Source of the DNA: Actinoplanes philippinensis
GTDB taxonomy: Bacteria > Actinomycetota > Actinomycetes > Mycobacteriales > Micromonosporaceae
NCBI RefSeq assembly: GCF_900113015.1
Contig: NZ_FONV01000011.1
Coordinates: 1-64,000 of the forward strand
Direction of reading: 5' to 3'
Length of the DNA: 64,000 nucleotides
Made by a program: the position numbers and the translations under genes. The notes below the pieces were generated by a model, which saw only the letters and a program-made list of their open reading frames with translations, was not told where the DNA came from and ran no database searches. Below, piece after piece: positions 1-64,000 of the stretch (position 1 is the stretch's first letter; each line of letters opens with the position of its first letter).

Positions 1-200
1 CATCGACACCCTTCACCTTTACGCCGGCCAACCACACAGATGTACGGGCCAACCGCCCGGTAGTCGCCCGTACACCGCCGCCGTCATCCCTAGCGTGAGT
101 TAGGACTTACTCGTCTAGACCCGGTTTCGGCAGCGCGTGCACGGCCGACTACGTGCCGCACGTGATTCGACAGTGGACGCGCTCCCACGAGGATCGGCTC
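1..200. other. upstream intergenic region with inverted repeat
   Basis: No convincing gene is seen here. A 9-bp inverted repeat (TGTACGGGC at 41-49 and GCCCGTACA at 66-74) and a second imperfect palindrome (GAGTTAGGACTTACTC, about 105-120) lie upstream of the first gene. Either could be an operator. No regulator gene adjoins them in the window, so any role is a guess. Confidence 0.3.
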
Positions 201-989
201 ATGAGACCGATCGTGCTTGTGCATGGGTTCTGGGTGACACCGCGCAGTTGGGAGAACCGGAAGGCACACTACGAGGCCAAGGGCCACCACGTGATCGCAC
301 CCGGCTACCCCGGATTCGAGGTGGAGGTCGAGGCGCTCAACGCCGACCCTGCCCCGATCGTGAACGTGACGGTGCCGCAGATCATCGAGCATCTGGAGGA
401 GCAGATCCGGGCGCTGCCCGAGCCGCCGATCATCATCGGTCACTCGGCGGGCGGCGCGTTCACCCAGATCCTCCTCGACCACGGGTACGGCGCGGCCGGC
501 GTCGCCCTCAACTCGGCCCCGACCGAAGGTGTCCGGGTGGTCCCGCTGTCCCAGGTCAAGTCCACCTTCCCGGTGCTGAGGACCCCGGCCAACCGGCACA
601 AGGCGGTGCCGCTGACGCTGGAGCAGTGGACGTACGCGTTCACCAACACGTTCACCCCCGAGGAGTCCCGGGCGCTCTACGAGCGGTACGCGATCCCGGC
701 CAACGGCGGCATCCTGTGGGGCAGCGTGCTCGCCAACTTCCAGCCCGGCCACCAGGACACCTGGGTCGATTACCACAACGACGAGCGGGCGCCGCTGCTC
801 TTCGTCTCCGGCTCCGAGGACCACATCATGCCGCCCGAGGTGCAGCGGTCCAACCACAAGCACTACAAGTCGAACACCGTGACCGAGATCCGCGAATATC
901 AGGGGTACGCCCACCTGCTGCCCGCCCAGAAGGGGTGGGAGCAGATCGCGGACGAGGTCCTGGAGTGGGCATTGCGGCACGCCCGATGA
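201..989 (+). CDS. alpha/beta hydrolase
   Basis: A 262-residue alpha/beta-hydrolase-fold protein. The N-terminal strand and oxyanion region read VLVHGFW near residue 5-11. The nucleophile elbow is GHSAGG at about 80-85 (Ser82). An acid-bearing SGSEDHIMPP segment and a late YAHLLPAQ histidine complete a plausible triad. No signal peptide is visible, so it is probably cytoplasmic. ATG at 201 was chosen because an AGGA precedes it and the family normally starts just before the VLVHG strand; an in-frame upstream extension to 153 is possible. The stop overlaps the next start (ATGA), so the two hydrolases are translationally coupled. Substrate cannot be told from sequence; small esters are typical of the family. 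Confidence 0.85.
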   Translation: MRPIVLVHGFWVTPRSWENRKAHYEAKGHHVIAPGYPGFEVEVEALNADPAPIVNVTVPQIIEHLEEQIRALPEPPIIIGHSAGGAFTQILLDHGYGAAGVALNSAPTEGVRVVPLSQVKSTFPVLRTPANRHKAVPLTLEQWTYAFTNTFTPEESRALYERYAIPANGGILWGSVLANFQPGHQDTWVDYHNDERAPLLFVSGSEDHIMPPEVQRSNHKHYKSNTVTEIREYQGYAHLLPAQKGWEQIADEVLEWALRHAR

Positions 990-1726
990 AGATCACACAC
1001 ATCGGCGGCCCCACGACGCTCATCGAGATCGGCGGCGTACGCCTGCTCACCGATCCGACCTTCGACGAGCCGGGCCGGCGGTACTCGTTCGGCTTCGGCA
1101 CGTCCTCGGTCAAGACGGCCGGCCCCGCGGTGCCCGCCGAGTCCCTCGGCCCGGTCGACGCGGTGCTGCTCACGCACGACCATCACAGCGACAACCTGGA
1201 CGACACCGGCCGGGCACTGCTGCCGTCCGCCCCGGTGGTCCTCACCACGGTCAGCGGCGCGCGACGGCTGGGCGGCAACGCGGTCGGCCTGGCGCCGTGG
1301 CGTACCGCCACGATCGGCGACGTCGAGGTGACCGCCACCCCCGCCCGGCACGGCCCGCCGTTGAGCCGCGCCCTGGTCGGCGAGGCGATCGGCTTCGCCC
1401 TACGCCCACCCGGCGCGACCTCGGTGATCTGGATCTCCGGCGACACGGTCCTCTTCTCCGGGGTACGCCAGGTCGCCTCCCGTCTCACCGTGGACACCGC
1501 CGTCCTGCACCTGGGCAGCGTGCAGTTCGGCCTGACCGGTCCGTTGCGCTACACGATGACCGGCCGGGACGCGGCCCGCCTGGTCACCCTGATCCGCCCG
1601 CGCCGCGTCGTGCCGGTCCACTACGAGGGCTGGTCACACTTTCACGAGGGCCGCCCCGAGATCGAAGCCGCTTTCCCTCCAGGCACCCTGACCTGGCTGA
1701 CCCCGGGCGAGCCCACCACCGTCTGA
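986..1726 (+). CDS. MBL-fold metal-dependent hydrolase (UlaG-like)
   Basis: A 246-residue metallo-beta-lactamase-fold protein. It opens MKITHIGGPTTLIEIGG and carries the metal motif HDHHSDN at about residues 64-70, a GDT metal-bridging aspartate in WISGDTVLF, and a late PVHYEGW histidine. This pattern matches the UlaG-like (L-ascorbate-6-phosphate lactonase type) branch. The exact substrate is unknown. It overlaps the upstream alpha/beta hydrolase by four bases (ATGA), so the pair probably forms one transcript. About 24 bases of its last codons reappear in the tandem repeats just downstream, which suggests the repeat was seeded from the 3' end of this gene. Confidence 0.85.
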   Translation: MKITHIGGPTTLIEIGGVRLLTDPTFDEPGRRYSFGFGTSSVKTAGPAVPAESLGPVDAVLLTHDHHSDNLDDTGRALLPSAPVVLTTVSGARRLGGNAVGLAPWRTATIGDVEVTATPARHGPPLSRALVGEAIGFALRPPGATSVIWISGDTVLFSGVRQVASRLTVDTAVLHLGSVQFGLTGPLRYTMTGRDAARLVTLIRPRRVVPVHYEGWSHFHEGRPEIEAAFPPGTLTWLTPGEPTTV

Positions 1727-1730
1727 ACCC

Positions 1731-1871
1731 CGCCTGGTTCCCGTGCCGTCCCGCCGGCTCGAACCTGGCTGACCCCGGGCGAGCCGCCTGGTTCCCGTGC
1801 CGTCCCGCCGGCTCGAACCTGGCTGACCCCGGGCGAGCCGCCTGGTTCCCGTGCCGTCCCGCCGGCTCGAA
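1731..1871. repeat. 54-bp direct tandem repeat, about 2.6 copies
   Basis: Units run 1731-1784, 1785-1838 and a partial copy 1839-1871, nearly identical with exact 54-base periodicity. Each full unit contains ACCTGGCTGACCCCGGGCGA, also found in the coding end of the preceding hydrolase gene at about 1691-1710. No start codon with a ribosome-binding site gives a convincing protein here. Confidence 0.9.
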
Positions 1872-1948
1872 GCAGCCCTGGGAGCCTGCCGGCTCCGACC
1901 GCGCCGCGCCTTCGGACACCCGCCTCAGCAAATACCGGCAGGGCAGGA

Positions 1949-2121
1949 CAGCCGGGGCCGGCAGAACAGCCGGGGCCGGCAGAACAGCCGGGGCCGGCAG
2001 AACAGCCGGGGCCGGCAGAACAGCCCGGCCGGCAGAACAGCCCGGCCGGCAGAACAGCCCGGCCGGCAGAACAGCCCGGCCGGCAGAACAGCCCGGCCGG
2101 CAGAACGGCCCGGCCGGCGAA
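1949..2121. repeat. 17/18-bp GC-rich tandem repeat array
   Basis: Four units of 18 bp (CAGCCGGGGCCGGCAGAA, from 1949) are followed by five units of 17 bp (CAGCCCGGCCGGCAGAA, from 2021) and one degenerate unit ending at 2121. The 18- and 17-bp forms differ by one inserted base and a substitution. Each unit contains the palindrome GGCCGGC or a close relative, so the array could form many short hairpins. It lies between convergent genes and looks non-coding. Confidence 0.92.
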
Positions 2122-2166
2122 CGTTGACAGCGGCGGCCGGGCTCAACCGGGGTGCCGGCGTGAGCG

Positions 2167-2847
2167 TCAGGGAGTCCAGACGGCGTTGTCGTGAGCGAAG
2201 ACGACGCGGCGGGGGTCGAGGGCCAGCAGCGTCTCGATCCAGGATGGTGGCGTGCCGATGCCGGCGCGGTGGGCGAGGGCGTCCGAGGTGAACGCGGTGG
2301 CGTGGTCATGACTCTGCCCCGCCACGATCACCATGCCGTCGGCCGTGGTCACCACCACGGACTGATGGCCGTCGGTGTGACCCGGCGTCGGCACGATCCG
2401 AACCCCGGGCAGAACCTCGGCCGCGCCGTCCAGCTCTTCATAGCGGGCGCCCGAGTGGTCGACCAGTTCCGGAAGGGTGTGCCACTCGACGGTCCTGGCC
2501 AACGTCAGCTCGGTCCGTTGCACGAAGACCGGCCGCCCGGCCAGCTCCGGATTCCCTCCACAGTGGTCGAAGTGCAGATGACAGTTGACCACATATCGGA
2601 TGTCGCCGATCGGGGTACCGGTCGCGGCGAGCGCCTCCCCCAGCGGAACCCGGTGGGGCCGATAGTGCCGATCCACCTCCGGATGGATGCCCATACCGGT
2701 ATCGACCAGCAGCCTCCCGCCCGGATGATCGATCAGATAGCCAAGGACCGGCTCCACCCGGTGGGCACCAATCCCTGTCTCAGAAGACGGCCGGACGAAC
2801 CATCCGAAGTCGACTCTACGAACCGTGATCTCACTCATCGGTCCCAC
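2167..2847 (-). CDS. MBL-fold hydrolase, lactonase-like
   Basis: A 226-residue metallo-beta-lactamase-fold protein. It has the canonical metal motif NCHLHFDHCGGN (HxHxDH) near residue 88-97, PTPGHTDGHQS with a metal-binding histidine, and a late FAHDN histidine. The arrangement is that of the N-acyl-homoserine-lactonase / glyoxalase II branch, but the substrate is not known. It could start at residue 4 (MSEITV, 2838) rather than the first methionine. It converges on the repeat arrays. Its start side abuts degenerate CATCCGATC-type repeats that lead into the 13-bp array at 2951, so its promoter must lie in or next to those repeats. Confidence 0.8.
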   Translation of the reverse strand: MGPMSEITVRRVDFGWFVRPSSETGIGAHRVEPVLGYLIDHPGGRLLVDTGMGIHPEVDRHYRPHRVPLGEALAATGTPIGDIRYVVNCHLHFDHCGGNPELAGRPVFVQRTELTLARTVEWHTLPELVDHSGARYEELDGAAEVLPGVRIVPTPGHTDGHQSVVVTTADGMVIVAGQSHDHATAFTSDALAHRAGIGTPPSWIETLLALDPRRVVFAHDNAVWTP

Positions 2848-3090
2848 TCATCCGATCGGTCCATAGGTCGCGTTCATCAGACTCGCCCGTCGGACCCACT
2901 CATGTGACTCGTTCACCGGCCCCACCCATCCGATCCGCTCATCCGATCCGCCCATCGAACTCGCCCATCGAACTCGCCCATCGAACTCGCCCATCGAACT
3001 CGCCCATCGAACTCGCCCATCGGCGAAGTATCGCCGCCCTGATCGTCGACGTTCCCGGAAATCTCCGCCCAGCAGAACAGTCATTGAAGG
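2848..3090. repeat. 13-bp tandem repeat and degenerate relatives
   Basis: Five perfect copies of CCCATCGAACTCG occupy 2951-3015. A partial copy follows from 3016. Looser variants (ACTCATCCGATCGGTCC, GCTCATCCGATCC and similar) extend upstream to about 2830. No credible gene is present. Open frames across the array are only reflections of the repeat. Confidence 0.85.
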
Positions 3091-3145
3091 CGGCTGTTCG
3101 TGGGTGCTGTCGCAGGCATCGTCGGACAGCACCCGCGAACAGCCG
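3091..3145. other. long hairpin, 21-bp stem
   Basis: Arms 3091-3111 and 3125-3145 are complementary over 21 positions with one G-U pair and a 13-base loop. There is no T-run on either side, and no gene boundary directly explains it. It could be a terminator of the U-less kind common in high-GC actinobacteria, or part of an unannotated small RNA. Confidence 0.7.
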
Positions 3146-3172
3146 AACGAACTGCAGACAACCCCGGAACGC

Positions 3173-3208
3173 AGATCGGCCCGCATCGCTACCGATGCGG
3201 GCCGATCT
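3173..3208. terminator. bidirectional terminator next to tRNA-Glu
   Basis: A perfect 16-bp stem (3173-3188 with 3193-3208) and a 4-base loop sit just downstream of the minus-strand tRNA-Glu gene. On the plus strand the stem runs into TTTCT. It should end the tRNA transcript and shield it from opposing transcription. Confidence 0.8.
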
Positions 3209-3211
3209 TTC

Positions 3212-3287
3212 TGGTAGTCCCGAAGGGATTCGAACCCTCGCTACCGCCTTGAGAGGGCGGCGTCCTAGGCCGCTAGACGACGGGACC
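3212..3287 (-). tRNA. tRNA-Glu (CTC), CCA encoded
   Basis: A 76-base cloverleaf on the minus strand. The acceptor stem starts GGTCCCG, the D-arm is GTCTAGCGGCCTAGGAC, the anticodon loop is CTCTCAA (anticodon CTC, reading GAG), and the T-loop is TTCGAAT. The 3' CCA is encoded in the gene. A near-identical second copy lies at 4059-4131 but lacks the encoded CCA. Confidence 0.95.
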
Positions 3288-4058
3288 AGAACTTGCCGTT
3301 CACCGCCCGTTTGCGGCGGCGGACTGAACTCTATCAGCACTCCGCCCGCAGCCGAAATCGAGTATCCACCCACCTCAGCCGGGGTGACCAGCACCACTGA
3401 ACGTCCCCCGCGGACCCTCCCAACACCACCGATCCGAACGCCGGAATCCACCACAACGACGGCCAACCGCCCGGGGGTCGCCGCACCTGCAGTCCGACCG
3501 CCGAGAGGCGCCTCAACAACCACCGGCCCGTCCCGGCCAACGCCGTCACCAGCCAACCCGCCGCCACAAGGCAGCCCAGCCACAACCGTCGGTGCCGTCA
3601 TTACCGGCACTGATCAAACCCCCGCGACCCGGCGAGGCGACCACATTGGGCCGGCGGCGAGGAGATGAGGGCCGCAACGCCGCGAGGCTGCAACGCCGCA
3701 AGACCGGCGAGACCCTAACGCTGCGAGACCGGCGAGCCCTCAGGCTGCGAGGCCAGCGAGGTGGCCGGACCGGCAAGGTGGCCAGCCCGGCACAGATGCG
3801 AAGTCGGCGAGGTGGCAAGGCCGGCCAGAGGCGAGATCGGCGAAAGGCGAGATCGGCGAGAGGCGAGATGGGCGAGAGGCGGAGGGTGGTGACCATCGCA
3901 TATGCCCGGCGGGCGCGGGACGGCCGGAAGTGTCGCCCACATCGCGCGGGAGCCACGGCACGGCAGGAATTGCGGTCGGGGAGGCGTGGCGCGTACCACC
4001 GCATGGTTGAACCGAAAGCAAAACGACCCGCACCAATCGATGCGGGCCGTTCTCGATG
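3288..4058. other. gene-poor spacer between tRNA copies, with 16-bp repeats
   Basis: About 770 bases without a gene I can support. The open frames are low-complexity Arg/Pro/Ser-rich translations. Within it, 3829-3876 holds three 16-bp direct repeats (AGGCGAGATCGGCGAA and variants), preceded by looser GGCGAG-type repeats from about 3700. The right end carries the terminator for the second tRNA-Glu. Confidence 0.6.
4019..4050 (-). terminator. terminator after second tRNA-Glu
   Basis: Minus-strand hairpin of 10 bp (arms 4041-4050 and 4023-4032, one G-U pair) followed by TTTTG. It lies nine bases beyond the tRNA-Glu at 4059-4131. Its stem shares the ATGCGGGCCG core with the terminator of the other tRNA-Glu copy, so the terminator arm was duplicated along with the tRNA. 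Confidence 0.75.
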
Positions 4059-4131
4059 TAGTCCCGAAGGGATTCGAACCCTCGCTACCGCCTTGAGAGG
4101 GCGGCGTCCTAGGCCGCTAGACGACGGGACC
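4059..4131 (-). tRNA. tRNA-Glu (CTC), CCA not encoded
   Basis: A 73-base cloverleaf with the same body as the copy at 3212-3287 and anticodon CTC. The base after the discriminator A begins CAT instead of CCA, so the tail must be added by nucleotidyltransferase. It lies downstream of tRNA-Gln on the same strand. Confidence 0.95.
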
Positions 4132-4157
4132 AGAACGTGCTGACTGCTTCCAGCACT

Positions 4158-4177
4158 GCCCTCCCCGAGAGGAGGGC
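4158..4177 (-). terminator. hairpin between tRNA-Gln and tRNA-Glu
   Basis: Arms GCCCTCC (4158-4164) and GGAGGGC (4171-4177) with a 6-base loop. It lies directly downstream of tRNA-Gln. It has no T-run, so it may be a weak terminator or a processing signal in a Gln-Glu tRNA transcript. Confidence 0.45.
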
Positions 4178-4181
4178 TGCG

Positions 4182-4253
4182 CTGGGGTACCAGGACTCGA
4201 ACCTAGACTAGCTGAACCAGAATCAGCCGGGCTGCCAATTACCCCATACCCCA
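4182..4253 (-). tRNA. tRNA-Gln (CTG)
   Basis: A 72-base cloverleaf on the minus strand with acceptor TGGGGTA pairing TACCCCA, anticodon loop TTCTGGT (anticodon CTG, reading CAG) and T-loop TTCGAGT. CCA is not encoded. If this organism makes Gln-tRNA indirectly, it is a substrate of the GatCAB amidotransferase encoded at 58.6-63.5 kb. That link is inference. Confidence 0.93.
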
Positions 4254-4316
4254 TTTGGCCCGGCTTGCCGCGCCGTGGAGAACTTTACCTGAGGCCTACC
4301 GGGCCGCCAAATCGGG

Positions 4317-5120
4317 TTACCTAAATAGATCCGCGTGACGGCGCACCCACTCGCCGTAGCTCATCGCAGGCCTGTTGAGCAGGGCTTCGACGGTCGGCAG
4401 GGCGGGCTGCGGGTGTTCGGCGAGTTGGGCGAGGCCGGTCAGGTACCAGTCGCCGAACTCGCCCATCAGCGAGCGGTAGTGGGCGGCCGCCTCGTCGGCG
4501 GGCAATTCGACGAAGGTGAGCGGGCGGCCGAGTTCCGCGGCGATCGTGGCGACCTGTTGGCGGCGGCTGATCGTTTCCGGACCGGTCAGCTCGTACGAGC
4601 GGCCGAAGTGATCGTCGGAGAGGAGCACGCGGGCGGCGATCGCGGCGATGTCCTCCTGGGCGATCGGCGCGCCGGCCGCGTCGCCCCACGCGTCGCGCAC
4701 CTCGTCGCCGGCTCTGATCTGCGGCGCCCAGCCGGTGGTGTTGGCCATGAACTCGCCGGGCTCCAGGTGGGTGAACGGGACTCCGCACGCCTCGACCGCG
4801 TCTTCGATCGCCTGCCAGTGCAGGCCCTTCACGCCGGCGAGGTCGACGATGTGGCGCACGCCGGCGTCGGCGGCGGCGCGGCAGACAGCCGTGACGGTGG
4901 GAATGTGTGGCGCCAGATACATCCGGTCGACGCCGTCGAGGGCCGCGGCGACCCGGTCGGGGCGGTTGAAGAAGCCGGTCACCACCTCGACGGCGGGTGG
5001 GAGCGCGGCCTTGACCGGGTCGACGGTGAAGGCACGGATCCGGGTCGCGCCGAGTTCCAGCAGCTCGTCGACGACCATGCGGCCGATGTTGGCGGTGGCG
5101 CCGGTCACCAGGATACGCAT
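4317..5120 (-). CDS. NmrA-type NAD(P)-binding oxidoreductase/regulator
   Basis: A 267-residue Rossmann-fold protein. It opens MRILVTGATANIGR with the GxxGxxG-like dinucleotide motif, followed by the strand/helix pattern of atypical short-chain dehydrogenases of the NmrA / NAD(P)H-azoreductase branch. The classic YxxxK catalytic pair is not obvious, so it may sense NAD(P) or reduce an unknown substrate. ATG at 5120 is preferred over an upstream in-frame start at 5168 because the earlier start would cross the intergenic palindrome and the divergent gene. It is divergent from a TetR regulator 46 bases away, the usual arrangement for a target and its repressor. Confidence 0.8.
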   Translation of the reverse strand: MRILVTGATANIGRMVVDELLELGATRIRAFTVDPVKAALPPAVEVVTGFFNRPDRVAAALDGVDRMYLAPHIPTVTAVCRAAADAGVRHIVDLAGVKGLHWQAIEDAVEACGVPFTHLEPGEFMANTTGWAPQIRAGDEVRDAWGDAAGAPIAQEDIAAIAARVLLSDDHFGRSYELTGPETISRRQQVATIAAELGRPLTFVELPADEAAAHYRSLMGEFGDWYLTGLAQLAEHPQPALPTVEALLNRPAMSYGEWVRRHADLFR

Positions 5121-5129
5121 TCTCGTACT

Positions 5130-5155
5130 CCCTACGGAAAGTCTTTCCCGTAGGG
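5130..5155. promoter_or_regulatory. putative TetR operator in divergent promoter
   Basis: An imperfect palindrome with arms CCCTACGGAAAG (5130-5141) and CTTTCCCGTAGGG (5143-5155) fills the gap between the NmrA-type gene and the TetR gene. Size and position fit a TetR-family operator controlling both promoters. A TATAC box at about 5155-5159 could be the -10 of a leaderless tetR transcript. Confidence 0.55.
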
Positions 5156-5166
5156 TATACGGAATC

Positions 5167-5892
5167 ATGGAGAACTACCCACTGCTCTGGCGCCGCAGCC
5201 GGCCCGCGAAGAGGGCGGCCGGGCGCCCGCCGCGGCTCAGCGTGGACGCCGTGCTGGCCGCCGCGATCCGGATCGCCGACGCGGACGGGCTGGAGGCGGC
5301 TTCGATGGCGCGGGTCGCGGCCGATCTCGGCGTGGCCACGATGACGCTCTACACCTATGTGCCGTCCCGCGCCGACCTGATCGCGCTGATGGTCGACGAC
5401 GTGCTGCTGGCCCGGGAGCTGACCGCCTCCGGCAAAGGCTGGCGGGAGCGGGTGGCGCTCTTCGCCGCGCGCACCCGGGAGATGTATCTGGCGCACCCCT
5501 GGCTGACCGAGGTGTCGCTGGTCCGGCCGCCGCTCGGGCCGGGGACGATGGCCGAGCGCGAGTTCCTGATCGCCACGATGGCGCTGGCGGGCGTGCCGGC
5601 CGCGGCGGTCAACCGGGCGGCGCTGGCGGTGACGGCGTACGTCTACGCCTTCGCCCGCGAGGCCGGCGAGGACCGGCGGCTGAGCCGGGCCAGCGGACAG
5701 TCCACCGCGTCGTGGTGGCAGGAGCACGGGGACTTCTGGGAGAACTGGTTCGACGTCGAGGCTTATCCGGCGATGACGGCCCTCTGGAACGCCGGCGGAT
5801 TCGACGACGAGGGCCAGACCGCGTTCGACTACGGCCTGGCCCTGATCCTGGACGGGATAGCGAGAAGCGGGATCGCGCGGTCAGTCGAGTGA
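5167..5892 (+). CDS. TetR/AcrR family transcriptional regulator
   Basis: A 241-residue regulator. Its N-terminal helix-turn-helix spans about residues 24-66 (LSVDAVLAAAIRIADADG, then VAADLGVATMTLYTYVPSR). The C-terminal half resembles the TetR_C domain of drug- or metabolite-responsive members. It probably represses itself and the divergent NmrA-type gene through the palindrome at 5130-5155. Its 3' end overlaps the convergent fumarylacetoacetase-family gene by 12 bases. The ligand is unknown. Confidence 0.85.
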   Translation: MENYPLLWRRSRPAKRAAGRPPRLSVDAVLAAAIRIADADGLEAASMARVAADLGVATMTLYTYVPSRADLIALMVDDVLLARELTASGKGWRERVALFAARTREMYLAHPWLTEVSLVRPPLGPGTMAEREFLIATMALAGVPAAAVNRAALAVTAYVYAFAREAGEDRRLSRASGQSTASWWQEHGDFWENWFDVEAYPAMTALWNAGGFDDEGQTAFDYGLALILDGIARSGIARSVE

Positions 5893-6675
5893 GACGACCG
5901 GGTTACGCAGCTCGCCGATGCCCTGGATGCTGACCGACACGGTGTCGCCGGGGGTGATCCGGCTGACCCCGGCGGGCGTGCCGGTCAGGATGATGTCGCC
6001 GGGCAGCAGCGTCATGACGTGCGACACGTACGAGATGAGGCTCGGGATGTCGAACACCATGTCCTTGGTCCGCCCGATCTGGCGCACCTCCAGGTTCTCC
6101 GGATCGCGGCCGACCTCGCAGCGCACCTCGATGTCGCTGACGTCGAGCCCGGTGACGATCCACGGGCCGATCGGGCAGAACGAGTCGAAGCCCTTGGCCC
6201 GGGTCCACTGCGGGTCCTTGCGCTGCAGGTCACGGGCGGTGACGTCGTTGCCGCAGGTGTAACCGAAGATCGCCTTCTCGGCGCCGGCCCGGTCGACGCG
6301 GCGGGCGCCGCTCGCGCCGATCACGACGGCGAGCTCGGCCTCCTCCTCGACGTGCTCGGTGACGGCCGGGATGCGGATCGCGTCGTTCGGCCCGATCACC
6401 GAGGTCGAGGGCTTGATGAAGATCAGCGGCTCCTTGGGCACCTCGTTGCCCATCTCGGCGGCGTGGTCGGCGTAGTTGCGGCCGATCCCGATCACCTTGC
6501 TGGAGAAGATCGGGGCGAGCAGCCGCACGTCGGGCAGCGCCCACCGCTGACCGGTGAAGCGCACCTCGTTGAAGGGGATGCTGTCGATCTCGGCCACTGT
6601 CAGCCCCGAGGAGCTGTCGCCCTCGACGACGCCGAAGGAGACTCCACCAGGGTGGACAAAACGGGCGAAGCGCAC
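5881..6675 (-). CDS. fumarylacetoacetate hydrolase family protein
   Basis: A 264-residue FAH-fold enzyme. Family landmarks are IGRNYADHAAEMG, IFIKPSTSVIGPND, the metal-binding EEEAELAVVIG cluster and LLPGDIILTGTPAGV near the C-terminus. Such proteins act as 2-hydroxyhepta-2,4-diene-1,7-dioate isomerases, acylpyruvases or oxaloacetate tautomerases. The exact reaction cannot be assigned. The length and the N-terminal MRFARF start are typical. No catabolic neighbours are present, so a housekeeping acylpyruvase or oxaloacetate role is as likely as aromatic degradation. Confidence 0.88.
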   Translation of the reverse strand: MRFARFVHPGGVSFGVVEGDSSSGLTVAEIDSIPFNEVRFTGQRWALPDVRLLAPIFSSKVIGIGRNYADHAAEMGNEVPKEPLIFIKPSTSVIGPNDAIRIPAVTEHVEEEAELAVVIGASGARRVDRAGAEKAIFGYTCGNDVTARDLQRKDPQWTRAKGFDSFCPIGPWIVTGLDVSDIEVRCEVGRDPENLEVRQIGRTKDMVFDIPSLISYVSHVMTLLPGDIILTGTPAGVSRITPGDTVSVSIQGIGELRNPVVSLD

Positions 6676-6714
6676 GGGATAATCCCATCTCTAGCGGTGC
6701 TGGCGTCTCAAAAT

Positions 6715-6957
6715 CTACGCCGGTCGCGACTCCGCCCCGAGCCGCGGGAAGGGCTCCAGCGCGAACACCACCTCGACCGGCACCTCGAAGTAGGCGCAGA
6801 TGCGCAGAGCCAGGTGCAGGCTGGGGCTGAACTCGCCGCGCTCCAGGTAGCCCACGGTCTGGTAATGCACCCCGAGAGCGTCGGCGAGATGCCGCCGCGA
6901 GATGCCGCGCTCGGCACGCAACATAGCGATCCGGTTGTAGGTGACCTCGCTGGCCAT
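6715..6957 (-). CDS. small XRE-family regulator
   Basis: An 80-residue protein that is almost entirely a helix-turn-helix (RAERGISRRHLADALGVHYQTVGYLERG, about residues 15-41). The length and the conserved YLERGEFSPSL pattern match the YozG/SinR-like minimal Cro/CI regulators that often accompany ABC-2 exporters. It is the last gene of a three-gene minus-strand unit, seven bases after the permease. It probably autoregulates the exporter, perhaps through the palindrome at 8694-8711. The ligand is unknown. Confidence 0.85.
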   Translation of the reverse strand: MASEVTYNRIAMLRAERGISRRHLADALGVHYQTVGYLERGEFSPSLHLALRICAYFEVPVEVVFALEPFPRLGAESRPA

Positions 6958-6964
6958 GGCTCCC

Positions 6965-7783
6965 TCACATGGTTCGGGTCAGCGCCCGCTCACGGCGGGC
7001 CGCCACCAGCGAGCCGGACTCCCGGCGCGCCATCCGCCGAAGGATGCCCGGCGCCAGCACGAGTCCCACCACGGCCCAGGCCGCCAGGACACCGGCGGTC
7101 TGCCACGGCCGCCCCGGCTCACCGGGCAGGAACGCCGAACGCAGGCCCAACCCTAGCCAGTACATCGGGAAGACCTGCGCGACACCCTGCACCCAGCCGG
7201 GCAGCACGGACAGCGGATAGAAGATCCCGGAGACGCCGGTCAGGGCGGTCACCGGAAGCATCAGCATGGCGGCGCCGCGGATGGTCTCGAAGAGCGCACC
7301 GAGAACGGCGCCGACGGGCAGAAGAGCAAGGAGCGCCAATGGTACGAGCCAGAGCAGGATCAGTATCGTGCCACCGTCGAACCGCAGCCCCTCGACCAGG
7401 AGGGCCCCCGGAATCAGCGCCGCGAGACAGCTGATCACCATCACCCCGGACACCAGGACGACCTTGCCGATCAGGTAGCCGGCCATCCCGTTAGGCGTGG
7501 CCTTGGCCCGCAGCAGGGTGCCGTCCTCCCGGTCCATCGTGAGGTACTGCGCGGTGGACGCCACCCCGCCGATCACCAGCAGCATGGCCATCGAGCTGAC
7601 CAGGCTGTAGGAGCTGAGCGAGGTCGACGAGCCGGGCACCTCGGCGTCACCGATCAGCCAGAGCACCACGATCAGGATCGCGACCGGGAAGAGATAACCG
7701 ATGATGTCGGCGGCGTTCGTCACGGTCTGCCGCAGCTCGATCCCGCCGCGCCGCAGACCCGCCACCAGCAGCCGTCGCCTCAT
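6965..7783 (-). CDS. ABC-2 type transporter permease
   Basis: A 272-residue integral membrane protein with about six hydrophobic segments. It contains the typical ABC-2 region DREDGTLLRAKATPNGMAGYLIGK, followed by helices ending LPGWVQGVAQVFPMYWL. It overlaps the upstream ATPase gene by four bases (ATGA) and is followed by the XRE gene, so the three should be co-expressed. The substrate is not evident. Related exporters carry antibiotics or lipids. Confidence 0.88.
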   Translation of the reverse strand: MRRRLLVAGLRRGGIELRQTVTNAADIIGYLFPVAILIVVLWLIGDAEVPGSSTSLSSYSLVSSMAMLLVIGGVASTAQYLTMDREDGTLLRAKATPNGMAGYLIGKVVLVSGVMVISCLAALIPGALLVEGLRFDGGTILILLWLVPLALLALLPVGAVLGALFETIRGAAMLMLPVTALTGVSGIFYPLSVLPGWVQGVAQVFPMYWLGLGLRSAFLPGEPGRPWQTAGVLAAWAVVGLVLAPGILRRMARRESGSLVAARRERALTRTM

Positions 7784-8679
7784 GATCCCTCCGCCTCCCG
7801 GACCAGCTTCATATACGTCTCCTCCAGGCTGGCCCGGCGCACCTCCAGGTCGGCGATCGCCTCGCCGTGCTCCCGGAACAGCTCGCGGACGAACCCGGTG
7901 GCGTCGGCCGCCGCGTGCACGAACCGGCGCCCGTCCCGCGTCCAGCGGACCTCCGACGCGCCGGCCACCTGCCGGGACAGCTCGTCGGCCGAGCCGCTCG
8001 CCACGATCCGACCGGCGGCCAGGATCAGGATCCGGTCGGCCAGCCGCTCCGCCTCGTCCAGGTCGTGGGTGGTCAGCAGCACCGTCGTCGAGTCCACATC
8101 GGTCATCCGATGGATCAGATCGTGGAAGTCACGCCGCGCCTCCGGGTCGAACCCGACCGTCGGCTCGTCGAGGAAGAGCAGGTCGGGCCGCCCCACGATG
8201 CCGATCGCCACGTCGAGCCGGCGGCGCTGGCCACCGGAGAGCTTGCCGGTCACCGTGTCGGCCGCCCCGGACAGGCCGACCACCTCGAGCAGCTCGCCGA
8301 CCGCCCAGGGCCGCTTCTTGTCCGGAGTGGAATACGCCTCGTAGTAGGACCCGAGATGCTCCAGCAGCTCGCGGACCCGCCACTTGCTGTGGTCACGCCA
8401 CGACTGCAGGACCACGCCGAGCCGTGCCCGCCAGGCCTCGTCACCGTCGGCCGGATCGACGCCGAGCACCCGGGCGTGACCGCCGGACCGCATCCGGAAG
8501 CCCTCCAGGATCTCGATCGTGGTCGTCTTACCCGCGCCGTTCGGCCCGAGCAGCACGACCACCTCGCCCGGCGCCGCCGAGAAGTCGACGCCGGACAGCA
8601 CCTCCCTGTCGCCGTAATGCATGCGGAGGTCGCTGACCTCCATCACCGGCGTGTCGACCAAGGTTCCCAACATGTCCAT
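7780..8679 (-). CDS. ABC transporter ATP-binding protein
   Basis: An ATPase of about 300 residues with Walker A LLGPNGAGKTTT, signature LSGGQRRRLDVAIG, Walker B LLFLDEPT and H-loop LLTTHDLDEAERLADR. The domain itself begins at MEVSDLRMHYG, so the true start could be 8643, 8679 or 8703. The 8703 start falls inside a palindromic operator, so 8679 is preferred here. It pairs with the ABC-2 permease downstream. The C-terminal 80 residues resemble the DrrA-like extension of actinobacterial exporters. Confidence 0.88.
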   Translation of the reverse strand: MDMLGTLVDTPVMEVSDLRMHYGDREVLSGVDFSAAPGEVVVLLGPNGAGKTTTIEILEGFRMRSGGHARVLGVDPADGDEAWRARLGVVLQSWRDHSKWRVRELLEHLGSYYEAYSTPDKKRPWAVGELLEVVGLSGAADTVTGKLSGGQRRRLDVAIGIVGRPDLLFLDEPTVGFDPEARRDFHDLIHRMTDVDSTTVLLTTHDLDEAERLADRILILAAGRIVASGSADELSRQVAGASEVRWTRDGRRFVHAAADATGFVRELFREHGEAIADLEVRRASLEETYMKLVREAEGS

Positions 8680-8693
8680 CACACTATCAACTA

Positions 8694-8711
8694 TGTAGTA
8701 CATCTACTACA
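8694..8711. promoter_or_regulatory. palindromic operator at ABC exporter promoter
   Basis: A perfect 7-bp inverted repeat, TGTAGTA-CATC-TACTACA, lies 15 bases before the preferred start of the ATPase gene. TAGTACA-type dyads of this kind are known targets of GntR/YtrA-family repressors at ABC exporter operons. No GntR gene is in the window, so the regulator may be the operon's own XRE protein or a distant factor. Confidence 0.6.
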
Positions 8712-8806
8712 CATCGGCGTACGTCTCTCATGCCAGATTCCGTGGCGGAACTCATTCGCGCCAAACGGTGATCGTGTTGATCGCTTCGGCTAGATACATT
8801 GGTGCG

Positions 8807-9748
8807 ATGGGGATCAAGCAGGTGAGGGCACTCACCACCACGCTGCCCTCGGTCACCTGGATTCCCCTCGCCCGGGCGCACTCCGAGCGCGCCGACCAGA
8901 TGACCGCGGGCCACCGCGCCCGTCGTGCGACGGGCGAGAAGCACGCCATCGAGGATTTCCTCTACGACTACTACGGGACCAGGCCGTCGCTGATGCGCCG
9001 CTGGCATCCCGGCGTCGGCACCGGCCTGTCACCGGCGCCCGACGGTCTGGCCGAGCACGCCGGCTGGAAGTTCTACATGTCCTATCCCGACGGTGTCGTC
9101 ACCCTCGATCAGGACGCGTTCATGCACGCCCGCGCCGAGAGCGTGCGCTACATCCACGGCCTGCTCACCGCGACCGCGTCCCGGCCGGTCTTCTCCGGCT
9201 GCTTCGGCCTGCACGAGTGGGCGATGGTCTACCGCGACGCCGAGCACCGGCACGAGCTGCCGCTGCGCCTGGGCCAGGCCGGCACCGACGAGGTGGTCGA
9301 GCAGCACACCATCCGCTGCACCCACTACGACGCGTTCCGCTTCTTCACCCCCGAGGCGGTCGGGCTCAACCGGCTGCAGCCCACCCGGGCCACCCAGGTC
9401 GACCTGGACCAGCCCGGCTGCCTGCACGCCGCGATGGATGTGCACAAGTGGGCGCAGAAACTCGGTCCCGCCGTGCCCGGCGCTCTCGCCCTCGACTGCT
9501 TCGCCCTGGCCGGCGAGATCCGCCTGCTCGACATGCAGGCCAGCCCCTACGACCTCACCTCCTACGGCTTTCCCCCGGTCAAGATCGAAACCCCGGAGGG
9601 CAAGGCGGAGTACGTGGCGCGCCAGCGCGAGCTGGCGCGGCGGGCCGCCGGTCTGCGCAGCCGTCTCATCCGCGTCTGTGAGGCCCTGCTCGGCGCGGAC
9701 GCCGCGGCACAGAATCGCGAGGCGGTCGCGCCCTTCAACCAGCGGTGA
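8807..9748 (+). CDS. 3-methyladenine DNA glycosylase-annotated family protein
   Basis: A 313-residue protein recognisable by GEKHAIEDFLYDYYGTRPSLMRRWHPGVG near residue 43 and by CTHYDAFRFFTPEA. Actinobacterial relatives are commonly annotated as 3-methyladenine DNA glycosylase. I see none of the helix-hairpin-helix motifs of AlkA or the AAG fold, so that function is by family name only. ATG at 8807 sits 15 bases after a TAGATA-type -10 (about 8791), suggesting a leaderless transcript. It stands alone, convergent with arfB. Confidence 0.65.
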   Translation: MGIKQVRALTTTLPSVTWIPLARAHSERADQMTAGHRARRATGEKHAIEDFLYDYYGTRPSLMRRWHPGVGTGLSPAPDGLAEHAGWKFYMSYPDGVVTLDQDAFMHARAESVRYIHGLLTATASRPVFSGCFGLHEWAMVYRDAEHRHELPLRLGQAGTDEVVEQHTIRCTHYDAFRFFTPEAVGLNRLQPTRATQVDLDQPGCLHAAMDVHKWAQKLGPAVPGALALDCFALAGEIRLLDMQASPYDLTSYGFPPVKIETPEGKAEYVARQRELARRAAGLRSRLIRVCEALLGADAAAQNREAVAPFNQR

Positions 9749-9784
9749 CCGATCGCCGGCCGACCAGCGCCGATTCGTCGCCGG

Positions 9785-10222
9785 TCAGTCCATGTCGCCG
9801 CGGCGGTCGCGCTTGGTCTGAGCGCGGCGCTTCTTGTCGGCGATGCGGCGCTCGACCGAGCCACGGGTCGGCTTGGTGGCGCGGCGGGCCCGGGGCGGCG
9901 CGGCGACGGCGCCGGCGATCAGACCGGCCAGGCGGTCGGCGGCGGCCTCCCGGTTGCGCAGCTGCGACCGGTGCTCGGCGGCGATGACAGTGATCACACC
10001 CTGCACCAGCCGGGCGCCGAGCCGTTCGGCGGCGCGCTCCTTGAGCATCGGGGGCAGCAGGTCGGAGCCGAGCACGTCCCACGACAGCTCGACCCTCGAA
10101 TCGGTGGTGTTGACGCCCTGGCCACCGGGGCCGCTCGCGCGGGAGAAGCGCCACGAGAGCTCGGCCGCCGGGATGGTCAGGCGGTCGTTCACCCGTACGT
10201 CCTCAAGCACGCCGCCCAGCAT
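9785..10222 (-). CDS. arfB: alternative ribosome-rescue factor (peptidyl-tRNA hydrolase ArfB)
   Basis: A 145-residue class-I release-factor-like protein. The catalytic GGQ motif lies in SGPGGQGVNTTDSRVEL at about residues 31-47. A short, strongly basic tail (RRIADKKRRAQTKRDRR) follows and would enter the empty mRNA channel of stalled ribosomes. Length and layout match ArfB/YaeJ/ICT1, which hydrolyses peptidyl-tRNA on non-stop ribosomes. No stop-codon recognition domain is present, which separates it from RF1/RF2. Confidence 0.9.
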   Translation of the reverse strand: MLGGVLEDVRVNDRLTIPAAELSWRFSRASGPGGQGVNTTDSRVELSWDVLGSDLLPPMLKERAAERLGARLVQGVITVIAAEHRSQLRNREAAADRLAGLIAGAVAAPPRARRATKPTRGSVERRIADKKRRAQTKRDRRGDMD

Positions 10223-10291
10223 CGCACCCGGCCATGATCGCGCGCCACGTAGTAAAGCCGGAATAGTGGCGGACAGGGCAAGATTGGTCGG

Positions 10292-11605
10292 GTGACGTCA
10301 CCATCCGCACCGGTCGCCACGACCGGGTATCCGTGGCCCATCGAAACCACGCAGCTCGCGAACGGTCTGCGCGTCGTCGTCAGCGAGGACCGGACGGCGC
10401 CCGTCGTCTGCGTCAACCTCTGGTATGACGTCGGCTCCCGGCACGAGCCGCCCGGCCAGACCGGGTTCGCGCACCTCTTCGAGCACCTGATGTTCGAGGG
10501 TTCGCAGCACGTGAAGAAGACCGAGCACATGAAGCTGGTCCAGGGCAACGGCGGCTCCCTGAACGCGACCACCAACCCGGACCGGACGAACTACTTCGAG
10601 ACGATGCCGTCCGAGCATCTGGAGCTGGCGCTCTGGCTGGAGGCCGACCGGATGGGCGGCCTGGTCCCGGCGCTCACCCAGGAGACGCTGGACAACCAGC
10701 GCGAGGTGGTCAAGAACGAGCGGCGCCAGCGGTACGAGAACGTGCCCTACGGTGACGCGTGGCTGCGTCTGCTGCCGCTGCTGTACCCGGAGGGCCACCC
10801 GTACCACCACTCCACGATCGGGTCGATGGAGGATCTGAACTCCGCGGCGCTGGACACGTTCAAGGCGTTCCACCAGCAGTACTACGCGCCGAACAACGCG
10901 GTCCTGACGGTCGTCGGCGACACCACGGCCGCCGAGGTGTTCGCGCTGGCCGAGAAGTACTTCGGCGCGATCGCCACGGTTCCGGACATCCCGGCCGCGC
11001 CGGACGGCAGCCTGCCCGGCCCGGCCGACAAGGCGGTACGCGAGGAGGTCACCGCGAAGGTGCCGGCCCCGCGGATCTACCTGTCGCACCGGACGTACCC
11101 GTTCGGCACGGCCGGGTACGACGCGGTCACGGTGCTGTCGACGATCCTCGGCAACGGCCGGGGCAGCCGGCTCTACCAGCGGCTCGCCGACGGCGCGCGG
11201 ATCGCCCAGCCCGACTACATCGGCGCCTACGGGGTGGATCTGGCGCACGCGCCCGCCCCGCTGATCATCACGGCCACCGCGAAGGACGGCGTCGACCTCC
11301 AGACCCTGGAGGACGGCCTGGCCGAGGTGGTGCAGAGCCTGATCGACGAGCCGGTGACCGCCGACGAGCTGAACCGGGCGAAGGCGCTGCTGACCACCTC
11401 CTGGTGGCGCGGCGTCTCCACGGTGTATGGGCGGGCCGACCTGCTGGGGCGGTACGCGACCCAGTTCGGCGACCCGGCGACCGCCGCCGACCGGCTGCCG
11501 AAGTGGCTGGCGGTGACGGCCGAGGACGTCACCGAGGCGGCGAAGCACGTGCTGCGTCCCGAGTCCCGCGTCACCCTCACCTACGTTCCCGGGGAGCCGT
11601 CATGA
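10292..11605 (+). CDS. M16 family metallopeptidase, active subunit
   Basis: A 437-residue pitrilysin-family peptidase. The inverted zinc motif HLFEH is at residues 61-65, and the downstream glutamate probably lies in the NQREVVKNERRQRYEN segment. It starts with GTG at 10292. It overlaps the next gene by four bases. Two-gene M16 pairs of this kind work as heterodimers in which this subunit supplies catalysis. No signal peptide is seen, so it is probably cytoplasmic. Confidence 0.9.
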   Translation: MTSPSAPVATTGYPWPIETTQLANGLRVVVSEDRTAPVVCVNLWYDVGSRHEPPGQTGFAHLFEHLMFEGSQHVKKTEHMKLVQGNGGSLNATTNPDRTNYFETMPSEHLELALWLEADRMGGLVPALTQETLDNQREVVKNERRQRYENVPYGDAWLRLLPLLYPEGHPYHHSTIGSMEDLNSAALDTFKAFHQQYYAPNNAVLTVVGDTTAAEVFALAEKYFGAIATVPDIPAAPDGSLPGPADKAVREEVTAKVPAPRIYLSHRTYPFGTAGYDAVTVLSTILGNGRGSRLYQRLADGARIAQPDYIGAYGVDLAHAPAPLIITATAKDGVDLQTLEDGLAEVVQSLIDEPVTADELNRAKALLTTSWWRGVSTVYGRADLLGRYATQFGDPATAADRLPKWLAVTAEDVTEAAKHVLRPESRVTLTYVPGEPS

Positions 11606-12942
11606 GCCTCGTCACCACCCGCCCGGGCACCGGAGCGGCCCGGCCGTACGCGTTCCCGGCGATCCGCCGGGTCACCGCACACGGCGGCACGGTCATCGCC
11701 GCGCACATGCCGGGCCAGATCCTGGCCAGCGCGCTGCTGCTGCTCGACGCGGGCGCGGCCCGGGAGACCGACGGCCGGGAGGGCACGGCCACCGTCCTGG
11801 CCAAGTCGCTGGAGGAGGGCACCCGCAAGCGGGACTCGGCGGCGTACGCGCTGGCGCTGGAGAGCCTCGGCGCGGAGCTCTCCCCCGGGGTCGACTGGGA
11901 CACGTTCCGGGTCGGCGTGTCGGCGCCGGGCCCGCTGCTGGCCGACGCCGTGCGCCTGGCCGCGGAGGCTGCCCGTACGCCGAAGCTGGACCCCGCCGAC
12001 GTGCTGCGGGTGCGCGACGACGAGGTCACGGCGCTGCGGATGGACTGGGCGCAGCCCGGCCCCCGCGCCGACGCCACGCTACGGGCCGACCTGTTCGGCG
12101 CCGACGGGCGGTTCAGCCGTCCGCTGCACGGCGACCCCGCGTCGGTGGCCGCGGTGACCGTGGAGGACGTGCTCGCCTTCCACGAGGCCTGGCTGCGGCG
12201 GCCGGGGGTGCTGCTGGTGGCCGGCGATCTGGACGCGCTGGACCTGGCGGCGCTGGCCGAGGCGGCCTTCGAGGACACCTCGGGCGAGCCGCTGGGGCAG
12301 GAGGGGCCGCTCGGGGTGGCACTGCCGGCCCGGCGGCGCACGATCCTGGTGGACCGGCCGGACTCGGTGCAGTCGACGCTGCGGCTCGGCCACCGGGCGC
12401 CGGAGCGGGCCACCCCGGACTACGTGCCGATGATGCTGGCGGCGACGGTGCTGGGCGGCGCGTTCACGTCCCGGCTCAACCACCTGATCCGCGAGGTGAA
12501 GGGGTACACGTACGGGATCCGTGGGTCGTACGCGATGACCCGCCGCTGGGGCCGGTTCGAGGTGGCCGCCGGGGTGCAGACCGCGGTGACCGCCCCGGCG
12601 ATCCGGGACACGCTCGGCGAGATCGCCCGCACCCAGGCGGAAGGCATCACCGAGGAGGAGCTGGAGGTGGCGCGTTCGTGGCGGGCCGGCCAGCTGTCGG
12701 TGGAGATGCAGACGCCGGGCGCGATCGCCGGCGCGCTGAGCACGCTGGTGGTGCACGGCCTGCCGGACGACTACTACGAGACGCTGCGCCGGGAGTACCT
12801 GGAGGCGACCGTCGAGCAGGTGTCGAAGGCGTCCGCCGAGCATCTGCACGTGGACGCCCTGACCCTGGTGGTCGAGGGTGACGGCGCGGTGATCCGGGAG
12901 GAGCTCGCCGAGTTCGGCGAGGTCGTCGACTCGGCGATCTGA
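11602..12942 (+). CDS. M16 family peptidase, non-catalytic subunit
   Basis: A 446-residue M16 homologue. At the position of the zinc motif it reads GTATVLAKSLEEGT, so HxxEH is missing and the subunit should be inactive, like the alpha subunit of mitochondrial processing peptidase. The RLNHLIREVKGYTYGIRG segment typical of the family's C-terminal half is present. ATGA overlap with the active subunit implies stoichiometric synthesis and a heterodimer. The ATG at 11602 is the only start that fits the coupling. Confidence 0.88.
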   Translation: MSLVTTRPGTGAARPYAFPAIRRVTAHGGTVIAAHMPGQILASALLLLDAGAARETDGREGTATVLAKSLEEGTRKRDSAAYALALESLGAELSPGVDWDTFRVGVSAPGPLLADAVRLAAEAARTPKLDPADVLRVRDDEVTALRMDWAQPGPRADATLRADLFGADGRFSRPLHGDPASVAAVTVEDVLAFHEAWLRRPGVLLVAGDLDALDLAALAEAAFEDTSGEPLGQEGPLGVALPARRRTILVDRPDSVQSTLRLGHRAPERATPDYVPMMLAATVLGGAFTSRLNHLIREVKGYTYGIRGSYAMTRRWGRFEVAAGVQTAVTAPAIRDTLGEIARTQAEGITEEELEVARSWRAGQLSVEMQTPGAIAGALSTLVVHGLPDDYYETLRREYLEATVEQVSKASAEHLHVDALTLVVEGDGAVIREELAEFGEVVDSAI

Positions 12943-12947
12943 CGACG

Positions 12948-12983
12948 GACAGGGTGTGCGATCACACGACCGCACACCCTGTC
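12948..12983. terminator. terminator after M16 pair
   Basis: Perfect 13-bp stem (12948-12960 with 12971-12983), 10-base loop, no T-run. It lies six bases after the stop codon of the second peptidase gene. Confidence 0.75.
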
Positions 12984-13018
12984 GTACGCCTACCTGTCAT
13001 GGTTCAGCTAGGCGTACG
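12983..13018 (+). promoter_or_regulatory. inverted repeat / promoter before small Rpn-tail gene
   Basis: Ten-base inverted repeat CGTACGCCTA (12983-12992) and TAGGCGTACG (13009-13018). The right arm overlaps CTAGGCGTACGCT, which resembles CTAGGTGTAGGTT upstream of the full-length paralogue at 18853. Both lie 19-20 bases before the ATG, so they could be shared -10 regions. Confidence 0.45.
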
Positions 13019-13026
13019 CTGTCGGC

Positions 13027-13308
13027 ATGACGCGTATCGGGTACAACCTTCCGCGGGATCTGCTGCGGCGCATGGCCGCCCGGGCGGAGGCCGAGGGCCG
13101 CGCCGAGGGCCGCATCTCCGGCATGACCGGGGCCCTCTTCCATGTCCTCAAGGCTCGTGGCGTGGAGATCTCCGGCGACGCCCGCGACACCATCCGGAGT
13201 TGCCGCGACCCCGCTCAGATCTATCGCTGGATCAGGCGGGCGGCGACCGCCGACCGGGTGGAGGATCTGGGCGGCCCACTCGCCCGGCGACCACCGTCGA
13301 TGATGTGA
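13027..13308 (+). CDS. small protein, C-terminal module of Rpn/PD-(D/E)XK-like family
   Basis: A 93-residue protein. Its second half (ALFHVLKARGVEISGDARDT, then YRWIRRAATADRVEDL) matches the last 55 residues of the 293-residue nuclease-like protein at 18873 and the small protein at 19800. It lacks the whole nuclease-like domain. The N-terminal half, with an AEAEGRAEGR stretch, resembles the charged linker that precedes this module in the long protein. It may be a decayed remnant or a free-standing regulatory module. The promoter-like sequence upstream favours expression. Confidence 0.65.
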   Translation: MTRIGYNLPRDLLRRMAARAEAEGRAEGRISGMTGALFHVLKARGVEISGDARDTIRSCRDPAQIYRWIRRAATADRVEDLGGPLARRPPSMM

Positions 13309-13361
13309 CGTGAGCCGCGTTCTCCGGTCGGGGGTGGCGACCTGCGGATACCGTCGCCGCC

Positions 13362-14357
13362 ATGACGATCACCGAGGCGCCGCCCGTCACCCGCCCGGCC
13401 GGGCGCCGACGCATGGTGTGGACCGGTCTGGTCTGGGTGTCCCTGGTCCCGGTGGCGATCTGGCTGGTGGCGCGGACGCTCGGGTGGTCGGCCGGCTTCT
13501 GGGTGCAGTTGCTGGCCTTCACGCCGTACGTCGCGGTCTGGTCGTTGGTCTCCGTTCTCGCCGCGCTGGCCACCCGCCGGTGGGCCGCCGCCGCGGTGGC
13601 CGCCGTGATCGCACTGGGCTTCGCGCTGGCGACGGTGCCGCGGGTGATCCCGGACGGCGACAAGGGCCCGTCGACCGGCGTCGAGCTGCGGGTGATGACC
13701 TCGAACATGCTGTTCGGCGGCGCTGACGCCGCGGAGATCGTGCGGCTGGTGCGGGAGAACCAGGTGGACGTCCTGGCTGTGCAGGAGTTCACCGAGAAAG
13801 CGCAGCAGGCGCTCACCGCGGCCGGGTTGGACAGGTTGCTGCCGTTCAACCAGCTGGCGCCGGAGTGGGGTGCGAGCGGCTCCGGTCTGTATTCCCGCTA
13901 CGACTTCGCCGATCAGTCGGCCGACCGTAACGATGGAGAGTTCCAGCAGGCGCATGCGGTGGTGCAGGTGCCGGGTGCCGGGACGGTTTACGTCGAGTCG
14001 GTGCACCCGCTCGCCCCGGCGACCCGGGACATGGTCCCCGGCTGGTCCGCCGACCTGGCCGCTCAGGTGCCGGCCGAGGGTGGTGTGCCCAAGATTCTGA
14101 TGGGCGACTTCAACGCCACGCTCGATCACAAACAGCTGCGCGACTTGATCGACACCGGTTACCACGATGCCGCGGACACGGTCGGGAAGGGCTGGATCCC
14201 CACGTGGGGCCCGTTCGACGGAGATCCGATCCCGCCGGTCACCATCGACCACGTGTTGGCCGATGACCGGATCGGGGTGAAAGATGTCCGGGTGCACAGT
14301 GTGAAGGACTCCGATCACCGCGCGGTGATCGCCTGGCTGACCCTTCCCGCCTCATGA
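13362..14357 (+). CDS. membrane-anchored endonuclease/exonuclease/phosphatase family protein
   Basis: A 331-residue protein with three hydrophobic segments in the first 95 residues (VWTGLVWVSLVPVAIWLVA, VQLLAFTPYVAVWSLVSVL, WAAAAVAAVIALGFALA) and an EEP domain after them. The domain shows MTSNMLFG, VLAVQEF (metal-binding Glu), GDFNATLD and a C-terminal SDHRAVIAWL. The catalytic domain probably faces outside. Related proteins hydrolyse phosphodiesters or phospholipids. The substrate here is open. It overlaps the acetyltransferase gene (ATGA). Confidence 0.85.
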   Translation: MTITEAPPVTRPAGRRRMVWTGLVWVSLVPVAIWLVARTLGWSAGFWVQLLAFTPYVAVWSLVSVLAALATRRWAAAAVAAVIALGFALATVPRVIPDGDKGPSTGVELRVMTSNMLFGGADAAEIVRLVRENQVDVLAVQEFTEKAQQALTAAGLDRLLPFNQLAPEWGASGSGLYSRYDFADQSADRNDGEFQQAHAVVQVPGAGTVYVESVHPLAPATRDMVPGWSADLAAQVPAEGGVPKILMGDFNATLDHKQLRDLIDTGYHDAADTVGKGWIPTWGPFDGDPIPPVTIDHVLADDRIGVKDVRVHSVKDSDHRAVIAWLTLPAS

Positions 14358-14893
14358 GTGACATAGGCATCCGGCTGATCAGTCCCGCCGACGCCGCGGA
14401 GATGGCGGCGCTGCTGCAAGCCAACCGGGAGCATCTGGCGCCGTGGGATCCGCTGCGCGAGGAGAGCTACTACACCACCGAGGGCCAGTGGCAGATCATC
14501 TCCGACTCGCTGCGAGCCGGCAATGCGCTGCCGCACGCGATCGTCCAGGGCGGCCGGATCGTCGGCCGGGTCAACCTGTCGAACGTGGTGCACGGCGCCT
14601 TCCAGTCGGCCAACCTGGGCTACTGGCTGGACGCGTCGGTGGTCGGCCGGGGTGTCGCGAGCGCCGCTGTCGCGGCGGTGGCCGAGGCGGCGTTCCTCAC
14701 TTACGGTCTGCATCGGCTCGAGGCGGGCACACTTCTTCATAACGTACGGTCACAGCGCGTCCTCGAACGCAACGGCTTCGTCCGCTTCGGGATGGCGCCC
14801 AGGTATCTGAAGATCGCCGGGGACTGGCAGGACCACTACCTCTTCCAGCTGCTCTCGGAAAACTGGTTGGCCGCCCGTCCCACCTCCTCGTAA
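14354..14893 (+). CDS. GNAT acetyltransferase, RimJ/RimL type
   Basis: A 179-residue N-acetyltransferase with the acetyl-CoA loop at VVGRGVASAAVAAVAEAAF (about residues 96-114) and the typical ending RLEAGTLLHNVRSQRVLERNGF. The family acetylates N-terminal amines of ribosomal proteins, but many paralogues have other targets. Translation is coupled to the upstream EEP gene. The next feature downstream is the Thr leader peptide, so the two are separate units. Confidence 0.88.
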   Translation: MSDIGIRLISPADAAEMAALLQANREHLAPWDPLREESYYTTEGQWQIISDSLRAGNALPHAIVQGGRIVGRVNLSNVVHGAFQSANLGYWLDASVVGRGVASAAVAAVAEAAFLTYGLHRLEAGTLLHNVRSQRVLERNGFVRFGMAPRYLKIAGDWQDHYLFQLLSENWLAARPTSS

Positions 14894-14903
14894 CATCGCC
14901 GGC

Positions 14904-14966
14904 ATGAGACGCAGCGCGATGACGACGACGCCGGGAGATCCCGGCGACGAGTCGATGCTGCGCTGA
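14904..14966 (+). CDS. threonine-rich leader peptide (attenuator)
   Basis: A 20-codon reading frame 136 bases upstream of the ThrRS paralogue. Codons 7-9 are three consecutive ACG threonine codons (SAMTTTPGDPG). A palindrome (GCCGGGA-GA-TCCCGGC) lies within the frame, and a terminator hairpin follows its stop codon. This is the layout of ribosome-mediated attenuation: stalling at Thr codons when charged tRNA-Thr is scarce would favour read-through. It has no clear ribosome-binding site, so it may be leaderless. Confidence 0.65.
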   Translation: MRRSAMTTTPGDPGDESMLR

Positions 14967-14971
14967 CGAGC

Positions 14972-15011
14972 GACGACCGGCCCCGGGCGACATGCCCGGG
15001 GCTTTGTCGTC
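14972..15011 (+). terminator. attenuator terminator of ThrRS paralogue
   Basis: Core stem GCCCCGGGC/GCCCGGGGC (14980-14988, 14994-15002) runs into TTTG. Outer arms GACGAC (14972-14977) and GTCGTC (15006-15011) extend it. GTCGTC could instead pair with the ACG-rich leader segment near 14918-14930, giving an alternative fold. That alternative is inference. Confidence 0.6.
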
Positions 15012-15039
15012 CGGGGTCCCCGTGTGAAGGAGACCCACG

Positions 15040-16245
15040 ATGTCCATCGATCACCGCCGGCTCGGCCGCGAGCTGAACCTCTTCGACTCCGACCCGCTGA
15101 TCGGCGCGGGCCTGCCGTTCTGGCTGCCCGACGGCGCCGCCGCGCGCCACGAGGTGGAGTCCTATCTGTACGACCTGGAGCGGCGCGCCGGATACCGGCA
15201 CGTGTACTCACCGGCCCTGGGCAAACGCCGGATGTACGAGCTGTCCGGTCATTGGCGCAACTTCGCCGACGACATGTTCCCGCCGATGCGTGTCGGCGAC
15301 GACGAGCTGGTGCTGCGGCCTAGCCTGTGCCCGCATCACGCCCTGATCTTCAAGTCGCGCGGGCGGTCGTACCGGGAACTGCCGTTGCGGATCGCCGAAC
15401 TGGGACCGATGTACCGGGCGGAGCGGTCCGGCGTGGTCGGCGGCCTGTCCCGGGTCCGGCAGATGCTGCTCAACGACGCGCACCTCTTCTGCGCCGAGGA
15501 GCAGGCCGGCGCCGAGGTGGCCGGGGTGCTGGCGCTGATGCGGCAGGTGCACGCGGCGCTCGGCATGGGCCCGGTCTCCTTCCAGCTGTCGCTGCGCGGC
15601 CCGGGGAAGAAGTACGGCGGGAACGACGACTCGTGGGCGCGGGCCGAGGCTCTGCTGCGCGGGGCGCTGGCCGACGCCGGGGTGGAGTACGTGGCGGTCG
15701 AGGGGGAGGCCGCGTTCTACGGGCCGAAGATCGACGTGCAGGTCGCCGACCCGTCCGGCCGGGAGTGGACCCTCGCGACCGTGCAGATCGACTACCACCA
15801 GCCGGAGCGGTTCGAGCTGGAGTACGTGGACGCGAGCGGCGGACGGAGCCGGCCGGTGATGGTGCACCGCAGCCTGGCCGGCTCGATGGAGCGGCTGTTC
15901 GGGCACCTGATCGAGGTGCACGAGGGGGCGTTCCCGGTCTGGTACGCACCGGTCCAGCTGGCGGTCCTGCCGATCGGCGCCGACCAGGACGCGGCCGCCC
16001 GCTCGTTCGCGGACTCGGCGGCCGACCTGCGGGTGGAGGTGGTGCACGACGGCTCGGTCGGCGCGCGCATCCGGGATCACCGCAAGGTCCCGTACCTCGC
16101 GGTGATCGGCGCCCGGGAGGCCGCCGCCGGCGAGGTGGCCCTCCGGCTCCGCGACGGGAGCCGCCTCGACCCGATGCCCCAGGCGGCGGCGATCGACCTG
16201 ATCAAGGCCGCCGCCCGGGAACAGCGGTCAGGAAGCGGGAGCTGA
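15040..16245 (+). CDS. threonyl-tRNA synthetase paralogue lacking TGS and editing domains
   Basis: A 401-residue class II synthetase equivalent to the catalytic plus anticodon-binding part of ThrRS. Full-length enzymes are about 640-690 residues. Motif 2 (RIAELGPMYRAERSG) and motif 3 (VMVHRSLAGSMERLFG) are intact. The zinc ligands of ThrRS appear conserved: Cys in RPSLCPHH, His in NDAHLFC and His in VMVHRS. The C-terminal anticodon domain begins near APVQLAVLPIG. Loss of the N-terminal editing domain means it could not clear Ser-tRNA-Thr. It has a good AAGGAG site and sits behind a Thr-codon attenuator. It could be a stress- or resistance-type second ThrRS. Confidence 0.88.
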   Translation: MSIDHRRLGRELNLFDSDPLIGAGLPFWLPDGAAARHEVESYLYDLERRAGYRHVYSPALGKRRMYELSGHWRNFADDMFPPMRVGDDELVLRPSLCPHHALIFKSRGRSYRELPLRIAELGPMYRAERSGVVGGLSRVRQMLLNDAHLFCAEEQAGAEVAGVLALMRQVHAALGMGPVSFQLSLRGPGKKYGGNDDSWARAEALLRGALADAGVEYVAVEGEAAFYGPKIDVQVADPSGREWTLATVQIDYHQPERFELEYVDASGGRSRPVMVHRSLAGSMERLFGHLIEVHEGAFPVWYAPVQLAVLPIGADQDAAARSFADSAADLRVEVVHDGSVGARIRDHRKVPYLAVIGAREAAAGEVALRLRDGSRLDPMPQAAAIDLIKAAAREQRSGSGS

Positions 16246-17817
16246 CGTGCGGGCCAGGCCGTACGTGAGCGCGTCGACCAGGGCGGTCCAGCTGGCCTCG
16301 ACGATGTTCTCGTGCACGCCGACGGTGGTCCACTCGCGATTGTGGTCGCTGGTCTCCAGCAGCACCCGGGTCACGGCGTTCGTACCGTGGCTGCCCTCCA
16401 GGATCCGCACCTTGTAGTCGGTCAGCTCGAACGACCTGAGGTGCGGGTAGTGGCCGGTCAGCGCGGTACGCAGCGCCTCGTCCAGGGCGTTCACCGGACC
16501 GTTGCCCTCGGCCGTGGCGATCACCCGCTCGCCGCGGACCCGTACCTTCACGGTCGCCTCGGAGATCACCGTGCCGTCCTCGCGGTGCTCGACCAGCACC
16601 CGGTACGACTCCAGGGTGAACGGCCGGGCCAGGTCCGCGCCGGGCAGCTCGCTGCGGACGAGCAGCTCGAACGAGGCGTCAGCGGCCTCGAACGACCAGC
16701 CGGTCGCCTCCAGGTCCTTGACCTTCCGGGTCACCTTCGTCAGGGTGTCCGGGTGGCCGGCCAGGTCCAGTCCGAGCTCACGGCTCTTGAGCTCGATGCT
16801 GGCCCGGCCGGCCATCTCCGTCACCAGGATCCGCATGTCGTTGCCCACCACTGAGGGGTCGATGTGGTTGTAGAGCAGCGGATCCACCTTGATCGCACTC
16901 GCGTGCAGGCCCGCCTTGTGGGCGAACGCCGCGGCCCCGACATAGGCCTGGTGGGTGTCGGGGGCGATGTTGGCGATCTCGGCGAGCGCGGTGGAGACCC
17001 GCGTCGCCTTCTCCAGGCATCCGTCCGGTAGGACCTTCAGCCCGAGCTTGAGTTGCAGGTTGCTGACGACGGCGAACAGATCGGCGTTGCCGGGACGCTC
17101 GCCGTAGCCGTTGGCCGTGCACTGGAAGTGCCGGACGCCCGCCTCGACGGCGGCGACCGTGTTCGCCACAGCGCAGGCGGTGTCGTTCTGGCAGTGGATG
17201 CCGAGCCGGTCGGCGCTCACCCCGGTCATCGCCACGACCTGCTCGATCGCCTTCGTGACCATCGACGGGAGCATGCCGCCGTTGGTGTCGCACATGACGA
17301 CCCGCTCGGCACCGGCCTCGAACGCCGCCTTCACGACGCTCGCCGTGTACTCCGGGTCGTGGCGGAAGCCGTCGAAGAAGTGCTCACAGTCGACGAACGC
17401 GCGCCGCCCGTTCGCCACCAGGTGCCGGACCGTGTCCCGGACCATGTCCAGGTTCTCCTCGCCGGTGGTGCGCAGCGCCCGCTCCACGTGCCGGATGTCC
17501 GATTTCGCGACCACGCAGACCACCGGGGTCTCCGCGTCGAGCAGCGCCTTGACCTGCGGATCCTCGGCCACGTCGACGCCCGCCTTGCGGGTCGCGCCGA
17601 ACGCGACGAGCACCGCGTGTTTCAGGTCCAGCTCGGTCTTCGCCCGTTCGAAGAACTCGGTGTCCTTGGGCATGGCGCCCGGCCAGCCGCCCTCGATGAA
17701 ACCCACGCCGAACTCGTCCAGCAGGCGCGCGACCGCGAGCTTGTCGGCGACCGTGTAGCTGATTCCCTCACGCTGCCCGCCGTCCCGCAGCGTCGTGTCG
17801 AACACCTGGTAGTCCAT
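16228..17817 (-). CDS. cimA: citramalate synthase
   Basis: A 529-residue enzyme of the alpha-isopropylmalate/homocitrate synthase family. It shows VFDTTLRDGGQREGIS at the start, HCQNDTACAVANT (metal-binding), the catalytic FQCTANGYGERPGNADL region and a C-terminal LeuA-type allosteric domain (SFELTDYKVRILEGSHGTNAV). This combination identifies the CimA type that condenses pyruvate and acetyl-CoA to citramalate, the threonine-independent entry to isoleucine. The start at 17817 (MDYQVFDTTLRDG) follows an AAAGGA site; 14 extra codons upstream are ignored. A leader peptide and terminator precede it. The 3' end overlaps the convergent ThrRS paralogue by 18 bases. Confidence 0.93.
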   Translation of the reverse strand: MDYQVFDTTLRDGGQREGISYTVADKLAVARLLDEFGVGFIEGGWPGAMPKDTEFFERAKTELDLKHAVLVAFGATRKAGVDVAEDPQVKALLDAETPVVCVVAKSDIRHVERALRTTGEENLDMVRDTVRHLVANGRRAFVDCEHFFDGFRHDPEYTASVVKAAFEAGAERVVMCDTNGGMLPSMVTKAIEQVVAMTGVSADRLGIHCQNDTACAVANTVAAVEAGVRHFQCTANGYGERPGNADLFAVVSNLQLKLGLKVLPDGCLEKATRVSTALAEIANIAPDTHQAYVGAAAFAHKAGLHASAIKVDPLLYNHIDPSVVGNDMRILVTEMAGRASIELKSRELGLDLAGHPDTLTKVTRKVKDLEATGWSFEAADASFELLVRSELPGADLARPFTLESYRVLVEHREDGTVISEATVKVRVRGERVIATAEGNGPVNALDEALRTALTGHYPHLRSFELTDYKVRILEGSHGTNAVTRVLLETSDHNREWTTVGVHENIVEASWTALVDALTYGLARTSAPAS

Positions 17818-17861
17818 CGGGGAAAGTCCTTTCGATCGGTCACCCGCCGAGCACAACAAAA

Positions 17862-17887
17862 AGACCCCCCGCGGATGCGGGAGGTCT
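17862..17887 (-). terminator. attenuator terminator upstream of cimA
   Basis: Minus-strand stem of 11 bp (17877-17887 with 17862-17872, one G-U pair, loop ATCC) followed by TTTTTGTTG. It lies 44 bases before the cimA start and after the leader-peptide stop, which is attenuator geometry. Confidence 0.85.
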
Positions 17888-17915
17888 GCGCGTCGGCGGA
17901 GAGTCAGCCGGCGCG

Positions 17916-17960
17916 CTAGGTGCGAATAATCAGCACGGAGCGGGTCACGATCCGAAGCAT
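17916..17960 (-). CDS. branched-chain leader peptide of cimA
   Basis: A 14-codon frame ending TAG. It translates to MLRIVTRSVLIIRT, with Ile-Val early and Val-Leu-Ile-Ile together (GTG CTG ATT ATT), so five of the last eleven residues are branched-chain. It lies 28 bases before the terminator stem. Regulation by charged tRNA-Ile/Val/Leu of a gene in isoleucine synthesis is the natural reading. It has not been shown experimentally here. Confidence 0.8.
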   Translation of the reverse strand: MLRIVTRSVLIIRT

Positions 17961-18063
17961 GCCACGGGCTGCCACGACATGAGACCGAAATCCACTGGCT
18001 GAGACGACGGGAGTGACGAATTCGACCCGTCGAGCGGTCGCCGGCGCCGGTTAGGTTGGGACC

Positions 18064-18810
18064 GTGGTCGCCGAATCGTATTCACGAAGTCTCCCGTTCA
18101 CGAAGGCCTACAACTTCCGGGACGTCGGCGGTTACGCCGGCCTCGACGGGCGGCGGGTCCGCTGGCGGCGGCTGTTCCGGGCCGACTCCCTGCACCGGAT
18201 GCGCGAGGCCGACGGCGAGGCGTTCGCCGCCCTCGGCATCCGCACCGTCATCGACCTGCGCCGCGAGTTCGAGGTGCAGAAATTCGGCCGGGTCCCCGAG
18301 GAGCACGGCGTCGACTACCGCAACCTGGTGATCCGGCACGTCGACTGGGAGGAGATCGAGCACTCCACGGACACCGTGCACGAGCGTTGGCTGGCCGACC
18401 GCTACCTGAACTTCGCCGAGGACGGCCGCGAGGGCATCGCCGGCTCGCTGCGGGTCATCGCGAACGCCGACGCCGCCCCGGTCGTGGTGCACTGCATGGC
18501 CGGCAAGGACCGGACCGGCACGGTGTGCGCGCTGACACTGTCCCTGCTCGGCGTGTCCGACGAGGACATCGCCGCCGACTACGCCCTGACCACGGCGGCG
18601 ATGCGGCCGCTCACCGAGTACCTGCTGCGGGCCAACCCGGAAGCGGTCAAGGGCAACGAGCACATGTTCGACTCCCCCGCCGAGGCGATGCTGCTCTTCC
18701 TCGACGATCTGCGCGCCCTGCACGGCTCGGTCGAGGCCTACGCCAAGGAGATCGGCGTGACCGACGACGAGCTGCGCTCCCTGCGGTCCCACATGCTTAC
18801 CGACATCTAG
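18064..18810 (+). CDS. tyrosine/serine protein phosphatase, dual-specificity type
   Basis: A 248-residue phosphatase with the CX5R signature VVHCMAGKDRTG near residue 141-152. The N-terminal FTKAYNFRDVGGYAGLDGRRVRWRRLFRADSLH block is characteristic of the bacterial PTP family that includes lipid phosphatase LipA and MptpB-like enzymes. Start is GTG at 18064, with a TTAGGTT -10-like element about 14 bases upstream, so it may be leaderless. The substrate (phosphotyrosine, phosphoserine or phosphoinositide) cannot be assigned. Confidence 0.88.
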   Translation: MVAESYSRSLPFTKAYNFRDVGGYAGLDGRRVRWRRLFRADSLHRMREADGEAFAALGIRTVIDLRREFEVQKFGRVPEEHGVDYRNLVIRHVDWEEIEHSTDTVHERWLADRYLNFAEDGREGIAGSLRVIANADAAPVVVHCMAGKDRTGTVCALTLSLLGVSDEDIAADYALTTAAMRPLTEYLLRANPEAVKGNEHMFDSPAEAMLLFLDDLRALHGSVEAYAKEIGVTDDELRSLRSHMLTDI

Positions 18811-18872
18811 GGGTACGACTATCTCGTCCAGCGACTACCCTTCGAGGAGCAACTAGGTGTAGGTTAAGGGCC

Positions 18873-19754
18873 ATGCCCTCGCAGGTACACGAGGTCCTGA
18901 TCGACATGTTCCGCAGCCGGCCTTCCCTGGCTGCGGAACTCCTCGACGGACCGTTACACGACAGCCTCCCCGCCTACGACGAGGCCCACTTGGCCTCAGC
19001 CGACCTGACCGACGTAGCTCCCACCGAGTACAGAGCCGACGCCGTCGTCACCCTGACCCGCATGGGCGAGATCGTCTTCGCGGTCGTCGTCGAGGTGCAG
19101 AGACGCGTCGACAAGAAGAAACGGCGAAGTTGGCCGGTCTACGTCACGACACTGCACGCCCGATTGGGCTGCCCAGTCGATCTGTTGATCGTCTGCACCC
19201 ATCAAAAGGTGGCTGACTGGGCAGCCGAGCCGATCACCATCAGCCTTTCGCCGTCAGCCATCCATCCGCTGGCGTTGGGCCCCGCCCAGACCCCCGTCGT
19301 CACTGACGTGAAATCCGCCCGGCGAGTGCCCGAATTGGCGGTGCTGTCCATCCTCGCCCACGCAACTCGATCGGATCCCATCCCGCGGTTCGAGGCGTTT
19401 CTCTCGGCACTCGATGTCATCGAAACCGAGCGAGCGTTTCTATACCATGACTTCGTGCTCTCGGTGCTTCCCGCTGCTGCGCGCAAGCTGTTGGAGGATT
19501 ACATGACCACCACGGACTACCCGTTCCAGAGCGAGTTCGCCAAGCGAAACTTCGCTGACGGCAAGCAAGAGGGCAGGGCCGAGGCCAAGGCTCAGGACAT
19601 CCTCACGATTCTCGACGCACGCGGTGTCACGGTGGCCGACAAGGCACGCAAGACGATCACCGACTGCGTCGATCTCGAGCAACTCGACCGATGGATCCGT
19701 CGGGCGGCGACAGCAGCACGGGTTGAGGATCTGGACGGCTCGCTGGGCAGTTGA
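18873..19754 (+). CDS. Rpn/PD-(D/E)XK-like putative nuclease family protein
   Basis: A 293-residue protein of the family found repeatedly in actinobacteria near transposase-like Rpn proteins. A nuclease-like core is suggested by YRADAVVTLTR (Asp56) followed by FAVVVEVQ (Glu74, Gln76), the ExQ version of the PD-(D/E)XK motif. The C-terminal 70 residues form a charged linker (DGKQEGRAEAKAQD) and a compact module (ILDARGVTVADKARKTITDC, then WIRRAATAARVEDL). This module occurs alone at 13027 and 19800. Function is unknown; nucleic-acid cleavage is inference. CTAGGTGTAGGTT just upstream resembles the promoter of the 13027 paralogue. Confidence 0.75.
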   Translation: MPSQVHEVLIDMFRSRPSLAAELLDGPLHDSLPAYDEAHLASADLTDVAPTEYRADAVVTLTRMGEIVFAVVVEVQRRVDKKKRRSWPVYVTTLHARLGCPVDLLIVCTHQKVADWAAEPITISLSPSAIHPLALGPAQTPVVTDVKSARRVPELAVLSILAHATRSDPIPRFEAFLSALDVIETERAFLYHDFVLSVLPAAARKLLEDYMTTTDYPFQSEFAKRNFADGKQEGRAEAKAQDILTILDARGVTVADKARKTITDCVDLEQLDRWIRRAATAARVEDLDGSLGS

Positions 19755-19799
19755 GGTCGCGAAGCTCACCAGCCATATCCGCGAGCCGCCGGAGGACCC

Positions 19800-20048
19800 A
19801 TGCCCCCATTTCCGATGGACTACCCCTATCCGAGCCCTTGGTACAGGAGCGAATGGGCACGCGCTCAGTACGCCGAGGGTACGGCCTACGCACTCCTCGG
19901 ATTTCTTGACGCACGTAATGTTCTGATGTCGGACCCCGAGCGCGCGACGATCGCCACCTGCAGAGATCAGCACCAGCTCGACTATTGGATCTGGAAGTCG
20001 GCCACCGCAGCGCGGCTTGAGGACCTGGGTGACCCCTTCGGCAAATGA
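19800..20048 (+). CDS. small protein, stand-alone Rpn C-terminal module
   Basis: An 82-residue protein whose C-terminal half (LLGFLDARNVLMSDPERATI, then LDYWIWKSATAARLEDLGDPF) aligns with the last 55 residues of the protein encoded just upstream at 18873. The first 30 residues (MPPFPMDYPYPSPWYRSEW) are unlike the paralogues. It lies 45 bases downstream on the same strand, so co-expression is likely. It has diverged (WIWKS instead of WIRRA), which argues for an old duplication rather than a recent fragment. Confidence 0.6.
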   Translation: MPPFPMDYPYPSPWYRSEWARAQYAEGTAYALLGFLDARNVLMSDPERATIATCRDQHQLDYWIWKSATAARLEDLGDPFGK

Positions 20049-20135
20049 GAGCCGGCCCCTGAGCGCCGAGGGACGAAATGCCCTGCGCGTGCTACAGCCG
20101 AAATGGGCCGCAGCACCCAGCATGGTGGGCCCGGG

Positions 20136-20169
20136 ACGGGTGGGTGCGTTTGTGGGCGCTCCCACCCGT
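20136..20169 (-). terminator. terminator after ilvE
   Basis: Inverted repeat ACGGGTGGG (20136-20144) and CCCACCCGT (20161-20169) in the gap beyond the ilvE stop codon. No T-run. It should end the minus-strand ilvE transcript and the plus-strand transcript arriving from 19800. Confidence 0.6.
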
Positions 20170-20182
20170 ACCACCAAAGGGT

Positions 20183-21280
20183 TTAAAGGACTCGGTGGAC
20201 CCAGCCGAAGGGGTCCTCGGCGCGGCCCCGCTGGATGTCGACCAGCTCCTTGCGGATGGCCATGGTGACCTCGCCGGACCCGCCGTCGGCGACGGTGAAG
20301 TCGCCGCCCTCGCTCTTGATCGTGCCGATCGGGGTGATCACGGCTGCGGTGCCGCAGGCGAAGGCCTCGCGGACCCGGCCGGACGCCGCGCCCTCACGCC
20401 ACTCCTCCAGGCTGATCGGGCGCTCCTCGACCTTGCGGCCGGCACGCTCGGCCAGCTTGATCACCGAGTCGCGGGTGATGCCGGGCAGGATCGTGCCGGT
20501 GAGCGGCGGGGTGATCAGGCTGCCGTCGTCGAGGACGAGGAAGACGTTCATGCCGCCGAGCTCGTCGATGTACTTGCGTTCCACCGCGTCGAGGTAGACG
20601 ACCTGGTCGCAGCCGTGCTCGGACGCCTCGGCCTGGGCGGAGAGACCCGCGGCGTAGTTGCCGCCGCACTTGGCCGCGCCGGTGCCCCCGGGCGCCGCGC
20701 GGGTGAAGTCGGGCGTCACCCAGATGCTGACCGGTTTGACGCCGCCGGAGAAGTAGGGACCGACCGGGGACGCGATGACCAGGTAGAGGTACTCGTTGGC
20801 CGGGCGGACGCCGAGGAACACCTCGCTCGCGTAGGCGAAGGGGCGCAGGTAGAGGCTGCCCTCCGGGTCCTCGGGGATCCAGTTGCGGTCGATCTTGATG
20901 ATCTCGTGGAGGGACTGGAGGAACGTGTCGACCGGCAGGGCCGGCATCGCCATCCGGGCCGCGGACTGGTTGAACCGGTTCGCGTTCGCATCCGGGCGGA
21001 ACATCGCGACACCACCGTCGGGTGTCGTGTACGCCTTCAGACCCTCGAAGATCTCCTGCGCGTAGTGCAGGACGGCACTCGCCGGGTCCATCGGGATCGG
21101 CCCACGGGCCTCGACGCGCGGCTCATACCAGCCCTTGCCGTCGGCGTAGCGCACCGTGACCATGTGGTCGGTGAAGATGCGGCCGAAACCGGGGTTGGCC
21201 AGCAGTGCGGCGCGGTCCGCGTCGCTGACGGGTGCCGGGTTCGGACGGATCTCGAAATCGAGGTGGTCACCACCGCTCAT
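20183..21280 (-). CDS. ilvE: branched-chain amino acid aminotransferase
   Basis: A 365-residue fold-type IV PLP aminotransferase of the long class II type (usual length about 360). Landmarks are LHYAQEIFEGLKAY, VWVTPDF-like substrate strands, the PLP-binding lysine in AVERKYIDELGGMNVF and the late GTAAVITPIG loop. It carries out the last step of Ile, Val and Leu synthesis with glutamate. It lies downstream of leuB on the same strand with a 143-base gap that contains an AT-rich segment (TTATTTTTTAAC), so it may have its own promoter. Confidence 0.95.
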   Translation of the reverse strand: MSGGDHLDFEIRPNPAPVSDADRAALLANPGFGRIFTDHMVTVRYADGKGWYEPRVEARGPIPMDPASAVLHYAQEIFEGLKAYTTPDGGVAMFRPDANANRFNQSAARMAMPALPVDTFLQSLHEIIKIDRNWIPEDPEGSLYLRPFAYASEVFLGVRPANEYLYLVIASPVGPYFSGGVKPVSIWVTPDFTRAAPGGTGAAKCGGNYAAGLSAQAEASEHGCDQVVYLDAVERKYIDELGGMNVFLVLDDGSLITPPLTGTILPGITRDSVIKLAERAGRKVEERPISLEEWREGAASGRVREAFACGTAAVITPIGTIKSEGGDFTVADGGSGEVTMAIRKELVDIQRGRAEDPFGWVHRVL

Positions 21281-21423
21281 AACAGGTGGACCTGCTTTCT
21301 GCGCAGAAGTTTGGAAGCATGCGTGGGCACCCGTAGTGCCCCATGAATTTACCCCGAACGGTCGTTAAAAAATAATGACCGTGGGTGAGCAGCCCCGTAG
21401 GGCTGAGTGACGAGACCGGCCGG

Positions 21424-22455
21424 TCAGACGGCTGCGGCGACCCGGTCGCCGACTTCGGCGGTACGCAGCGGCGCGCCCGGAGCCCGGGACGCGACCTCGG
21501 CCGCGACCGCCTCGGTTACTCGCCGGGCCTCGTCGAGCTTGCCCAGGTGCTCCAGCAGCAGGGCCGCGGACAGGATGGCGGCCGCCGGGTCGGCGATGCC
21601 CTTGCCGGCGATGTCCGGCGCGGAGCCGTGCACGGGCTCGAACGTCGACGGGTAGATGCGCTCCGGGTTGACGGAGCCGCTGGCCGCCATGCCGATACCG
21701 CCGGTCACGGCCGCGGCGATGTCGGTGAGGATGTCACCGAAGAGGTTGTCGGTCACCACGACGTCATACCGCTGCGGGTTCGTCACGAGGAACATGCTGG
21801 CCGCGTCGACGTGCTGATACTCGGTGGTGACGTCGGGGTGCTCCGAGGCGGCGGCGGCGAACGCCCGCGACCACAGGTTGCCGGCGTGGGTCAGCACGTT
21901 GGTCTTGTGCACCAGGGTGACGTGGCGGCGATCGCGGCGCTGGGCGCGGGCGAACGCGTCACGGATGACCCGCTCGACGCCGTGCCGCGTGTTGAGGCTC
22001 TCCTCGGTGGCGATCTCGGCGGGCGTGTTCTTGTGCAGCACGCCGCCGGCGCCGACGTAGAGGCCCTCGGTGCCCTCGCGAACCACGACCAGGTCGATCT
22101 CGCCGGGCTTCACACCGGCCAGCGGGCTGGCGGTGCCGGGCCACAGCTTCGACGGGCGCAGGTTCACATACTGGTCGAAGTCGAAACGCAGCTTGAGCAG
22201 CAGGCCGCGCTCCAGGACGCCCGGCGGGACGCTCGGGTCGCCGATGGCGCCCAGCAGGATCGCGTCGTGGCCGGCCAGCTCGTCCTGCACGGACTGCGGC
22301 AGCACCTCACCGGTGCGGTTGTAGAGGCGGGCGCCCAGGTCATACTCGTTGTAGGCGACTCCGGGGAGGACGGCGTCGATGACCTTGCGGGCCTCAGCGG
22401 TCACCTCGGTACCGATGCCGTCACCGCCGACAACCGCGATCCGCGCCACGCCCAC
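21424..22455 (-). CDS. leuB: 3-isopropylmalate dehydrogenase
   Basis: A 343-residue decarboxylating dehydrogenase of the leucine pathway. It opens [18 protein letters not shown] and carries the substrate-binding arginines and the metal site segment [21 protein letters not shown], with [19 protein letters not shown] near the C-terminus. A GTG at 22455 preceded by GGGGGAG is the best start; a longer in-frame frame to 22632 lacks support. The 385-base gap upstream contains a strong hairpin. The length is slightly under the usual 350-360. Confidence 0.94.
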
Positions 22456-22840
22456 GTCAACTCCCCCAACGATTCTGATGAACCCTGGCCAGGCTACTCG
22501 CCCGTCCCGATCACCGGTACGGCAGTCCCACCAGTTGAACGGGCGATCAGCCGATGAACGGCGAACAGCCCCCGGACCGCGGCAAACGGTCACGGGGGCT
22601 GTAGCGACGAGAAATCCCGCCGGGATACGCACCGCTCGCCCCGAAGACAGACACCATCACCCGAAGACAGGCCCGTACGAGACGTGCGGCTTGGGGAACA
22701 ACGCTAGCGAGACGGACTTATGACGCGCAAGGCACCGGCCCCGCGTGTCGTCAACCACTTCGTTCCGGCACGGCGTGGCTCTCCTGCGTGTCGGGCGACC
22801 GGTTCGCGACGGCGGGGGCCGTGGGTGGCACCATGCGCCG
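22456..22840. other. divergent leader region upstream of leuB
   Basis: This 385-base gap between leuB and the small plus-strand gene has no protein-coding gene I can support. It holds a hairpin at 22565-22602, two CCCGAAGACAG direct repeats (about 22640 and 22662), and presumably divergent promoters. I searched the leuB strand for a leucine-rich leader peptide and found none. Confidence 0.5.
22565..22602 (-). terminator. hairpin in leuB leader, possible attenuator
   Basis: Outer stem ACAGCCCCCG/CGGGGGCTGT (10 bp) continues into GACCG/CGGTC with a single-base bulge. It stands 110 bases upstream of the leuB start. It has no T-run beyond it. It could attenuate leuB, but with no leader peptide this is weaker than the cimA and ilvB cases. 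Confidence 0.4.
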
Positions 22841-23191
22841 GTGAGTTTCGACCTTGTGGTGTGGGCCATGGGCCAGACGGCGGATCAGGACGCGGTCCGG
22901 GCCGCGAACGCGCGCTGCTTCAGCGGTGATCATCCACAGCGCGCCGCCGACCCTCGCGTGGTCGCCTTCTACGACGCCGTGACCAGCCATTACCCGGATC
23001 GCGGGCCGGGTGCCGCGGAGGCCGGGTCGCCGTGGGCGAGCGCCCCGCTGCACGCCGCAGCCGACCACATCCACATGAGACTCGACGAGAACTGCGCGGA
23101 CGTGGTGCTCGAGATGATCGAGAAGTACGCCGCGCAGTTCCACCTCGACCTGCTCGATCTGCAGGACGGCTCGGTCTACCGGGCGTTCTAG
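22841..23191 (+). CDS. small conserved hypothetical protein
   Basis: A 116-residue acidic soluble protein starting with GTG (MSFDLVVWAMGQTADQ). It has a conserved-looking middle (RVVAFYDAVTSHYPD) and an amphipathic end (ADVVLEMIEKYAAQFHLDLLDLQ). The general pattern resembles small actinobacterial hypothetical proteins that begin MSFDLAVW. No function is known to me. Its TAG stop lies within the stem of the terminator shared with convergent serA. Confidence 0.7.
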   Translation: MSFDLVVWAMGQTADQDAVRAANARCFSGDHPQRAADPRVVAFYDAVTSHYPDRGPGAAEAGSPWASAPLHAAADHIHMRLDENCADVVLEMIEKYAAQFHLDLLDLQDGSVYRAF

Positions 23192-23225
23192 GGTCCGTTT
23201 CGGAATGCGGCCGAAACGGACCCTA
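23189..23225. terminator. bidirectional terminator between 22841 gene and serA
   Basis: Perfect 15-bp stem (23189-23203 and 23211-23225) with a 7-base loop. The TAG stop codons of both convergent genes are the outermost bases of the two arms, so a single palindrome ends both reading frames and both transcripts. Confidence 0.88.
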
Positions 23226-24797
23226 GTCGGCGCGCAGGTCCACCACGGCCGCGCGGGAGGCGCCGATCACCGCGGCCACGCCGGTGAGCAGCTCGGGTGA
23301 GACGGCGGAGTCGACGGTCAGCGCCATCAGCGCCTCGCCACCGGCCTCCCGCCGGGCCACCTGCATGGCGGCGATGTTGATCTCCGCTTCGCCGAGGGCC
23401 GCCCCGAGCGTGCCGACCACGCCCGGCCGGTCCGTGTAGGTGAAGAACACCAGCACCCCGTCCGGCGGCAGGTCCAGGTCGAAGCCGTCCACCTCGACGA
23501 GCTTGGCGGCGGCCCCGAGGGCTCCGGCGACGCTCACCTCCCGGCCGTCCGGCAGCGCGCCGCGCACCCGGAGCAGGTCGCCGGCCTCCTCGACGGCCGA
23601 CGTCTGCACGGTGACCCCGCGGTCGGCGGCGAGGCGGGGCGCGTTCACGTAGGTCACCGGCTCGCTCACCACCGGCGCGAACAACCCCTTCAGCACGGCC
23701 AGCTCCAGCACCGAGACGTCGTGGCCGGCCGCGGCGCCGCGCACCTCGACGGTCACCCGCTCGGGGAGGCGTCCGGCGACGGCGGTGAGCACCCGGCCCA
23801 GTTTCTCGGCGAGCGGCAGCAGCGGGCGCACGTCCTCGTCGACCGGCCCGCCGGCCCGTACGTTCACCGCGTCCGGCACGAACTCGCCGCGCAGCGCCAG
23901 CCGGACGCTGCGCGCCACCGCCAGGCCCGCCTTGTCCTGGGCCTCCACCGTCGACGCGCCCAGGTGCGGGGTGACCACCACGTTGTCCAGGGCGAACAGC
24001 GGCGACGAGGTGAGCGGCTCGGTCTCGAAGACGTCCAGCCCGGCGCCGGCCACCCGCCCGTCGGCGAGCGCGTCGGCCAGCGCCCGTTCGTCGACCAGGC
24101 CGCCGCGGGCCGCGTTGACGATCCGCACCCCGGGTTTGACCAGGTTCAGTTCCTTCTCCCCGATCAACCCCACGGTCTCGGGGGTACGGGGAAGGTGCAC
24201 CGAGATGAAGTCGCTCTCCCGCAGGAGCTCGTCCAGTCCGGCGAGGTGCACGCCGAGCTGGGCCGCGCGAGCCGGCTGGACGTAGGGGTCGTACGCGATC
24301 AGCCGTACCCCGAAGGCTGCCATGCGCTGCGCGAACAGGACGCCGATCCGCCCCAGGCCGACCACCCCGACGGTCTTGCCCTGAACCTCGACCCCGGTGT
24401 ACGCCGAGCGCCGCCACGCGCCGGCCTTGAGCGCGGCGCTCGCCGCCGCGGTGTGCCGGGCCACGGCGAGCAGCAGCGCCACCGCCTGCTCGGCGGCCGA
24501 GACGATGTTGCTGGTGGGCGCGTTGACGACGAGCACCCCGCGGGCGGTGGCGGCCGGCACGTCGACGTTGTCGAGGCCGACACCGGCGCGGGCGACCACC
24601 TTCAGCCGGTGTGCCACCTCCAGGGCGGGCGCGTCGATCCTCGTCGCGCTGCGGACGATCACCGCATGTGCATCGGGCAGCGCCCCGAGGAGCGCTGCCC
24701 GATTCGTTCCGTCGATCTCTCTGACCTCGAAGTCCTCGGCCAGCACGTCAAGTGCGGCCGCTGCCAGTTCCTCGGTGACGAGCACTACTGGACTCAT
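23223..24797 (-). CDS. serA: D-3-phosphoglycerate dehydrogenase
   Basis: A 524-residue enzyme of the long, type I SerA class. It has an N-terminal substrate domain (IVRSATRIDAPALEVA), the nucleotide motif GVVGLGRIGVLFAQRM, the catalytic arginine in NAARGGLVDE, glutamate in the AGLDVFETEPL region and histidine in VVTPHLGAST. An ASB intervening domain and a C-terminal ACT domain (FFTYTDRPGVVGTLGAALGEAEINIAAMQV) for serine feedback follow. It converts 3-phosphoglycerate to 3-phosphohydroxypyruvate. It follows ilvC by 30 bases, so it is probably the last gene of the ilvBNC-serA operon. Confidence 0.95.
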   Translation of the reverse strand: MSPVVLVTEELAAAALDVLAEDFEVREIDGTNRAALLGALPDAHAVIVRSATRIDAPALEVAHRLKVVARAGVGLDNVDVPAATARGVLVVNAPTSNIVSAAEQAVALLLAVARHTAAASAALKAGAWRRSAYTGVEVQGKTVGVVGLGRIGVLFAQRMAAFGVRLIAYDPYVQPARAAQLGVHLAGLDELLRESDFISVHLPRTPETVGLIGEKELNLVKPGVRIVNAARGGLVDERALADALADGRVAGAGLDVFETEPLTSSPLFALDNVVVTPHLGASTVEAQDKAGLAVARSVRLALRGEFVPDAVNVRAGGPVDEDVRPLLPLAEKLGRVLTAVAGRLPERVTVEVRGAAAGHDVSVLELAVLKGLFAPVVSEPVTYVNAPRLAADRGVTVQTSAVEEAGDLLRVRGALPDGREVSVAGALGAAAKLVEVDGFDLDLPPDGVLVFFTYTDRPGVVGTLGAALGEAEINIAAMQVARREAGGEALMALTVDSAVSPELLTGVAAVIGASRAAVVDLRAD

Positions 24798-24827
24798 GGA
24801 CCTCGATATTAGAGGCCTTTTTCCAGA

Positions 24828-26433
<1,606 letters not shown>

Positions 26434-26434
<1 letters not shown>

Positions 26435-28263
26435 CAGAGGTCGTCCTCGTCGAAGGTGGGACGCACGTCCCGGGCGAACATGATCTCGTCGTTGCTGGTG
26501 CCGGCCGGGACCATCGGCCACACCATGGCGTCCTTGCCGACCGTGAAGTCGATGACCACCGGGGCGTCGTTGATCTCCATGGCCTGCTTGATGACCTTGT
26601 CGACGTCGTCCTTCGACTCGCAGCGCAGGCCGATGCAGCCGAGCGCCTCGGCCAGCTTCACGAAGTCCGGGATGCGGTGCTTGTGGGTGCCCAGCTCGGT
26701 GTTGGAGTAGCGGCCGTCGTAGAACAGGGTCTGCCACTGCCGGACCATGCCCAGGTTGCCGTTGTTGATCACGGCGACCTTGATCGGGATGCCCTCCAGC
26801 GCGCAGGTGGCCAGTTCCTGGTTGGTCATCTGGAAGCAGCCGTCGCCGTCGATCGCCCACACCGTGGTGCCCGGCTGCGCGACCTTGGCGCCCATCGCGG
26901 CCGGGACCGCGTAACCCATGGTCCCGGCGCCGCCCGAGTTGAGCCAGGTGCCCGGCTTCTCGTACTTGATGAACTGCGACGCCCACATCTGGTGCTGGCC
27001 GACGCCGGCGCAGTAGATCGCGTCCGGGCCGACGATCTCGCCGATCCGCTCGATCACGTACTGCGGGGCCAGCGTGCCGTCGGTCGGCTCGTCGTAACCC
27101 AGCGGGTAGCGCTCCCGGATGTCGTTCAGGGTGGCCCACCAGGCGGCGTACTGCTCGGTGCCGCCCGCGGACGAGGAGACCGCCGCGATCAGCTCGTCGA
27201 TCACGTGCCGGGCGTCGCCCACGATCGGGACGTCCGCGTGCCGGTTCTTGCCGATCTCGGCCGGGTCGATGTCGGCGTGCACCACCTTGGCGTCCGGCGC
27301 GAACGAGTCGAGCTTGCCGGTGACCCGGTCGTCGAAACGGGCGCCCAGGGTGACCAGCAGGTCCGACTTCTGCAGCGCGTAGACGGCCGGGACCGTGCCG
27401 TGCATGCCCGGCATGCCCAGGTGCTGCGGGTGCGAGTCGGGGAACGCGCCGATGCCCATCAGCGTGGTGACCACCGGGATGCCGGTGAGCTCGGCCAGCT
27501 TGCGCAGCCCGTCGGTGGCGCCGGCCTTGTGGACGCCGCCGCCCACGTACAGCACCGGGCGCTTGGCCGCGGCGATCAGCCGGGCCGCCTCGCGGATCTG
27601 CTTGCCGTGCGGGTGCAGCGTCGGCCGGTAGCCGGGCAGGTCCAGCGTCGGCGGCCACTGGAACATGGTCTGCGACTGCAGCACGTCCTTCGGGATGTCG
27701 ACCAGGACCGGGCCGGGCCGGCCGGTGAGCGCCAGGTGGAACGCCTCGGCCAGGATCCGGGGCAGCTCCTCGGCGTTCTGCACCAGGAAGTTGTGCTTGG
27801 TGATCGGCAGGGTGATGCCCTGGATGTCGGCCTCCTGGAAGGCGTCCGTGCCGATGTACGGCCGGCCGACCTGCCCGGTGATCGCGACGATCGGCACCGA
27901 GTCCATGTACGCGTCGGCGATCGGCGTGACCAGGTTGGTGGCCCCCGGCCCGCTGGTCGCGATGCAGACGCCGACCTTGCCGGTGGCCTGCGCATAACCC
28001 GTGGCGGCGTGCCCCGCGCCCTGCTCGTGGCGCACCAGGATGTGCCGGACCTTCGAGTCGAACAGCGGGTCGTACGCCGGAAGGATCGCCCCACCCGGAA
28101 TGCCGAACGCGACCTCGACCCCGAGCGCCTCGAGCGACCGGACGAGCGCGCCGGCGCCGGTGGTGGCTACCGGGGCCACGGTGGCGGGAGCGGTGTTCAC
28201 GGCCGCAGCGACGGTGGCCGGAGTGGCTCGGTGTGCGAGGGATTCAGGAGTGGGTCTAGTCAT
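26434..28263 (-). CDS. ilvB: acetolactate synthase large subunit
   Basis: A 609-residue thiamine-diphosphate enzyme. The N-terminal [17 protein letters not shown] block contains the FGIPGG loop. The catalytic glutamate lies in [15 protein letters not shown]. The FAD/regulatory middle region and the ThDP/Mg motif [33 protein letters not shown] complete it. It condenses two pyruvates, or pyruvate with 2-oxobutyrate. The first 40 residues are Ala/Thr-rich and unlike other bacterial IlvB, probably a disordered tail. Its leader carries an attenuator with a Val-Leu-Ile peptide. Confidence 0.95.
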
Positions 28264-28308
28264 GGCAAGTCAGACCTTTTCGGTAAGCGGTCCCAGTACT
28301 TGAGCAAC

Positions 28309-28340
28309 AAAAAAGGCCCTCGTGCATGATGCACGGGACC
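28309..28340 (-). terminator. attenuator terminator upstream of ilvB
   Basis: Minus-strand hairpin (CGTGCAT/ATGCACG plus GGCC pairings with one bulge, 28315-28340) followed by six T residues. It is 46 bases upstream of the ilvB start. Confidence 0.88.
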
Positions 28341-28341
28341 T

Positions 28342-28371
28342 AGCGCACTCTCTTCGAACAGAGAGTGCGCT
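28342..28371 (-). other. upstream stem of ilvB attenuator
   Basis: Perfect 11-bp stem (28342-28352 with 28361-28371) with an 8-base loop, between the leader peptide and the terminator. The first base of the arm is the last base of the leader stop codon. In ribosome-mediated attenuators such a stem acts as pause or anti-antiterminator element. Confidence 0.65.
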
Positions 28372-28400
28372 CAGATAAGTACTCGGGACGCGAAGCACAT
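28371..28400 (-). CDS. branched-chain leader peptide of ilvB
   Basis: A nine-codon frame MCFASRVLI ending TGA. The last three sense codons are GTA CTT ATC (Val-Leu-Ile), exactly the three end products of the pathway. The GTA and CTT codons are unusual in a GC-rich genome. The ATG coincides with the expected transcription start of the promoter at 28407-28436, so the peptide is probably made from a leaderless mRNA. Confidence 0.75.
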   Translation of the reverse strand: MCFASRVLI

Positions 28401-28404
28401 GCGG

Positions 28405-30768
28405 CTAACCTTGCCCGATCTCACGGCCTGAGTCAACTGATCCCACATTTTGATCACTCGTCGCCGCCACGAAATCCGGATCGCTCGGCAGCAACGCTCT
28501 GACCTGCCGCATTCCCGGTCCGAGCTGCACCACCTGGCTGCGGGCCGGCGCGTCGTTCTGCGGGGGCGACGACCTCGGCGCCGGGGCCGGGCGCGGGGCC
28601 GGCGAGCGCAGCGACAGCAGCCGGGACTCGAAGTGCTCGGCCGGCACACCCCAGCCGAACAGCGAGCCCTGACCGAGCCGGCAGCCCGCCTCCTCGACGA
28701 TCTCCCGCTGTGCCGGGGTGCCGATCCCCTCGGCCAGCACCTCCAGGCCGAGCCGGTGGCCCAGCCGGACCACCACGTCGACGAGCGGGGCCGCCGTCCC
28801 GGTCCGCGACTCGGGCTCGGCAACCAGCGCGTGGTCGATCTTCAGGATGTCCACCGGGAGGGTCCGCAGCTGGGTCAGCGACGAATACCCGGCGCCGAAG
28901 TCGTCCAGCGCGATCCGCACACCGGTCTCCCGCAGCTCGGCCAGCCGGCCGACCAGCTCCTCCATGTCGGTGGCGACGGCGTGCTCGGTCACCTCCAGCA
29001 CCAGGCGCTGCGGGGGTACGCCGTACTCGGCCAGCACGTCGGCGACCTGGGCGGCGTAGTCGGAGTTGTGCAGCTCCTTGGGCGACAGGTTCACCGACAG
29101 CCAGACGTCGTGGCCCTTCGAGCGCCACTCGGCGAGCTGCTTGACCGACTGCTCCAGCACCCACGCGCCGATCCGGTTGATCAGGCCCGACTCCTCGGCC
29201 ACCGGGATGAACTCGACCGGCGCGACCCGGCCCAGCTCCGGATGGGTCCAGCGCAGCAGCGCCTCGGCGCCGACCGGCCGCATCGACGGCAGCGCCACCA
29301 CCGGCTGGAAGACGAGGTGCAGCTGGTGACGGTCGATGGCATGGCGCAGCTCACCGGTCAGCGTGCCGCGGCGGCGCAGCAGCTCGTCGTACCCCTGCTG
29401 GTATCGCTCCACCCGGTTCTTGCCGCGCTGTTTGGCGTAGCGCAGCGCCAGATCCGCGTCGTGCAGCAGCTCACCGGTCGCGGCCACGCCGAGGCTCGCG
29501 GAGAGGAAGATCGAGCCGCCGTCGACCTCGTACGGCTCCCCCAGCACCGCCAGCAGCCGGTGTGCCGCGAGCACGGCCTCGTCCGCGTCGCCGTGCATCA
29601 GCACCGCGAACTCGTCGCCGCCGAGCCGGGCCGCCACGTCCCCGGCCAGCAGGTTGCGCCGCAGCCGGGCGCCCACCTCGGCCAGCACCCGGTCGCCGAC
29701 GTCGTGCCCGCGCAGGTCGTTGACGGTCTTGAAGCCGTCCATGTCGATGCCGATCAGCGCGGCCGGCCGGTCCGACTCGCGCAGGGCCCGTTGCAGGCCC
29801 CGCCGGTTGGCCAGCCCGGTCAGCGGGTCGGTGTGCGCCAGCTCCCGGAAGTGGGCCTCGCTCTGCCGCAGCCGCAGCGTGTAGCGGCGCACGTCGCCGA
29901 GCGCCAGGTACTGCCGGGAGACCAGGGCCAGGCCCTCGACGGTGCAGCCCAGATAGCCGAACACGTCCATCGTGCCGCCCCGGGCCAGGTGATACCCCAG
30001 AGCGGCGATCATGGCGAGCATCGGGACGACCGCGTACGCCCCGCCGCGCTCCAGCACGTCCCCGGACACCTCGACCGGCCGGTCGGCGGCCCGCACCGCC
30101 CACGCCACGTACGCCAGCCCGGCCGTCAGCAGCAGGCCGCTGGCCAGCGTGTACCCGTCGTGCTCCCGGCAGATCCCGATGGCCAGCACGTTCGCGGCGG
30201 CGGCGACCACCGTCACCCCGGCCGCCACCCGGACGGTGTGCCGCCGCGGCCGGTGGGCGTGCAGCGCCAGCACCGCGGTCAGGCCCAGCCCGAGGACCAG
30301 GAGCACGGCCGGCAGCAGGATGGCGAGGCACCGGTTCGGCGTCGCGTCGCCCAGGATCCGGGCCGGCCGGCTGATCAGCACCCATCCGACGAACCAGACG
30401 GCGGCCGCGATGACCAGCCCGTCCAGCACGTGCCGGACCGCCGCGGCCGGGCTGCGGGCCGAACCGGGCAGCGCCACGGTGCCGGCCAGCAGGGTGAGCG
30501 TGCCCAGGCCCATGCCGACGGCGACCGCGGTGGCCAGCGTGCGGCTGTGCCCGGGAGCGCCGTCATGACCCGCCAGCAGCGCCGTGACCAGGCCGGCCAG
30601 CGCCGCGGCGGTCGCCACCGCGCCACCGGCGGCCAGGAGGAGATGGGCCCGCCGGGCCGCGCCGGTGTGCCGGCGGCCGGACCGGCCGAGGTAGGCGACC
30701 GCCGGGACGGCGGCGAGCAGGCCCGCGAGGCCCGCCAGCTCCATACCGGACGGTGAGTGCACGAACAC
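28405..30768 (-). CDS. membrane diguanylate cyclase/phosphodiesterase (GGDEF-EAL)
   Basis: A 787-residue c-di-GMP enzyme. The first ~290 residues hold about eight hydrophobic segments without an obvious named sensor fold. The GGDEF domain ([13 protein letters not shown], then [10 protein letters not shown] near residue 381) has an intact active site. The inhibitory-site Arg is replaced (LAGD before [10 protein letters not shown]), so product inhibition through RxxD is unlikely. The EAL domain (EALLRW near 501, [31 protein letters not shown]) keeps the main catalytic residues. A Pro/Ala-rich tail follows. Its last codons overlap the ilvB promoter region. Confidence 0.9.
28407..28436 (-). promoter_or_regulatory. 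putative ilvB promoter
   Basis: TTGACT (28431-28436) and AAGGTT (28407-28412) on the minus strand, spaced 18 bases, about 7 bases upstream of the leader-peptide ATG. It lies inside the 3' end of the GGDEF-EAL gene. Confidence 0.5.
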
Positions 30769-30864
30769 ACTGTGCCGGATCTTCTCGGATTACGACACCC
30801 CCGGCGTCCCGCGCTGTGGACGTCCGGCACGGTCCGCGGCCCGGACGGTGGCACTATGGGTGGC

Positions 30865-32712
30865 ATGCCTGAGCTGCGCTCCCGGACCTCGACCCACGGT
30901 CGAACGATGGCCGGTGCCCGCGCCCTGTGGCGCGCCACCGGCATGACAGACGACGACTTCGGCAAGCCGATCGTCGCCATCGCCAACAGCTACACCCAGT
31001 TCGTACCCGGGCATGTGCATCTCAAGGATCTCGGCGGCCTCGTCGCCGAGTCGATCGCCGAGGCCGGTGGCGTCGGCCGCGAGTTCAACACGATCGCCGT
31101 CGACGACGGCATCGCGATGGGCCACGGCGGCATGCTCTACTCGCTGCCCAGCCGCGAGCTGATCGCCGACGCCGTCGAGTACATGGTGAACGCGCACTGC
31201 GCCGACGCGCTGGTCTGCATCTCGAACTGCGACAAGATCACGCCGGGCATGCTGCTCGCCGCGCTGCGGCTCAACATCCCGACGGTCTTCGTCTCCGGCG
31301 GCCCGATGGAGGCCGGCAAGACGATCGCCATCGAGGGCATCGTCCACGAGAAGCTCGACCTGGTCGACGCGATGAGCGCCGCCGCCAACGACAAGGTGAC
31401 CGACGCCCAGTTGGAGACCATCGAGCGGTCCGCCTGCCCGACCTGCGGCTCGTGCTCCGGCATGTTCACCGCCAACTCGATGAACTGCCTGACCGAGGCG
31501 ATCGGCCTGTCGCTGCCCGGCAACGGCTCGACGCTCGCCACCCACGCCTCCCGCAAGGCGCTCTTCACCGAGGCCGGCCGGCTGATCGTGGAGATCGCCA
31601 AGGAGTATTACGAGAACAACGACGAGTCGGTGCTGCCCCGCGCGATCGCCGGCCGGGACGCCTTCGAGAACGCGGTCGCGCTGGACGTGGCGATGGGCGG
31701 GTCGACCAACACGATCCTGCACCTGCTGGCCGCCGCCCGCGAGGCCGAGCTCGACTTCAGCGTCTCGGACATCGACGCGATCTCCCGCCGGGTGCCCTGC
31801 CTGTCGAAGGTCGCGCCGAACAGCCCGAAATACCACATGGAGGACGTGCACCGGGCCGGCGGCATCCCGGCGCTGCTCGGTGAGCTGCACCGGGGCGGCG
31901 TCCTCAAGACGAACGTCCGCGCGGTGCACTCCCCCGACCTGTCCTCCTGGCTGGACAGGTGGGACATCCGGGGCGCCTCGCCGTCGCCCGAGGCTCTCGA
32001 GCTGTTCCACGCCGCGCCCGGCGGGGTCCGCACCACCGAGCCGTTCAGCACGCAGAACAGGTGGGCGAAACTCGACACCGACGCCGTCGAGGGCTGCATC
32101 CGGTCGGTCGAGCACGCGTACACGGTCGACGGCGGCCTGGCCATCCTCTTCGGCAACCTCGCGCCCGACGGCTGCGTCGTCAAGACCGCCGGCGTCGACG
32201 AGTCGATCTGGAAATTCACCGGCCCGGCCCGCGTCTACGAGTCGCAGGACGACGCGGTCACCGGCATCCTCGGCAAGGAGGTCGTCGAGGGCGACGTCGT
32301 GATCATCCGCTACGAGGGTCCCCGCGGCGGCCCCGGCATGCAGGAGATGCTCTACCCCACGTCGTTCCTCAAGGGCCGCGGCCTGGGCAAAGCCTGCGCG
32401 CTGATCACCGACGGCCGGTTCTCCGGCGGCACCTCCGGCCTCTCCATCGGCCACGTCTCGCCCGAGGCGGCCGGCGGCGGGCTCATCGCCCTGGTCGAGA
32501 CCGGTGACGAGATCACCATCGACATCCCGGGGCGCAGCATCACCCTCAACGTGCACGACGACGTCCTGGCCCAGCGCCGGCACGAGCAGGAGCGGCGGCC
32601 CAAGCCGTACACGCCGGTCAACCGTCAGCGTCCGGTGTCGGCGGCGCTGCGCGCCTACGCCTCGATGGCCACCGCGGCCAGTGACGGCGCCTACCGCCGC
32701 GTCCCCGAGTAG
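30865..32712 (+). CDS. ilvD: dihydroxy-acid dehydratase
   Basis: A 615-residue IlvD with the three Fe-S cysteines visible: [28 protein letters not shown], and an earlier [13 protein letters not shown] region for metal binding. The C-terminal [21 protein letters not shown] loop is typical. It dehydrates the 2,3-dihydroxy acids on the way to Val, Leu and Ile. A CACTAT -10-like element eight bases before the ATG suggests a leaderless transcript. An ATG three codons earlier is possible. It is divergent from the GGDEF gene and separate from the ilvBNC operon. Confidence 0.95.
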
Positions 32713-32726
32713 AAAACCACGCGATC

Positions 32727-32759
32727 AGGGCCGGGAGATCCTTTTCTTCCGGCCCTTTT
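32727..32759 (+). terminator. terminator of ilvD
   Basis: Stem AGGGCCGG/CCGGCCCT (32727-32734, 32749-32756) with a 14-base loop, followed by TTTC. Confidence 0.75.
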
Positions 32760-32889
32760 CTCGTACGGTCCGCAACTCCCCGAAAATCGTGACCGCCCCG
32801 GGCCCACCGCGCGACGCGGGCGGCAGTCCCGGCCTCCACAGCGGCCGCCGGGCGTATGCGGTGGTCCGCCTACCGCCCCCGCCGGACCG

Positions 32890-33984
32890 TCAGTTGCGCG
32901 GGGCTCTGCCCGCCAGGTAGCGCAGGACCTCACGGCAGTCCAGGTTCGGCGAGCTGTAGGTGTTGCCCTTCAGGTACTCCAGCAGAGGCTGGTCGCCGGC
33001 CAGCTGGTCATCCTCGTTGTGGCAGGTCAGGCGGGTGTCCACGGCGGACTGCGGGATCCGCATCACGTACCGGGTGTCGGCGTGCAGGACGGTCAGCCAC
33101 TCGTCGGTCTCGGCGATCGGATAGCCCACGAAACGGCTCTCCGTTCCCACCTCCAGCCGGTTGACGCCGTCCTGAAGGTTCTGGGTGGTGGTCACCGCGG
33201 AGCCGTTCAGCAGGAACGCCTGAGCCGACACCCACGGGGCGTCCAGACTGTGCATGAACTGGAAGGCCAGCGCGGCGGCGCCCAGATAGACGACCGACAG
33301 GCCCTGCCAGGAGGCCAGCGTGTGATGGCGGCGGCTCAGACGCTCGTCGGCAGAGCCCGACCACCGGCGGCGCAGGCGCGCGAGGGCGAACTCCACGCAC
33401 AGGGCGGCCAGCACCACGGCCAGGCCGTTCAGCAGATACTTGTACGGCGAGGCCAGCGCCGTCACGGTCGAGATGATCAGGATCAGTGGCCACAGGGCGG
33501 GCTGGAGCCGGGCACGGTACCGGATGCCGAACCACAGCGTGCCGAGGGCGATCGCGGGAAGCACGAAGTAGGCGTAGATCGTCACCGTGCCCAGCGCCAC
33601 CTGCACCGGGGTCGCGGCGAGCAGGGCCGTCGTGGTGGTCAGCGAATACCGGCCCACCCCGTAGATCTTGATCAGGAACAGCAGCAGGAGCAGCCCGGAT
33701 CCGACGGCCAGCAGTTCGCGCGCGGTGATCTTCGCTTCCGGCCGCGTCCACTCCAGGCTCATCTCGGCCGCCGCACTCCCCGCTTCGGAGCCCAGCGCTG
33801 TTCTGCCCGCATCGACGCCGGCCGCCGTACTCCCCGCTTGGGGGCCGGGCGTTGTCATCCCCGTTTCGGAGCCGGCCGGGATCGGGTCGGTGGCCGCTCG
33901 GCGTGGAGCCGGTGAGGATTTCCGGACAGATTCGACAGGTGGACGATATGGATGGATACGGGAACGTTTCCGGGGATTAGCCAT
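32890..33984 (-). CDS. membrane protein of unknown function
   Basis: A 364-residue protein. The first 80 residues are low-complexity, with degenerate repeats (GSETGMTTPGPQAGST, then GSEAGSAAAE) and basic at the very start. Several transmembrane segments follow (GSGLLLLLFLIKIYGVG, TIYAYFVLPAIALGTLWFG, LILIISTVTALASPYKYLL, YLGAAALAFQFMHSL). The C-terminal ~120 residues are soluble (FVGYPIAETDEWLTVLHAD). No family is recognised. It stands alone between ilvD and the peroxidase gene. The extracytoplasmic C-terminal domain could be a sensor. Confidence 0.6.
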   Translation of the reverse strand: MANPRKRSRIHPYRPPVESVRKSSPAPRRAATDPIPAGSETGMTTPGPQAGSTAAGVDAGRTALGSEAGSAAAEMSLEWTRPEAKITARELLAVGSGLLLLLFLIKIYGVGRYSLTTTTALLAATPVQVALGTVTIYAYFVLPAIALGTLWFGIRYRARLQPALWPLILIISTVTALASPYKYLLNGLAVVLAALCVEFALARLRRRWSGSADERLSRRHHTLASWQGLSVVYLGAAALAFQFMHSLDAPWVSAQAFLLNGSAVTTTQNLQDGVNRLEVGTESRFVGYPIAETDEWLTVLHADTRYVMRIPQSAVDTRLTCHNEDDQLAGDQPLLEYLKGNTYSSPNLDCREVLRYLAGRAPRN

Positions 33985-34043
33985 CGCCGCCCAGCCTCTC
34001 GTGAGCCATGTCCCGCCGTCAGCGTAGGCGTAAGGCCCAACAG

Positions 34044-34079
34044 CAGGTGCCGCCGTCCCGTGCGGGGCGGCGGCACCTG
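34044..34079 (-). terminator. terminator after giant peroxidase gene
   Basis: A 16-bp stem (34044-34059 with 34064-34079, one G-U pair) and 4-base loop, 43 bases beyond the peroxidase stop codon. No T-run. Confidence 0.75.
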
Positions 34080-34121
34080 ATTTCCGTGGGTCAGCGCATC
34101 AGTGGGTCAGCGGTTTCGGGG

Positions 34122-37100
34122 TCAGCGGATCGTTGTGGTCACCGCTGATCCGGGGGCGGCGCCTGCCCCGTTGACGGCCTGGACCGTCACCCGGTAGCGG
34201 GTGTTGGCCGGGACGTCACCGGGGGCGGTGAAGCTTGCCGTCCTGGCGCCGGCGGCGACGGTTGTCACGAGGGCCGTGCCGCGGGCGGTTCCCTTGGCGT
34301 TCAGGCGCTGCCAGGTGATCCGGTAGCCGGTGATCTTCGAGCCGCCGGTGGTGGCGGGAGCGGTCCAGCGGACGGTCGTGGTGAGCTTGCCACCCTTGGC
34401 GCCGGGCTTGGCGGTCAGGGTGCGGACCTTGCCCGGTACGGTCCGGGGCGTCACCGTCGTGCTGGTGGCGGACCACGAGCCGGCGCCGAGGGCGTTGACC
34501 GCCCGAACCCGGAAGCGGTATAGAGTGCCGTCGGCCAGCCCGTTCACCGTCTGCACGGCGGCTCCGGCCGGGGCGGTCCGCAGGTCGCCCACCTGGCGTC
34601 CGTTGCCGGTCAGCACCTGGATCTCGTAGCGCTGGATCGGGCTGCCCCCGTTGTCGGCGGGAGCCGTCCAGCGGACCACCACGGCGGCGGCCGCGGGGGC
34701 CGGGGTTCCGATGCGGGCGGCGCCGGGCACGGTCCGGGCGTCCGGTGTGGAACCGGGGTCGCCGGGGGTGGGCGAGGTGCTGCCGGTCGGGCTGGGCGTC
34801 GCGGTCGGCGAGCCCGTCGGACGGGGTGTCACCGAACCGGTCGGCGCAGGCGATCCGGTCGGCGTGACCGAGACGGTCGGGGTCGGCGTGGCGGGCACGG
34901 TGCTGCCGGGGTTACCGGTACCAGGGTTACCGGTTCCGGGGCCGGTACCGGGATTGCCGGTACCAGGATCGGTACCAGGGTTACCCGTACCAGGATCGGT
35001 CCCGGGGTTACCGGTTCCCGGGCCGGTGCCGGGGTTACCTGTACCAGGGCCGGCCGGGACAGCCGGCGTGACCGTGTTGGAGATGCCGGAGAAGGCGCTG
35101 GCGCCGGCCGCGTTCACGGCCCGGACCCAGAAGGCGTAGCCCACACCGTTGGTCAGACCGGTCAGGGTCAGCTCGGTGGTTCCGGCGTCGGCCACGTCGA
35201 CACCGACGACGATGCCGGTCTCCGCGTCGAGCGCCTGGATCTCGTACCCGTAGATCGGGGTTCCGCCGTCGTGGAGCGGGGTCGTCCAGCGGACCAGGGC
35301 GCTTTCATCGCCGGCGGTGGCGGCGCCGATGCCGGGCGCGTCCGGGGCGACCGGAGTCACCGGCCGCGGTGGCGTGACGGGCGGGGCCGTGGTCGGCGTG
35401 ACCACCGGCGGAGTGGTCGGCGTGACCACCGGCGGAGTGGTCGGCGTGACCACCGGCGGAGTGGTCGGCGTGACCACCGGCGGAGTGGTCGGGGTGACGA
35501 CCGGAGGGGTGGTCGTGGGGACGGGGTTCGGGGCGGGTTCCTCGTTCTCGCCGGGCTCGGCCGGGCCGCCGTCGCCGGGCTCGGCGGGGCCGTCGTCGCC
35601 CGGTACGGCCGCGGCGGGGGTGACCGGGCCGAACGGGGCGGTGAAGACGCCCGGACCGGCGGCGGTGTCGGCGCGGAGCCGGAACGTGTAGCCGGCGCCG
35701 TTGGTGAGGCCGGTGACGACGAGGCTGCGGGTGTTCGGGTCGAGGGTGGTCACGACGGTCTCGCCGGCGCCGGTGCGCTCCAGGGTGAGGGCGGTGACCG
35801 GGTCGGCCCCGGTGGCGTCGGGCACGGTGATCAGGACGGTGGCCCGGCCGTCGCCGGCGAACGCGCTGACGCCGAGGAACGCCGACATCCCGCTGATGTC
35901 CACGGTCTGGTCGTCGAAGTGCAGCAGCTCGACGTTACGGACGATGTCGTTGCCGTCGGGGCCGGAGACGAGCACGCCACCGGAGATCGGGGTGACCGCG
36001 TACTCGGCGCGGGCTCCGGCGAAGACGGCCGTGTCCCGGCCCGGCGTGGGTGCGGACGCGATCTCCCGTACCACGATGATGTCATTGGGGTTGATCTTGC
36101 CGGCGAAGACGTCGGCGCGGAGCTCGGTGAGCGACGACGCGGTGATCGAGGTGCCCCGGACCGCGAGCCGGACCGTCAGGTAGCGATCACCGTCGATGAT
36201 GTCGTTGCCGAGACGGCCCTCGATGAGGTCGTCGCCGGCGCCGCCGAGCAGGATGTTGCCCTCGCCCCAGACGTTGCCGGTGAGGTCGCAGGGCCGGCCG
36301 GTCCGGTTGACCACGCCGCTCGCCGGCATCGGCAGCTCGGTGACCACCTGGTCGAGGCCGTGGATGCGGGCGATGCCGGTGGCGTCGAGGGCGTCGCAGC
36401 CGATCGCGCCGTCGGTGGCCGGGACCGTGTCGTCGCCGCGCAGGATGTCGTTGCCGTTGCCGCCGGAGAGGGATTCCACCTCGTCGTAGCGGTCGCGGAC
36501 GCCGGTCTGCAGGCCGTCGAGGCCGAGGAGCGGCAGTTGGAGGTCGGAGTCGACGGTCTCGGCGCCGGCGATGGACCAGTCCCAGCCGGAGCCGCCGGCG
36601 TTCTTCTCGATGCCGGGGCCCTGGACCCCGATGTCGTCGCCGCCCTCCATGTCGTAGTCGTCGTCGCCGCCCTGGCCGATCAGCACGTCGTGGCCGGGTT
36701 TGTTGGAGTCGTCGCGGAAGAACAGGTTGCCGCTGTCGCCGGAGAGCAGGTCGGGTGAGTCGCCGCCCTCCATCCAGTCGTCGCCGGAGTCGCCGAGCGC
36801 GCTGTCCTCGCCGTCGCCGGCGATGATCATGTCGTCGCCCTCGCCGCCGAAGGTCTCGTTGGCGTTGGCGCCGCCGTTGGTGAAGTCGCGGCCGTCACCG
36901 CCGAGGATGATGTCGAGGCCGGGGCCGGCGTCGATGGCGTCGTTGCCGGGGCCGCCCATCGAGAAGTCGGCGCCGCCGGAGTCGGTGAGGATGTCGTCGC
37001 CCTCGCCGCCGACCGTGACGTCGTCGCCGGCGCCGCCTTCGAGCACGTCGTCGCCCTCGGCGCCCCAGATGGTGTCGTTGTCGTTGCCGGCGCGGATCCG

Positions 37101-39623
37101 GTCGCGGTTCTCGGTTCCGGTGTAGACGGACTGCGCGTTCATGCCGGCCTTGTCGACACTGTTGCGAGCCCGGTACGCGATGGTCCCGTCGGGCAGGCGC
37201 AGCAGCAGGGCGCGCTCGTCGCACTCGCTGGCCGGGTCGTCGTCGACCAGGTTGCCCTGCCGGCCGTACCCCTCGGCGGTGCCGTTGAGCGTGGCCATGT
37301 CGAATTTGCAGTCGGCGGTGGCGAAGACGTCGGCGCGCAGTCCGCCGGCCGTGGTGTTGCGGCTGATCAGCTCGGCGAACGTGTTGCCCTCGAGCTGGCT
37401 GCGCAGGTTCATGCCGGGCGTACGGGCCAGGTAGTACAGCCGGTCGCCGTTCTGCAGGGCGGTGAGCTGGCTCTCGAAGACGTAGTCGAAGGTGCTGCCG
37501 AGGAGCCCGCCGAACGGCTCGGTGGTCTCGGCGAGCCCGCCGATCCACAGGTCGATGTCGTCGAGCCCGGAGTTGGCCGTGGTCCAGGCGCCGGTGGCGT
37601 TGAGGAAGTCGGCGCCGGCCGGGGTCTCGAGCAGGGCGCGTGCCGCGGCCCGCTTGGCGTCCACGGTGGTGGCGCCGGCCACGGACGGGTGCTTGCCGTA
37701 CGCCGCCACGAAGTTGACCAGCGACTCCGGGTGCTTGAGGTTCTCACCGAAGTCGACCCAGCTGACGTATGGCCGCAGCCGGCCGTCGTTGCTCCTGGTG
37801 TACAGCGCCCGGCGCAGGTTGTTCAGCGTCGGGACGCCCTCGGAACGGCCGCGGGCGATGTTGATCGCGCCGAGGTCCATCGGGAGCCCCAGCAGGTTGT
37901 TGCGCAGCGTGTCGGTCATGAACTCGTCGAGGTCGTTGCCGACCTGCTCGGTCATGCCCATGACGATCTCGCCGGCCGCCGCCTCCGGGGACAGGGTGCC
38001 GCCGTTGGTGAAGGCGGGCGGGTTGAGGAAACCGTCGAGCAGCGAGAGGTTGCCGGCGTTGGGCCGCTGGATGGTCTCGTCGAGCATCGAGTGGCCGAAC
38101 CGGTAGACGGCGTGCGCGAACTCGGCGTAGATCGCCGGGTCGAGCTCGGCCTGGGTGAAGGCGGCCGGCTGGAACGGGTTGATCGCTGGCTGGATCTTGC
38201 GGGCGAACTCCTCGAAGACGAGGTGCTGGTACTCCATCTCGTTGATGAACTTGGCGGCCTGGAAGATCCGCTCGCCGGTCCACTCGGTGTTGCCCCCGAT
38301 GATCCGCGTGATGTCGCTGACCAGCCGGTTGTGCTCGGAGTGGAAGATCTGGTGCACGGCGGTGAGCCCGATGTTCTCGTTGGCCCGGCCGTCACCGGCG
38401 ATGTAGTGGGCGGCCAGCATCTCGTCGTCGTAGGTGCCGGCCGGCTGCGCCGCGAAGTCCGCGCTGGCGACCGTGTCGGCGTCCGGGACGAGGGTTTTGG
38501 ACGGCGTGGCGTTGTGGGCGATGTCGGTGAGGAACGGGGTGTCGAAGTACACCACGTTCGCGGGCACCTTCACCGGATTCACCAGGTCGCCCTCGACCAG
38601 GCCGGTCGCGGTGACGTACTGCGGGAGGCCACGGGCCGGGCCGGGGACGAAGTTGCCGTACGCGTCGGCGAGGATCATCGGCACGTTCAGCGCGTCCAGG
38701 TCGCCCAGCTCCAGGCCGAGCGCCTCACGTGCCTGCCGCTTGACGTCGGCCCAGGTGGGCAGACCGCCGGCCGCCCCGGAGAGCAGGTTGCCGGTGGCTT
38801 CGGCGTTCGGTGCGTACTCGCGGAGGAACACCTGGTGGGCGGCATGCGACGTGTAGGTCTGCGAGTTGTCGACGTACGGCGTGTCGGTGTTCTTCGACGG
38901 GTTCTTCGCCCGGGTGAGCATCATGAACCGCATGGCCGGCGGGACGTATTTCGGGTCGCCCGGCCGGGGGTCGTCGGCGGTGCCGGTGAGCCGGTCCGGT
39001 CCGGCGACCAGCGGGTCGTCGGCGCGCAGCGGCACCATGACGATGTCGTTGCCCTTGACCGTCTGGTCGACGCCGTGGTCGAAGAACTGCCCGAAGAGCG
39101 TGAACCACGAGTTGTACGGCGCGGACAGCCCGAAGTCGGTGGTGACGTTCGGGATGAACAGGGTGACGCCGTCGGTGTTGCCGCCGGAGACCGCGACCGC
39201 CGCGGGGTTGGCCGCGGTCTGGTCGGCGATGATGTTGCTGATCTGCCGCGGTGTCGCGTCGACCGGACGGGCGCCCTGGTAGACGCCGGTGTACTGGGCG
39301 GGCACGAGTCGCGGGAACTCCCGGTCGGCCGCGCCGTGGCTCTCCTGCCCGGGCGTGAGGTGGTTGCAGGTTCCGTCGACCGTGCGCAGGCCCATCGACA
39401 GCAGCGGGCTGCCGAGCTGGTCCAGGAGGGCTCCGCAGGGACCGGTCTCGCTGGTGGTGCCGGCGACGTGCGCCTCAGCGATCTTGATCTGCTGGAGGAT
39501 GTACGACAGATCGGCCTCGGTGATCGTGAAGCCCTGGCCGATCGGGGCGGCCTGGGCGGGAACGACCATGACAGTGGTGGCGAGCAGCGCACCGAGCGCG
39601 GCGGCGGACCAGACTCTACGCAA
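34122..39623 (-). CDS. giant secreted heme peroxidase with RTX and FN3 domains
   Basis: A 1833-residue extracellular protein. Signal peptide to about residue 25 (LLATTVMVVPAQA). Animal-type heme peroxidase domain, about 50-800: FGQFFDHGVD carries a catalytic-pocket histidine, RANENIGLTAVHQIFHSEHNRL follows, and FAHAVYRFGHSML carries the proximal histidine. About ten GGxGxDxxx calcium-binding RTX repeats at roughly 840-1010 (GAEGDDVLEGGAGDDVTVGG and similar), with two more clusters to about 1150. Then four FN3 domains with a VVTPTTPP-repeat linker and a GTGNPG-repeat linker. This matches bacterial peroxinectin-like enzymes. The probable reaction is H2O2-dependent oxidation of halides or phenolics. 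FN3 domains suggest binding of insoluble substrate or the cell surface. Confidence 0.88.
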   Translation of the reverse strand: MRRVWSAAALGALLATTVMVVPAQAAPIGQGFTITEADLSYILQQIKIAEAHVAGTTSETGPCGALLDQLGSPLLSMGLRTVDGTCNHLTPGQESHGAADREFPRLVPAQYTGVYQGARPVDATPRQISNIIADQTAANPAAVAVSGGNTDGVTLFIPNVTTDFGLSAPYNSWFTLFGQFFDHGVDQTVKGNDIVMVPLRADDPLVAGPDRLTGTADDPRPGDPKYVPPAMRFMMLTRAKNPSKNTDTPYVDNSQTYTSHAAHQVFLREYAPNAEATGNLLSGAAGGLPTWADVKRQAREALGLELGDLDALNVPMILADAYGNFVPGPARGLPQYVTATGLVEGDLVNPVKVPANVVYFDTPFLTDIAHNATPSKTLVPDADTVASADFAAQPAGTYDDEMLAAHYIAGDGRANENIGLTAVHQIFHSEHNRLVSDITRIIGGNTEWTGERIFQAAKFINEMEYQHLVFEEFARKIQPAINPFQPAAFTQAELDPAIYAEFAHAVYRFGHSMLDETIQRPNAGNLSLLDGFLNPPAFTNGGTLSPEAAAGEIVMGMTEQVGNDLDEFMTDTLRNNLLGLPMDLGAINIARGRSEGVPTLNNLRRALYTRSNDGRLRPYVSWVDFGENLKHPESLVNFVAAYGKHPSVAGATTVDAKRAAARALLETPAGADFLNATGAWTTANSGLDDIDLWIGGLAETTEPFGGLLGSTFDYVFESQLTALQNGDRLYYLARTPGMNLRSQLEGNTFAELISRNTTAGGLRADVFATADCKFDMATLNGTAEGYGRQGNLVDDDPASECDERALLLRLPDGTIAYRARNSVDKAGMNAQSVYTGTENRDRIRAGNDNDTIWGAEGDDVLEGGAGDDVTVGGEGDDILTDSGGADFSMGGPGNDAIDAGPGLDIILGGDGRDFTNGGANANETFGGEGDDMIIAGDGEDSALGDSGDDWMEGGDSPDLLSGDSGNLFFRDDSNKPGHDVLIGQGGDDDYDMEGGDDIGVQGPGIEKNAGGSGWDWSIAGAETVDSDLQLPLLGLDGLQTGVRDRYDEVESLSGGNGNDILRGDDTVPATDGAIGCDALDATGIARIHGLDQVVTELPMPASGVVNRTGRPCDLTGNVWGEGNILLGGAGDDLIEGRLGNDIIDGDRYLTVRLAVRGTSITASSLTELRADVFAGKINPNDIIVVREIASAPTPGRDTAVFAGARAEYAVTPISGGVLVSGPDGNDIVRNVELLHFDDQTVDISGMSAFLGVSAFAGDGRATVLITVPDATGADPVTALTLERTGAGETVVTTLDPNTRSLVVTGLTNGAGYTFRLRADTAAGPGVFTAPFGPVTPAAAVPGDDGPAEPGDGGPAEPGENEEPAPNPVPTTTPPVVTPTTPPVVTPTTPPVVTPTTPPVVTPTTPPVVTPTTAPPVTPPRPVTPVAPDAPGIGAATAGDESALVRWTTPLHDGGTPIYGYEIQALDAETGIVVGVDVADAGTTELTLTGLTNGVGYAFWVRAVNAAGASAFSGISNTVTPAVPAGPGTGNPGTGPGTGNPGTDPGTGNPGTDPGTGNPGTGPGTGNPGTGNPGSTVPATPTPTVSVTPTGSPAPTGSVTPRPTGSPTATPSPTGSTSPTPGDPGSTPDARTVPGAARIGTPAPAAAAVVVRWTAPADNGGSPIQRYEIQVLTGNGRQVGDLRTAPAGAAVQTVNGLADGTLYRFRVRAVNALGAGSWSATSTTVTPRTVPGKVRTLTAKPGAKGGKLTTTVRWTAPATTGGSKITGYRITWQRLNAKGTARGTALVTTVAAGARTASFTAPGDVPANTRYRVTVQAVNGAGAAPGSAVTTTIR
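35389..35508. repeat. 24-bp tandem repeat encoding VVTPTTPP linker
   Basis: Four perfect 24-bp units (35389, 35413, 35437, 35461) and one degenerate unit (35485-35508) inside the peroxidase gene. Each encodes eight residues of a Pro/Thr linker. Four copies are near identical at the DNA level, so copy number may vary. A second linker (about 34909-35055) consists of GTGNPG-type repeats. Confidence 0.9.
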
Positions 39624-39723
39624 GGGGGGACCTCATCCGAAGAGTGCGAATGCCCGTTTAGGTGGGCTATTTCGGCATATGTTGTGGCAGCCACCAGTGG
39701 TCGAGCTGAAGAGATCCTGAAAA

Positions 39724-39752
39724 GCAGAAAGCCCCCCTCCGGAGAGGGGGGC
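39724..39752 (-). terminator. terminator of multicopper oxidase operon
   Basis: Stem GCCCCCCTC/GAGGGGGGC with loop CGGA (39731-39739 and 39744-39752); on the minus strand it is followed by TTTCTGCTTTT. It is 12 bases downstream of the His-tailed protein. Confidence 0.88.
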
Positions 39753-39764
39753 CTTGCCGTGAGA

Positions 39765-40499
39765 TCAGTGTCCGTGCGGTCCGTCCGACAGATCCGGTGC
39801 GCCGTGCGACAGGTCGACTCCGGGACCGGTCAGCGTCGCCGTGACGTGCACCTGGTCGGGTGGCACCCCGGCGGCCCGGCCCATCGAGTCCCGTACCGCG
39901 GTGATCAGATCGTCGCCGAGCACCGCCCCGAAGTAGTGGACCGTCACCCCGTCCGGCTGCACGTCGGTGACGTAGCGGTTCAACGAGTCGCCGAGCACGC
40001 CCTCGGCGTCCTGCCGCTGCGCCACCTGCTCCGGCGCCACCCCGGCGGGCGGGATCACGCAGAACGTCAGGTCGTGCACGAGCACCGGCTGGACCAGGTA
40101 GAACGCGACACTGGCCGGCTGGTGGTCGCGCATGAACGCCTCGGCGTCGTAGACCCGCGCGCCCTCGTCCAGCACGAACGTCATCTCCGGGACCAGATAC
40201 TGCAGCATGTCCTCGGAGAAGACCGCGAACGAGGCGTCGGTCAGCGAGCCGAGCTTCGCGTCGGCGGCCAGCGCCCGCAGCTCCGCGGCGACCGCGGCCC
40301 GGTCCGCGCCGGGCGCCGGGTGGATCGCGATGGCCACCCGCCGGCGGACCATCGGGCCGTCGAAGGAGGTGCTGGCCAGGGCGTCACCCTTGTCCCCGGT
40401 GACGACGTGCGCGACCGGGGTGGGCGGCTCCGCCGCGGGATACGCGTACCACGCGACACCCACGGCGGCCACCAGCAGTCCGGCGAGAACCCTCCGCAT
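39765..40499 (-). CDS. secreted protein of unknown function, His-rich tail
   Basis: A 244-residue protein with an N-terminal signal or anchor (VLAGLLVAAVGVAWYAYPA). The middle contains a repeated theme of about 90 residues (VRRRVAIAIHPAPGADRAAV near 50; LVHDLTFCVIPPAGVAPEQV near 145). The C-terminus reads HGAPDLSDGPHGH, a possible copper-binding tail. Its ATG overlaps the stop of the multicopper oxidase (TGATG), so the two are translationally coupled. It could help assemble copper or act as a partner of the oxidase. That is inference, and no family was recognised. Confidence 0.65.
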   Translation of the reverse strand: MRRVLAGLLVAAVGVAWYAYPAAEPPTPVAHVVTGDKGDALASTSFDGPMVRRRVAIAIHPAPGADRAAVAAELRALAADAKLGSLTDASFAVFSEDMLQYLVPEMTFVLDEGARVYDAEAFMRDHQPASVAFYLVQPVLVHDLTFCVIPPAGVAPEQVAQRQDAEGVLGDSLNRYVTDVQPDGVTVHYFGAVLGDDLITAVRDSMGRAAGVPPDQVHVTATLTGPGVDLSHGAPDLSDGPHGH

Positions 40500-42169
40500 C
40501 AGCTGCCCAGCGGGTAGCTCGGCGCGTACACGACCGGCATCTCGGGCGAGTCGTCGGGGTACGCCGGGTCGGCGTGGATCGGGTCGTTGTTCATCATGTC
40601 GCCGACCGCGAACTGGATCATCATGTCGCTGTCCTCGTGCACCAGGTTGTGGCAGTGCAGCATGTAGCGGCCGCCGTCGTTGCCGTCACCGGTGGTGAAC
40701 TGCATGAGCACCGACGCCGTCTCGTTTTCGCCCAGGTAGAAGACGTCCTTCGGACCGCCCTCCCAGGCGTACGGCTTGTTGCCCGACGTGTTGTTGCGGG
40801 AGAACAGCTGACCGTCGATCAGGTGGATGTGCACCGGGTGGAACCAGCCGCCCGACTCGTTCACCAGATCCCAGATCTCCACGTCGTACGGCTTCGGGTT
40901 GCCGAGCACCCGCTTGAAGTCGCTCTTCTCGACGTCGTCCCAGGTCTCCCCGTTGACGGTCCAGATGCCGTGCTTGCGCTGCACCCGTACGGTCCGGCGG
41001 GCCACCGCCATCTCCGGCTTCAGCTTCATCGGGTCGAGCGCGCCCCGGTTCGTCCACGGTACCGGCCCGATGTCCAGGGTCGTCGGGATCACGTACGTGT
41101 CCGGCGCCCCCGAGTCGGCGACCACCTCGAACTGCATCACCTTGTCGGTGTTGCCGAAGTCCTCGTTGTTCTTGTTGCTGAGGTTCCGCAGTTCGATCTT
41201 CTGGCCGACCTTGTACTTCCGGAAGTCGATCAGCACCTCGTACCGCTCGGCGGCGCCCTGCCGCCACGACTCGACCGCGTTCACCTTGGGCACCATGCCG
41301 CCGTCGGTGCCGACGACGTAGAACGGGTCGCCGGTGCTGAGCCGGAACCGGTACGAACGGGAGATCGACGACACCAGGAACCGGAACCGGTAGACCCGCG
41401 GCTTGACCCGCATCTTCGGCCACGGCACGCCGTTCACCATGATCACGTCACCCATGAAGCCGGAGTTGGCGTCGTCGCTGAACGCGACCGAGCCGTCCGA
41501 CTTGAACGCGATGTCGCTGACCACGATCGGCACGTCGTACTGGCCCTGCGGCAGCTGCGCGGCCTCGTACCGGTCGGTCAGGTGATACTGCGCGGCCAGC
41601 CCGGAGTAGGCGTTCACGGCCGTGGTCCGGTGGTTGTGGTCGTGGTACCAGAGGGTCCGGGCCGGCTGCCAGTTCGGGTACTTGTACGTCTTGCACTGGC
41701 CCGGGAGGGTGTGGTCGTTGGCGTACCCGTCGTACTGCGGCAGCGACGCCGACCCGTGCAGGTGGGTGACCGTGCTGAACGGCTGGCCGTTGATCCGGTT
41801 GACGGTCAGCGAGTTCTTGATCCGCACCTCGGAGCGGGTGCCCCGGGGGACCCGGATGGTCGGCCCGGGGAAGATCCCGTTGTAACCGGCGATCGTGGTG
41901 GTCAGGCCGGGCACCAGGCTGGCCTGCCCGAACTTCTGGGTGAGCCGGTACTTCTGGAACGGCCCCTGGTCGTCGACGCCCTCCTCGTACGGCATCAGCA
42001 CCGGCGGCCGGCGGAACATGTTGGTGTACGGCGTGGGCGTGTTCTTCGAGGCCAGGCTGCTCGACTGGGCGATCACCGCACCACCGCCGGCCGCGATGAC
42101 CAGGCCGCCACCGCCGAGGGCGATCGCGCCTTTGAGCAGGTCCCGTCGGCTCAGGCTTCCCCGTGTCAT
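40499..42169 (-). CDS. multicopper oxidase, Tat-exported
   Basis: A 556-residue laccase/CotA/phenoxazinone-synthase type enzyme. Tat signal SRRDLLKGAIALGGGG at residues 7-22. All copper motifs are present: VTHLHGSA, WYHDHNH, HPVHIHLIDG and the T1/trinuclear motif MLHCHNLVHEDSDMM, with the axial methionine. The start at 42169 puts SRR near the N-terminus. An upstream frame to 42292 would place the Tat motif too far inside. It is divergent from a SARP regulator. Likely substrates are phenols or metals. It forms an operon with the His-tailed protein. Confidence 0.93.
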   Translation of the reverse strand: MTRGSLSRRDLLKGAIALGGGGLVIAAGGGAVIAQSSSLASKNTPTPYTNMFRRPPVLMPYEEGVDDQGPFQKYRLTQKFGQASLVPGLTTTIAGYNGIFPGPTIRVPRGTRSEVRIKNSLTVNRINGQPFSTVTHLHGSASLPQYDGYANDHTLPGQCKTYKYPNWQPARTLWYHDHNHRTTAVNAYSGLAAQYHLTDRYEAAQLPQGQYDVPIVVSDIAFKSDGSVAFSDDANSGFMGDVIMVNGVPWPKMRVKPRVYRFRFLVSSISRSYRFRLSTGDPFYVVGTDGGMVPKVNAVESWRQGAAERYEVLIDFRKYKVGQKIELRNLSNKNNEDFGNTDKVMQFEVVADSGAPDTYVIPTTLDIGPVPWTNRGALDPMKLKPEMAVARRTVRVQRKHGIWTVNGETWDDVEKSDFKRVLGNPKPYDVEIWDLVNESGGWFHPVHIHLIDGQLFSRNNTSGNKPYAWEGGPKDVFYLGENETASVLMQFTTGDGNDGGRYMLHCHNLVHEDSDMMIQFAVGDMMNNDPIHADPAYPDDSPEMPVVYAPSYPLGS

Positions 42170-42303
42170 CGAACTCCCTAGTACGTCGCGTCCATCGGTC
42201 GGCAGCGAAGCTAGGAGCAGGGGCTTTGGTAATCCTGTGGAAAGCCTCAACCCGATGCCGCCGTACGCCGAAACGTCCTCGGAAGAACCCACGAGGAGGC
42301 CAC
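42170..42303. promoter_or_regulatory. divergent promoter region of oxidase and SARP gene
   Basis: An inverted repeat GGCTTT (42222-42227) and AAAGCC (42241-42246) separated by 13 bases lies centrally in this 134-base gap and could be an operator. GAGGAGG at about 42291 is the ribosome-binding site of the regulator gene. Confidence 0.4.
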
Positions 42304-44019
42304 ATGCGCGTCAGCGTGCTCGGGCAGCTGACCGTCATCGGCGATTCCGGTGAGCCGTTGCCCGCCGGAGAGCTGCCCCGCCGCGCCCGTCAGGTGCTGG
42401 CGGTGCTGGCCGCGCGGCACGACCGGATCCAGTCGAAGGACGCGCTCGCCGACTCGGTGTGGGGCGACGACCTGCCCGGCAACCACGTGGCCGCGCTGGA
42501 GCACTACGTCTCGGTGATCCGGCGACGGCTGCAGCCGGACGGCTCCTCGGCGAACTGGTTCATCGTCACCCGCAGCGGCGGCTACCTTTTCGACACCAGC
42601 CGGGCCGCGCTCGACCTGGCCGACCTGCGGACGCTGATCCGGCGGCTGGATGCGCCCACGCCGGGCTCCCCCGAACGCCTGGCCGTGCACGCCGACATCC
42701 TCGCCCTGGCCCGGCAGCTGCCGTTCCCGGAGGACCCGTACGCCGAATGGGCCGAGCCGGTCCGCACCGAGGTGCAGGTCGCGGCCGTGAACGCGCTGCT
42801 GCAGCACGCCGCGGCGACGCTGGCCGGGGACCCGGCACGGTCGTTGCGGCTGGCCCAGGAGGCGATCGAGCTCAACCCGTTCCTGGAGTCGGGATACCGG
42901 GCGGCGATGACCGCGGCGATCGCGATGGAACGGCAGGACGACGCGCTGCGGATCTTCGAGCGCTGCCGGCAGCTGCTCGACGAGGAACTCGGCGTGGCGC
43001 CGTCGGCCGAGCTGGTCCGCCTGCAGCGGGAGGTGCTCGCGGCCCGTACCACCCCGGTCGAGCTGCCGGCGCCCGCCGCCGCGCCGCCGCTTCCGCTGCC
43101 CGAGCCACCCCGGGAGCGTTTCCTGGGCCGGATCACCGAACTGCGGCTGCTCGTCGAGCCGGACCCGCCGCCGGTCGTGCACATCGTCGGCCCGTCCGGT
43201 TCCGGCAAGTCCGCCTTCCTCGCCGAGCTGGAACGGCACGCGCCCGGCCGGGTCGGCATCGGGCACGGCGCGTCGTCGGTCGGGGTGCTGCGGCACGCCT
43301 GGCTGCGTACCGCCCTCACCGACCTGGCCGCACCCGCCGAGGTGCTCGCGGTGGTCGACGCGGCCGGCCCGGAGCAGCCGCTGCTGCGCCCCGACCTGGA
43401 ACGGATCGGCACCGCGCTGGACGGCCCGGAACCGATTTTCGTCGCCATCGACGACGCCGCCGACCTGGACGCCGCCAGCGTCGCCGAGCTGTCCTGGCTC
43501 GGCCGGCACTGCCCGGCGCTGCGGATCGTGCTCACCTACTGCTATCCGTCGGAGATCGCCGAACGCCCGCTCTCCGGCCTCGGCTCGCCCGTCGTGCTGC
43601 GCCTCGAGCCGCTCACCGACGAGGATCTCGGCGTGCTCGGCGTCACGGACCTCGCGGACCTCACCGGCGGCATCCCCGCCCTGGTCAGCGTGGCTCTCAA
43701 GCCGACCGAGGTGTCCCATGCGGTGGCCATGCAGATCGCCCGCCAGCGCACCCGCTGGATGCCGGACCCGTCGTGGGAGATCCTGCGGCTCTGCGCGGTC
43801 CTCGGGCCGCTCAGCGTCGGCGAGCTGTCGACGCTCACCGGATACCCGATGCCCGAGCTGCTGGCCTGCGTCGACCACCTGGTCCACGCCCACCTGCTCA
43901 CCGAGAACGAGGACGGCCGCGTCCGGCACCGCAGCTCGCTGATCAGCACGGCGGTCTGCGGGCAGGTCTCCGCGGCGTCCGCCCGCTATCTGCGCCGCCG
44001 CCTGTCGGCGGACAACTGA
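42304..44019 (+). CDS. SARP/AfsR-type transcriptional regulator
   Basis: A 571-residue regulator. N-terminal OmpR-like winged helix (RRARQVLAVLAARHDRIQSKDALADSVWG), then the bacterial transcriptional activator (BTAD) domain (residues about 95-240, ending EELGVAPSAELVRLQREVLAA). A Pro-rich hinge and a C-terminal AAA/NB-ARC-like ATPase with Walker A GPSGSGKSAF and a Walker B-like FVAIDDAADL follow. No TPR region is visible after it. SARPs activate clustered secondary-metabolism or exoenzyme genes. Its divergent position suggests control of the oxidase operon. Target unproven. Confidence 0.9.
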   Translation: MRVSVLGQLTVIGDSGEPLPAGELPRRARQVLAVLAARHDRIQSKDALADSVWGDDLPGNHVAALEHYVSVIRRRLQPDGSSANWFIVTRSGGYLFDTSRAALDLADLRTLIRRLDAPTPGSPERLAVHADILALARQLPFPEDPYAEWAEPVRTEVQVAAVNALLQHAAATLAGDPARSLRLAQEAIELNPFLESGYRAAMTAAIAMERQDDALRIFERCRQLLDEELGVAPSAELVRLQREVLAARTTPVELPAPAAAPPLPLPEPPRERFLGRITELRLLVEPDPPPVVHIVGPSGSGKSAFLAELERHAPGRVGIGHGASSVGVLRHAWLRTALTDLAAPAEVLAVVDAAGPEQPLLRPDLERIGTALDGPEPIFVAIDDAADLDAASVAELSWLGRHCPALRIVLTYCYPSEIAERPLSGLGSPVVLRLEPLTDEDLGVLGVTDLADLTGGIPALVSVALKPTEVSHAVAMQIARQRTRWMPDPSWEILRLCAVLGPLSVGELSTLTGYPMPELLACVDHLVHAHLLTENEDGRVRHRSSLISTAVCGQVSAASARYLRRRLSADN

Positions 44020-44027
44020 CAAAACCA

Positions 44028-44059
44028 GGCGGCGGGCCTCCGCTGGGAGACCCGCCGCC
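44028..44059. terminator. bidirectional terminator between SARP and PKD protein genes
   Basis: Stem GGCGGCGGG/CCCGCCGCC (44028-44036, 44051-44059) with a 14-base loop; weak T-rich sequence on either side. Confidence 0.75.
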
Positions 44060-44153
44060 GGGTTACTGATCTTCATTCGGTACGGCTACGTGTGCCGCCG
44101 TCGCGCAAGAGGCGTCCACCCGGGAACGATTCCCGTCGCCCGCTGCACCGTTC

Positions 44154-46274
44154 TCAGTTGGTCACGGTCACCGGGAAGCCGAGCACCTGCCCGCCGGTCG
44201 TGCTGACCAGGCTCAGCGTCCGGATCGTGCCCGGGTTCGGCCCGGTCACCCGGATGCTGAACGCGCCCGCCGCGTCGACGGTCGCCGGGGTGCCGACGAC
44301 CCGGCCGGCCAGAGTGCCGCCGAGGACCGCGGTGATCCGCTGCCCGGCCAGCAGGTTGCTGGTGCCGGAGATGCGCCACTCGTTGTTGCCGGTGCGGTAC
44401 CGGACGGTCAGCCCGGTGAACGTCTCCGCCACCGGCCGGACCGTCACCCGTGAGGTGCTCGCACCGGCCGGGTTCGTCGCGGTCAGCTCCAGCACCACCG
44501 GGTCGTTGTTGTAGACGTAGGTGGCGTTCGGGCCGGGGGCGGCCGGCAACGTCAGGGCCGGGTAGGCGAACGTCGGCTTCGCGCTCGTCGCGCCGGTCAG
44601 GGTCACCGCCGGGCCGGACACCTGGCGCCACTGGTAGGTCTCGGCGCCGGTCGACGCGGAACCGTCCAGGGCGACCGTGCGGCCACGGACGACGGACTGG
44701 TCGGCGCCGGCCCTGGCGACCGCCGGGGCGGCCCCCGTGACCGTGATGTGCACGGTGACCGGCAGGCTCGCGCCGCCGGGGCCGGACACGATCAGCCGGA
44801 AGTCGTAGGTGCCGGCCTGCGTGGCGACGAACGAGGCGGTCGGGGTGGCCGCGCCGGTCAGGATGACCGCGGGGCCGCCCGTCTGGGTCCACGAGTAGGC
44901 GTCGATCGCGCCGGTCGAGCCGGCCCCGTCCAGGGTGACCCGCTGCCCGGCCACCGCGCCGGCGACCGCGACCGCGTTGGCGACCGGCAGATCCGGCACG
45001 AACGCCCGGCCGGAGCCGGTCAGCGGGACGGTCGTCGACCCGCCGCTCGACGAGGTGACGGTGACCGCGGCGGGCGGCGCGAGAACCCCGGTGAACGGGC
45101 CGTTGATCGGGCCGAGCCCGGTCACCGACAGCTGCGGCGGGGTGGCGTCGGCGTCGCTCGACGTGGCGGCGACGGTCAGGGTGCCGTTGTCCGCGTCGTA
45201 CCGGGCGTCGGTGACCCGGACGACGTCGACGAGTTTGCGCTTCTTCTTCGCGACCGGGCGGTCACTGGAGTTGACCACCTCGATCTCGGCGCCGGGCGGC
45301 ACCGAGCCGGTCACCGGGAACCGGCCGTAGTAGTGGCCGTTGCTGCCGCGCAGCTTGGTGGCCCGGAATCCGAGCGCGGCGTTCGCCGACACCTCGATCG
45401 ACTGGCCGGGCTCGCTGCTCGCGTACACCTCGATCACGCCGGTGCCGTCCGAGCCGACCGTGTAGGTGGCCTGGTCGATGTCGACGCCCGAGTTGGTGGC
45501 GTACCGGCCCTGCACGCTGAACAGGTCGGTGGTGCCCAGGTCGGCGACGACCGCGCCGCTGGCCGTGTCGAGCTGCTCGACGTGCACGAAGTTCGTGCCG
45601 TACGGGCTGCCGACCACCCGGTGCTCGACACCCGGGTCACCGATGTAACCGGCCGGCGCGGCCGGGGCGATCGACGGGTCCCACTTCAGGAACGGGCCGA
45701 CCCGGCTGCTCAGGGCCTGCCCGAACGCGCCGGGCGTGGTCCCGATGTCCTCGGTCATGTTGACGCCCCGGTCGGTGGCGGTCAGGTCGTCCACGCCGTA
45801 CGGGTGGGTGATCCGGTACCGGGTGCCCTCCACCGCGTCGAACCGGATCCGGATCCGGCCGAACACCATCTGGTCGCCGTCGCGGACCTCCTCGGCCGCC
45901 CAGGCGCCCTCCAGGTCCATGCCGAGCCCGAAGTCCACGCCGTTCGCCAGGGTCATCTGGGCGCCGGCGAGCTGGTAGAAGAACTCGCCCGGGAAGTTGT
46001 CCGGGTACGAGACCGGCGCGTCCGGGTTCGGCACCTCGTCCGGCAGGGTCGAGCAGAGCGGGTCGTCCAGGGTCGTGCAGGCCTCCAGCCGCACCCCGTT
46101 GCTGTCCCGGTACCAGGCCGGGAACCCGTGCTCGGCCAGCGGGCCCGCCTGGGTGAGGCTGCCCTGCCTGGTGGCGGTGGTGACGACGACGGCGGCCGCG
46201 GTCCCGGCCAGCGGCGCGATCACCGCCACGGTCACCCCCGCGGTGACCGCGAGACGGCGCAGTTTCTTCTTCAT
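44154..46274 (-). CDS. large secreted PKD-domain protein
   Basis: A 706-residue exported protein with a signal peptide to about residue 27 (VTAGVTVAVIAPLAGTAAA). The first ~330 residues (EHGFPAWYRDSNGVRLEAC, then VFGRIRIRFDAVEGTRYRITHPYGVDDL) form a distinct domain of unknown function. Two Ig-like/PKD units follow around residues 430-600 (VTLDGAGSTGAIDAYSWTQTGGPAVILTG and VALDGSASTGAETYQWRQVSGPAVTLTG), then a ~90-residue beta-rich end. A KKKRK stretch sits before the PKD part. Actinobacterial relatives are exported hypothetical proteins. No catalytic motif is seen. Confidence 0.75.
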   Translation of the reverse strand: MKKKLRRLAVTAGVTVAVIAPLAGTAAAVVVTTATRQGSLTQAGPLAEHGFPAWYRDSNGVRLEACTTLDDPLCSTLPDEVPNPDAPVSYPDNFPGEFFYQLAGAQMTLANGVDFGLGMDLEGAWAAEEVRDGDQMVFGRIRIRFDAVEGTRYRITHPYGVDDLTATDRGVNMTEDIGTTPGAFGQALSSRVGPFLKWDPSIAPAAPAGYIGDPGVEHRVVGSPYGTNFVHVEQLDTASGAVVADLGTTDLFSVQGRYATNSGVDIDQATYTVGSDGTGVIEVYASSEPGQSIEVSANAALGFRATKLRGSNGHYYGRFPVTGSVPPGAEIEVVNSSDRPVAKKKRKLVDVVRVTDARYDADNGTLTVAATSSDADATPPQLSVTGLGPINGPFTGVLAPPAAVTVTSSSGGSTTVPLTGSGRAFVPDLPVANAVAVAGAVAGQRVTLDGAGSTGAIDAYSWTQTGGPAVILTGAATPTASFVATQAGTYDFRLIVSGPGGASLPVTVHITVTGAAPAVARAGADQSVVRGRTVALDGSASTGAETYQWRQVSGPAVTLTGATSAKPTFAYPALTLPAAPGPNATYVYNNDPVVLELTATNPAGASTSRVTVRPVAETFTGLTVRYRTGNNEWRISGTSNLLAGQRITAVLGGTLAGRVVGTPATVDAAGAFSIRVTGPNPGTIRTLSLVSTTGGQVLGFPVTVTN

Positions 46275-46478
46275 CGAACTCCTCAGGGTTCTCCGGACGC
46301 CGCCGGGGCGGCTCGGCCGTGGACCCTGCCCGGCCGACCAGTGGTCCGCCTGAGTTCACCTGCGCGCAGGCTTAGTTTTCGCTGAAAGAGTGGTGTGAGT
46401 CCACCGGTGCGGGCCGCCGGGGCCGGCAAACAGGCGCATGGTTTCGGTGGACTGCGTGGCTCGCACTGCGATTTCGTG

Positions 46479-46529
46479 CCGCGGGCTCGAACCGCGGGCT
46501 CGTACCGCGGGCTCGTACCGCGGGCTCGT
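46479..46529. repeat. 13-bp direct repeats
   Basis: Three perfect copies of ACCGCGGGCTCGT (46491, 46504, 46517) preceded by one near copy. Each carries the CCGCGG palindrome. The last runs into ACCGCATGCG. Confidence 0.88.
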
Positions 46530-46550
46530 ACCGCATGCGAGGTTGAAAGC

Positions 46551-46589
46551 GTGAGGCCCGCCCACCGTGAGCTGGTGGACGGGCCTCAC
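46551..46589 (-). terminator. terminator after carbohydrate ABC operon
   Basis: Long hairpin: GTGAGGCCCG-CCCACC (46551-46566) with GGTGG-A-CGGGCCTCAC (46574-46589). On the minus strand it is followed by GCTTTC. It lies about 100 bases beyond the last permease gene. Confidence 0.75.
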
Positions 46590-46603
46590 GTTGTCGCCAC
46601 ATC

Positions 46604-46682
46604 TTGAATTGACGTGTTGACGGTGTTGATTCTGTTGCGCATGTTGATCGGGTGCGTTGAGTTGACGTCTTGATCGTGTTGA
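46604..46682. repeat. TTGA-motif array, about 53-bp duplicated unit
   Basis: TTGA occurs at 46604, 46609, 46617 and 46626, and with the same 5-8-9 spacing at 46657, 46662, 46670 and 46679. An extra TTGA (46644) and a TTGC (46635) lie between. About 23 of 28 bases match between the two units. This looks like a duplicated multi-site motif next to the ABC operon's 3' end. Confidence 0.65.
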
Positions 46683-46692
46683 TCGGACGTCG

Positions 46693-47547
46693 CTACTTGA
46701 GCGCGCCCTCCATGATGCCGCGGACCAGCTGGCGACCGCCGGCGAGCAACAGGATGACCAGCGGGACGGTGGCGACGAACGCGCCGGCCAGCACCCGTCG
46801 ATAGACGACGTAGTTGCCGCTCGCCAGGTCGGAGAGGGCCACCATCGACGTCGGGTAGTCGGTGCCGTTCAGCGTGATCAATGGCCACTGGAAGTCGTTC
46901 CAGGTCGCCACGAAGGTGAGCAGGCCAAGGACGGCGAGAGCGGGCCGGATCGCCGGGACGACGACCGTCCAGTAGATGCGCAGCGTCAGGGCGCCGTCGA
47001 TACGGGCCGCCTCGACCAGTTCGTCCGGGATCGCGTGCCCGATGAACTGGCGCATGTAGAAGACGCCGAACGCGGTAACCAGGCCGGGCGCGATGACCGC
47101 GAGGAGGGTGCCGTTCCATCCGAGCTCGTTCATCACAATGAAGAGCGCGACCACGCCGAGCTGGTTGGGCACCGTCAGGGTCAGGATGACGATGAACATC
47201 AGCACGTTGTTGCCCTTGAAACGCAGCTTGGCGAAGGCGAAGCCAGCAAGAGAGCAGAAGAACAGCGTCGACGCGGTCACCGCGAGGGCCACGATCAAGC
47301 TGTTGATCAGCGATGCGGTGAAGTAGACGTCCTGCATGGTGAAGACCTCACGCAGGTTCACCATCAGCTGATCGCCCGGGATCAGCGCCGGCGGCGACGA
47401 CATCACCGCCTCGTCGCTGCTGGTCGCGATGACGAACATCCAGTACACGGGGAAGGCCGAGACCAGGAGGATCGCGGTCAGCCCGAGGTACGACTTCCAG
47501 GTGCCCGGGGTGTCCTGGGGCGCCCGGCTCAACAGGCGGCTGCTCAC
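46693..47547 (-). CDS. carbohydrate ABC transporter permease (MalG type)
   Basis: A 284-residue inner-membrane permease. Six transmembrane segments and the EAA-type cytoplasmic loop (DELVEAARIDGALTLRIYWTVVVPAIRPAL) identify the MalG branch. It overlaps the MalF-type gene by four bases (ATGA). With the binding protein it would import an oligosaccharide. No ATPase gene is in this locus, so a shared MsiK-type ATPase from elsewhere is implied, as is common in actinobacteria. Confidence 0.92.
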   Translation of the reverse strand: MSSRLLSRAPQDTPGTWKSYLGLTAILLVSAFPVYWMFVIATSSDEAVMSSPPALIPGDQLMVNLREVFTMQDVYFTASLINSLIVALAVTASTLFFCSLAGFAFAKLRFKGNNVLMFIVILTLTVPNQLGVVALFIVMNELGWNGTLLAVIAPGLVTAFGVFYMRQFIGHAIPDELVEAARIDGALTLRIYWTVVVPAIRPALAVLGLLTFVATWNDFQWPLITLNGTDYPTSMVALSDLASGNYVVYRRVLAGAFVATVPLVILLLAGGRQLVRGIMEGALK

Positions 47548-48524
47548 TTTCCGCCTCCCAGGCGCCGGGTGGCCAGGGCGTTGATGCCGGCCACGATCAG
47601 GATGATCAGGAACAGTGCCCAGCTCATCGCCGCGGCGTAGCCGAGGTTGAGGTCACTCCAGCCGACCCGGTAGATCAGCTGCGCGATGGTCCGCCACTGG
47701 TGGTCGTAGCCACCGTTGGCCTGCGCCGGGTTCTCGTCGAACAGCATCGGCTCGGTGAAGAGCTGGAGGCCGCCGATGGTGGAGAGGATGACGGTGAAGA
47801 GGACCACCGGCTGGATCATCGGTACGGTGATCTTCCACAGCTGGCGCCACGGGCTCGCGCCGTCGACCGCGGCAGCCTCGTAGACGTCCTTGGGGATCGC
47901 CTGCATCGCCGACAGGTAGAGCAACGCGTTGTAGCCGATCCACTTCCAGTTGACCATGACGGCGATGGCGATCCAGCTGCTCCAGGTGCCCGCGCGCCAG
48001 TCGAGAGGCTGCTCCTGGCCGAAGCCGACCAGGGACAGGAACCAGTTGGCCAGGCCGTTGTCACGGCTGAAGAACACCGCGAAGACCAGCGACGACGCGG
48101 CCACCGGCGTGACGTACGGCAGAAGGATCCCGATGCGCCAGAAGGTCGCGCCCCGCAGCTTGCGGTTCAGCACGTTCGCGATCATCAGGGCGATGAGCAG
48201 CTGCGGCACGGTGGAGAGGATGAAGATGCCGAACGTGTTGACGAGGGCATCCCAGAAGTCGGTGTCGCTCGCCAGCTTGGTGAAGTTGTCGAGGCCGACC
48301 CAGCCGTTCTTCTCCTTGTCGATGAGGTGCCAGTGCCGCAGCGACACGACCGCGTTGAAGAGGAGCGGGAACAGCCCGAAGATCGCGAAGAGCACGAAGA
48401 ACGGCGCGACCATCAGGTAAGGGAAGGTCTTGGTGTCGAAACGGTGGAGCCAGAACTTCGGCCGCTTCGGCGGCGCGTGCTTCGGCTCCTCGGTGTGTGC
48501 GACGCGTACGTCGGTGAGGGCCAC
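47544..48524 (-). CDS. carbohydrate ABC transporter permease (MalF type)
   Basis: A 326-residue permease of the MalF/UgpA type with six to seven transmembrane segments and the EAA loop (DVYEAAAVDGASPWRQLWKITVPMIQPV). The hydrophilic ~30-residue N-terminus (HTEEPKHAPPKRPKFWLH) is cytoplasmic. It sits 65 bases downstream of the substrate-binding protein gene and is translationally coupled to the second permease. Confidence 0.92.
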   Translation of the reverse strand: MALTDVRVAHTEEPKHAPPKRPKFWLHRFDTKTFPYLMVAPFFVLFAIFGLFPLLFNAVVSLRHWHLIDKEKNGWVGLDNFTKLASDTDFWDALVNTFGIFILSTVPQLLIALMIANVLNRKLRGATFWRIGILLPYVTPVAASSLVFAVFFSRDNGLANWFLSLVGFGQEQPLDWRAGTWSSWIAIAVMVNWKWIGYNALLYLSAMQAIPKDVYEAAAVDGASPWRQLWKITVPMIQPVVLFTVILSTIGGLQLFTEPMLFDENPAQANGGYDHQWRTIAQLIYRVGWSDLNLGYAAAMSWALFLIILIVAGINALATRRLGGGK

Positions 48525-48589
48525 GGGTAACTCCTCAGGGCCGGACGGCGGGACGGCTGTGGCCGCCCCGCCGTTCTTTTCGGGATGGG

Positions 48590-49867
48590 TCAGGAGTTCG
48601 CGGCCTTCTCGGCTTCCTTGACCGCCTCGGCCCAGGCGTCAGCGGACTTGAGCGTGCCCTGTCCGACCCGGTTGATCACGTTCTCCACGGCCAGACGGGT
48701 CGGGCCGTTCTTCTTGCCGAGGTACTGCGGCTTCAGGTTCTCCGCGGTGGAGGCGAAGATCTGCCCGGTCGGCGCGTTGGTGAAGAATTCCTTCTTGTAG
48801 TCGAGGACGGCCGGGTCCTTGTAGAGCGCCGGCTGCGACGGCAGGTTGCCGACCGTCTTGAAGACCTCGATCTGCTGCTCCGGCTGGATCAGCCACTCGA
48901 CGAACTTGTACGCCTCGTCGACGTTCTTGCCCTGCTTGGGGATGGTCCACCAGGAGCCGCCCCAGTTGCCGCCGCCGCCCGGGATCGCGGCGATGTCCCA
49001 CTTGCCGGCCTGGTCGGGCGCGGTCTTCTGGATGTGCCCGAGCATCCAGGCCGGGCAGGCGAGAACCGCGAACTGGTCCTGCTTGAAACCCTGGTCCCAG
49101 TTCGGCTGGAAGCTGGCGAGGTTCGCCGAGATGCCGGAGTCGAGCGCCTTCATCGCGACGTCGAAGGCGACCTTGGGCCCGCCTTCCATCTGGAGCTGCT
49201 CCTGCTCGCTGTAGAAGCCGACCGGCTGCTGCGACAGGATCGGGTTGAACAGGTTGGTGGCCGAGTCGATGAACTTCTTCTTCGTCTTGTCGGTGTAGGT
49301 CTTGCCGGTCTGCAGGAACGCGTCCCACGTCGGCCAGAGCTTGGAGACCTCAGCACGGTCGGTGGGCAGGCCGGCCGCCTTGAACAGGTCGGTGCGGTAG
49401 CACATGGCCAGGCCGCCGACGTCGGTGCCGAGGCCGATCTGCTGCCCGGCGGCCGACTTCGAGGCCTGCCACTTCCACGGCAGGTACTTCGACTCGAGCG
49501 CACCGGCGCCCTTGTCGGTCAGGTTGACGAACTGGTCGGCCTGCTCGCGGAACTGGACGATGAAGCCCTCGTCGACGGCCGAGATGTCCGGGGCGCCGGA
49601 GCCCGCGACCAGCTTCTTCTGCAGATCCTGGTGCTGCGCCTGATACTCGCCGGTGTTCAGCGAGATCTTGACGTTGGGGTGGGCCGCCTCGTACTTCGTC
49701 TTCAGCTGGTCCAGACCCATGTCGCCCCAGAAGTTGACCTTCAGGGTGATCGTCGAGTCACCGCCCCCGCTGTTCTCCGTCGATTTGCCGCTGCAGCCGG
49801 TGATCGCCAGCGCGGCCACGAGGCCGGCGGCGCCCAGACGCAGAGCGCGGCGTCCGAACTGTTCCAT
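48590..49867 (-). CDS. extracellular sugar-binding lipoprotein
   Basis: A 425-residue solute-binding protein of family 1. Lipoprotein signal with lipobox AITGC (Cys25), then a Ser/Gly linker and a maltose-binding-protein-like fold (NFWGDMGLDQLKTKYEAAHPNVKISLNTGEYQAQ, MCYRTDLFKAAGLP, GNWGGSWWTIPK). Start ATG has a GGAGGAAAT site. First gene of the importer operon and divergent from a LacI regulator. Ligand unknown; the class suggests an oligosaccharide. Confidence 0.93.
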   Translation of the reverse strand: MEQFGRRALRLGAAGLVAALAITGCSGKSTENSGGGDSTITLKVNFWGDMGLDQLKTKYEAAHPNVKISLNTGEYQAQHQDLQKKLVAGSGAPDISAVDEGFIVQFREQADQFVNLTDKGAGALESKYLPWKWQASKSAAGQQIGLGTDVGGLAMCYRTDLFKAAGLPTDRAEVSKLWPTWDAFLQTGKTYTDKTKKKFIDSATNLFNPILSQQPVGFYSEQEQLQMEGGPKVAFDVAMKALDSGISANLASFQPNWDQGFKQDQFAVLACPAWMLGHIQKTAPDQAGKWDIAAIPGGGGNWGGSWWTIPKQGKNVDEAYKFVEWLIQPEQQIEVFKTVGNLPSQPALYKDPAVLDYKKEFFTNAPTGQIFASTAENLKPQYLGKKNGPTRLAVENVINRVGQGTLKSADAWAEAVKEAEKAANS

Positions 49868-50139
49868 GTCATTTCCTCCGCAAGGAGATCCGCATCACTG
49901 AACCGGGTAAGTTGTGGAGACCGTAAGCCCGGCTTTCAACGGTGTCAATAGGCGGTTACGGGCGCGCTCCCAGTACGTATCAAGCCGGATTTTTCGGACG
50001 GGCGGAAATCGACGGTTTACATCGTTGGCCGTGTGCCGTAACACTTAACCGATCAAGCGAGCGTCCAACGTCGAGGGAGTCCGGCGGCCACTGCCCCGCG
50101 CCCGATAAGCTCGGCAGCAGTGGGGACAGAGGAGACTGA

Positions 50140-51153
50140 GTGAAGCGGCCCACCATCGCCGACATCGCACGGCGGGCCGGCGTGTCCAAGGGCGCCGTGT
50201 CGTATGCCCTCAACGGCCAGCCCGGCGTCTCCGAGGCGACTCGCAAGCGCATCCTGTCGATCGCCGAGGAGATCGGGTTCAACGCCAACAGCGCGGCCCG
50301 GGCCCTCTCCGGGGCACGCGCCCGGGCCGTCGGCCTGACCCTGTGCCGTCCCGCCCGGATCCTCGGCATCGAGCCCTGGTTCATGGGCTTGATCAGCGGT
50401 TTCGAGGCCGAGCTCGGCGCCCGCTCGTATGCGTTGACGCTGCAGGTGGTGGCGACGCCCGAGCAGGAGGTCGAGGTCTACCGCCGCTGGTGGGGCGAGC
50501 GCCGCATCGACGGCGTGATCGTCACCGACATCCGCGAGGACGACATCCGCATACCTGTCCTCCAGCAGCTCCAGCTGCCGGCCGTGGTGATCGGCGGCCC
50601 CGGCGACACCGGCCCGATCGCGCAGATCTGGTCCGACGACGCGGGCGCCATCACCGAGGCGGTCCGCTACCTGGTCGCCCTCGGCCACCACAAGATCGCC
50701 CGGGTCAGCGGCGTCGCCGACCTGCTGCACACGCAAAACCGGACGAAGGCCTTCGAGAACGTCTGCGCCGCTCTCGGGCTGGACAACGCGATCACCATCC
50801 CGGCCGACTACACGGGCGAGGAGGGCAGCCGGGCGACCCGGCGGCTCCTGATCGGCGGCGACCGGCCCACCGCGATCATCTACGACAACGACGTGATGGC
50901 GGTCGCCGGCCTCGCCGTCGCCCAGGAGATGGGGCTCTCCGTTCCCGGTGACCTGTCCATCGTCGCCTGGGACGACTCGCCGCTGTGCAGCCTCGTGCAC
51001 CCGCCGCTGACCGCGCTCAGCCGCGACATCTCGGCGTATGGGGCGCAGGCCGCCCTGGAGCTGCTGAACGCGATCGACGGCCGGACCGTCGGCAACGTCG
51101 AGGCCGGCCGGGTGCACCTCACGCCGCGCGGGAGCACCGCCCCGCCCCGCTGA
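50140..51153 (+). CDS. LacI-family transcriptional regulator
   Basis: A 337-residue regulator. The N-terminal LacI helix-turn-helix reads TIADIARRAGVSKGAVSYALNG, with hinge helix NANSAARALSGARARAVGL. A periplasmic-binding-like effector domain (DGVIVTDIREDDIRIPVL, VAWDDSPLCSLVHPPLTAL) follows. Start is GTG. It is divergent from the sugar-binding lipoprotein gene across a 272-base gap and probably represses the importer until its sugar binds. No unambiguous operator palindrome was found in the gap. Its stop codon directly abuts that of the GGDEF gene. Confidence 0.92.
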   Translation: MKRPTIADIARRAGVSKGAVSYALNGQPGVSEATRKRILSIAEEIGFNANSAARALSGARARAVGLTLCRPARILGIEPWFMGLISGFEAELGARSYALTLQVVATPEQEVEVYRRWWGERRIDGVIVTDIREDDIRIPVLQQLQLPAVVIGGPGDTGPIAQIWSDDAGAITEAVRYLVALGHHKIARVSGVADLLHTQNRTKAFENVCAALGLDNAITIPADYTGEEGSRATRRLLIGGDRPTAIIYDNDVMAVAGLAVAQEMGLSVPGDLSIVAWDDSPLCSLVHPPLTALSRDISAYGAQAALELLNAIDGRTVGNVEAGRVHLTPRGSTAPPR

Positions 51154-53628
51154 TCAGCCGCCGCGGTGGCTGTCCAGGTAGGCCTCGACGCGTTCGGCCG
51201 GCCCGGGGTGGCCCAGCGCGAACCCCTGGCCGTAACGGCAGCCCGCCTCGGTGGCGCGGGCGATGTCACGCTCCGACTCCAGTCCCTTGGCGACGATGTC
51301 GAGGCCCAGCCGCCGGCCGAGACTGACCACCACGTCTACCACCGAGCGGTCGGACATCAGGGTGGGGCTCAGCTTCAGCATGTCCACCGGCAGCCGCCGC
51401 AGGTGCGACAGCGACGTCTGCCCCGACCCGAAGTCGTCGAGCGCCGCCCGTACGCCGAGTTTCCGCAGCCCGGCCAGGGCCGCGACGATGGCCGGCACGT
51501 CCTCGTCGATCCAGTTCTCGGCCACCTCGACCACCAGACGGTCCGGGGCCAGGCCGTACCGGCGCAGGGTGGCGCCGACCTGCTCGGGGAACCGGGCGGT
51601 CAGCAGCTCCCGCGGGCCGACGTTGACCGACAGCCAGAACTCCTCGCCCACCGACCAGCCGGCCAGCCGGCGGCACGCCTCCTCGAGCACCCACTCGTCC
51701 AGCTCGGCGGTCATCCCCAGCGCCGCCGCGATCGGCAGCACCTCCTTCGGCGGGATCGGGCCCAGCTCCGGATGCCGCCAGCGCAGCAGCGCCTCCACTC
51801 CGGCCGGACGGCCGTCGACGAGCCCGGCGACCGGCTGGAACACCAGGTCCAGCTCACCGCGGGCGGCGGCGCCGAGCAGCTGCTGCTCCAGCTCCATCCG
51901 GCGGTGCAGCTGGATCTCGACGTCCGGGTCGTACCACTCGACCCGGTCCCGGCCCATCTGGCAGGCGCGCTGCCGGGCCAGGTCGGCGTGCCGCAGCACC
52001 TCGTCGGAGTCGGCGCCGCCGGCCAGCTCGGCCAGACCCACGCTGGTGTGCAGATCCACTGTCGCGCCGGGCAGCGGATACGGCTCGGCCAGCTTCGTGA
52101 CGATGCGCGTGGCCAGGGCGTACGCCGGAACCGACGAGTCCGGGGTGAGCACCGCGAACTCGTCGCCGCCGAGCCGGGCCGCGACGTCCTCGCCGCCGAT
52201 CAGCGCCCGCAGCCGCCGGGCCACCTCGATCAGCACGGCGTCGCCGACCTCCCGCCCCCGGGAGTCGTTGATCTCGGCGAGCCCGTGCAGGTCGATCACG
52301 AGCAGGGTGCCGAGCCGGCCCGGTTGCCGGCGCAGGGCGAGCAGGTCCCGCATCAAGGCCTGCCGGTTCGCGAGGCCGGTCAGCTGGTCCAGGTAGGAGA
52401 GGCGGTGCAGGGTGCGTTCCAGATGACGGCGTTCACCCACATCGCGTACGTGTACGACGAGCGCCGCCACCTCCGGGACACGGCGCAGGTCGGAGATGGT
52501 CGACTCGGTCTCCCGCCACATCGCCGTGCCGTCCCGCATCCGGGCGCTGACCAGCACCGGCGGGCCGCCCTCCGGTTCGCCGGCGAGCACCGATCCGATC
52601 ACCGCGAGAGCGTCCGCCACGTCCTCGGGATGGATCAGCTCGCGGAACCCGCGGCCGATCACCTCCTGGTCACGGAGGCCGAAGAGCCGGGCAGCGGCCG
52701 GTGACTGCCACTGCACTGTCAACCGCTCGTCCAGCACCAGGGTCAGGTCGGTGGCGCCGGTCACCAGCGACCGGAAGTGCGCCTCGGTGACCCGGAGCCG
52801 CCCCGCGTACCGGCGGATGTCCCGGACCACGAGCAGCTCCCGGACGACCAGCACACTGACCATGACGAGACCGAAAACGATCGCCTCGGCGCCGAACTCC
52901 TCGACGGCCAGCAGATGCCAGATCGCGGCGATCACACCGACCGCGGCCGGCACCGCCAGCAGCGGATAGCTGGCCAGATACTGGTCCGGGTGACGGGGCT
53001 CCAGCGGCGGGCGCGGCAGGTCACGGCGCGAGCCGCCCCACGCCGAGGCGCTCAGCCCCGCCACCACGCCCAGCCCGGCCGTCGCCGCCGGCGGGCCTTC
53101 CGCGCCGAACGCCAGCACGGCGAGGCAGAGCATGACCAGCGAGGTGCCGGCCCCGCACCAGGCCGCGGCCCGCGGTCGTGGCCTGGCCCGCAGCACGATC
53201 ACGGTGATGACGGCGATACCGCCGGCCGCGATCAGCAGCGCCGGCACCGCCTCCGGACGCCGGGACGCGGCCGGGATCAGATAGACCGCGAAGGCCAGGC
53301 TCACACCGAGCCCGACCCCGTCGTACGCGCGCCGGAGCCGTACCACCCAATTGCTCGCCGCCCCCGGCAGCAGCGACGTGCCCGCCACGAAGCAGGCCGC
53401 GGCAGCGGCCAGGCCGGCGGTGATCCAGGCCGACGGGTTGGCCGGCGCCCACCACGGGACCAGCCCGGTGAGCCCGGTGACGAGGGCGCCCATGCCGACC
53501 AGGCCGGCGCCCCGGCAGGAGACGAACGCCTTTTCGGCACGGTGCAGGGCGAGCGCGGCGCGGATGAGGACGGCGCCCGCACACAGACCGGCGGCGCCGA
53601 TCGCCCCCGCGAGAAGCACGGCGATCAT
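51154..53628 (-). CDS. PAS-GGDEF-EAL protein with degenerate EAL domain
   Basis: An 824-residue membrane protein: about eight N-terminal hydrophobic segments, a PAS domain (FRSLVTGATDLTLVLDE, then GLRDQEVIGRGF), GGDEF ([24 protein letters not shown] near residue 488, intact) and EAL (EALLRW near 611). In the EAL domain two key positions are changed: the KID motif reads LKLS and the AEGxE motif reads AKGLE. So phosphodiesterase activity is probably lost while cyclase activity may remain. ATG at 53628 has an AGAGGA site; a GTG at 53658 is an alternative. It abuts the convergent LacI gene. Confidence 0.88.
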   Translation of the reverse strand: MIAVLLAGAIGAAGLCAGAVLIRAALALHRAEKAFVSCRGAGLVGMGALVTGLTGLVPWWAPANPSAWITAGLAAAAACFVAGTSLLPGAASNWVVRLRRAYDGVGLGVSLAFAVYLIPAASRRPEAVPALLIAAGGIAVITVIVLRARPRPRAAAWCGAGTSLVMLCLAVLAFGAEGPPAATAGLGVVAGLSASAWGGSRRDLPRPPLEPRHPDQYLASYPLLAVPAAVGVIAAIWHLLAVEEFGAEAIVFGLVMVSVLVVRELLVVRDIRRYAGRLRVTEAHFRSLVTGATDLTLVLDERLTVQWQSPAAARLFGLRDQEVIGRGFRELIHPEDVADALAVIGSVLAGEPEGGPPVLVSARMRDGTAMWRETESTISDLRRVPEVAALVVHVRDVGERRHLERTLHRLSYLDQLTGLANRQALMRDLLALRRQPGRLGTLLVIDLHGLAEINDSRGREVGDAVLIEVARRLRALIGGEDVAARLGGDEFAVLTPDSSVPAYALATRIVTKLAEPYPLPGATVDLHTSVGLAELAGGADSDEVLRHADLARQRACQMGRDRVEWYDPDVEIQLHRRMELEQQLLGAAARGELDLVFQPVAGLVDGRPAGVEALLRWRHPELGPIPPKEVLPIAAALGMTAELDEWVLEEACRRLAGWSVGEEFWLSVNVGPRELLTARFPEQVGATLRRYGLAPDRLVVEVAENWIDEDVPAIVAALAGLRKLGVRAALDDFGSGQTSLSHLRRLPVDMLKLSPTLMSDRSVVDVVVSLGRRLGLDIVAKGLESERDIARATEAGCRYGQGFALGHPGPAERVEAYLDSHRGG

Positions 53629-53800
53629 CGACGAGTCCTCTGCTTCAGGGAACTGCACCGGGTCAACGACGGTCCCCGGATCGGGTTACGGCACGGCGTG
53701 TCGTCGTCCCACGAACGGATCGTCGGTCATCCAGCGATGACGGTCAACAGACGGTGGTCCGCCGGGTCCGGCCCCACCGCCGGGCGCGACGGGTGCGAGG

Positions 53801-54181
53801 ATGGGAGACGTGAGCAGTCGTCCCGTCCTCCGCGTCCGCATGTCCGGCGCCGTGCTGGTCGCCGCGTTGATCGCGCTGGTCGGCACGGTCCCGCTGGCCG
53901 GCTCGTCCTGGGCCCTGAGCCCGCTGTTCCTGGTCCCGATCGCGATCCTGGTGTGGGCGTGGCGGGCCGGCACCGACGTCTACCCCGAGGAGCTGCGGGT
54001 TCGTGCCCTCTTCGGCGGCAGCCGGGTGCCGTTCACCCGGATCACCCAGCTCGCGCCGGACGAGCGCGGCCGGGTGTCGGCACTGCTCGACAACGGCGAC
54101 GTCATCCGGCTCACCGGGGTGACGCGGGACAATCTGCCCCGGGTGCTGGAGGCGAGCGGCCATCCCGTCGTGGATCAATGA
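53801..54181 (+). CDS. small membrane protein with PH-like domain
   Basis: A 126-residue protein with two transmembrane helices (VLVAALIALVGTVPLAG and LSPLFLVPIAILVWAW) followed by a ~60-residue beta-rich part (DVYPEELRVRALFGGSRVPF, then IRLTGVTRDNLPRVLEASG). This matches the small actinobacterial PH-domain membrane proteins (DUF/PH_6-like). A GTG at 53810 is an alternative start. No function is known to me. It precedes the PQQ-type dehydrogenase but need not belong to it. Confidence 0.7.
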   Translation: MGDVSSRPVLRVRMSGAVLVAALIALVGTVPLAGSSWALSPLFLVPIAILVWAWRAGTDVYPEELRVRALFGGSRVPFTRITQLAPDERGRVSALLDNGDVIRLTGVTRDNLPRVLEASGHPVVDQ

Positions 54182-54218
54182 GCCGGTTCTGTCAGGCCGC
54201 GCGGCTACCCTGGTCGGC

Positions 54219-55403
54219 ATGACCGGAGGGGGTGGTTGGGTCGTGCGATTCCGCCGGAGCCGTGCGATGGCCGCGAGTTCCGTGGCTCTGCTGGCGCTGA
54301 CCGCGGGCTGCAGCTTCGGGCCACCCGGGCCGGACCAGGCCGGTTCCCCGCCCAACCTGCCCCGCCCGTCGGCCGCGCCGACCGCCGGTGGCGACGACGC
54401 CTCACGCGAGGTGGCGATCTCGGTGCTGGCGAAAAACCTCGAGGTGCCGTGGGGCCTCGCGTTCCTGCCCGACGGCGGGGCGGTGGTCACCGAGCGCGAC
54501 ACCGCCCGCATCCTCAAGGTCGGTCCCGAGTCGACGGCCGGCGGTCTCGAGGTCACCGAGCTGCGGCGGCTCAACGAGGTCCGCGCCGCCGGCGACGGCG
54601 GCCTGCTCGGCATCGCCGTCTCCCCCGCGTATGCGACCGACAAGACGCTGTTCGTCTACTACTCCACCGATCAGGACAACCGGATCGGCAAGCTGGCCGG
54701 CGACGGCAAGCTGGAGCCCATCCTCACCGGCATCCCGCGCTCACCCGAGCTGAACGGCGGCGCCCTCGCCTTCGGGCCCGACGGGTTCCTCTACGCCGGC
54801 ACCGGCGACGGCACAGCGGAGGGGACCCAGGCACAGGATCCCAAGAGCCTCGGCGGCAAGATCCTGCGGATCACCACGGCCGGCCGGCCCGCGCCGGGCA
54901 ACCCGGTCAAGAACTCCCCGGTCTGGACCTCCGGCCATCGCAACGTGCAGGGCCTCACCTGGGACAAGACCAAGAGGATGTATGCGACCGAGCGCGGCCA
55001 GCCGATCAGCGCCGAGCTGAACGTGGTGGTGAAGGGCAAGAACTACGGCTGGCCGAAAGCCGACGGCAAGAGCACCGACGCCAAGTTCACCGGCCCGCTG
55101 GCCGCCTGGCCCACCGAGACGTCGTCGTGCGCCGGGGTGGCCGTGCTGGAGACCACGATCGCCACCGCCTGCCTGCTCGGCCAGCGGCTGACGATCCTCG
55201 ACGTCACCGGCAACGGGACGGTGCTGGGCAGCCCGCAGGAGCTGCTGGCCGGCGAGTTCGGCCGGCTGCGTGCCGTGGTCGCCGCGCCGGACGGCTCGTT
55301 CTGGGTGGGGACCTCCAACCAGGAGGACGCGGGCCGGCCCGGCCCCGAGGACGATCGTCTGCTCCGGCTGGTCTTCTCCGATGGCGGCGCCGGCCGGAGT
55401 TGA
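54219..55403 (+). CDS. PQQ-type sugar dehydrogenase lipoprotein
   Basis: A 394-residue soluble-glucose/sorbosone-dehydrogenase-like beta-propeller. Lipobox LTAGC near residue 31. The propeller starts at ISVLAKNLEVPWGLAFLPDGGAVVTERD and contains the LGIAVSPAY, GGKILRI, WTSGHRNVQG and GKNYGWP segments of the family. It is anchored outside the membrane. Such proteins oxidise sugars or simply bind them, and cofactor use is not certain from sequence. The 1185-base frame is intact. Confidence 0.88.
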   Translation: MTGGGGWVVRFRRSRAMAASSVALLALTAGCSFGPPGPDQAGSPPNLPRPSAAPTAGGDDASREVAISVLAKNLEVPWGLAFLPDGGAVVTERDTARILKVGPESTAGGLEVTELRRLNEVRAAGDGGLLGIAVSPAYATDKTLFVYYSTDQDNRIGKLAGDGKLEPILTGIPRSPELNGGALAFGPDGFLYAGTGDGTAEGTQAQDPKSLGGKILRITTAGRPAPGNPVKNSPVWTSGHRNVQGLTWDKTKRMYATERGQPISAELNVVVKGKNYGWPKADGKSTDAKFTGPLAAWPTETSSCAGVAVLETTIATACLLGQRLTILDVTGNGTVLGSPQELLAGEFGRLRAVVAAPDGSFWVGTSNQEDAGRPGPEDDRLLRLVFSDGGAGRS

Positions 55404-55451
55404 CGGCCATGACTGTTTCGTCCCGAGCCCGACAGGGCAGGTGAGGCCCCG

Positions 55452-57119
55452 ATGATGCGAGAACGGCCCTCGTGGCGGCACCGATGGCGGCCTGCGGCCG
55501 AGTCCACCGTCCGGGCGGCCCGGCGGGCGGCTGATCTGACCGGCCGGGCGCTCCGTCGGACGACCGGCCTCACCCGCAGGGTGCTCGGGCATCGCTGGGC
55601 GCGCCGGGTCCGGGTGGCCACCGCCGTCGGGCTGACCGGGGTCGCCGGCGCGCTCGTCGGGGTGATGCTGTTCGCCCGCGCCGACCTCAACGTGGGCCCG
55701 TTCAGCGCCCAGATGTCGGTGGAGCCGTCGGTCACCGGCGGCACCGAGATCAACATTCCGCCGCTCGGGTCGCTCCATCTGGACAGTCACCGCGGCCCGG
55801 TCCACCTGCGGGTCGATCTCGGCTCGCTGGACCAGAGCCGGACCGAGGCGCTGATCGACAACCCGTCGGCGATCAGCTCGGCCGGCGACCGGGCCGTCGA
55901 GGAGGTGGTCGCCGGGGTGTCCCGGCTCGGGCTGCGCACCATGGGCCTGGCCGTGCTCGGCGCCCTGCTGCTGGCCGCGCTGACCTTCCGCGACGTCCGT
56001 CGGACCGCGGCGGCCGGCGTGACCGCGCTGGTGGTCACCAGCGGCAGCCTGGGTCTGGCCGCCGGCACCCTACGACCGGATTCGATCAGCGAGCCGCGCT
56101 ACGAGGGACTGCTGATCAACGCGCCCGCGGTGGTCGGTGACGCCCGGCGGATCGCCGACAACTACGGACGGTATGCGGAGCAACTGCAAACCATCCTGGG
56201 CAACGTCAGCCGGGTCTACTCGACGATCTCGGCGCTACCGGTCTACGAGCCGGCCGGCAACACCACCCGCCTGCTGCACGTCTCCGACCTCCATCTGAAC
56301 CCGGCGTCGTGGGGCCTGATCCGCACCGTGGTGGAGGCCTTCGAGATCGACGCGGTGATCGACACCGGCGACATCGTCGACTGGGGCAGCAGCGCCGAGA
56401 CCGGCTATGTGTCGTCGATCCCGTCGATCCAGGTGCCGTACATCTACGTCCGCGGCAACCACGACTCGACCGCCATCCAGAACGCGGTGGACGCTCAGAG
56501 CAACGCGATCGTCCTCGACAACGGCATCACCGAGATCGACGGCCTGACCATCGCCGGCATCGGCGACCCCCAGTTCACCCCGGACAAGAGCGAGACGAAC
56601 GAGGCCGGCGACGACGCCGCCCCCGAGTTGCTGACCACCGCCGGGGAGAACCTCGCCCAGACCATCCGCGGCTCCGGCAAACAGGTCGACATCGCCCTCG
56701 TCCACGACCCGGCCATGGCCCAGCCGCTGTCCGGCCTGGTCCCGCTGGTCCTCGCCGGCCACCAGCACGCCCGCTCGGTCGCCATGCTCCCGGCGCCCGC
56801 CCCGCCCACACCCGACCCGTCGGCGCCGGCCTCACCCGCCCCGTCCGCGTCGGCGCTCGCCGCCATCCAGCCCGCCGTCCCGACCCGTCTCATGGTGGAG
56901 GGCTCCACCGGCGGCGCCGGCCTGCGCGGCCTGGAACACGAAGACCCCACTCCCCTGAGCCTGTCGGTCCTCTACTTCGACGAGAACCGCGAGCTGAAGG
57001 CCTACGACGACATCCAGCTGGGCGGCACCGGCGAGTCCAACGTGGAGATGCAGCGCAACGTGATCGGCCTCGAGAAGGAGCCCACCCCCACCCCGACGCC
57101 CTCCACGTCCCCCAGCTGA
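55452..57119 (+). CDS. membrane-anchored metallophosphoesterase
   Basis: A 555-residue calcineurin-like phosphoesterase. The basic N-terminus is followed by transmembrane segments at about 50-70 (ATAVGLTGVAGALVGVMLFA), 155-175 (MGLAVLGALLLAALTF) and 185-205. The catalytic domain has all metal motifs: HVSDLHLNP, DTGDIVDW, RGNHDS, ALVHDPAMAQ and LAGHQHARS. A Pro/Ser/Ala-rich insert (about 430-460) interrupts the C-terminal part. The active site probably faces outside. Substrate not assignable. Confidence 0.88.
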   Translation: MMRERPSWRHRWRPAAESTVRAARRAADLTGRALRRTTGLTRRVLGHRWARRVRVATAVGLTGVAGALVGVMLFARADLNVGPFSAQMSVEPSVTGGTEINIPPLGSLHLDSHRGPVHLRVDLGSLDQSRTEALIDNPSAISSAGDRAVEEVVAGVSRLGLRTMGLAVLGALLLAALTFRDVRRTAAAGVTALVVTSGSLGLAAGTLRPDSISEPRYEGLLINAPAVVGDARRIADNYGRYAEQLQTILGNVSRVYSTISALPVYEPAGNTTRLLHVSDLHLNPASWGLIRTVVEAFEIDAVIDTGDIVDWGSSAETGYVSSIPSIQVPYIYVRGNHDSTAIQNAVDAQSNAIVLDNGITEIDGLTIAGIGDPQFTPDKSETNEAGDDAAPELLTTAGENLAQTIRGSGKQVDIALVHDPAMAQPLSGLVPLVLAGHQHARSVAMLPAPAPPTPDPSAPASPAPSASALAAIQPAVPTRLMVEGSTGGAGLRGLEHEDPTPLSLSVLYFDENRELKAYDDIQLGGTGESNVEMQRNVIGLEKEPTPTPTPSTSPS

Positions 57120-57194
57120 CCCACTTTCTCGGCGCCGACATCACCCAATCCTCAACCCAGCGCCGTATCCGCCGGGCCTACATCGACGGTGGGG

Positions 57195-58280
57195 TCAAGG
57201 GAGGCGGCTGAGGTCGAGGGTCAGGGTGCCGGTGTCCAGGCCCTCCGGGTCGATCTCGATGGTGTACGTGCCGGCCGACGAGCTGAAACTCAGCGTGGCG
57301 GTGGGTTCCGCGGTGGTCAGGGTGGCGTCCACGACGTCGAGGCCGGCCGGGGTGCGTACCTTCAGCTGGATGTTCTCGGCGGTGGTCAGGGTTCCGGGGT
57401 GTGCCGTCAGGCGGAACTGCTCGGATTCGGCGGCGCGGAAGGTGACGAACGCGCGCTCGCCGGGCTGGGTGAACGTGATCCGGGCCGGCTTGCCGGGAGT
57501 CAGGACGGCGGTGACGGACCCGGTCAGCTGCACGGTCAGGGTGCCGGTGCCGTCAGTGTCCGGGTTGACCTCGACGGTGTGCCGGCCCGTCTCGGTGACG
57601 TCGAAGTCCAGCGTGCGGTAATCGGAGTCGTATCCGACAGCGCCGGACGTGTTCAGTTCGCCGGACGGGTTGTGGATGTCCAGATTCGTGTACTCGTCCT
57701 TGGGCAGTGTGCCGCGCCGCGCGACCAGGGTCAGCCGCTGGCCGGCGGTCGCCGGGAAGGTGAGGATCGCGCGTTCACCGGCCTTGGCGATCGTCACCGT
57801 CCGGGACGGGCCGCGGAGGGCCAGCGTGCCGGAGGACGCTCCGACCAGGCTGACCAGCAGGGTTCCGCGCTCCTTGGCGGCGCGGGGGCTGATTCGCACG
57901 GTGTACGCCCCGGCGGCCGGCGCGGTGAAGTCGACGCTGGCGCTGGCCCACGTGACGATCAGCGTGCCCTCGGCCACGGTGGCGCCGTCGCGGACGATCG
58001 TCAGGTCGGTGTTGTCGTCGGCGGTGAGGGTCCGGCGCTGGGCGAGCACGGTGAGCCGCTGACCCGCGGACGCCTGGAAGCCCAGCGTGGCCGGCCCGGT
58101 CAGATCGAGCAGGACACCGGGGCCGCCGACGGTGAGTTGCCTGTCACCCGGCCGGGGCAGGTGGGCGTTCCCCGCCAGCGCCGGCGTGGGGAACGTCCCA
58201 GGGCCGACAGCCAGGGCGGCTGTCAACGCGACGGTGAGCCATCGCCGGGAGCGGCGGACCGCCGCGGAGTGCACTGCCAC
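57195..58280 (-). CDS. secreted three-repeat beta-rich protein
   Basis: A 361-residue exported protein (signal to about residue 36, ending PTPALAG). It consists of three diverged ~105-residue repeats. Each shows a core pattern: GQRLTVLAQRRTLTADDN, GQRLTLVARRGTLPKDEY, EQFRLTAHPGTLTTAEN. Each repeat then has an immunoglobulin-like strand ending TGTLTV or similar. The repeats resemble pre-peptidase C-terminal (PPC)-like domains, but no peptidase domain is present. It may bind ligands or the cell wall. No function assigned. Confidence 0.75.
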   Translation of the reverse strand: MAVHSAAVRRSRRWLTVALTAALAVGPGTFPTPALAGNAHLPRPGDRQLTVGGPGVLLDLTGPATLGFQASAGQRLTVLAQRRTLTADDNTDLTIVRDGATVAEGTLIVTWASASVDFTAPAAGAYTVRISPRAAKERGTLLVSLVGASSGTLALRGPSRTVTIAKAGERAILTFPATAGQRLTLVARRGTLPKDEYTNLDIHNPSGELNTSGAVGYDSDYRTLDFDVTETGRHTVEVNPDTDGTGTLTVQLTGSVTAVLTPGKPARITFTQPGERAFVTFRAAESEQFRLTAHPGTLTTAENIQLKVRTPAGLDVVDATLTTAEPTATLSFSSSAGTYTIEIDPEGLDTGTLTLDLSRLP

Positions 58281-58649
58281 CGGGGCAGGCTATGCCACCT
58301 CATGGCGCCCATGACGACGTAACGCCGCGAAGTCCCCCGGTACGGCGAAACCCGGATGTCACGGAGATCGAAGATCAACGACCGCCCGGGAAGTGGGCAC
58401 CGGCATCCCTCTGCCGGCCTTCGGCGGGTCGGATGTCTTCCTGTCTCATCGCCATCCAGTTTGTCCGAAACGACAACGAGGACCCGTCACCGTGTCCGGC
58501 GCGGATCATGGGTGCGCCGGGCCCGACCAGCCTCCGGGACCGCAACGAGACCGGCGGACGGTGGACCCTCCACCCGACCGACGACCCGGAAAACGCGACG
58601 CCCGGCTCCGCTGACAACGGAACCGGGCGACCCGTACAGCTGAAGGGGT
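58281..58649. other. intergenic region upstream of 58280 gene
   Basis: About 370 bases with no supported gene. It contains the gatB terminator (58599-58629). The rest is GC-rich sequence in which I see no repeat or motif. The promoter of the minus-strand secreted-protein gene should lie just right of 58280. Confidence 0.55.
58599..58629 (-). terminator. terminator after gatB
   Basis: Minus-strand 12-bp stem (58618-58629 with 58599-58610, one G-U pair) and a 7-base loop followed by TCGCGTTTTC. It lies 21 bases beyond the gatB stop codon. Confidence 0.8.
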
Positions 58650-60149
58650 TTAAGAAACGCCGAGCCGGGCGAGGATGAGCTCGCGGACGGTCTTGGCATC
58701 CGCCTGGCCTCGCGTGGTCTTCATGACCGCGCCCACCAGGGCGCCCGCCGCGGCCACCTTGCCGTCGCGGATCTTGTCGGCGATGTCGGGGTTGGCGGCG
58801 ATCGCCTCGTCGACGGCGGCGGTGAGCGCACCGGTGTCGTTGACCACCTCGAGGCCGCGGGCGGCCATCACCTCGGCCGGGTCGCCCTCGCCGGCGACGA
58901 CGCCCTCCAGGACGGTGCGGGCGAGCTTGTCGTTGAGCTTGCCCTCGTCGACCAGTTTCTGCAGGGCGGCGACCTGGGCGGGGGTGGCGCCGGCCGCGGA
59001 CAGCTCGATGCCGAGCTCGTTGGCGCGGCGGGCCAGCTCGCCCATCCACCACTTGCGGGCGCCGGCCGGGGACGCGCCGGCGGCGATGGTCTCCTCGATC
59101 AGCTCGACGGCGCCGGCGTTGGCCACCGACTGCATGTCGAGCTCGGAGATGCCCCACTCCTCACGGAGGCGGGCGCGCTTGGTGCTCGGCTTCTCCGGCA
59201 GCTCGGACTTGAGCTGGGCGACCCACGCCGGGTCCGGCGCGATCGGCACCAGGTCGGGCTCGGGGAAGTAGCGGTAGTCGGTGGCGGTCTCCTTGGAGCG
59301 GCCCGGGCTGGTGTCGCCCCGGTCCTCGTGGAAGTGCCGCGTCTCCTGGGTGATCTTGCCGCCGCCGTCGAGCACGCCGGCCTGCCGGATCACCTCGGAG
59401 CGGACGGCCCGCTCGACCGACCGGAGCGAGTTGACGTTCTTCGTCTCGGTACGGGTGCCCCATTCCTCGCCCGGCTTGTTGAGCGAGGTGTTGACGTCGC
59501 AGCGCAGCGAGCCCTGCTCCATCCGGACGTCGGAGACGCCGAGGGAGCGGATGATGTCGCGCAGCTCGGCGACGTAGGCCTTGGCGACCTCGGGGGCCAG
59601 CTCACCGAGGCCGGGGACCGGCTTGGTGACGATCTCGACGAGCGGGATGCCGGCGCGGTTGTAGTCGACGAGCGACTCGGTGGCGCCGTGGATGCGACCG
59701 GTGGCCCCGCCGACGTGCAGGGTCTTGCCGGTGTCCTCCTCGATGTGCACCCGCTCGATGCCGATCCGGTACTCCTTGCCGTCGACCACGACGTCCACGT
59801 GGCCGTCGACGCAGAGGGGCTCGTCGTACTGCGAGGTCTGGAAGTTCTTCGGCATGTCCGGGTAGAAGTAGTTCTTCCGGGCCATCCGGCACCACTCGGC
59901 GATGTCGCAGTTGAGCGCGAGGCCGATCCGGATGGTGGCCTCGATGGCCGCGCCGTTCATCGCGGGCAGCGCGCCGGGCAGGGCCAGGCACACCGGGCAG
60001 ACCTGCGTGTTGGGCTCGGCGCCGAAGTCGGTCTTGCAGCCGCAGAACATCTTGGTCTGCGTGCCCAGCTCGACGTGCGTCTCCAGGCCGATCACCGTCT
60101 CGTAACGGCTGGTGGCGTCTTCGTAGGACGGCAGCGCGATGGTCGTCAT
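58650..60149 (-). CDS. gatB: Asp-tRNA(Asn)/Glu-tRNA(Gln) amidotransferase subunit B
   Basis: A 499-residue GatB. Its kinase-like domain opens [23 protein letters not shown], with zinc cysteines in [19 protein letters not shown], and continues [27 protein letters not shown]. The C-terminal YqeY-like tail (about 350-499, ending [12 protein letters not shown]) binds tRNA. It activates the mischarged tRNA for transamidation with GatA and GatC. gatB is separated from gatCA by a peptidase gene on the other strand, so it has its own promoter. Confidence 0.96.
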
Positions 60150-60244
60150 GTGCGTGCGGCTCCGGCTTCAAGGACATCGGGTCAGGGGCCAAGCCTAGTC
60201 GCCCGGTCTGACAGACTTCGCATCCGCCCGGGAAGATCTACCCC

Positions 60245-61687
60245 ATGCGCCGCACCTCGACCGTCGCCGCACTGGCCGCGACACTCCTCATCACCGGCTG
60301 CACCAAAGCCGACGACGATAAGCCCGCGCCGGTGAGCTCCGCCGCCGACGAGCCGAAGACCGACTACCGCCCCTGGGCGGCCGGACGGTCCACCCCGGTG
60401 GCCGACAAGCTCTACCCGGAGAAGGGCAATCCCGGTCTGGACGTCCTGCACTACGGACTGGAGCTGGACTGGAAGCCGGACACCGGGGTGCTCACCGGGA
60501 CGGCCACCCTCCGGATCCGCCCGGTCGCCGACGCGAGCGAGATCAGGCTCGACTTCACCGGGCTCACCGTCGACAGGGTCACCGTCGACGAGAAGCCGGC
60601 CACCGGCACCGTGGCGAAGGAGAAACTGGTCGTGCCGGCCGCTGTCACCGCGGACCGGCCGGTGACGCTGACCGTCGCCTACCACGGCACGCCGAAGCAG
60701 GTGGAGATGCCGTCCCACCGCGGCGACGCGTCCGAGGGCATCGGCATGCGATCGTCGAAGGACGGCGTCCTCTGGACCATGCAGGAGCCGTGGGGCGCGC
60801 TCACCTGGTACCCGGTCAACGAGCACCCGTCCGACGAGGCGCTCTACGACCTGGCGGTGACCGTCCCGCCGGGCTGGGCCGCGGCGGCGAACGGCACACC
60901 CGGCAAGGTGGAGGGCAACACCTACCACTACGCCAGCGCGGACCCGGTGGCGGCGTACGTGACCACCCTCGCCGTCGACAGGTACAAGAGGATCGAGCAG
61001 ACCGGTCCGCACGGACTGAAGATCACGAACTTCGTGGTGCCGAAGAGCGACGACCGCTACCTGAGCACGCTGAAGAAGACGCCACAGCTGATCGAGTGGC
61101 TGGAGAAGCGGTTCGGGCCGTACCCGTTCCCCTCGGCCGGCGCCCTGATGAACGGCTCCATCTCCGCCATGGAGACGCAGCAGATGCTCAGCATGGGCCG
61201 GGAGGCGTTCAAGGACAGCGAGCCCAAGGACTTCGAGGCCGTGCTCGTCCACGAGTACGCCCACCAGTGGTTCGGCAATGCGGTCACCCCGGTGACGTGG
61301 ACCGACCTCTGGCTCAACGAGGGCTTCGCCACCTACGTGCAGAACCTGTACGAGCAGGAGCTGTACGGCTTCGACGACGCGTACCTGGAGAAGTATCTGC
61401 GGGAGGCCGACGCCAAGCTGCGCAAGCGGGTCGGCCCGCCCGGTAAGCCGACGGCCGGCACGTTCGCCGAGAGCAACGTCTACATCTGCCCGGCCGCCAT
61501 GCTCAAGGAGCTGAACGACGCGCTCGGTGACAAGAAGTTCTTCGAGCTGGCCAGTGCCTGGGTGGCGAAGAACCGCAACACCAACCAGGACCGGGCCTCG
61601 TTCACCGCGTTCGTCAACGAGCAGACCGGCAAGGACTTCACCAAGCTGATCGACAGCTGGCTGGACTCGCCGACCACCCCGGCCTGA
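60245..61687 (+). CDS. M1 family aminopeptidase, lipoprotein
   Basis: A 480-residue metallopeptidase with a lipoprotein signal (lipobox LITGC, Cys19). The zinc motif HEYAHQW (about residue 335) is followed by the partner glutamate in LWLNEGFATYVQNLYE. The exopeptidase motif reads NGSISAMET instead of GAMEN, a common variant. It lacks the C-terminal ARM domain of full-length aminopeptidase N. It would act on the cell surface on short peptides. It lies between gatB and gatCA in the opposite direction. Confidence 0.9.
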   Translation: MRRTSTVAALAATLLITGCTKADDDKPAPVSSAADEPKTDYRPWAAGRSTPVADKLYPEKGNPGLDVLHYGLELDWKPDTGVLTGTATLRIRPVADASEIRLDFTGLTVDRVTVDEKPATGTVAKEKLVVPAAVTADRPVTLTVAYHGTPKQVEMPSHRGDASEGIGMRSSKDGVLWTMQEPWGALTWYPVNEHPSDEALYDLAVTVPPGWAAAANGTPGKVEGNTYHYASADPVAAYVTTLAVDRYKRIEQTGPHGLKITNFVVPKSDDRYLSTLKKTPQLIEWLEKRFGPYPFPSAGALMNGSISAMETQQMLSMGREAFKDSEPKDFEAVLVHEYAHQWFGNAVTPVTWTDLWLNEGFATYVQNLYEQELYGFDDAYLEKYLREADAKLRKRVGPPGKPTAGTFAESNVYICPAAMLKELNDALGDKKFFELASAWVAKNRNTNQDRASFTAFVNEQTGKDFTKLIDSWLDSPTTPA

Positions 61688-61690
61688 CGC

Positions 61691-61720
61691 TCGCGAGGGG
61701 GCCGTGTGGCCCCCTCGCGA
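61691..61720. terminator. bidirectional terminator between M1 peptidase and gatA
   Basis: Perfect 13-bp stem (61691-61703 with 61708-61720) and a GTGT loop between two convergent stop codons. Confidence 0.9.
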
Positions 61721-61724
61721 ACCG

Positions 61725-63188
61725 TCAGAGCGCCGGCGGGGTGAAGGTGCCGACCGCCGACTCCAGCGCGGCGGCGACCCGGTACATCCGGTCGTCGGCC
61801 AGCGTCGGGGCCATGATCTGGAAGCCGACCGGCAGCCCCTCGGAGAGACCGCACGGGACCGAGATGGCCGGGCCGCCGTACAGGTTCGTCGGGATCGTGA
61901 ACAGGTCGGCGAGATACATCTGGTACGGATCGCTGGTCCGCGACCCGAACGGGAACGCCACGAACGGCGTGGTCGGCGAGACCAGCACGTCCACCTGCTC
62001 GAACGCGGCCTGGAAGTCCCGGGTGATCAGCGTCCGGACCTTCTGCGCCTGGCCGTAGTAGGCGTCGTAGTAGCCGCTCGACAGCGCGTAGGTGCCGAGG
62101 ATGATGCGCCGCTTCACCTCGGGGCCGAAGCCCTCGTCCCGGGTCAGCGACATGACCTCCTCGAGCGACCGGCTGCCGTCGTCGCCGGAGCGCAGGCCAT
62201 ACCGCACGCCGTCGAAGCGAGCCAGGTTCGACGAGCACTCGCTCGGGGCGATCAGGTAGTACGCGGGCAACGCGTACTGGAAGTGCGGGCAGGACACCTC
62301 GACGACCTCGGCGCCCAGCTTGACCAGCGCCTCCAGCGACTCCCGGAACGCGGCCAGCACACCGGGCTCGGAGCCGTCGCCGGCGAACTCCTTGACCAGA
62401 CCCAGCTTCACGCCGGTCAGGTCACCGGTGGCGCCCCGGCGGGCGGCGGCCACCACGTCCGGCACCGGCTGCGGGATCGAGGTCGAGTCGCGCGGGTCGT
62501 GGCCGGCGATCACCGCGTGCAGCAGGGCGGTGTCCTCGACGGTCCGGCCGCAGGGGCCCGGGGTGTCCAGCGAGGAGGAGAACGCGATCAGGCCGTAGCG
62601 GGACGTGCCACCATACGTCGGCTTGGCGCCGACCGTGCCGGTGACCGCGCCCGGCTGACGGATCGAGCCGCCGGTGTCGGTGCCGATGGCCAGCGGGGCC
62701 TCATACGCGGCGAGCGCCGCCGCCGAGCCACCGCCCGAGCCACCCGGGATGCGGCCCAGGTCCCACGGGTTGTTCGTCGGGCCGTACGCGCTGTACTCCG
62801 TGGAGGAGCCCATCGCGAACTCGTCCATGTTGGTCTTGCCCAGGATCGGCATGCCGGCCGCCTTGAGCCGCTCGACGATCGTCGCGTCGTACGGCGGCGT
62901 CCAGCCCTCGAGGATCTTGGACGCCGCGGTGGTCGGGAGCCCCTTGGTGGTCACCACGTCCTTGACGGCGATCGGCACGCCGGCCAGCGGGCCGGTGATC
63001 TCGCCCCGGTCGACGGCAGCGGCCGCGGCGAGCGCGCCCTCCCGGTCGACGTGCAGGAACGCGTGCACCCGCTCGTCGACGGCGTCGATGCGGTCCAGAT
63101 GGGCGGTCGCCACCTCGACGGCGGAGACCTCCCGCGAGGCGATCCTCGATGCGAGGTCGGCGGCGGAAAGCCTGGTCAGGTCACTCAC
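61725..63188 (-). CDS. gatA: Asp-tRNA(Asn)/Glu-tRNA(Gln) amidotransferase subunit A
   Basis: A 487-residue amidase-signature enzyme. It has the catalytic Lys in PIAVKDVV, the cis-Ser in [13 protein letters not shown], and the nucleophilic Ser in [13 protein letters not shown]. It releases ammonia from glutamine for the GatB site. It starts 3 bases after the gatC stop; the two form one operon. Confidence 0.96.
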
Positions 63189-63191
63189 CGG

Positions 63192-63491
63192 TCAGTCCTC
63201 CTCGTCCAGGATCCGCGGCACGCGGAAGCGGCCCTCGTAGGCGTCCGGCGCGCCGGACAGCGCCGCGTCCTGCGCCAGGCTCGGCGCGGGGACGTCCTCG
63301 CGATACACGTTGGTCAGCGGGACCGAGTGCGAGGTCGGCGGGATGTCCTCCGCGGCCACCTCACCGACCCGGGCGACCGACTGCAGGATCACGTCGAGCT
63401 GGCCGGCGAATCGGTCCAGCTCCTCCTCGGTCACGGCGAGCCGCGACAGGCGCGCCAGGTGCGCTACCTCTTCGCGGGAGATGGCGGCCAT
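63192..63491 (-). CDS. gatC: Asp-tRNA(Asn)/Glu-tRNA(Gln) amidotransferase subunit C
   Basis: A 99-residue GatC. It has the typical opening [29 protein letters not shown] and a C-terminal part ([24 protein letters not shown]) that wraps the A and B subunits. Only 25 bases separate its start from the stop codon of the EAL gene upstream, so its promoter must overlap that gene's 3' end. Confidence 0.95.
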
Positions 63492-63516
63492 CCTGCCCCC
63501 TTGCTGATTGAGTGTC

Positions 63517-64000
63517 TCAGTTACTTGACGTTGGAGATGTGCCCACAGAGTCTATTTCGCCGCGAATCCCGGGTCGGACCGGGCGGTACCGGGCCAGCCA
63601 TTCGCGCAGATCCGCGGCCGGCATCGGGCGCGCGTGGAACCAGCCCTGCGCCGTGTGACAGCCCGCGGCGGCCAGAAGACGCCAGGTCACCTCGTCCTCG
63701 ACACCTTCCGCGACGGCACGCAGGCCGAGGGCCTCGGCCAGGCCGACCACCGATCGTACGATCGCCGCGTCCCCGGAGTCACCGGCCATGCCCAGCACGA
63801 ACGAGCGGTCGATCTTGACCTCGGACAGCGGCAGCCGGCGCAGGTGCTGCAGCGACGAGTAACCGGTGCCGAAATCGTCCAGCGAGATCGCCACCCCCAT
63901 CCGGGACAGCCGGGTGGTGGTCTCCAGCACCCGGTGCGGGTCGGCCATCAGCGCGCTCTCGGTGATCTCCAGCTGCAGCAGGTCGGCGGGCACGCCGTAC
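63517..64000 (-). CDS. EAL-domain protein, partial at window edge
   Basis: Only the C-terminal ~160 residues are in the window. They carry the second half of an EAL phosphodiesterase domain with conserved [40 protein letters not shown] and [10 protein letters not shown]. All key residues seen are intact. The upstream part, likely GGDEF or sensor domains, lies beyond 64000. It is the third EAL domain in the window. Confidence 0.9.

Follow-up and report, generated by a model that had tools for sequence, protein, structure and literature searches.

In Bacillus subtilis, thrZ encodes a second threonyl-tRNA synthetase (ThrRS) that retains its editing domain and is under the control of a T-box, an RNA that binds tRNA directly without a leader peptide, and the ThrRS of Escherichia coli controls its own synthesis by binding to its own leader RNA. 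T-boxes in front of B. subtilis thrZ have been noted (PMC2494555). In actinobacteria, attenuators are known for trp, trpS, leuS, and ilv genes, which combine, as at the locus described here, a leader peptide rich in cognate codons with alternative hairpins, and those of leuS and trpS likewise precede synthetase genes; in the accessible part of the same 2005 survey, threonine operons are found to lack conserved upstream RNA structures, and no Shine–Dalgarno strand is described for the trp, trpS, leuS, and ilv attenuators, a sequestor being given there for the T-boxes of ileS (PMC1262725). A threonine leader of the present type is already known from Streptomyces lividans TK24, in which thrL (SLIV_19412, MKRVRPFLETTPGFVPAR) precedes thrS (SLIV_19410) (PMC8079986). 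Like the leaders described below, thrL is leaderless (a start predicted in our case), contains Thr-Thr-Pro (TTP), and has one hairpin, no U-run, and a ThrRS gene next to it; the available portion of that account presents it as a single case from S. lividans, in which the peptide has two Thr residues and termination is unclear, and names no conserved family, Shine–Dalgarno pairing, or missing editing domain (PMC8079986).

Here we describe a TTP leader of the S. lividans layout, with a predicted leaderless start and a ThrRS gene behind it, in Actinoplanes philippinensis. The whole stretch of DNA analyzed (64,000 nucleotides of contig NZ_FONV01000011.1, hereafter the window) has a GC content of about 70% (67.5–73.5% across 4-kb blocks). 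We consider it probable, at somewhat below 0.8, that the leader at 14904–15040 acts as a ribosome-mediated switch that would sense charged tRNA-Thr and control a short ThrRS paralogue, thrS2, a reading drawn from sequence comparison and folding models. So understood, thrS2 would resemble thrZ as a second ThrRS switched by tRNA-Thr charging, but unlike thrZ it has no T-box match at its leader. It would also resemble ThrRS T2 of Anabaena, an inducible second enzyme with impaired proofreading standing beside an accurate one, but T2 is induced by low zinc, and its editing domain is degenerated, not absent (PMC4787780). The likeness to thrL is one of leaders: the VPAR ending of thrL (PMC8079986) recurs in class relatives of our leader (TTTPESVPAR). 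Three other named Streptomyces copies are short (408–409 aa by coordinates).

Results

Anatomy of the leader

The features of the locus are as follows.

14858..14863, + strand: GAAAAC, activator box of the WblC/WhiB7 type, 3 nt 5′ of the −35-like element
14867..14872, + strand: −35-like TTGGCC, 18 nt before the −10 element, read from the sequence
14891..14896, + strand: −10 element TAACAT, 7 nt 5′ of the leader ATG
14904..14966, + strand: leader peptide ORF MRRSAMTTTPGDPGDESMLR, 20 codons, ATG at 14904, stop codon TGA at 14964–14966
14922..14930, + strand: putative regulatory Thr codons ACG ACG ACG, read in the leader frame
14929..14946, + strand: hairpin H1, CGCCGGG/CCCGGCG, arms 14929–14935 and 14940–14946, region 2 within the 3′ arm
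14940..14944, + strand: region 2, CCCGG, in the H1 3′ arm, complementary to region 3
14972–14977 and 15006–15011, + strand: H2 outer helix, GACGAC/GTCGTC, from the fold
14979..15003, + strand: hairpin H2, GC-rich, terminator-like, arms 14979–14988 and 14994–15003, from the fold
14983..14987, + strand: region 3, CCGGG, in the H2 5′ arm, able to pair with region 2
14985..14992, + strand: strand X, GGGCGACA, H2 5′ arm and loop, used in the own-partner pairing score
15005..15012, + strand: strand X′, TGTCGTCC, partner of X, used in the pairing score and in covariation
15014..15036, + strand: hairpin H3, GGGTC (15014–15018)/GACCC (15032–15036), from the fold, beside the Shine–Dalgarno site
15027..15032, + strand: Shine–Dalgarno site AAGGAG, beside H3
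15040..16245, + strand: thrS2, short ThrRS paralogue of 401 aa, class II core and anticodon-binding domain

A sequence-only reading of this DNA had proposed a 20-codon frame with three consecutive ACG codons, an internal palindrome, and a GC-rich hairpin ending in TTTG. All three are present: the frame occupies 14904–14966 with its ACG run at 14922–14930 leading directly into the palindrome, which is H1, and the GC stem of H2 is followed by CTTTG. The spacing of 7 nt between a −10 element of the TAnnnT type and the leader ATG makes a leaderless transcript probable, and translation of this short ORF with its cognate codons is predicted on the same ground. The GAAAAC box falls within the 3′ end of an upstream ORF (14354–14893).

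The RNA from 14905 to 15039 folds at −80.6 kcal/mol, as against −55.4 ± 3.85 kcal/mol for 200 dinucleotide shuffles (z −6.55). The tail behind H2 in the window reads CTTTGTCGTC and contains no U-run, and a scan of 14750–15100 for the intrinsic terminator pattern (at least five T in eight) returned none, so that H2 does not qualify as a textbook intrinsic terminator; the succession of GC-rich hairpin and U-run that marks the classical trp-type attenuator is not found at this leader, and termination at H2 is therefore uncertain. Since a second layer of control is likely at the Shine–Dalgarno site, the word "attenuator" in the sequence-only reading says too little. An Rfam scan of 14300–15300 at E up to 10 gave seven matches, none of them near the gathering score and none to a T-box covariance model, and a known Rfam family was rejected as the explanation.

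The short ThrRS and its full-length counterpart

Above the Pfam cut-offs, the thrS2 product matches only the class II core and HGTP_anticodon, with no TGS or editing domain. NCBIfam TIGR00418 (thrS) aligns to it only from position 172 of 565, and hence the N-terminal TGS and editing part is absent, as had been claimed from the sequence alone. Its relatives measure 387–452 aa, and the zinc ligands C97, H148, and H276, the arginines of motifs 2 and 3, and the Tyr and Lys of YGPKI are invariant among them (125/125 distinct loci). Assuming for these residues the roles that we take them to have in ThrRS, the product is probably an active ThrRS without proofreading of its own, because none of the catalytic and zinc positions checked has changed. 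A search of the genome for the full-length thrS, suggested by the same reading, found it elsewhere (C28; TIGR00418 1–562, open frame 683), with no such Thr leader upstream. Among named proteins, those of Actinoplanes italicus and A. xinjiangensis are closest (92%). Among solved structures the best match of thrS2 is the Staphylococcus aureus ThrRS (E 2e-102), ahead of the E. coli enzyme (about 1e-76), and the thrS2 product and the S. aureus enzyme have an LND signature in common, which hints at an origin of the paralogue separate from that of the actinobacterial full-length thrS.

A second ThrRS copy is also found in ObaO of the obafluorin producer, in which self-resistance goes with a changed Gly463 (PMC11252418). 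Unlike ObaO, the paralogue keeps this Gly in 125/125 distinct loci and, occurring in at least 94 of 150 Micromonosporaceae genomes, it does not resemble a gene of one product cluster. The suggestion of inhibitor resistance made from the sequence alone is accordingly weak, and a role of thrS2 as an inhibitor-resistant target is not supported; antibiotic stress may act through the WhiB7-type promoter.

Spread and conservation of the leader

With the paralogue as query, the matches in these Micromonosporaceae genomes reach E values of up to 6.8e-111 at an identity of at least 51%, and the weaker matches listed among Micromonosporaceae sit in frames of at least 562 codons; a sample of the class gave matches at E up to 1e-112 in 47 of 296 genomes. 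The collection consists of 30 loci of named genomes, loci from 60 of 93 other Micromonosporaceae and 44 of 45 new class genomes, and the window (n = 135), and a start codon was assignable in 131. A TTP leader precedes 129 of these 131 (125 distinct leaders). One exception, L033, reads Thr-Thr-Ala-Pro; the other, L032, comes from an unrelated MAG and is a thrS of the full-length type, so that 129 of 130 paralogue loci carry the TTP leader. Three of the four loci without an assigned start show the leader as well, and in the fourth (L140) the contig ends after a short upstream stretch.

In all 125 distinct leaders, the third position of the Thr run is ACG and the second is a Thr codon (ACG in 115), and the first position holds a Thr codon in 117 (ACG in 107); the run consists of three Thr in 119 of 128 loci, two in 8, and four in 1. 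ACG makes up 356 of the 377 leader Thr codons, whereas nine genes within the window use it for 72 of their 193 threonines. In 128 of 129 loci, the leader start is preceded at 6–9 nt by a TAnnnT element; where the frame offered several starts, one with this element was taken by preference. H1 is present as CCGG..CCGG in 122 of the 125 distinct leaders, with 2–10 nt between the motifs (6 nt in 62, 8 in 39, 7 in 12, 5 in 4, 4 in 3, 2 in 1, and 10 in 1), and one of the remaining three, L083, has the compensated pair CCAGG/CCTGG. The changes in spacing are often not multiples of three, and the residues after the leader Pro vary. Since H1 is kept where the frame behind it shifts and the spacing varies, it is the RNA that is selected, and the leader is conserved as an RNA rather than as a peptide. 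The ACG triplet and the hairpin, on whose conservation in relatives the sequence-only reading had staked its case, have both been retained.

The leader is thus conserved over the Micromonosporaceae and several further families. The named copies of Streptomycetaceae and Streptosporangiaceae came from plasmid records. There the short thrS with its leader is located on plasmids or plasmid-labelled records (L211–L216) of Streptomyces, Kitasatospora, Streptantibioticus, and Nonomuraea; plasmid rows of Mycobacterium, Listeria, Klebsiella, and other genera were listed as well, the comparison covering L211–L216.

Genes behind the leader

Searched with a covariance model built on the leader, the genome yielded a single clear match, the window (E 2e-15), which is itself a row of the model. 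The next-best match (E 0.005) falls inside L210, which was rejected as a second target because no such leader is present there. In 394 class genomes, 63 strong matches were obtained (E up to 2.3e-8): 59 before a short-type thrS, three before a full-length thrS, and one at a contig edge, the 59 comprising 29 of 30 fetched loci, 6 of a further set, and 24 assigned by places adjoining the paralogue or lying up to about 230 nt upstream of it. The leader therefore belongs to ThrRS genes, 62 of the 63 matches preceding one, and within the genomes sampled the gene is usually the short paralogue. The genomes with the full-length gene behind the same Thr leader are G388, G501, and G524 (L193, L196, and L197); Pfam tRNA_SAD is found in all three of these thrS products and TGS in one, just below the cut-off, and besides the full-length thrS these genomes have no second paralogue match at E up to 1e-30. 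The leader hence does stand before an editing-less ThrRS, as the sequence-only reading had it, but it is not peculiar to such paralogues.

On reading, none of nine weak class matches (L201–L209) proved to be a Thr leader: two lie beside a tRNA-like gene, two are aromatic leaders, and five are other hairpins. The aromatic leaders, L203 and L208, contain codons for Trp, Phe, and Tyr (VRNALRWGFYGQPGSRVTVDPALR; MQRKFWRFYGYRPLGRTVARLALR) and are accompanied by a GC hairpin whose tail is rich in T; the gene behind them we take, from its protein sequence, to be DAHP-synthase-like.

Alternative pairings

In many relatives X reads GGGGCGAGTG, and the complementary strand X′ (CACTCGCCCC) lies just 5′ of the Shine–Dalgarno site. 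X was placed by sequence pattern in 101 of 129 loci because the first hairpin finder had misplaced H2 (e.g., in the window, L004, L016, and L139). In the window, X:X′ amounts to only eight pairs, and H3 encloses the Shine–Dalgarno site only partly. With 72 sequences, RNAalifold recovered H1 and a portion of H2 and nothing more, and the covariation term was close to nil. Alignment A1 contains 72 of 106 non-redundant segments, chosen by hand, and, as the downstream part aligns poorly among the 72, pairs were counted on the better aligned subsets A2 (34 rows, leaving out L134 and L143 of 33 non-redundant class rows) and A3 (36 rows, A2 with L134 and L143 added).

On A2, 93.2% of the X:X′ cells are paired (slid controls, 36–63%) and 14 cells are changed on both sides, as against 5.4 in shuffles (0/500 as high); on A3, the corresponding values are 90.8% (slid controls, 36–64%) and 15 versus 6.5 (0/500), the rows being related and the shuffle statistics ignoring kinship. 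Further pair types are not above the shuffles (9 vs 9.1 on A2, 9 vs 9.7 on A3), and X:X′ pairs changed on both sides number 4 versus 2.4 on A3, a value reached by 38 of 500 shuffles. For H1, H2, and H3 together, 7 pairs are changed on both sides versus 2.7 on A2 (0/500), and the shuffles of A3 gave an expectation of 3.0 (3/500). A permutation test, which leaves every sequence intact and swaps partners, scored X:X′ with own partners at 20.94 versus 17.93 ± 0.25 permuted (maximum, 18.5 in 300 permutations; 98 distinct loci). Own partners also scored above all 300 permutations in the class set (36; 23.75 vs 22.16) and in the Micromonosporaceae (62; 19.31 vs 16.92).

The Shine–Dalgarno region and the strand preceding it score 16.9 versus 14.77 ± 0.22 permuted (125 distinct loci), and in the helix between X′ and the Shine–Dalgarno flank three pairs have changed on both sides. 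X′ can thus pair either with X or with the Shine–Dalgarno flank, and both pairings covary. In related Streptomyces plasmid copies, X and X′ have changed together (GGGGCAAGTG, CACTTGCTCC); the Shine–Dalgarno flank follows this change in two of three copies (GCAAGGAGACC), and the pair is kept by wobble in the third (L213).

Regions 2 and 3 were examined in partial transcripts ending before the H2 3′ arm, in which masking of the H1 5′ arm mimics a stalled ribosome. The 2:3 pairing forms in 113 of 118 masked transcripts; without masking it forms in 37 of 118, and with shuffled spacers in 118 of 590. It is near-invariant, one of its five pairs being unpaired in 5 rows with no compensatory change, and is without covariation support because it hardly varies. 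In full-length folds of three sequences, H2 forms whether masked or not and X:X′ in none, so that the proposed switch would have to be kinetic.

Promoter and the WblC/WhiB7 regulon

We take thrS2 of Streptomyces coelicolor to be SCO3778, and L190, encoded on the same contig as the leader and one of six WhiB matches, to be a WhiB protein by its RGRPR-hook signature. In a study of ethanol-stressed cells, SCO3778 is called a threonyl-tRNA synthetase and is reported to have a sigma-E site (PMC10771440). The WblC promoters of S. coelicolor carry GAAAWY 3 nt upstream of the −35 element, and thrS2 is among the WblC-activated genes (PMC7157823 Table 1). The GAAAAC of the window agrees with this regulon in motif, in spacing to the −35, and in its TAnnnT −10 element, and TTGGCC fits the TKGMNN consensus only partly (PMC7157823). 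An exact GAAAWY lies at −31 to −34 of the −10 element in 39 of 128 loci (37 of 124 distinct; background, 9 in 39,300 positions) and is absent from that place in the other 89. Leaders are also listed before an alaS and a trpS gene of S. lividans (PMC8079986 Table 4), and alaS2 and trpS of S. coelicolor are reported to be WblC-activated (PMC7157823). By analogy, and going by the gene names in the two species, WhiB7-controlled synthetases may more widely carry cognate leaders.

Discussion

The pairings described above suggest the following course of events. Transcription would start at or next to the leader ATG from the WhiB7-type promoter. With ample Thr-tRNA, the ribosome would reach the leader stop codon and H2 would form, whereupon transcription would stop or, at least, X would stay occupied, leaving X′ free to pair with the Shine–Dalgarno flank in H3. 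When charging of tRNA-Thr falls, we infer that the ribosome would stall on the ACG codons and cover the 5′ arm of H1, and the freed region 2 (CCCGG) would pair with the 5′ arm of H2 (CCGGG) before the 3′ arm of H2 is made. With H2 prevented, transcription would read through, X would pair with X′, and the ribosome-binding site would open, inducing the synthetase.

How much of this control would be exerted on transcription depends on H2. U-poor terminators are held to function in actinobacteria, some relatives have T-richer tails behind H2 (L009, L014, and L069), and H2 is very stable and GC-rich, beyond the apparent need of a hairpin that would only hold X away from X′ while X′ masks the Shine–Dalgarno flank until stalling. 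Purely translational control of this kind is therefore unlikely in our estimation, although it would account for the missing U-run after H2 and for the location of the covariation in X:X′, H2, and H3, and although S. lividans thrL, too, has one hairpin and no U-rich stretch (PMC8079986). It is improbable to a still higher degree that the leader senses slow translation in general, as caused by antibiotics at the WblC leader or ermC, and not Thr-tRNA specifically. Such a sensor would fit the WblC/WhiB7-type box and the listing of thrS2 as WblC-activated (PMC7157823 Table 1), but the Thr codons directly preceding H1 hardly vary, in contrast to the remainder of the peptide, and the gene behind the strong matches is a ThrRS in all but the one at a contig edge.

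An operator of the E. coli type, to which ThrRS2 would bind with the small ORF being incidental, has its precedent in the autoregulation of the E. coli ThrRS (PMC2965389). We hold it to be highly improbable here, because no Rfam match comes near the gathering score, 128 of 129 loci have a probably leaderless start in whose frame the Thr codons lie, and in three genomes a full-length ThrRS gene stands behind the same leader; the T-box and operator models were both set aside for want of a match and because the Thr codons stand in frame. Chance, with a commonplace hairpin of GC-rich DNA following the upstream gene and a small ORF without meaning, we regard as a practically negligible possibility. 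A GC content of about 70% and CCGGG palindromes do make hairpins easy, and the model finds weak matches elsewhere in the genome (next best, E 0.005), but the conservation over the Micromonosporaceae and several families argues strongly against chance, as do the fold energy (z −6.55) and the single clear match in the genome at 2e-15, even with the window being a row of the model.

The ribosome-mediated switch sensing charged tRNA-Thr thus remains our preferred reading. Beyond the known type of leader represented by thrL, the present analysis adds a conserved family without an Rfam match, a third covarying pairing, the link to the promoter, and the occurrence of the leader on the only thrS, one with an editing domain, in three genomes. 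The literature searched, mostly papers outside subscription, yielded no description of the Shine–Dalgarno pairing or of a conserved family of thrS leaders.

As to physiology, we tentatively envisage a stress switch with two keys, a possibility to which we give less than even odds. WhiB7 would open the promoter under translation stress, and the leader would pass on the message, with an open ribosome-binding site, only when charged tRNA-Thr is short. The product, a proofreading-free ThrRS, would restore Thr-tRNA quickly at the price of some misincorporation of Ser for Thr, unless the full-length enzyme edits in trans.

What has been a single annotation in S. lividans is now extended to a conserved RNA family with a testable structure in several actinomycete families. 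The leader brings together work on the control of synthetases by leader peptides and work on the WhiB7 antibiotic-stress regulon, which are treated separately in the accounts examined, as far as their accessible text goes. It thereby becomes testable whether cells deliberately deploy a proofreading-free ThrRS when Thr-tRNA is short.
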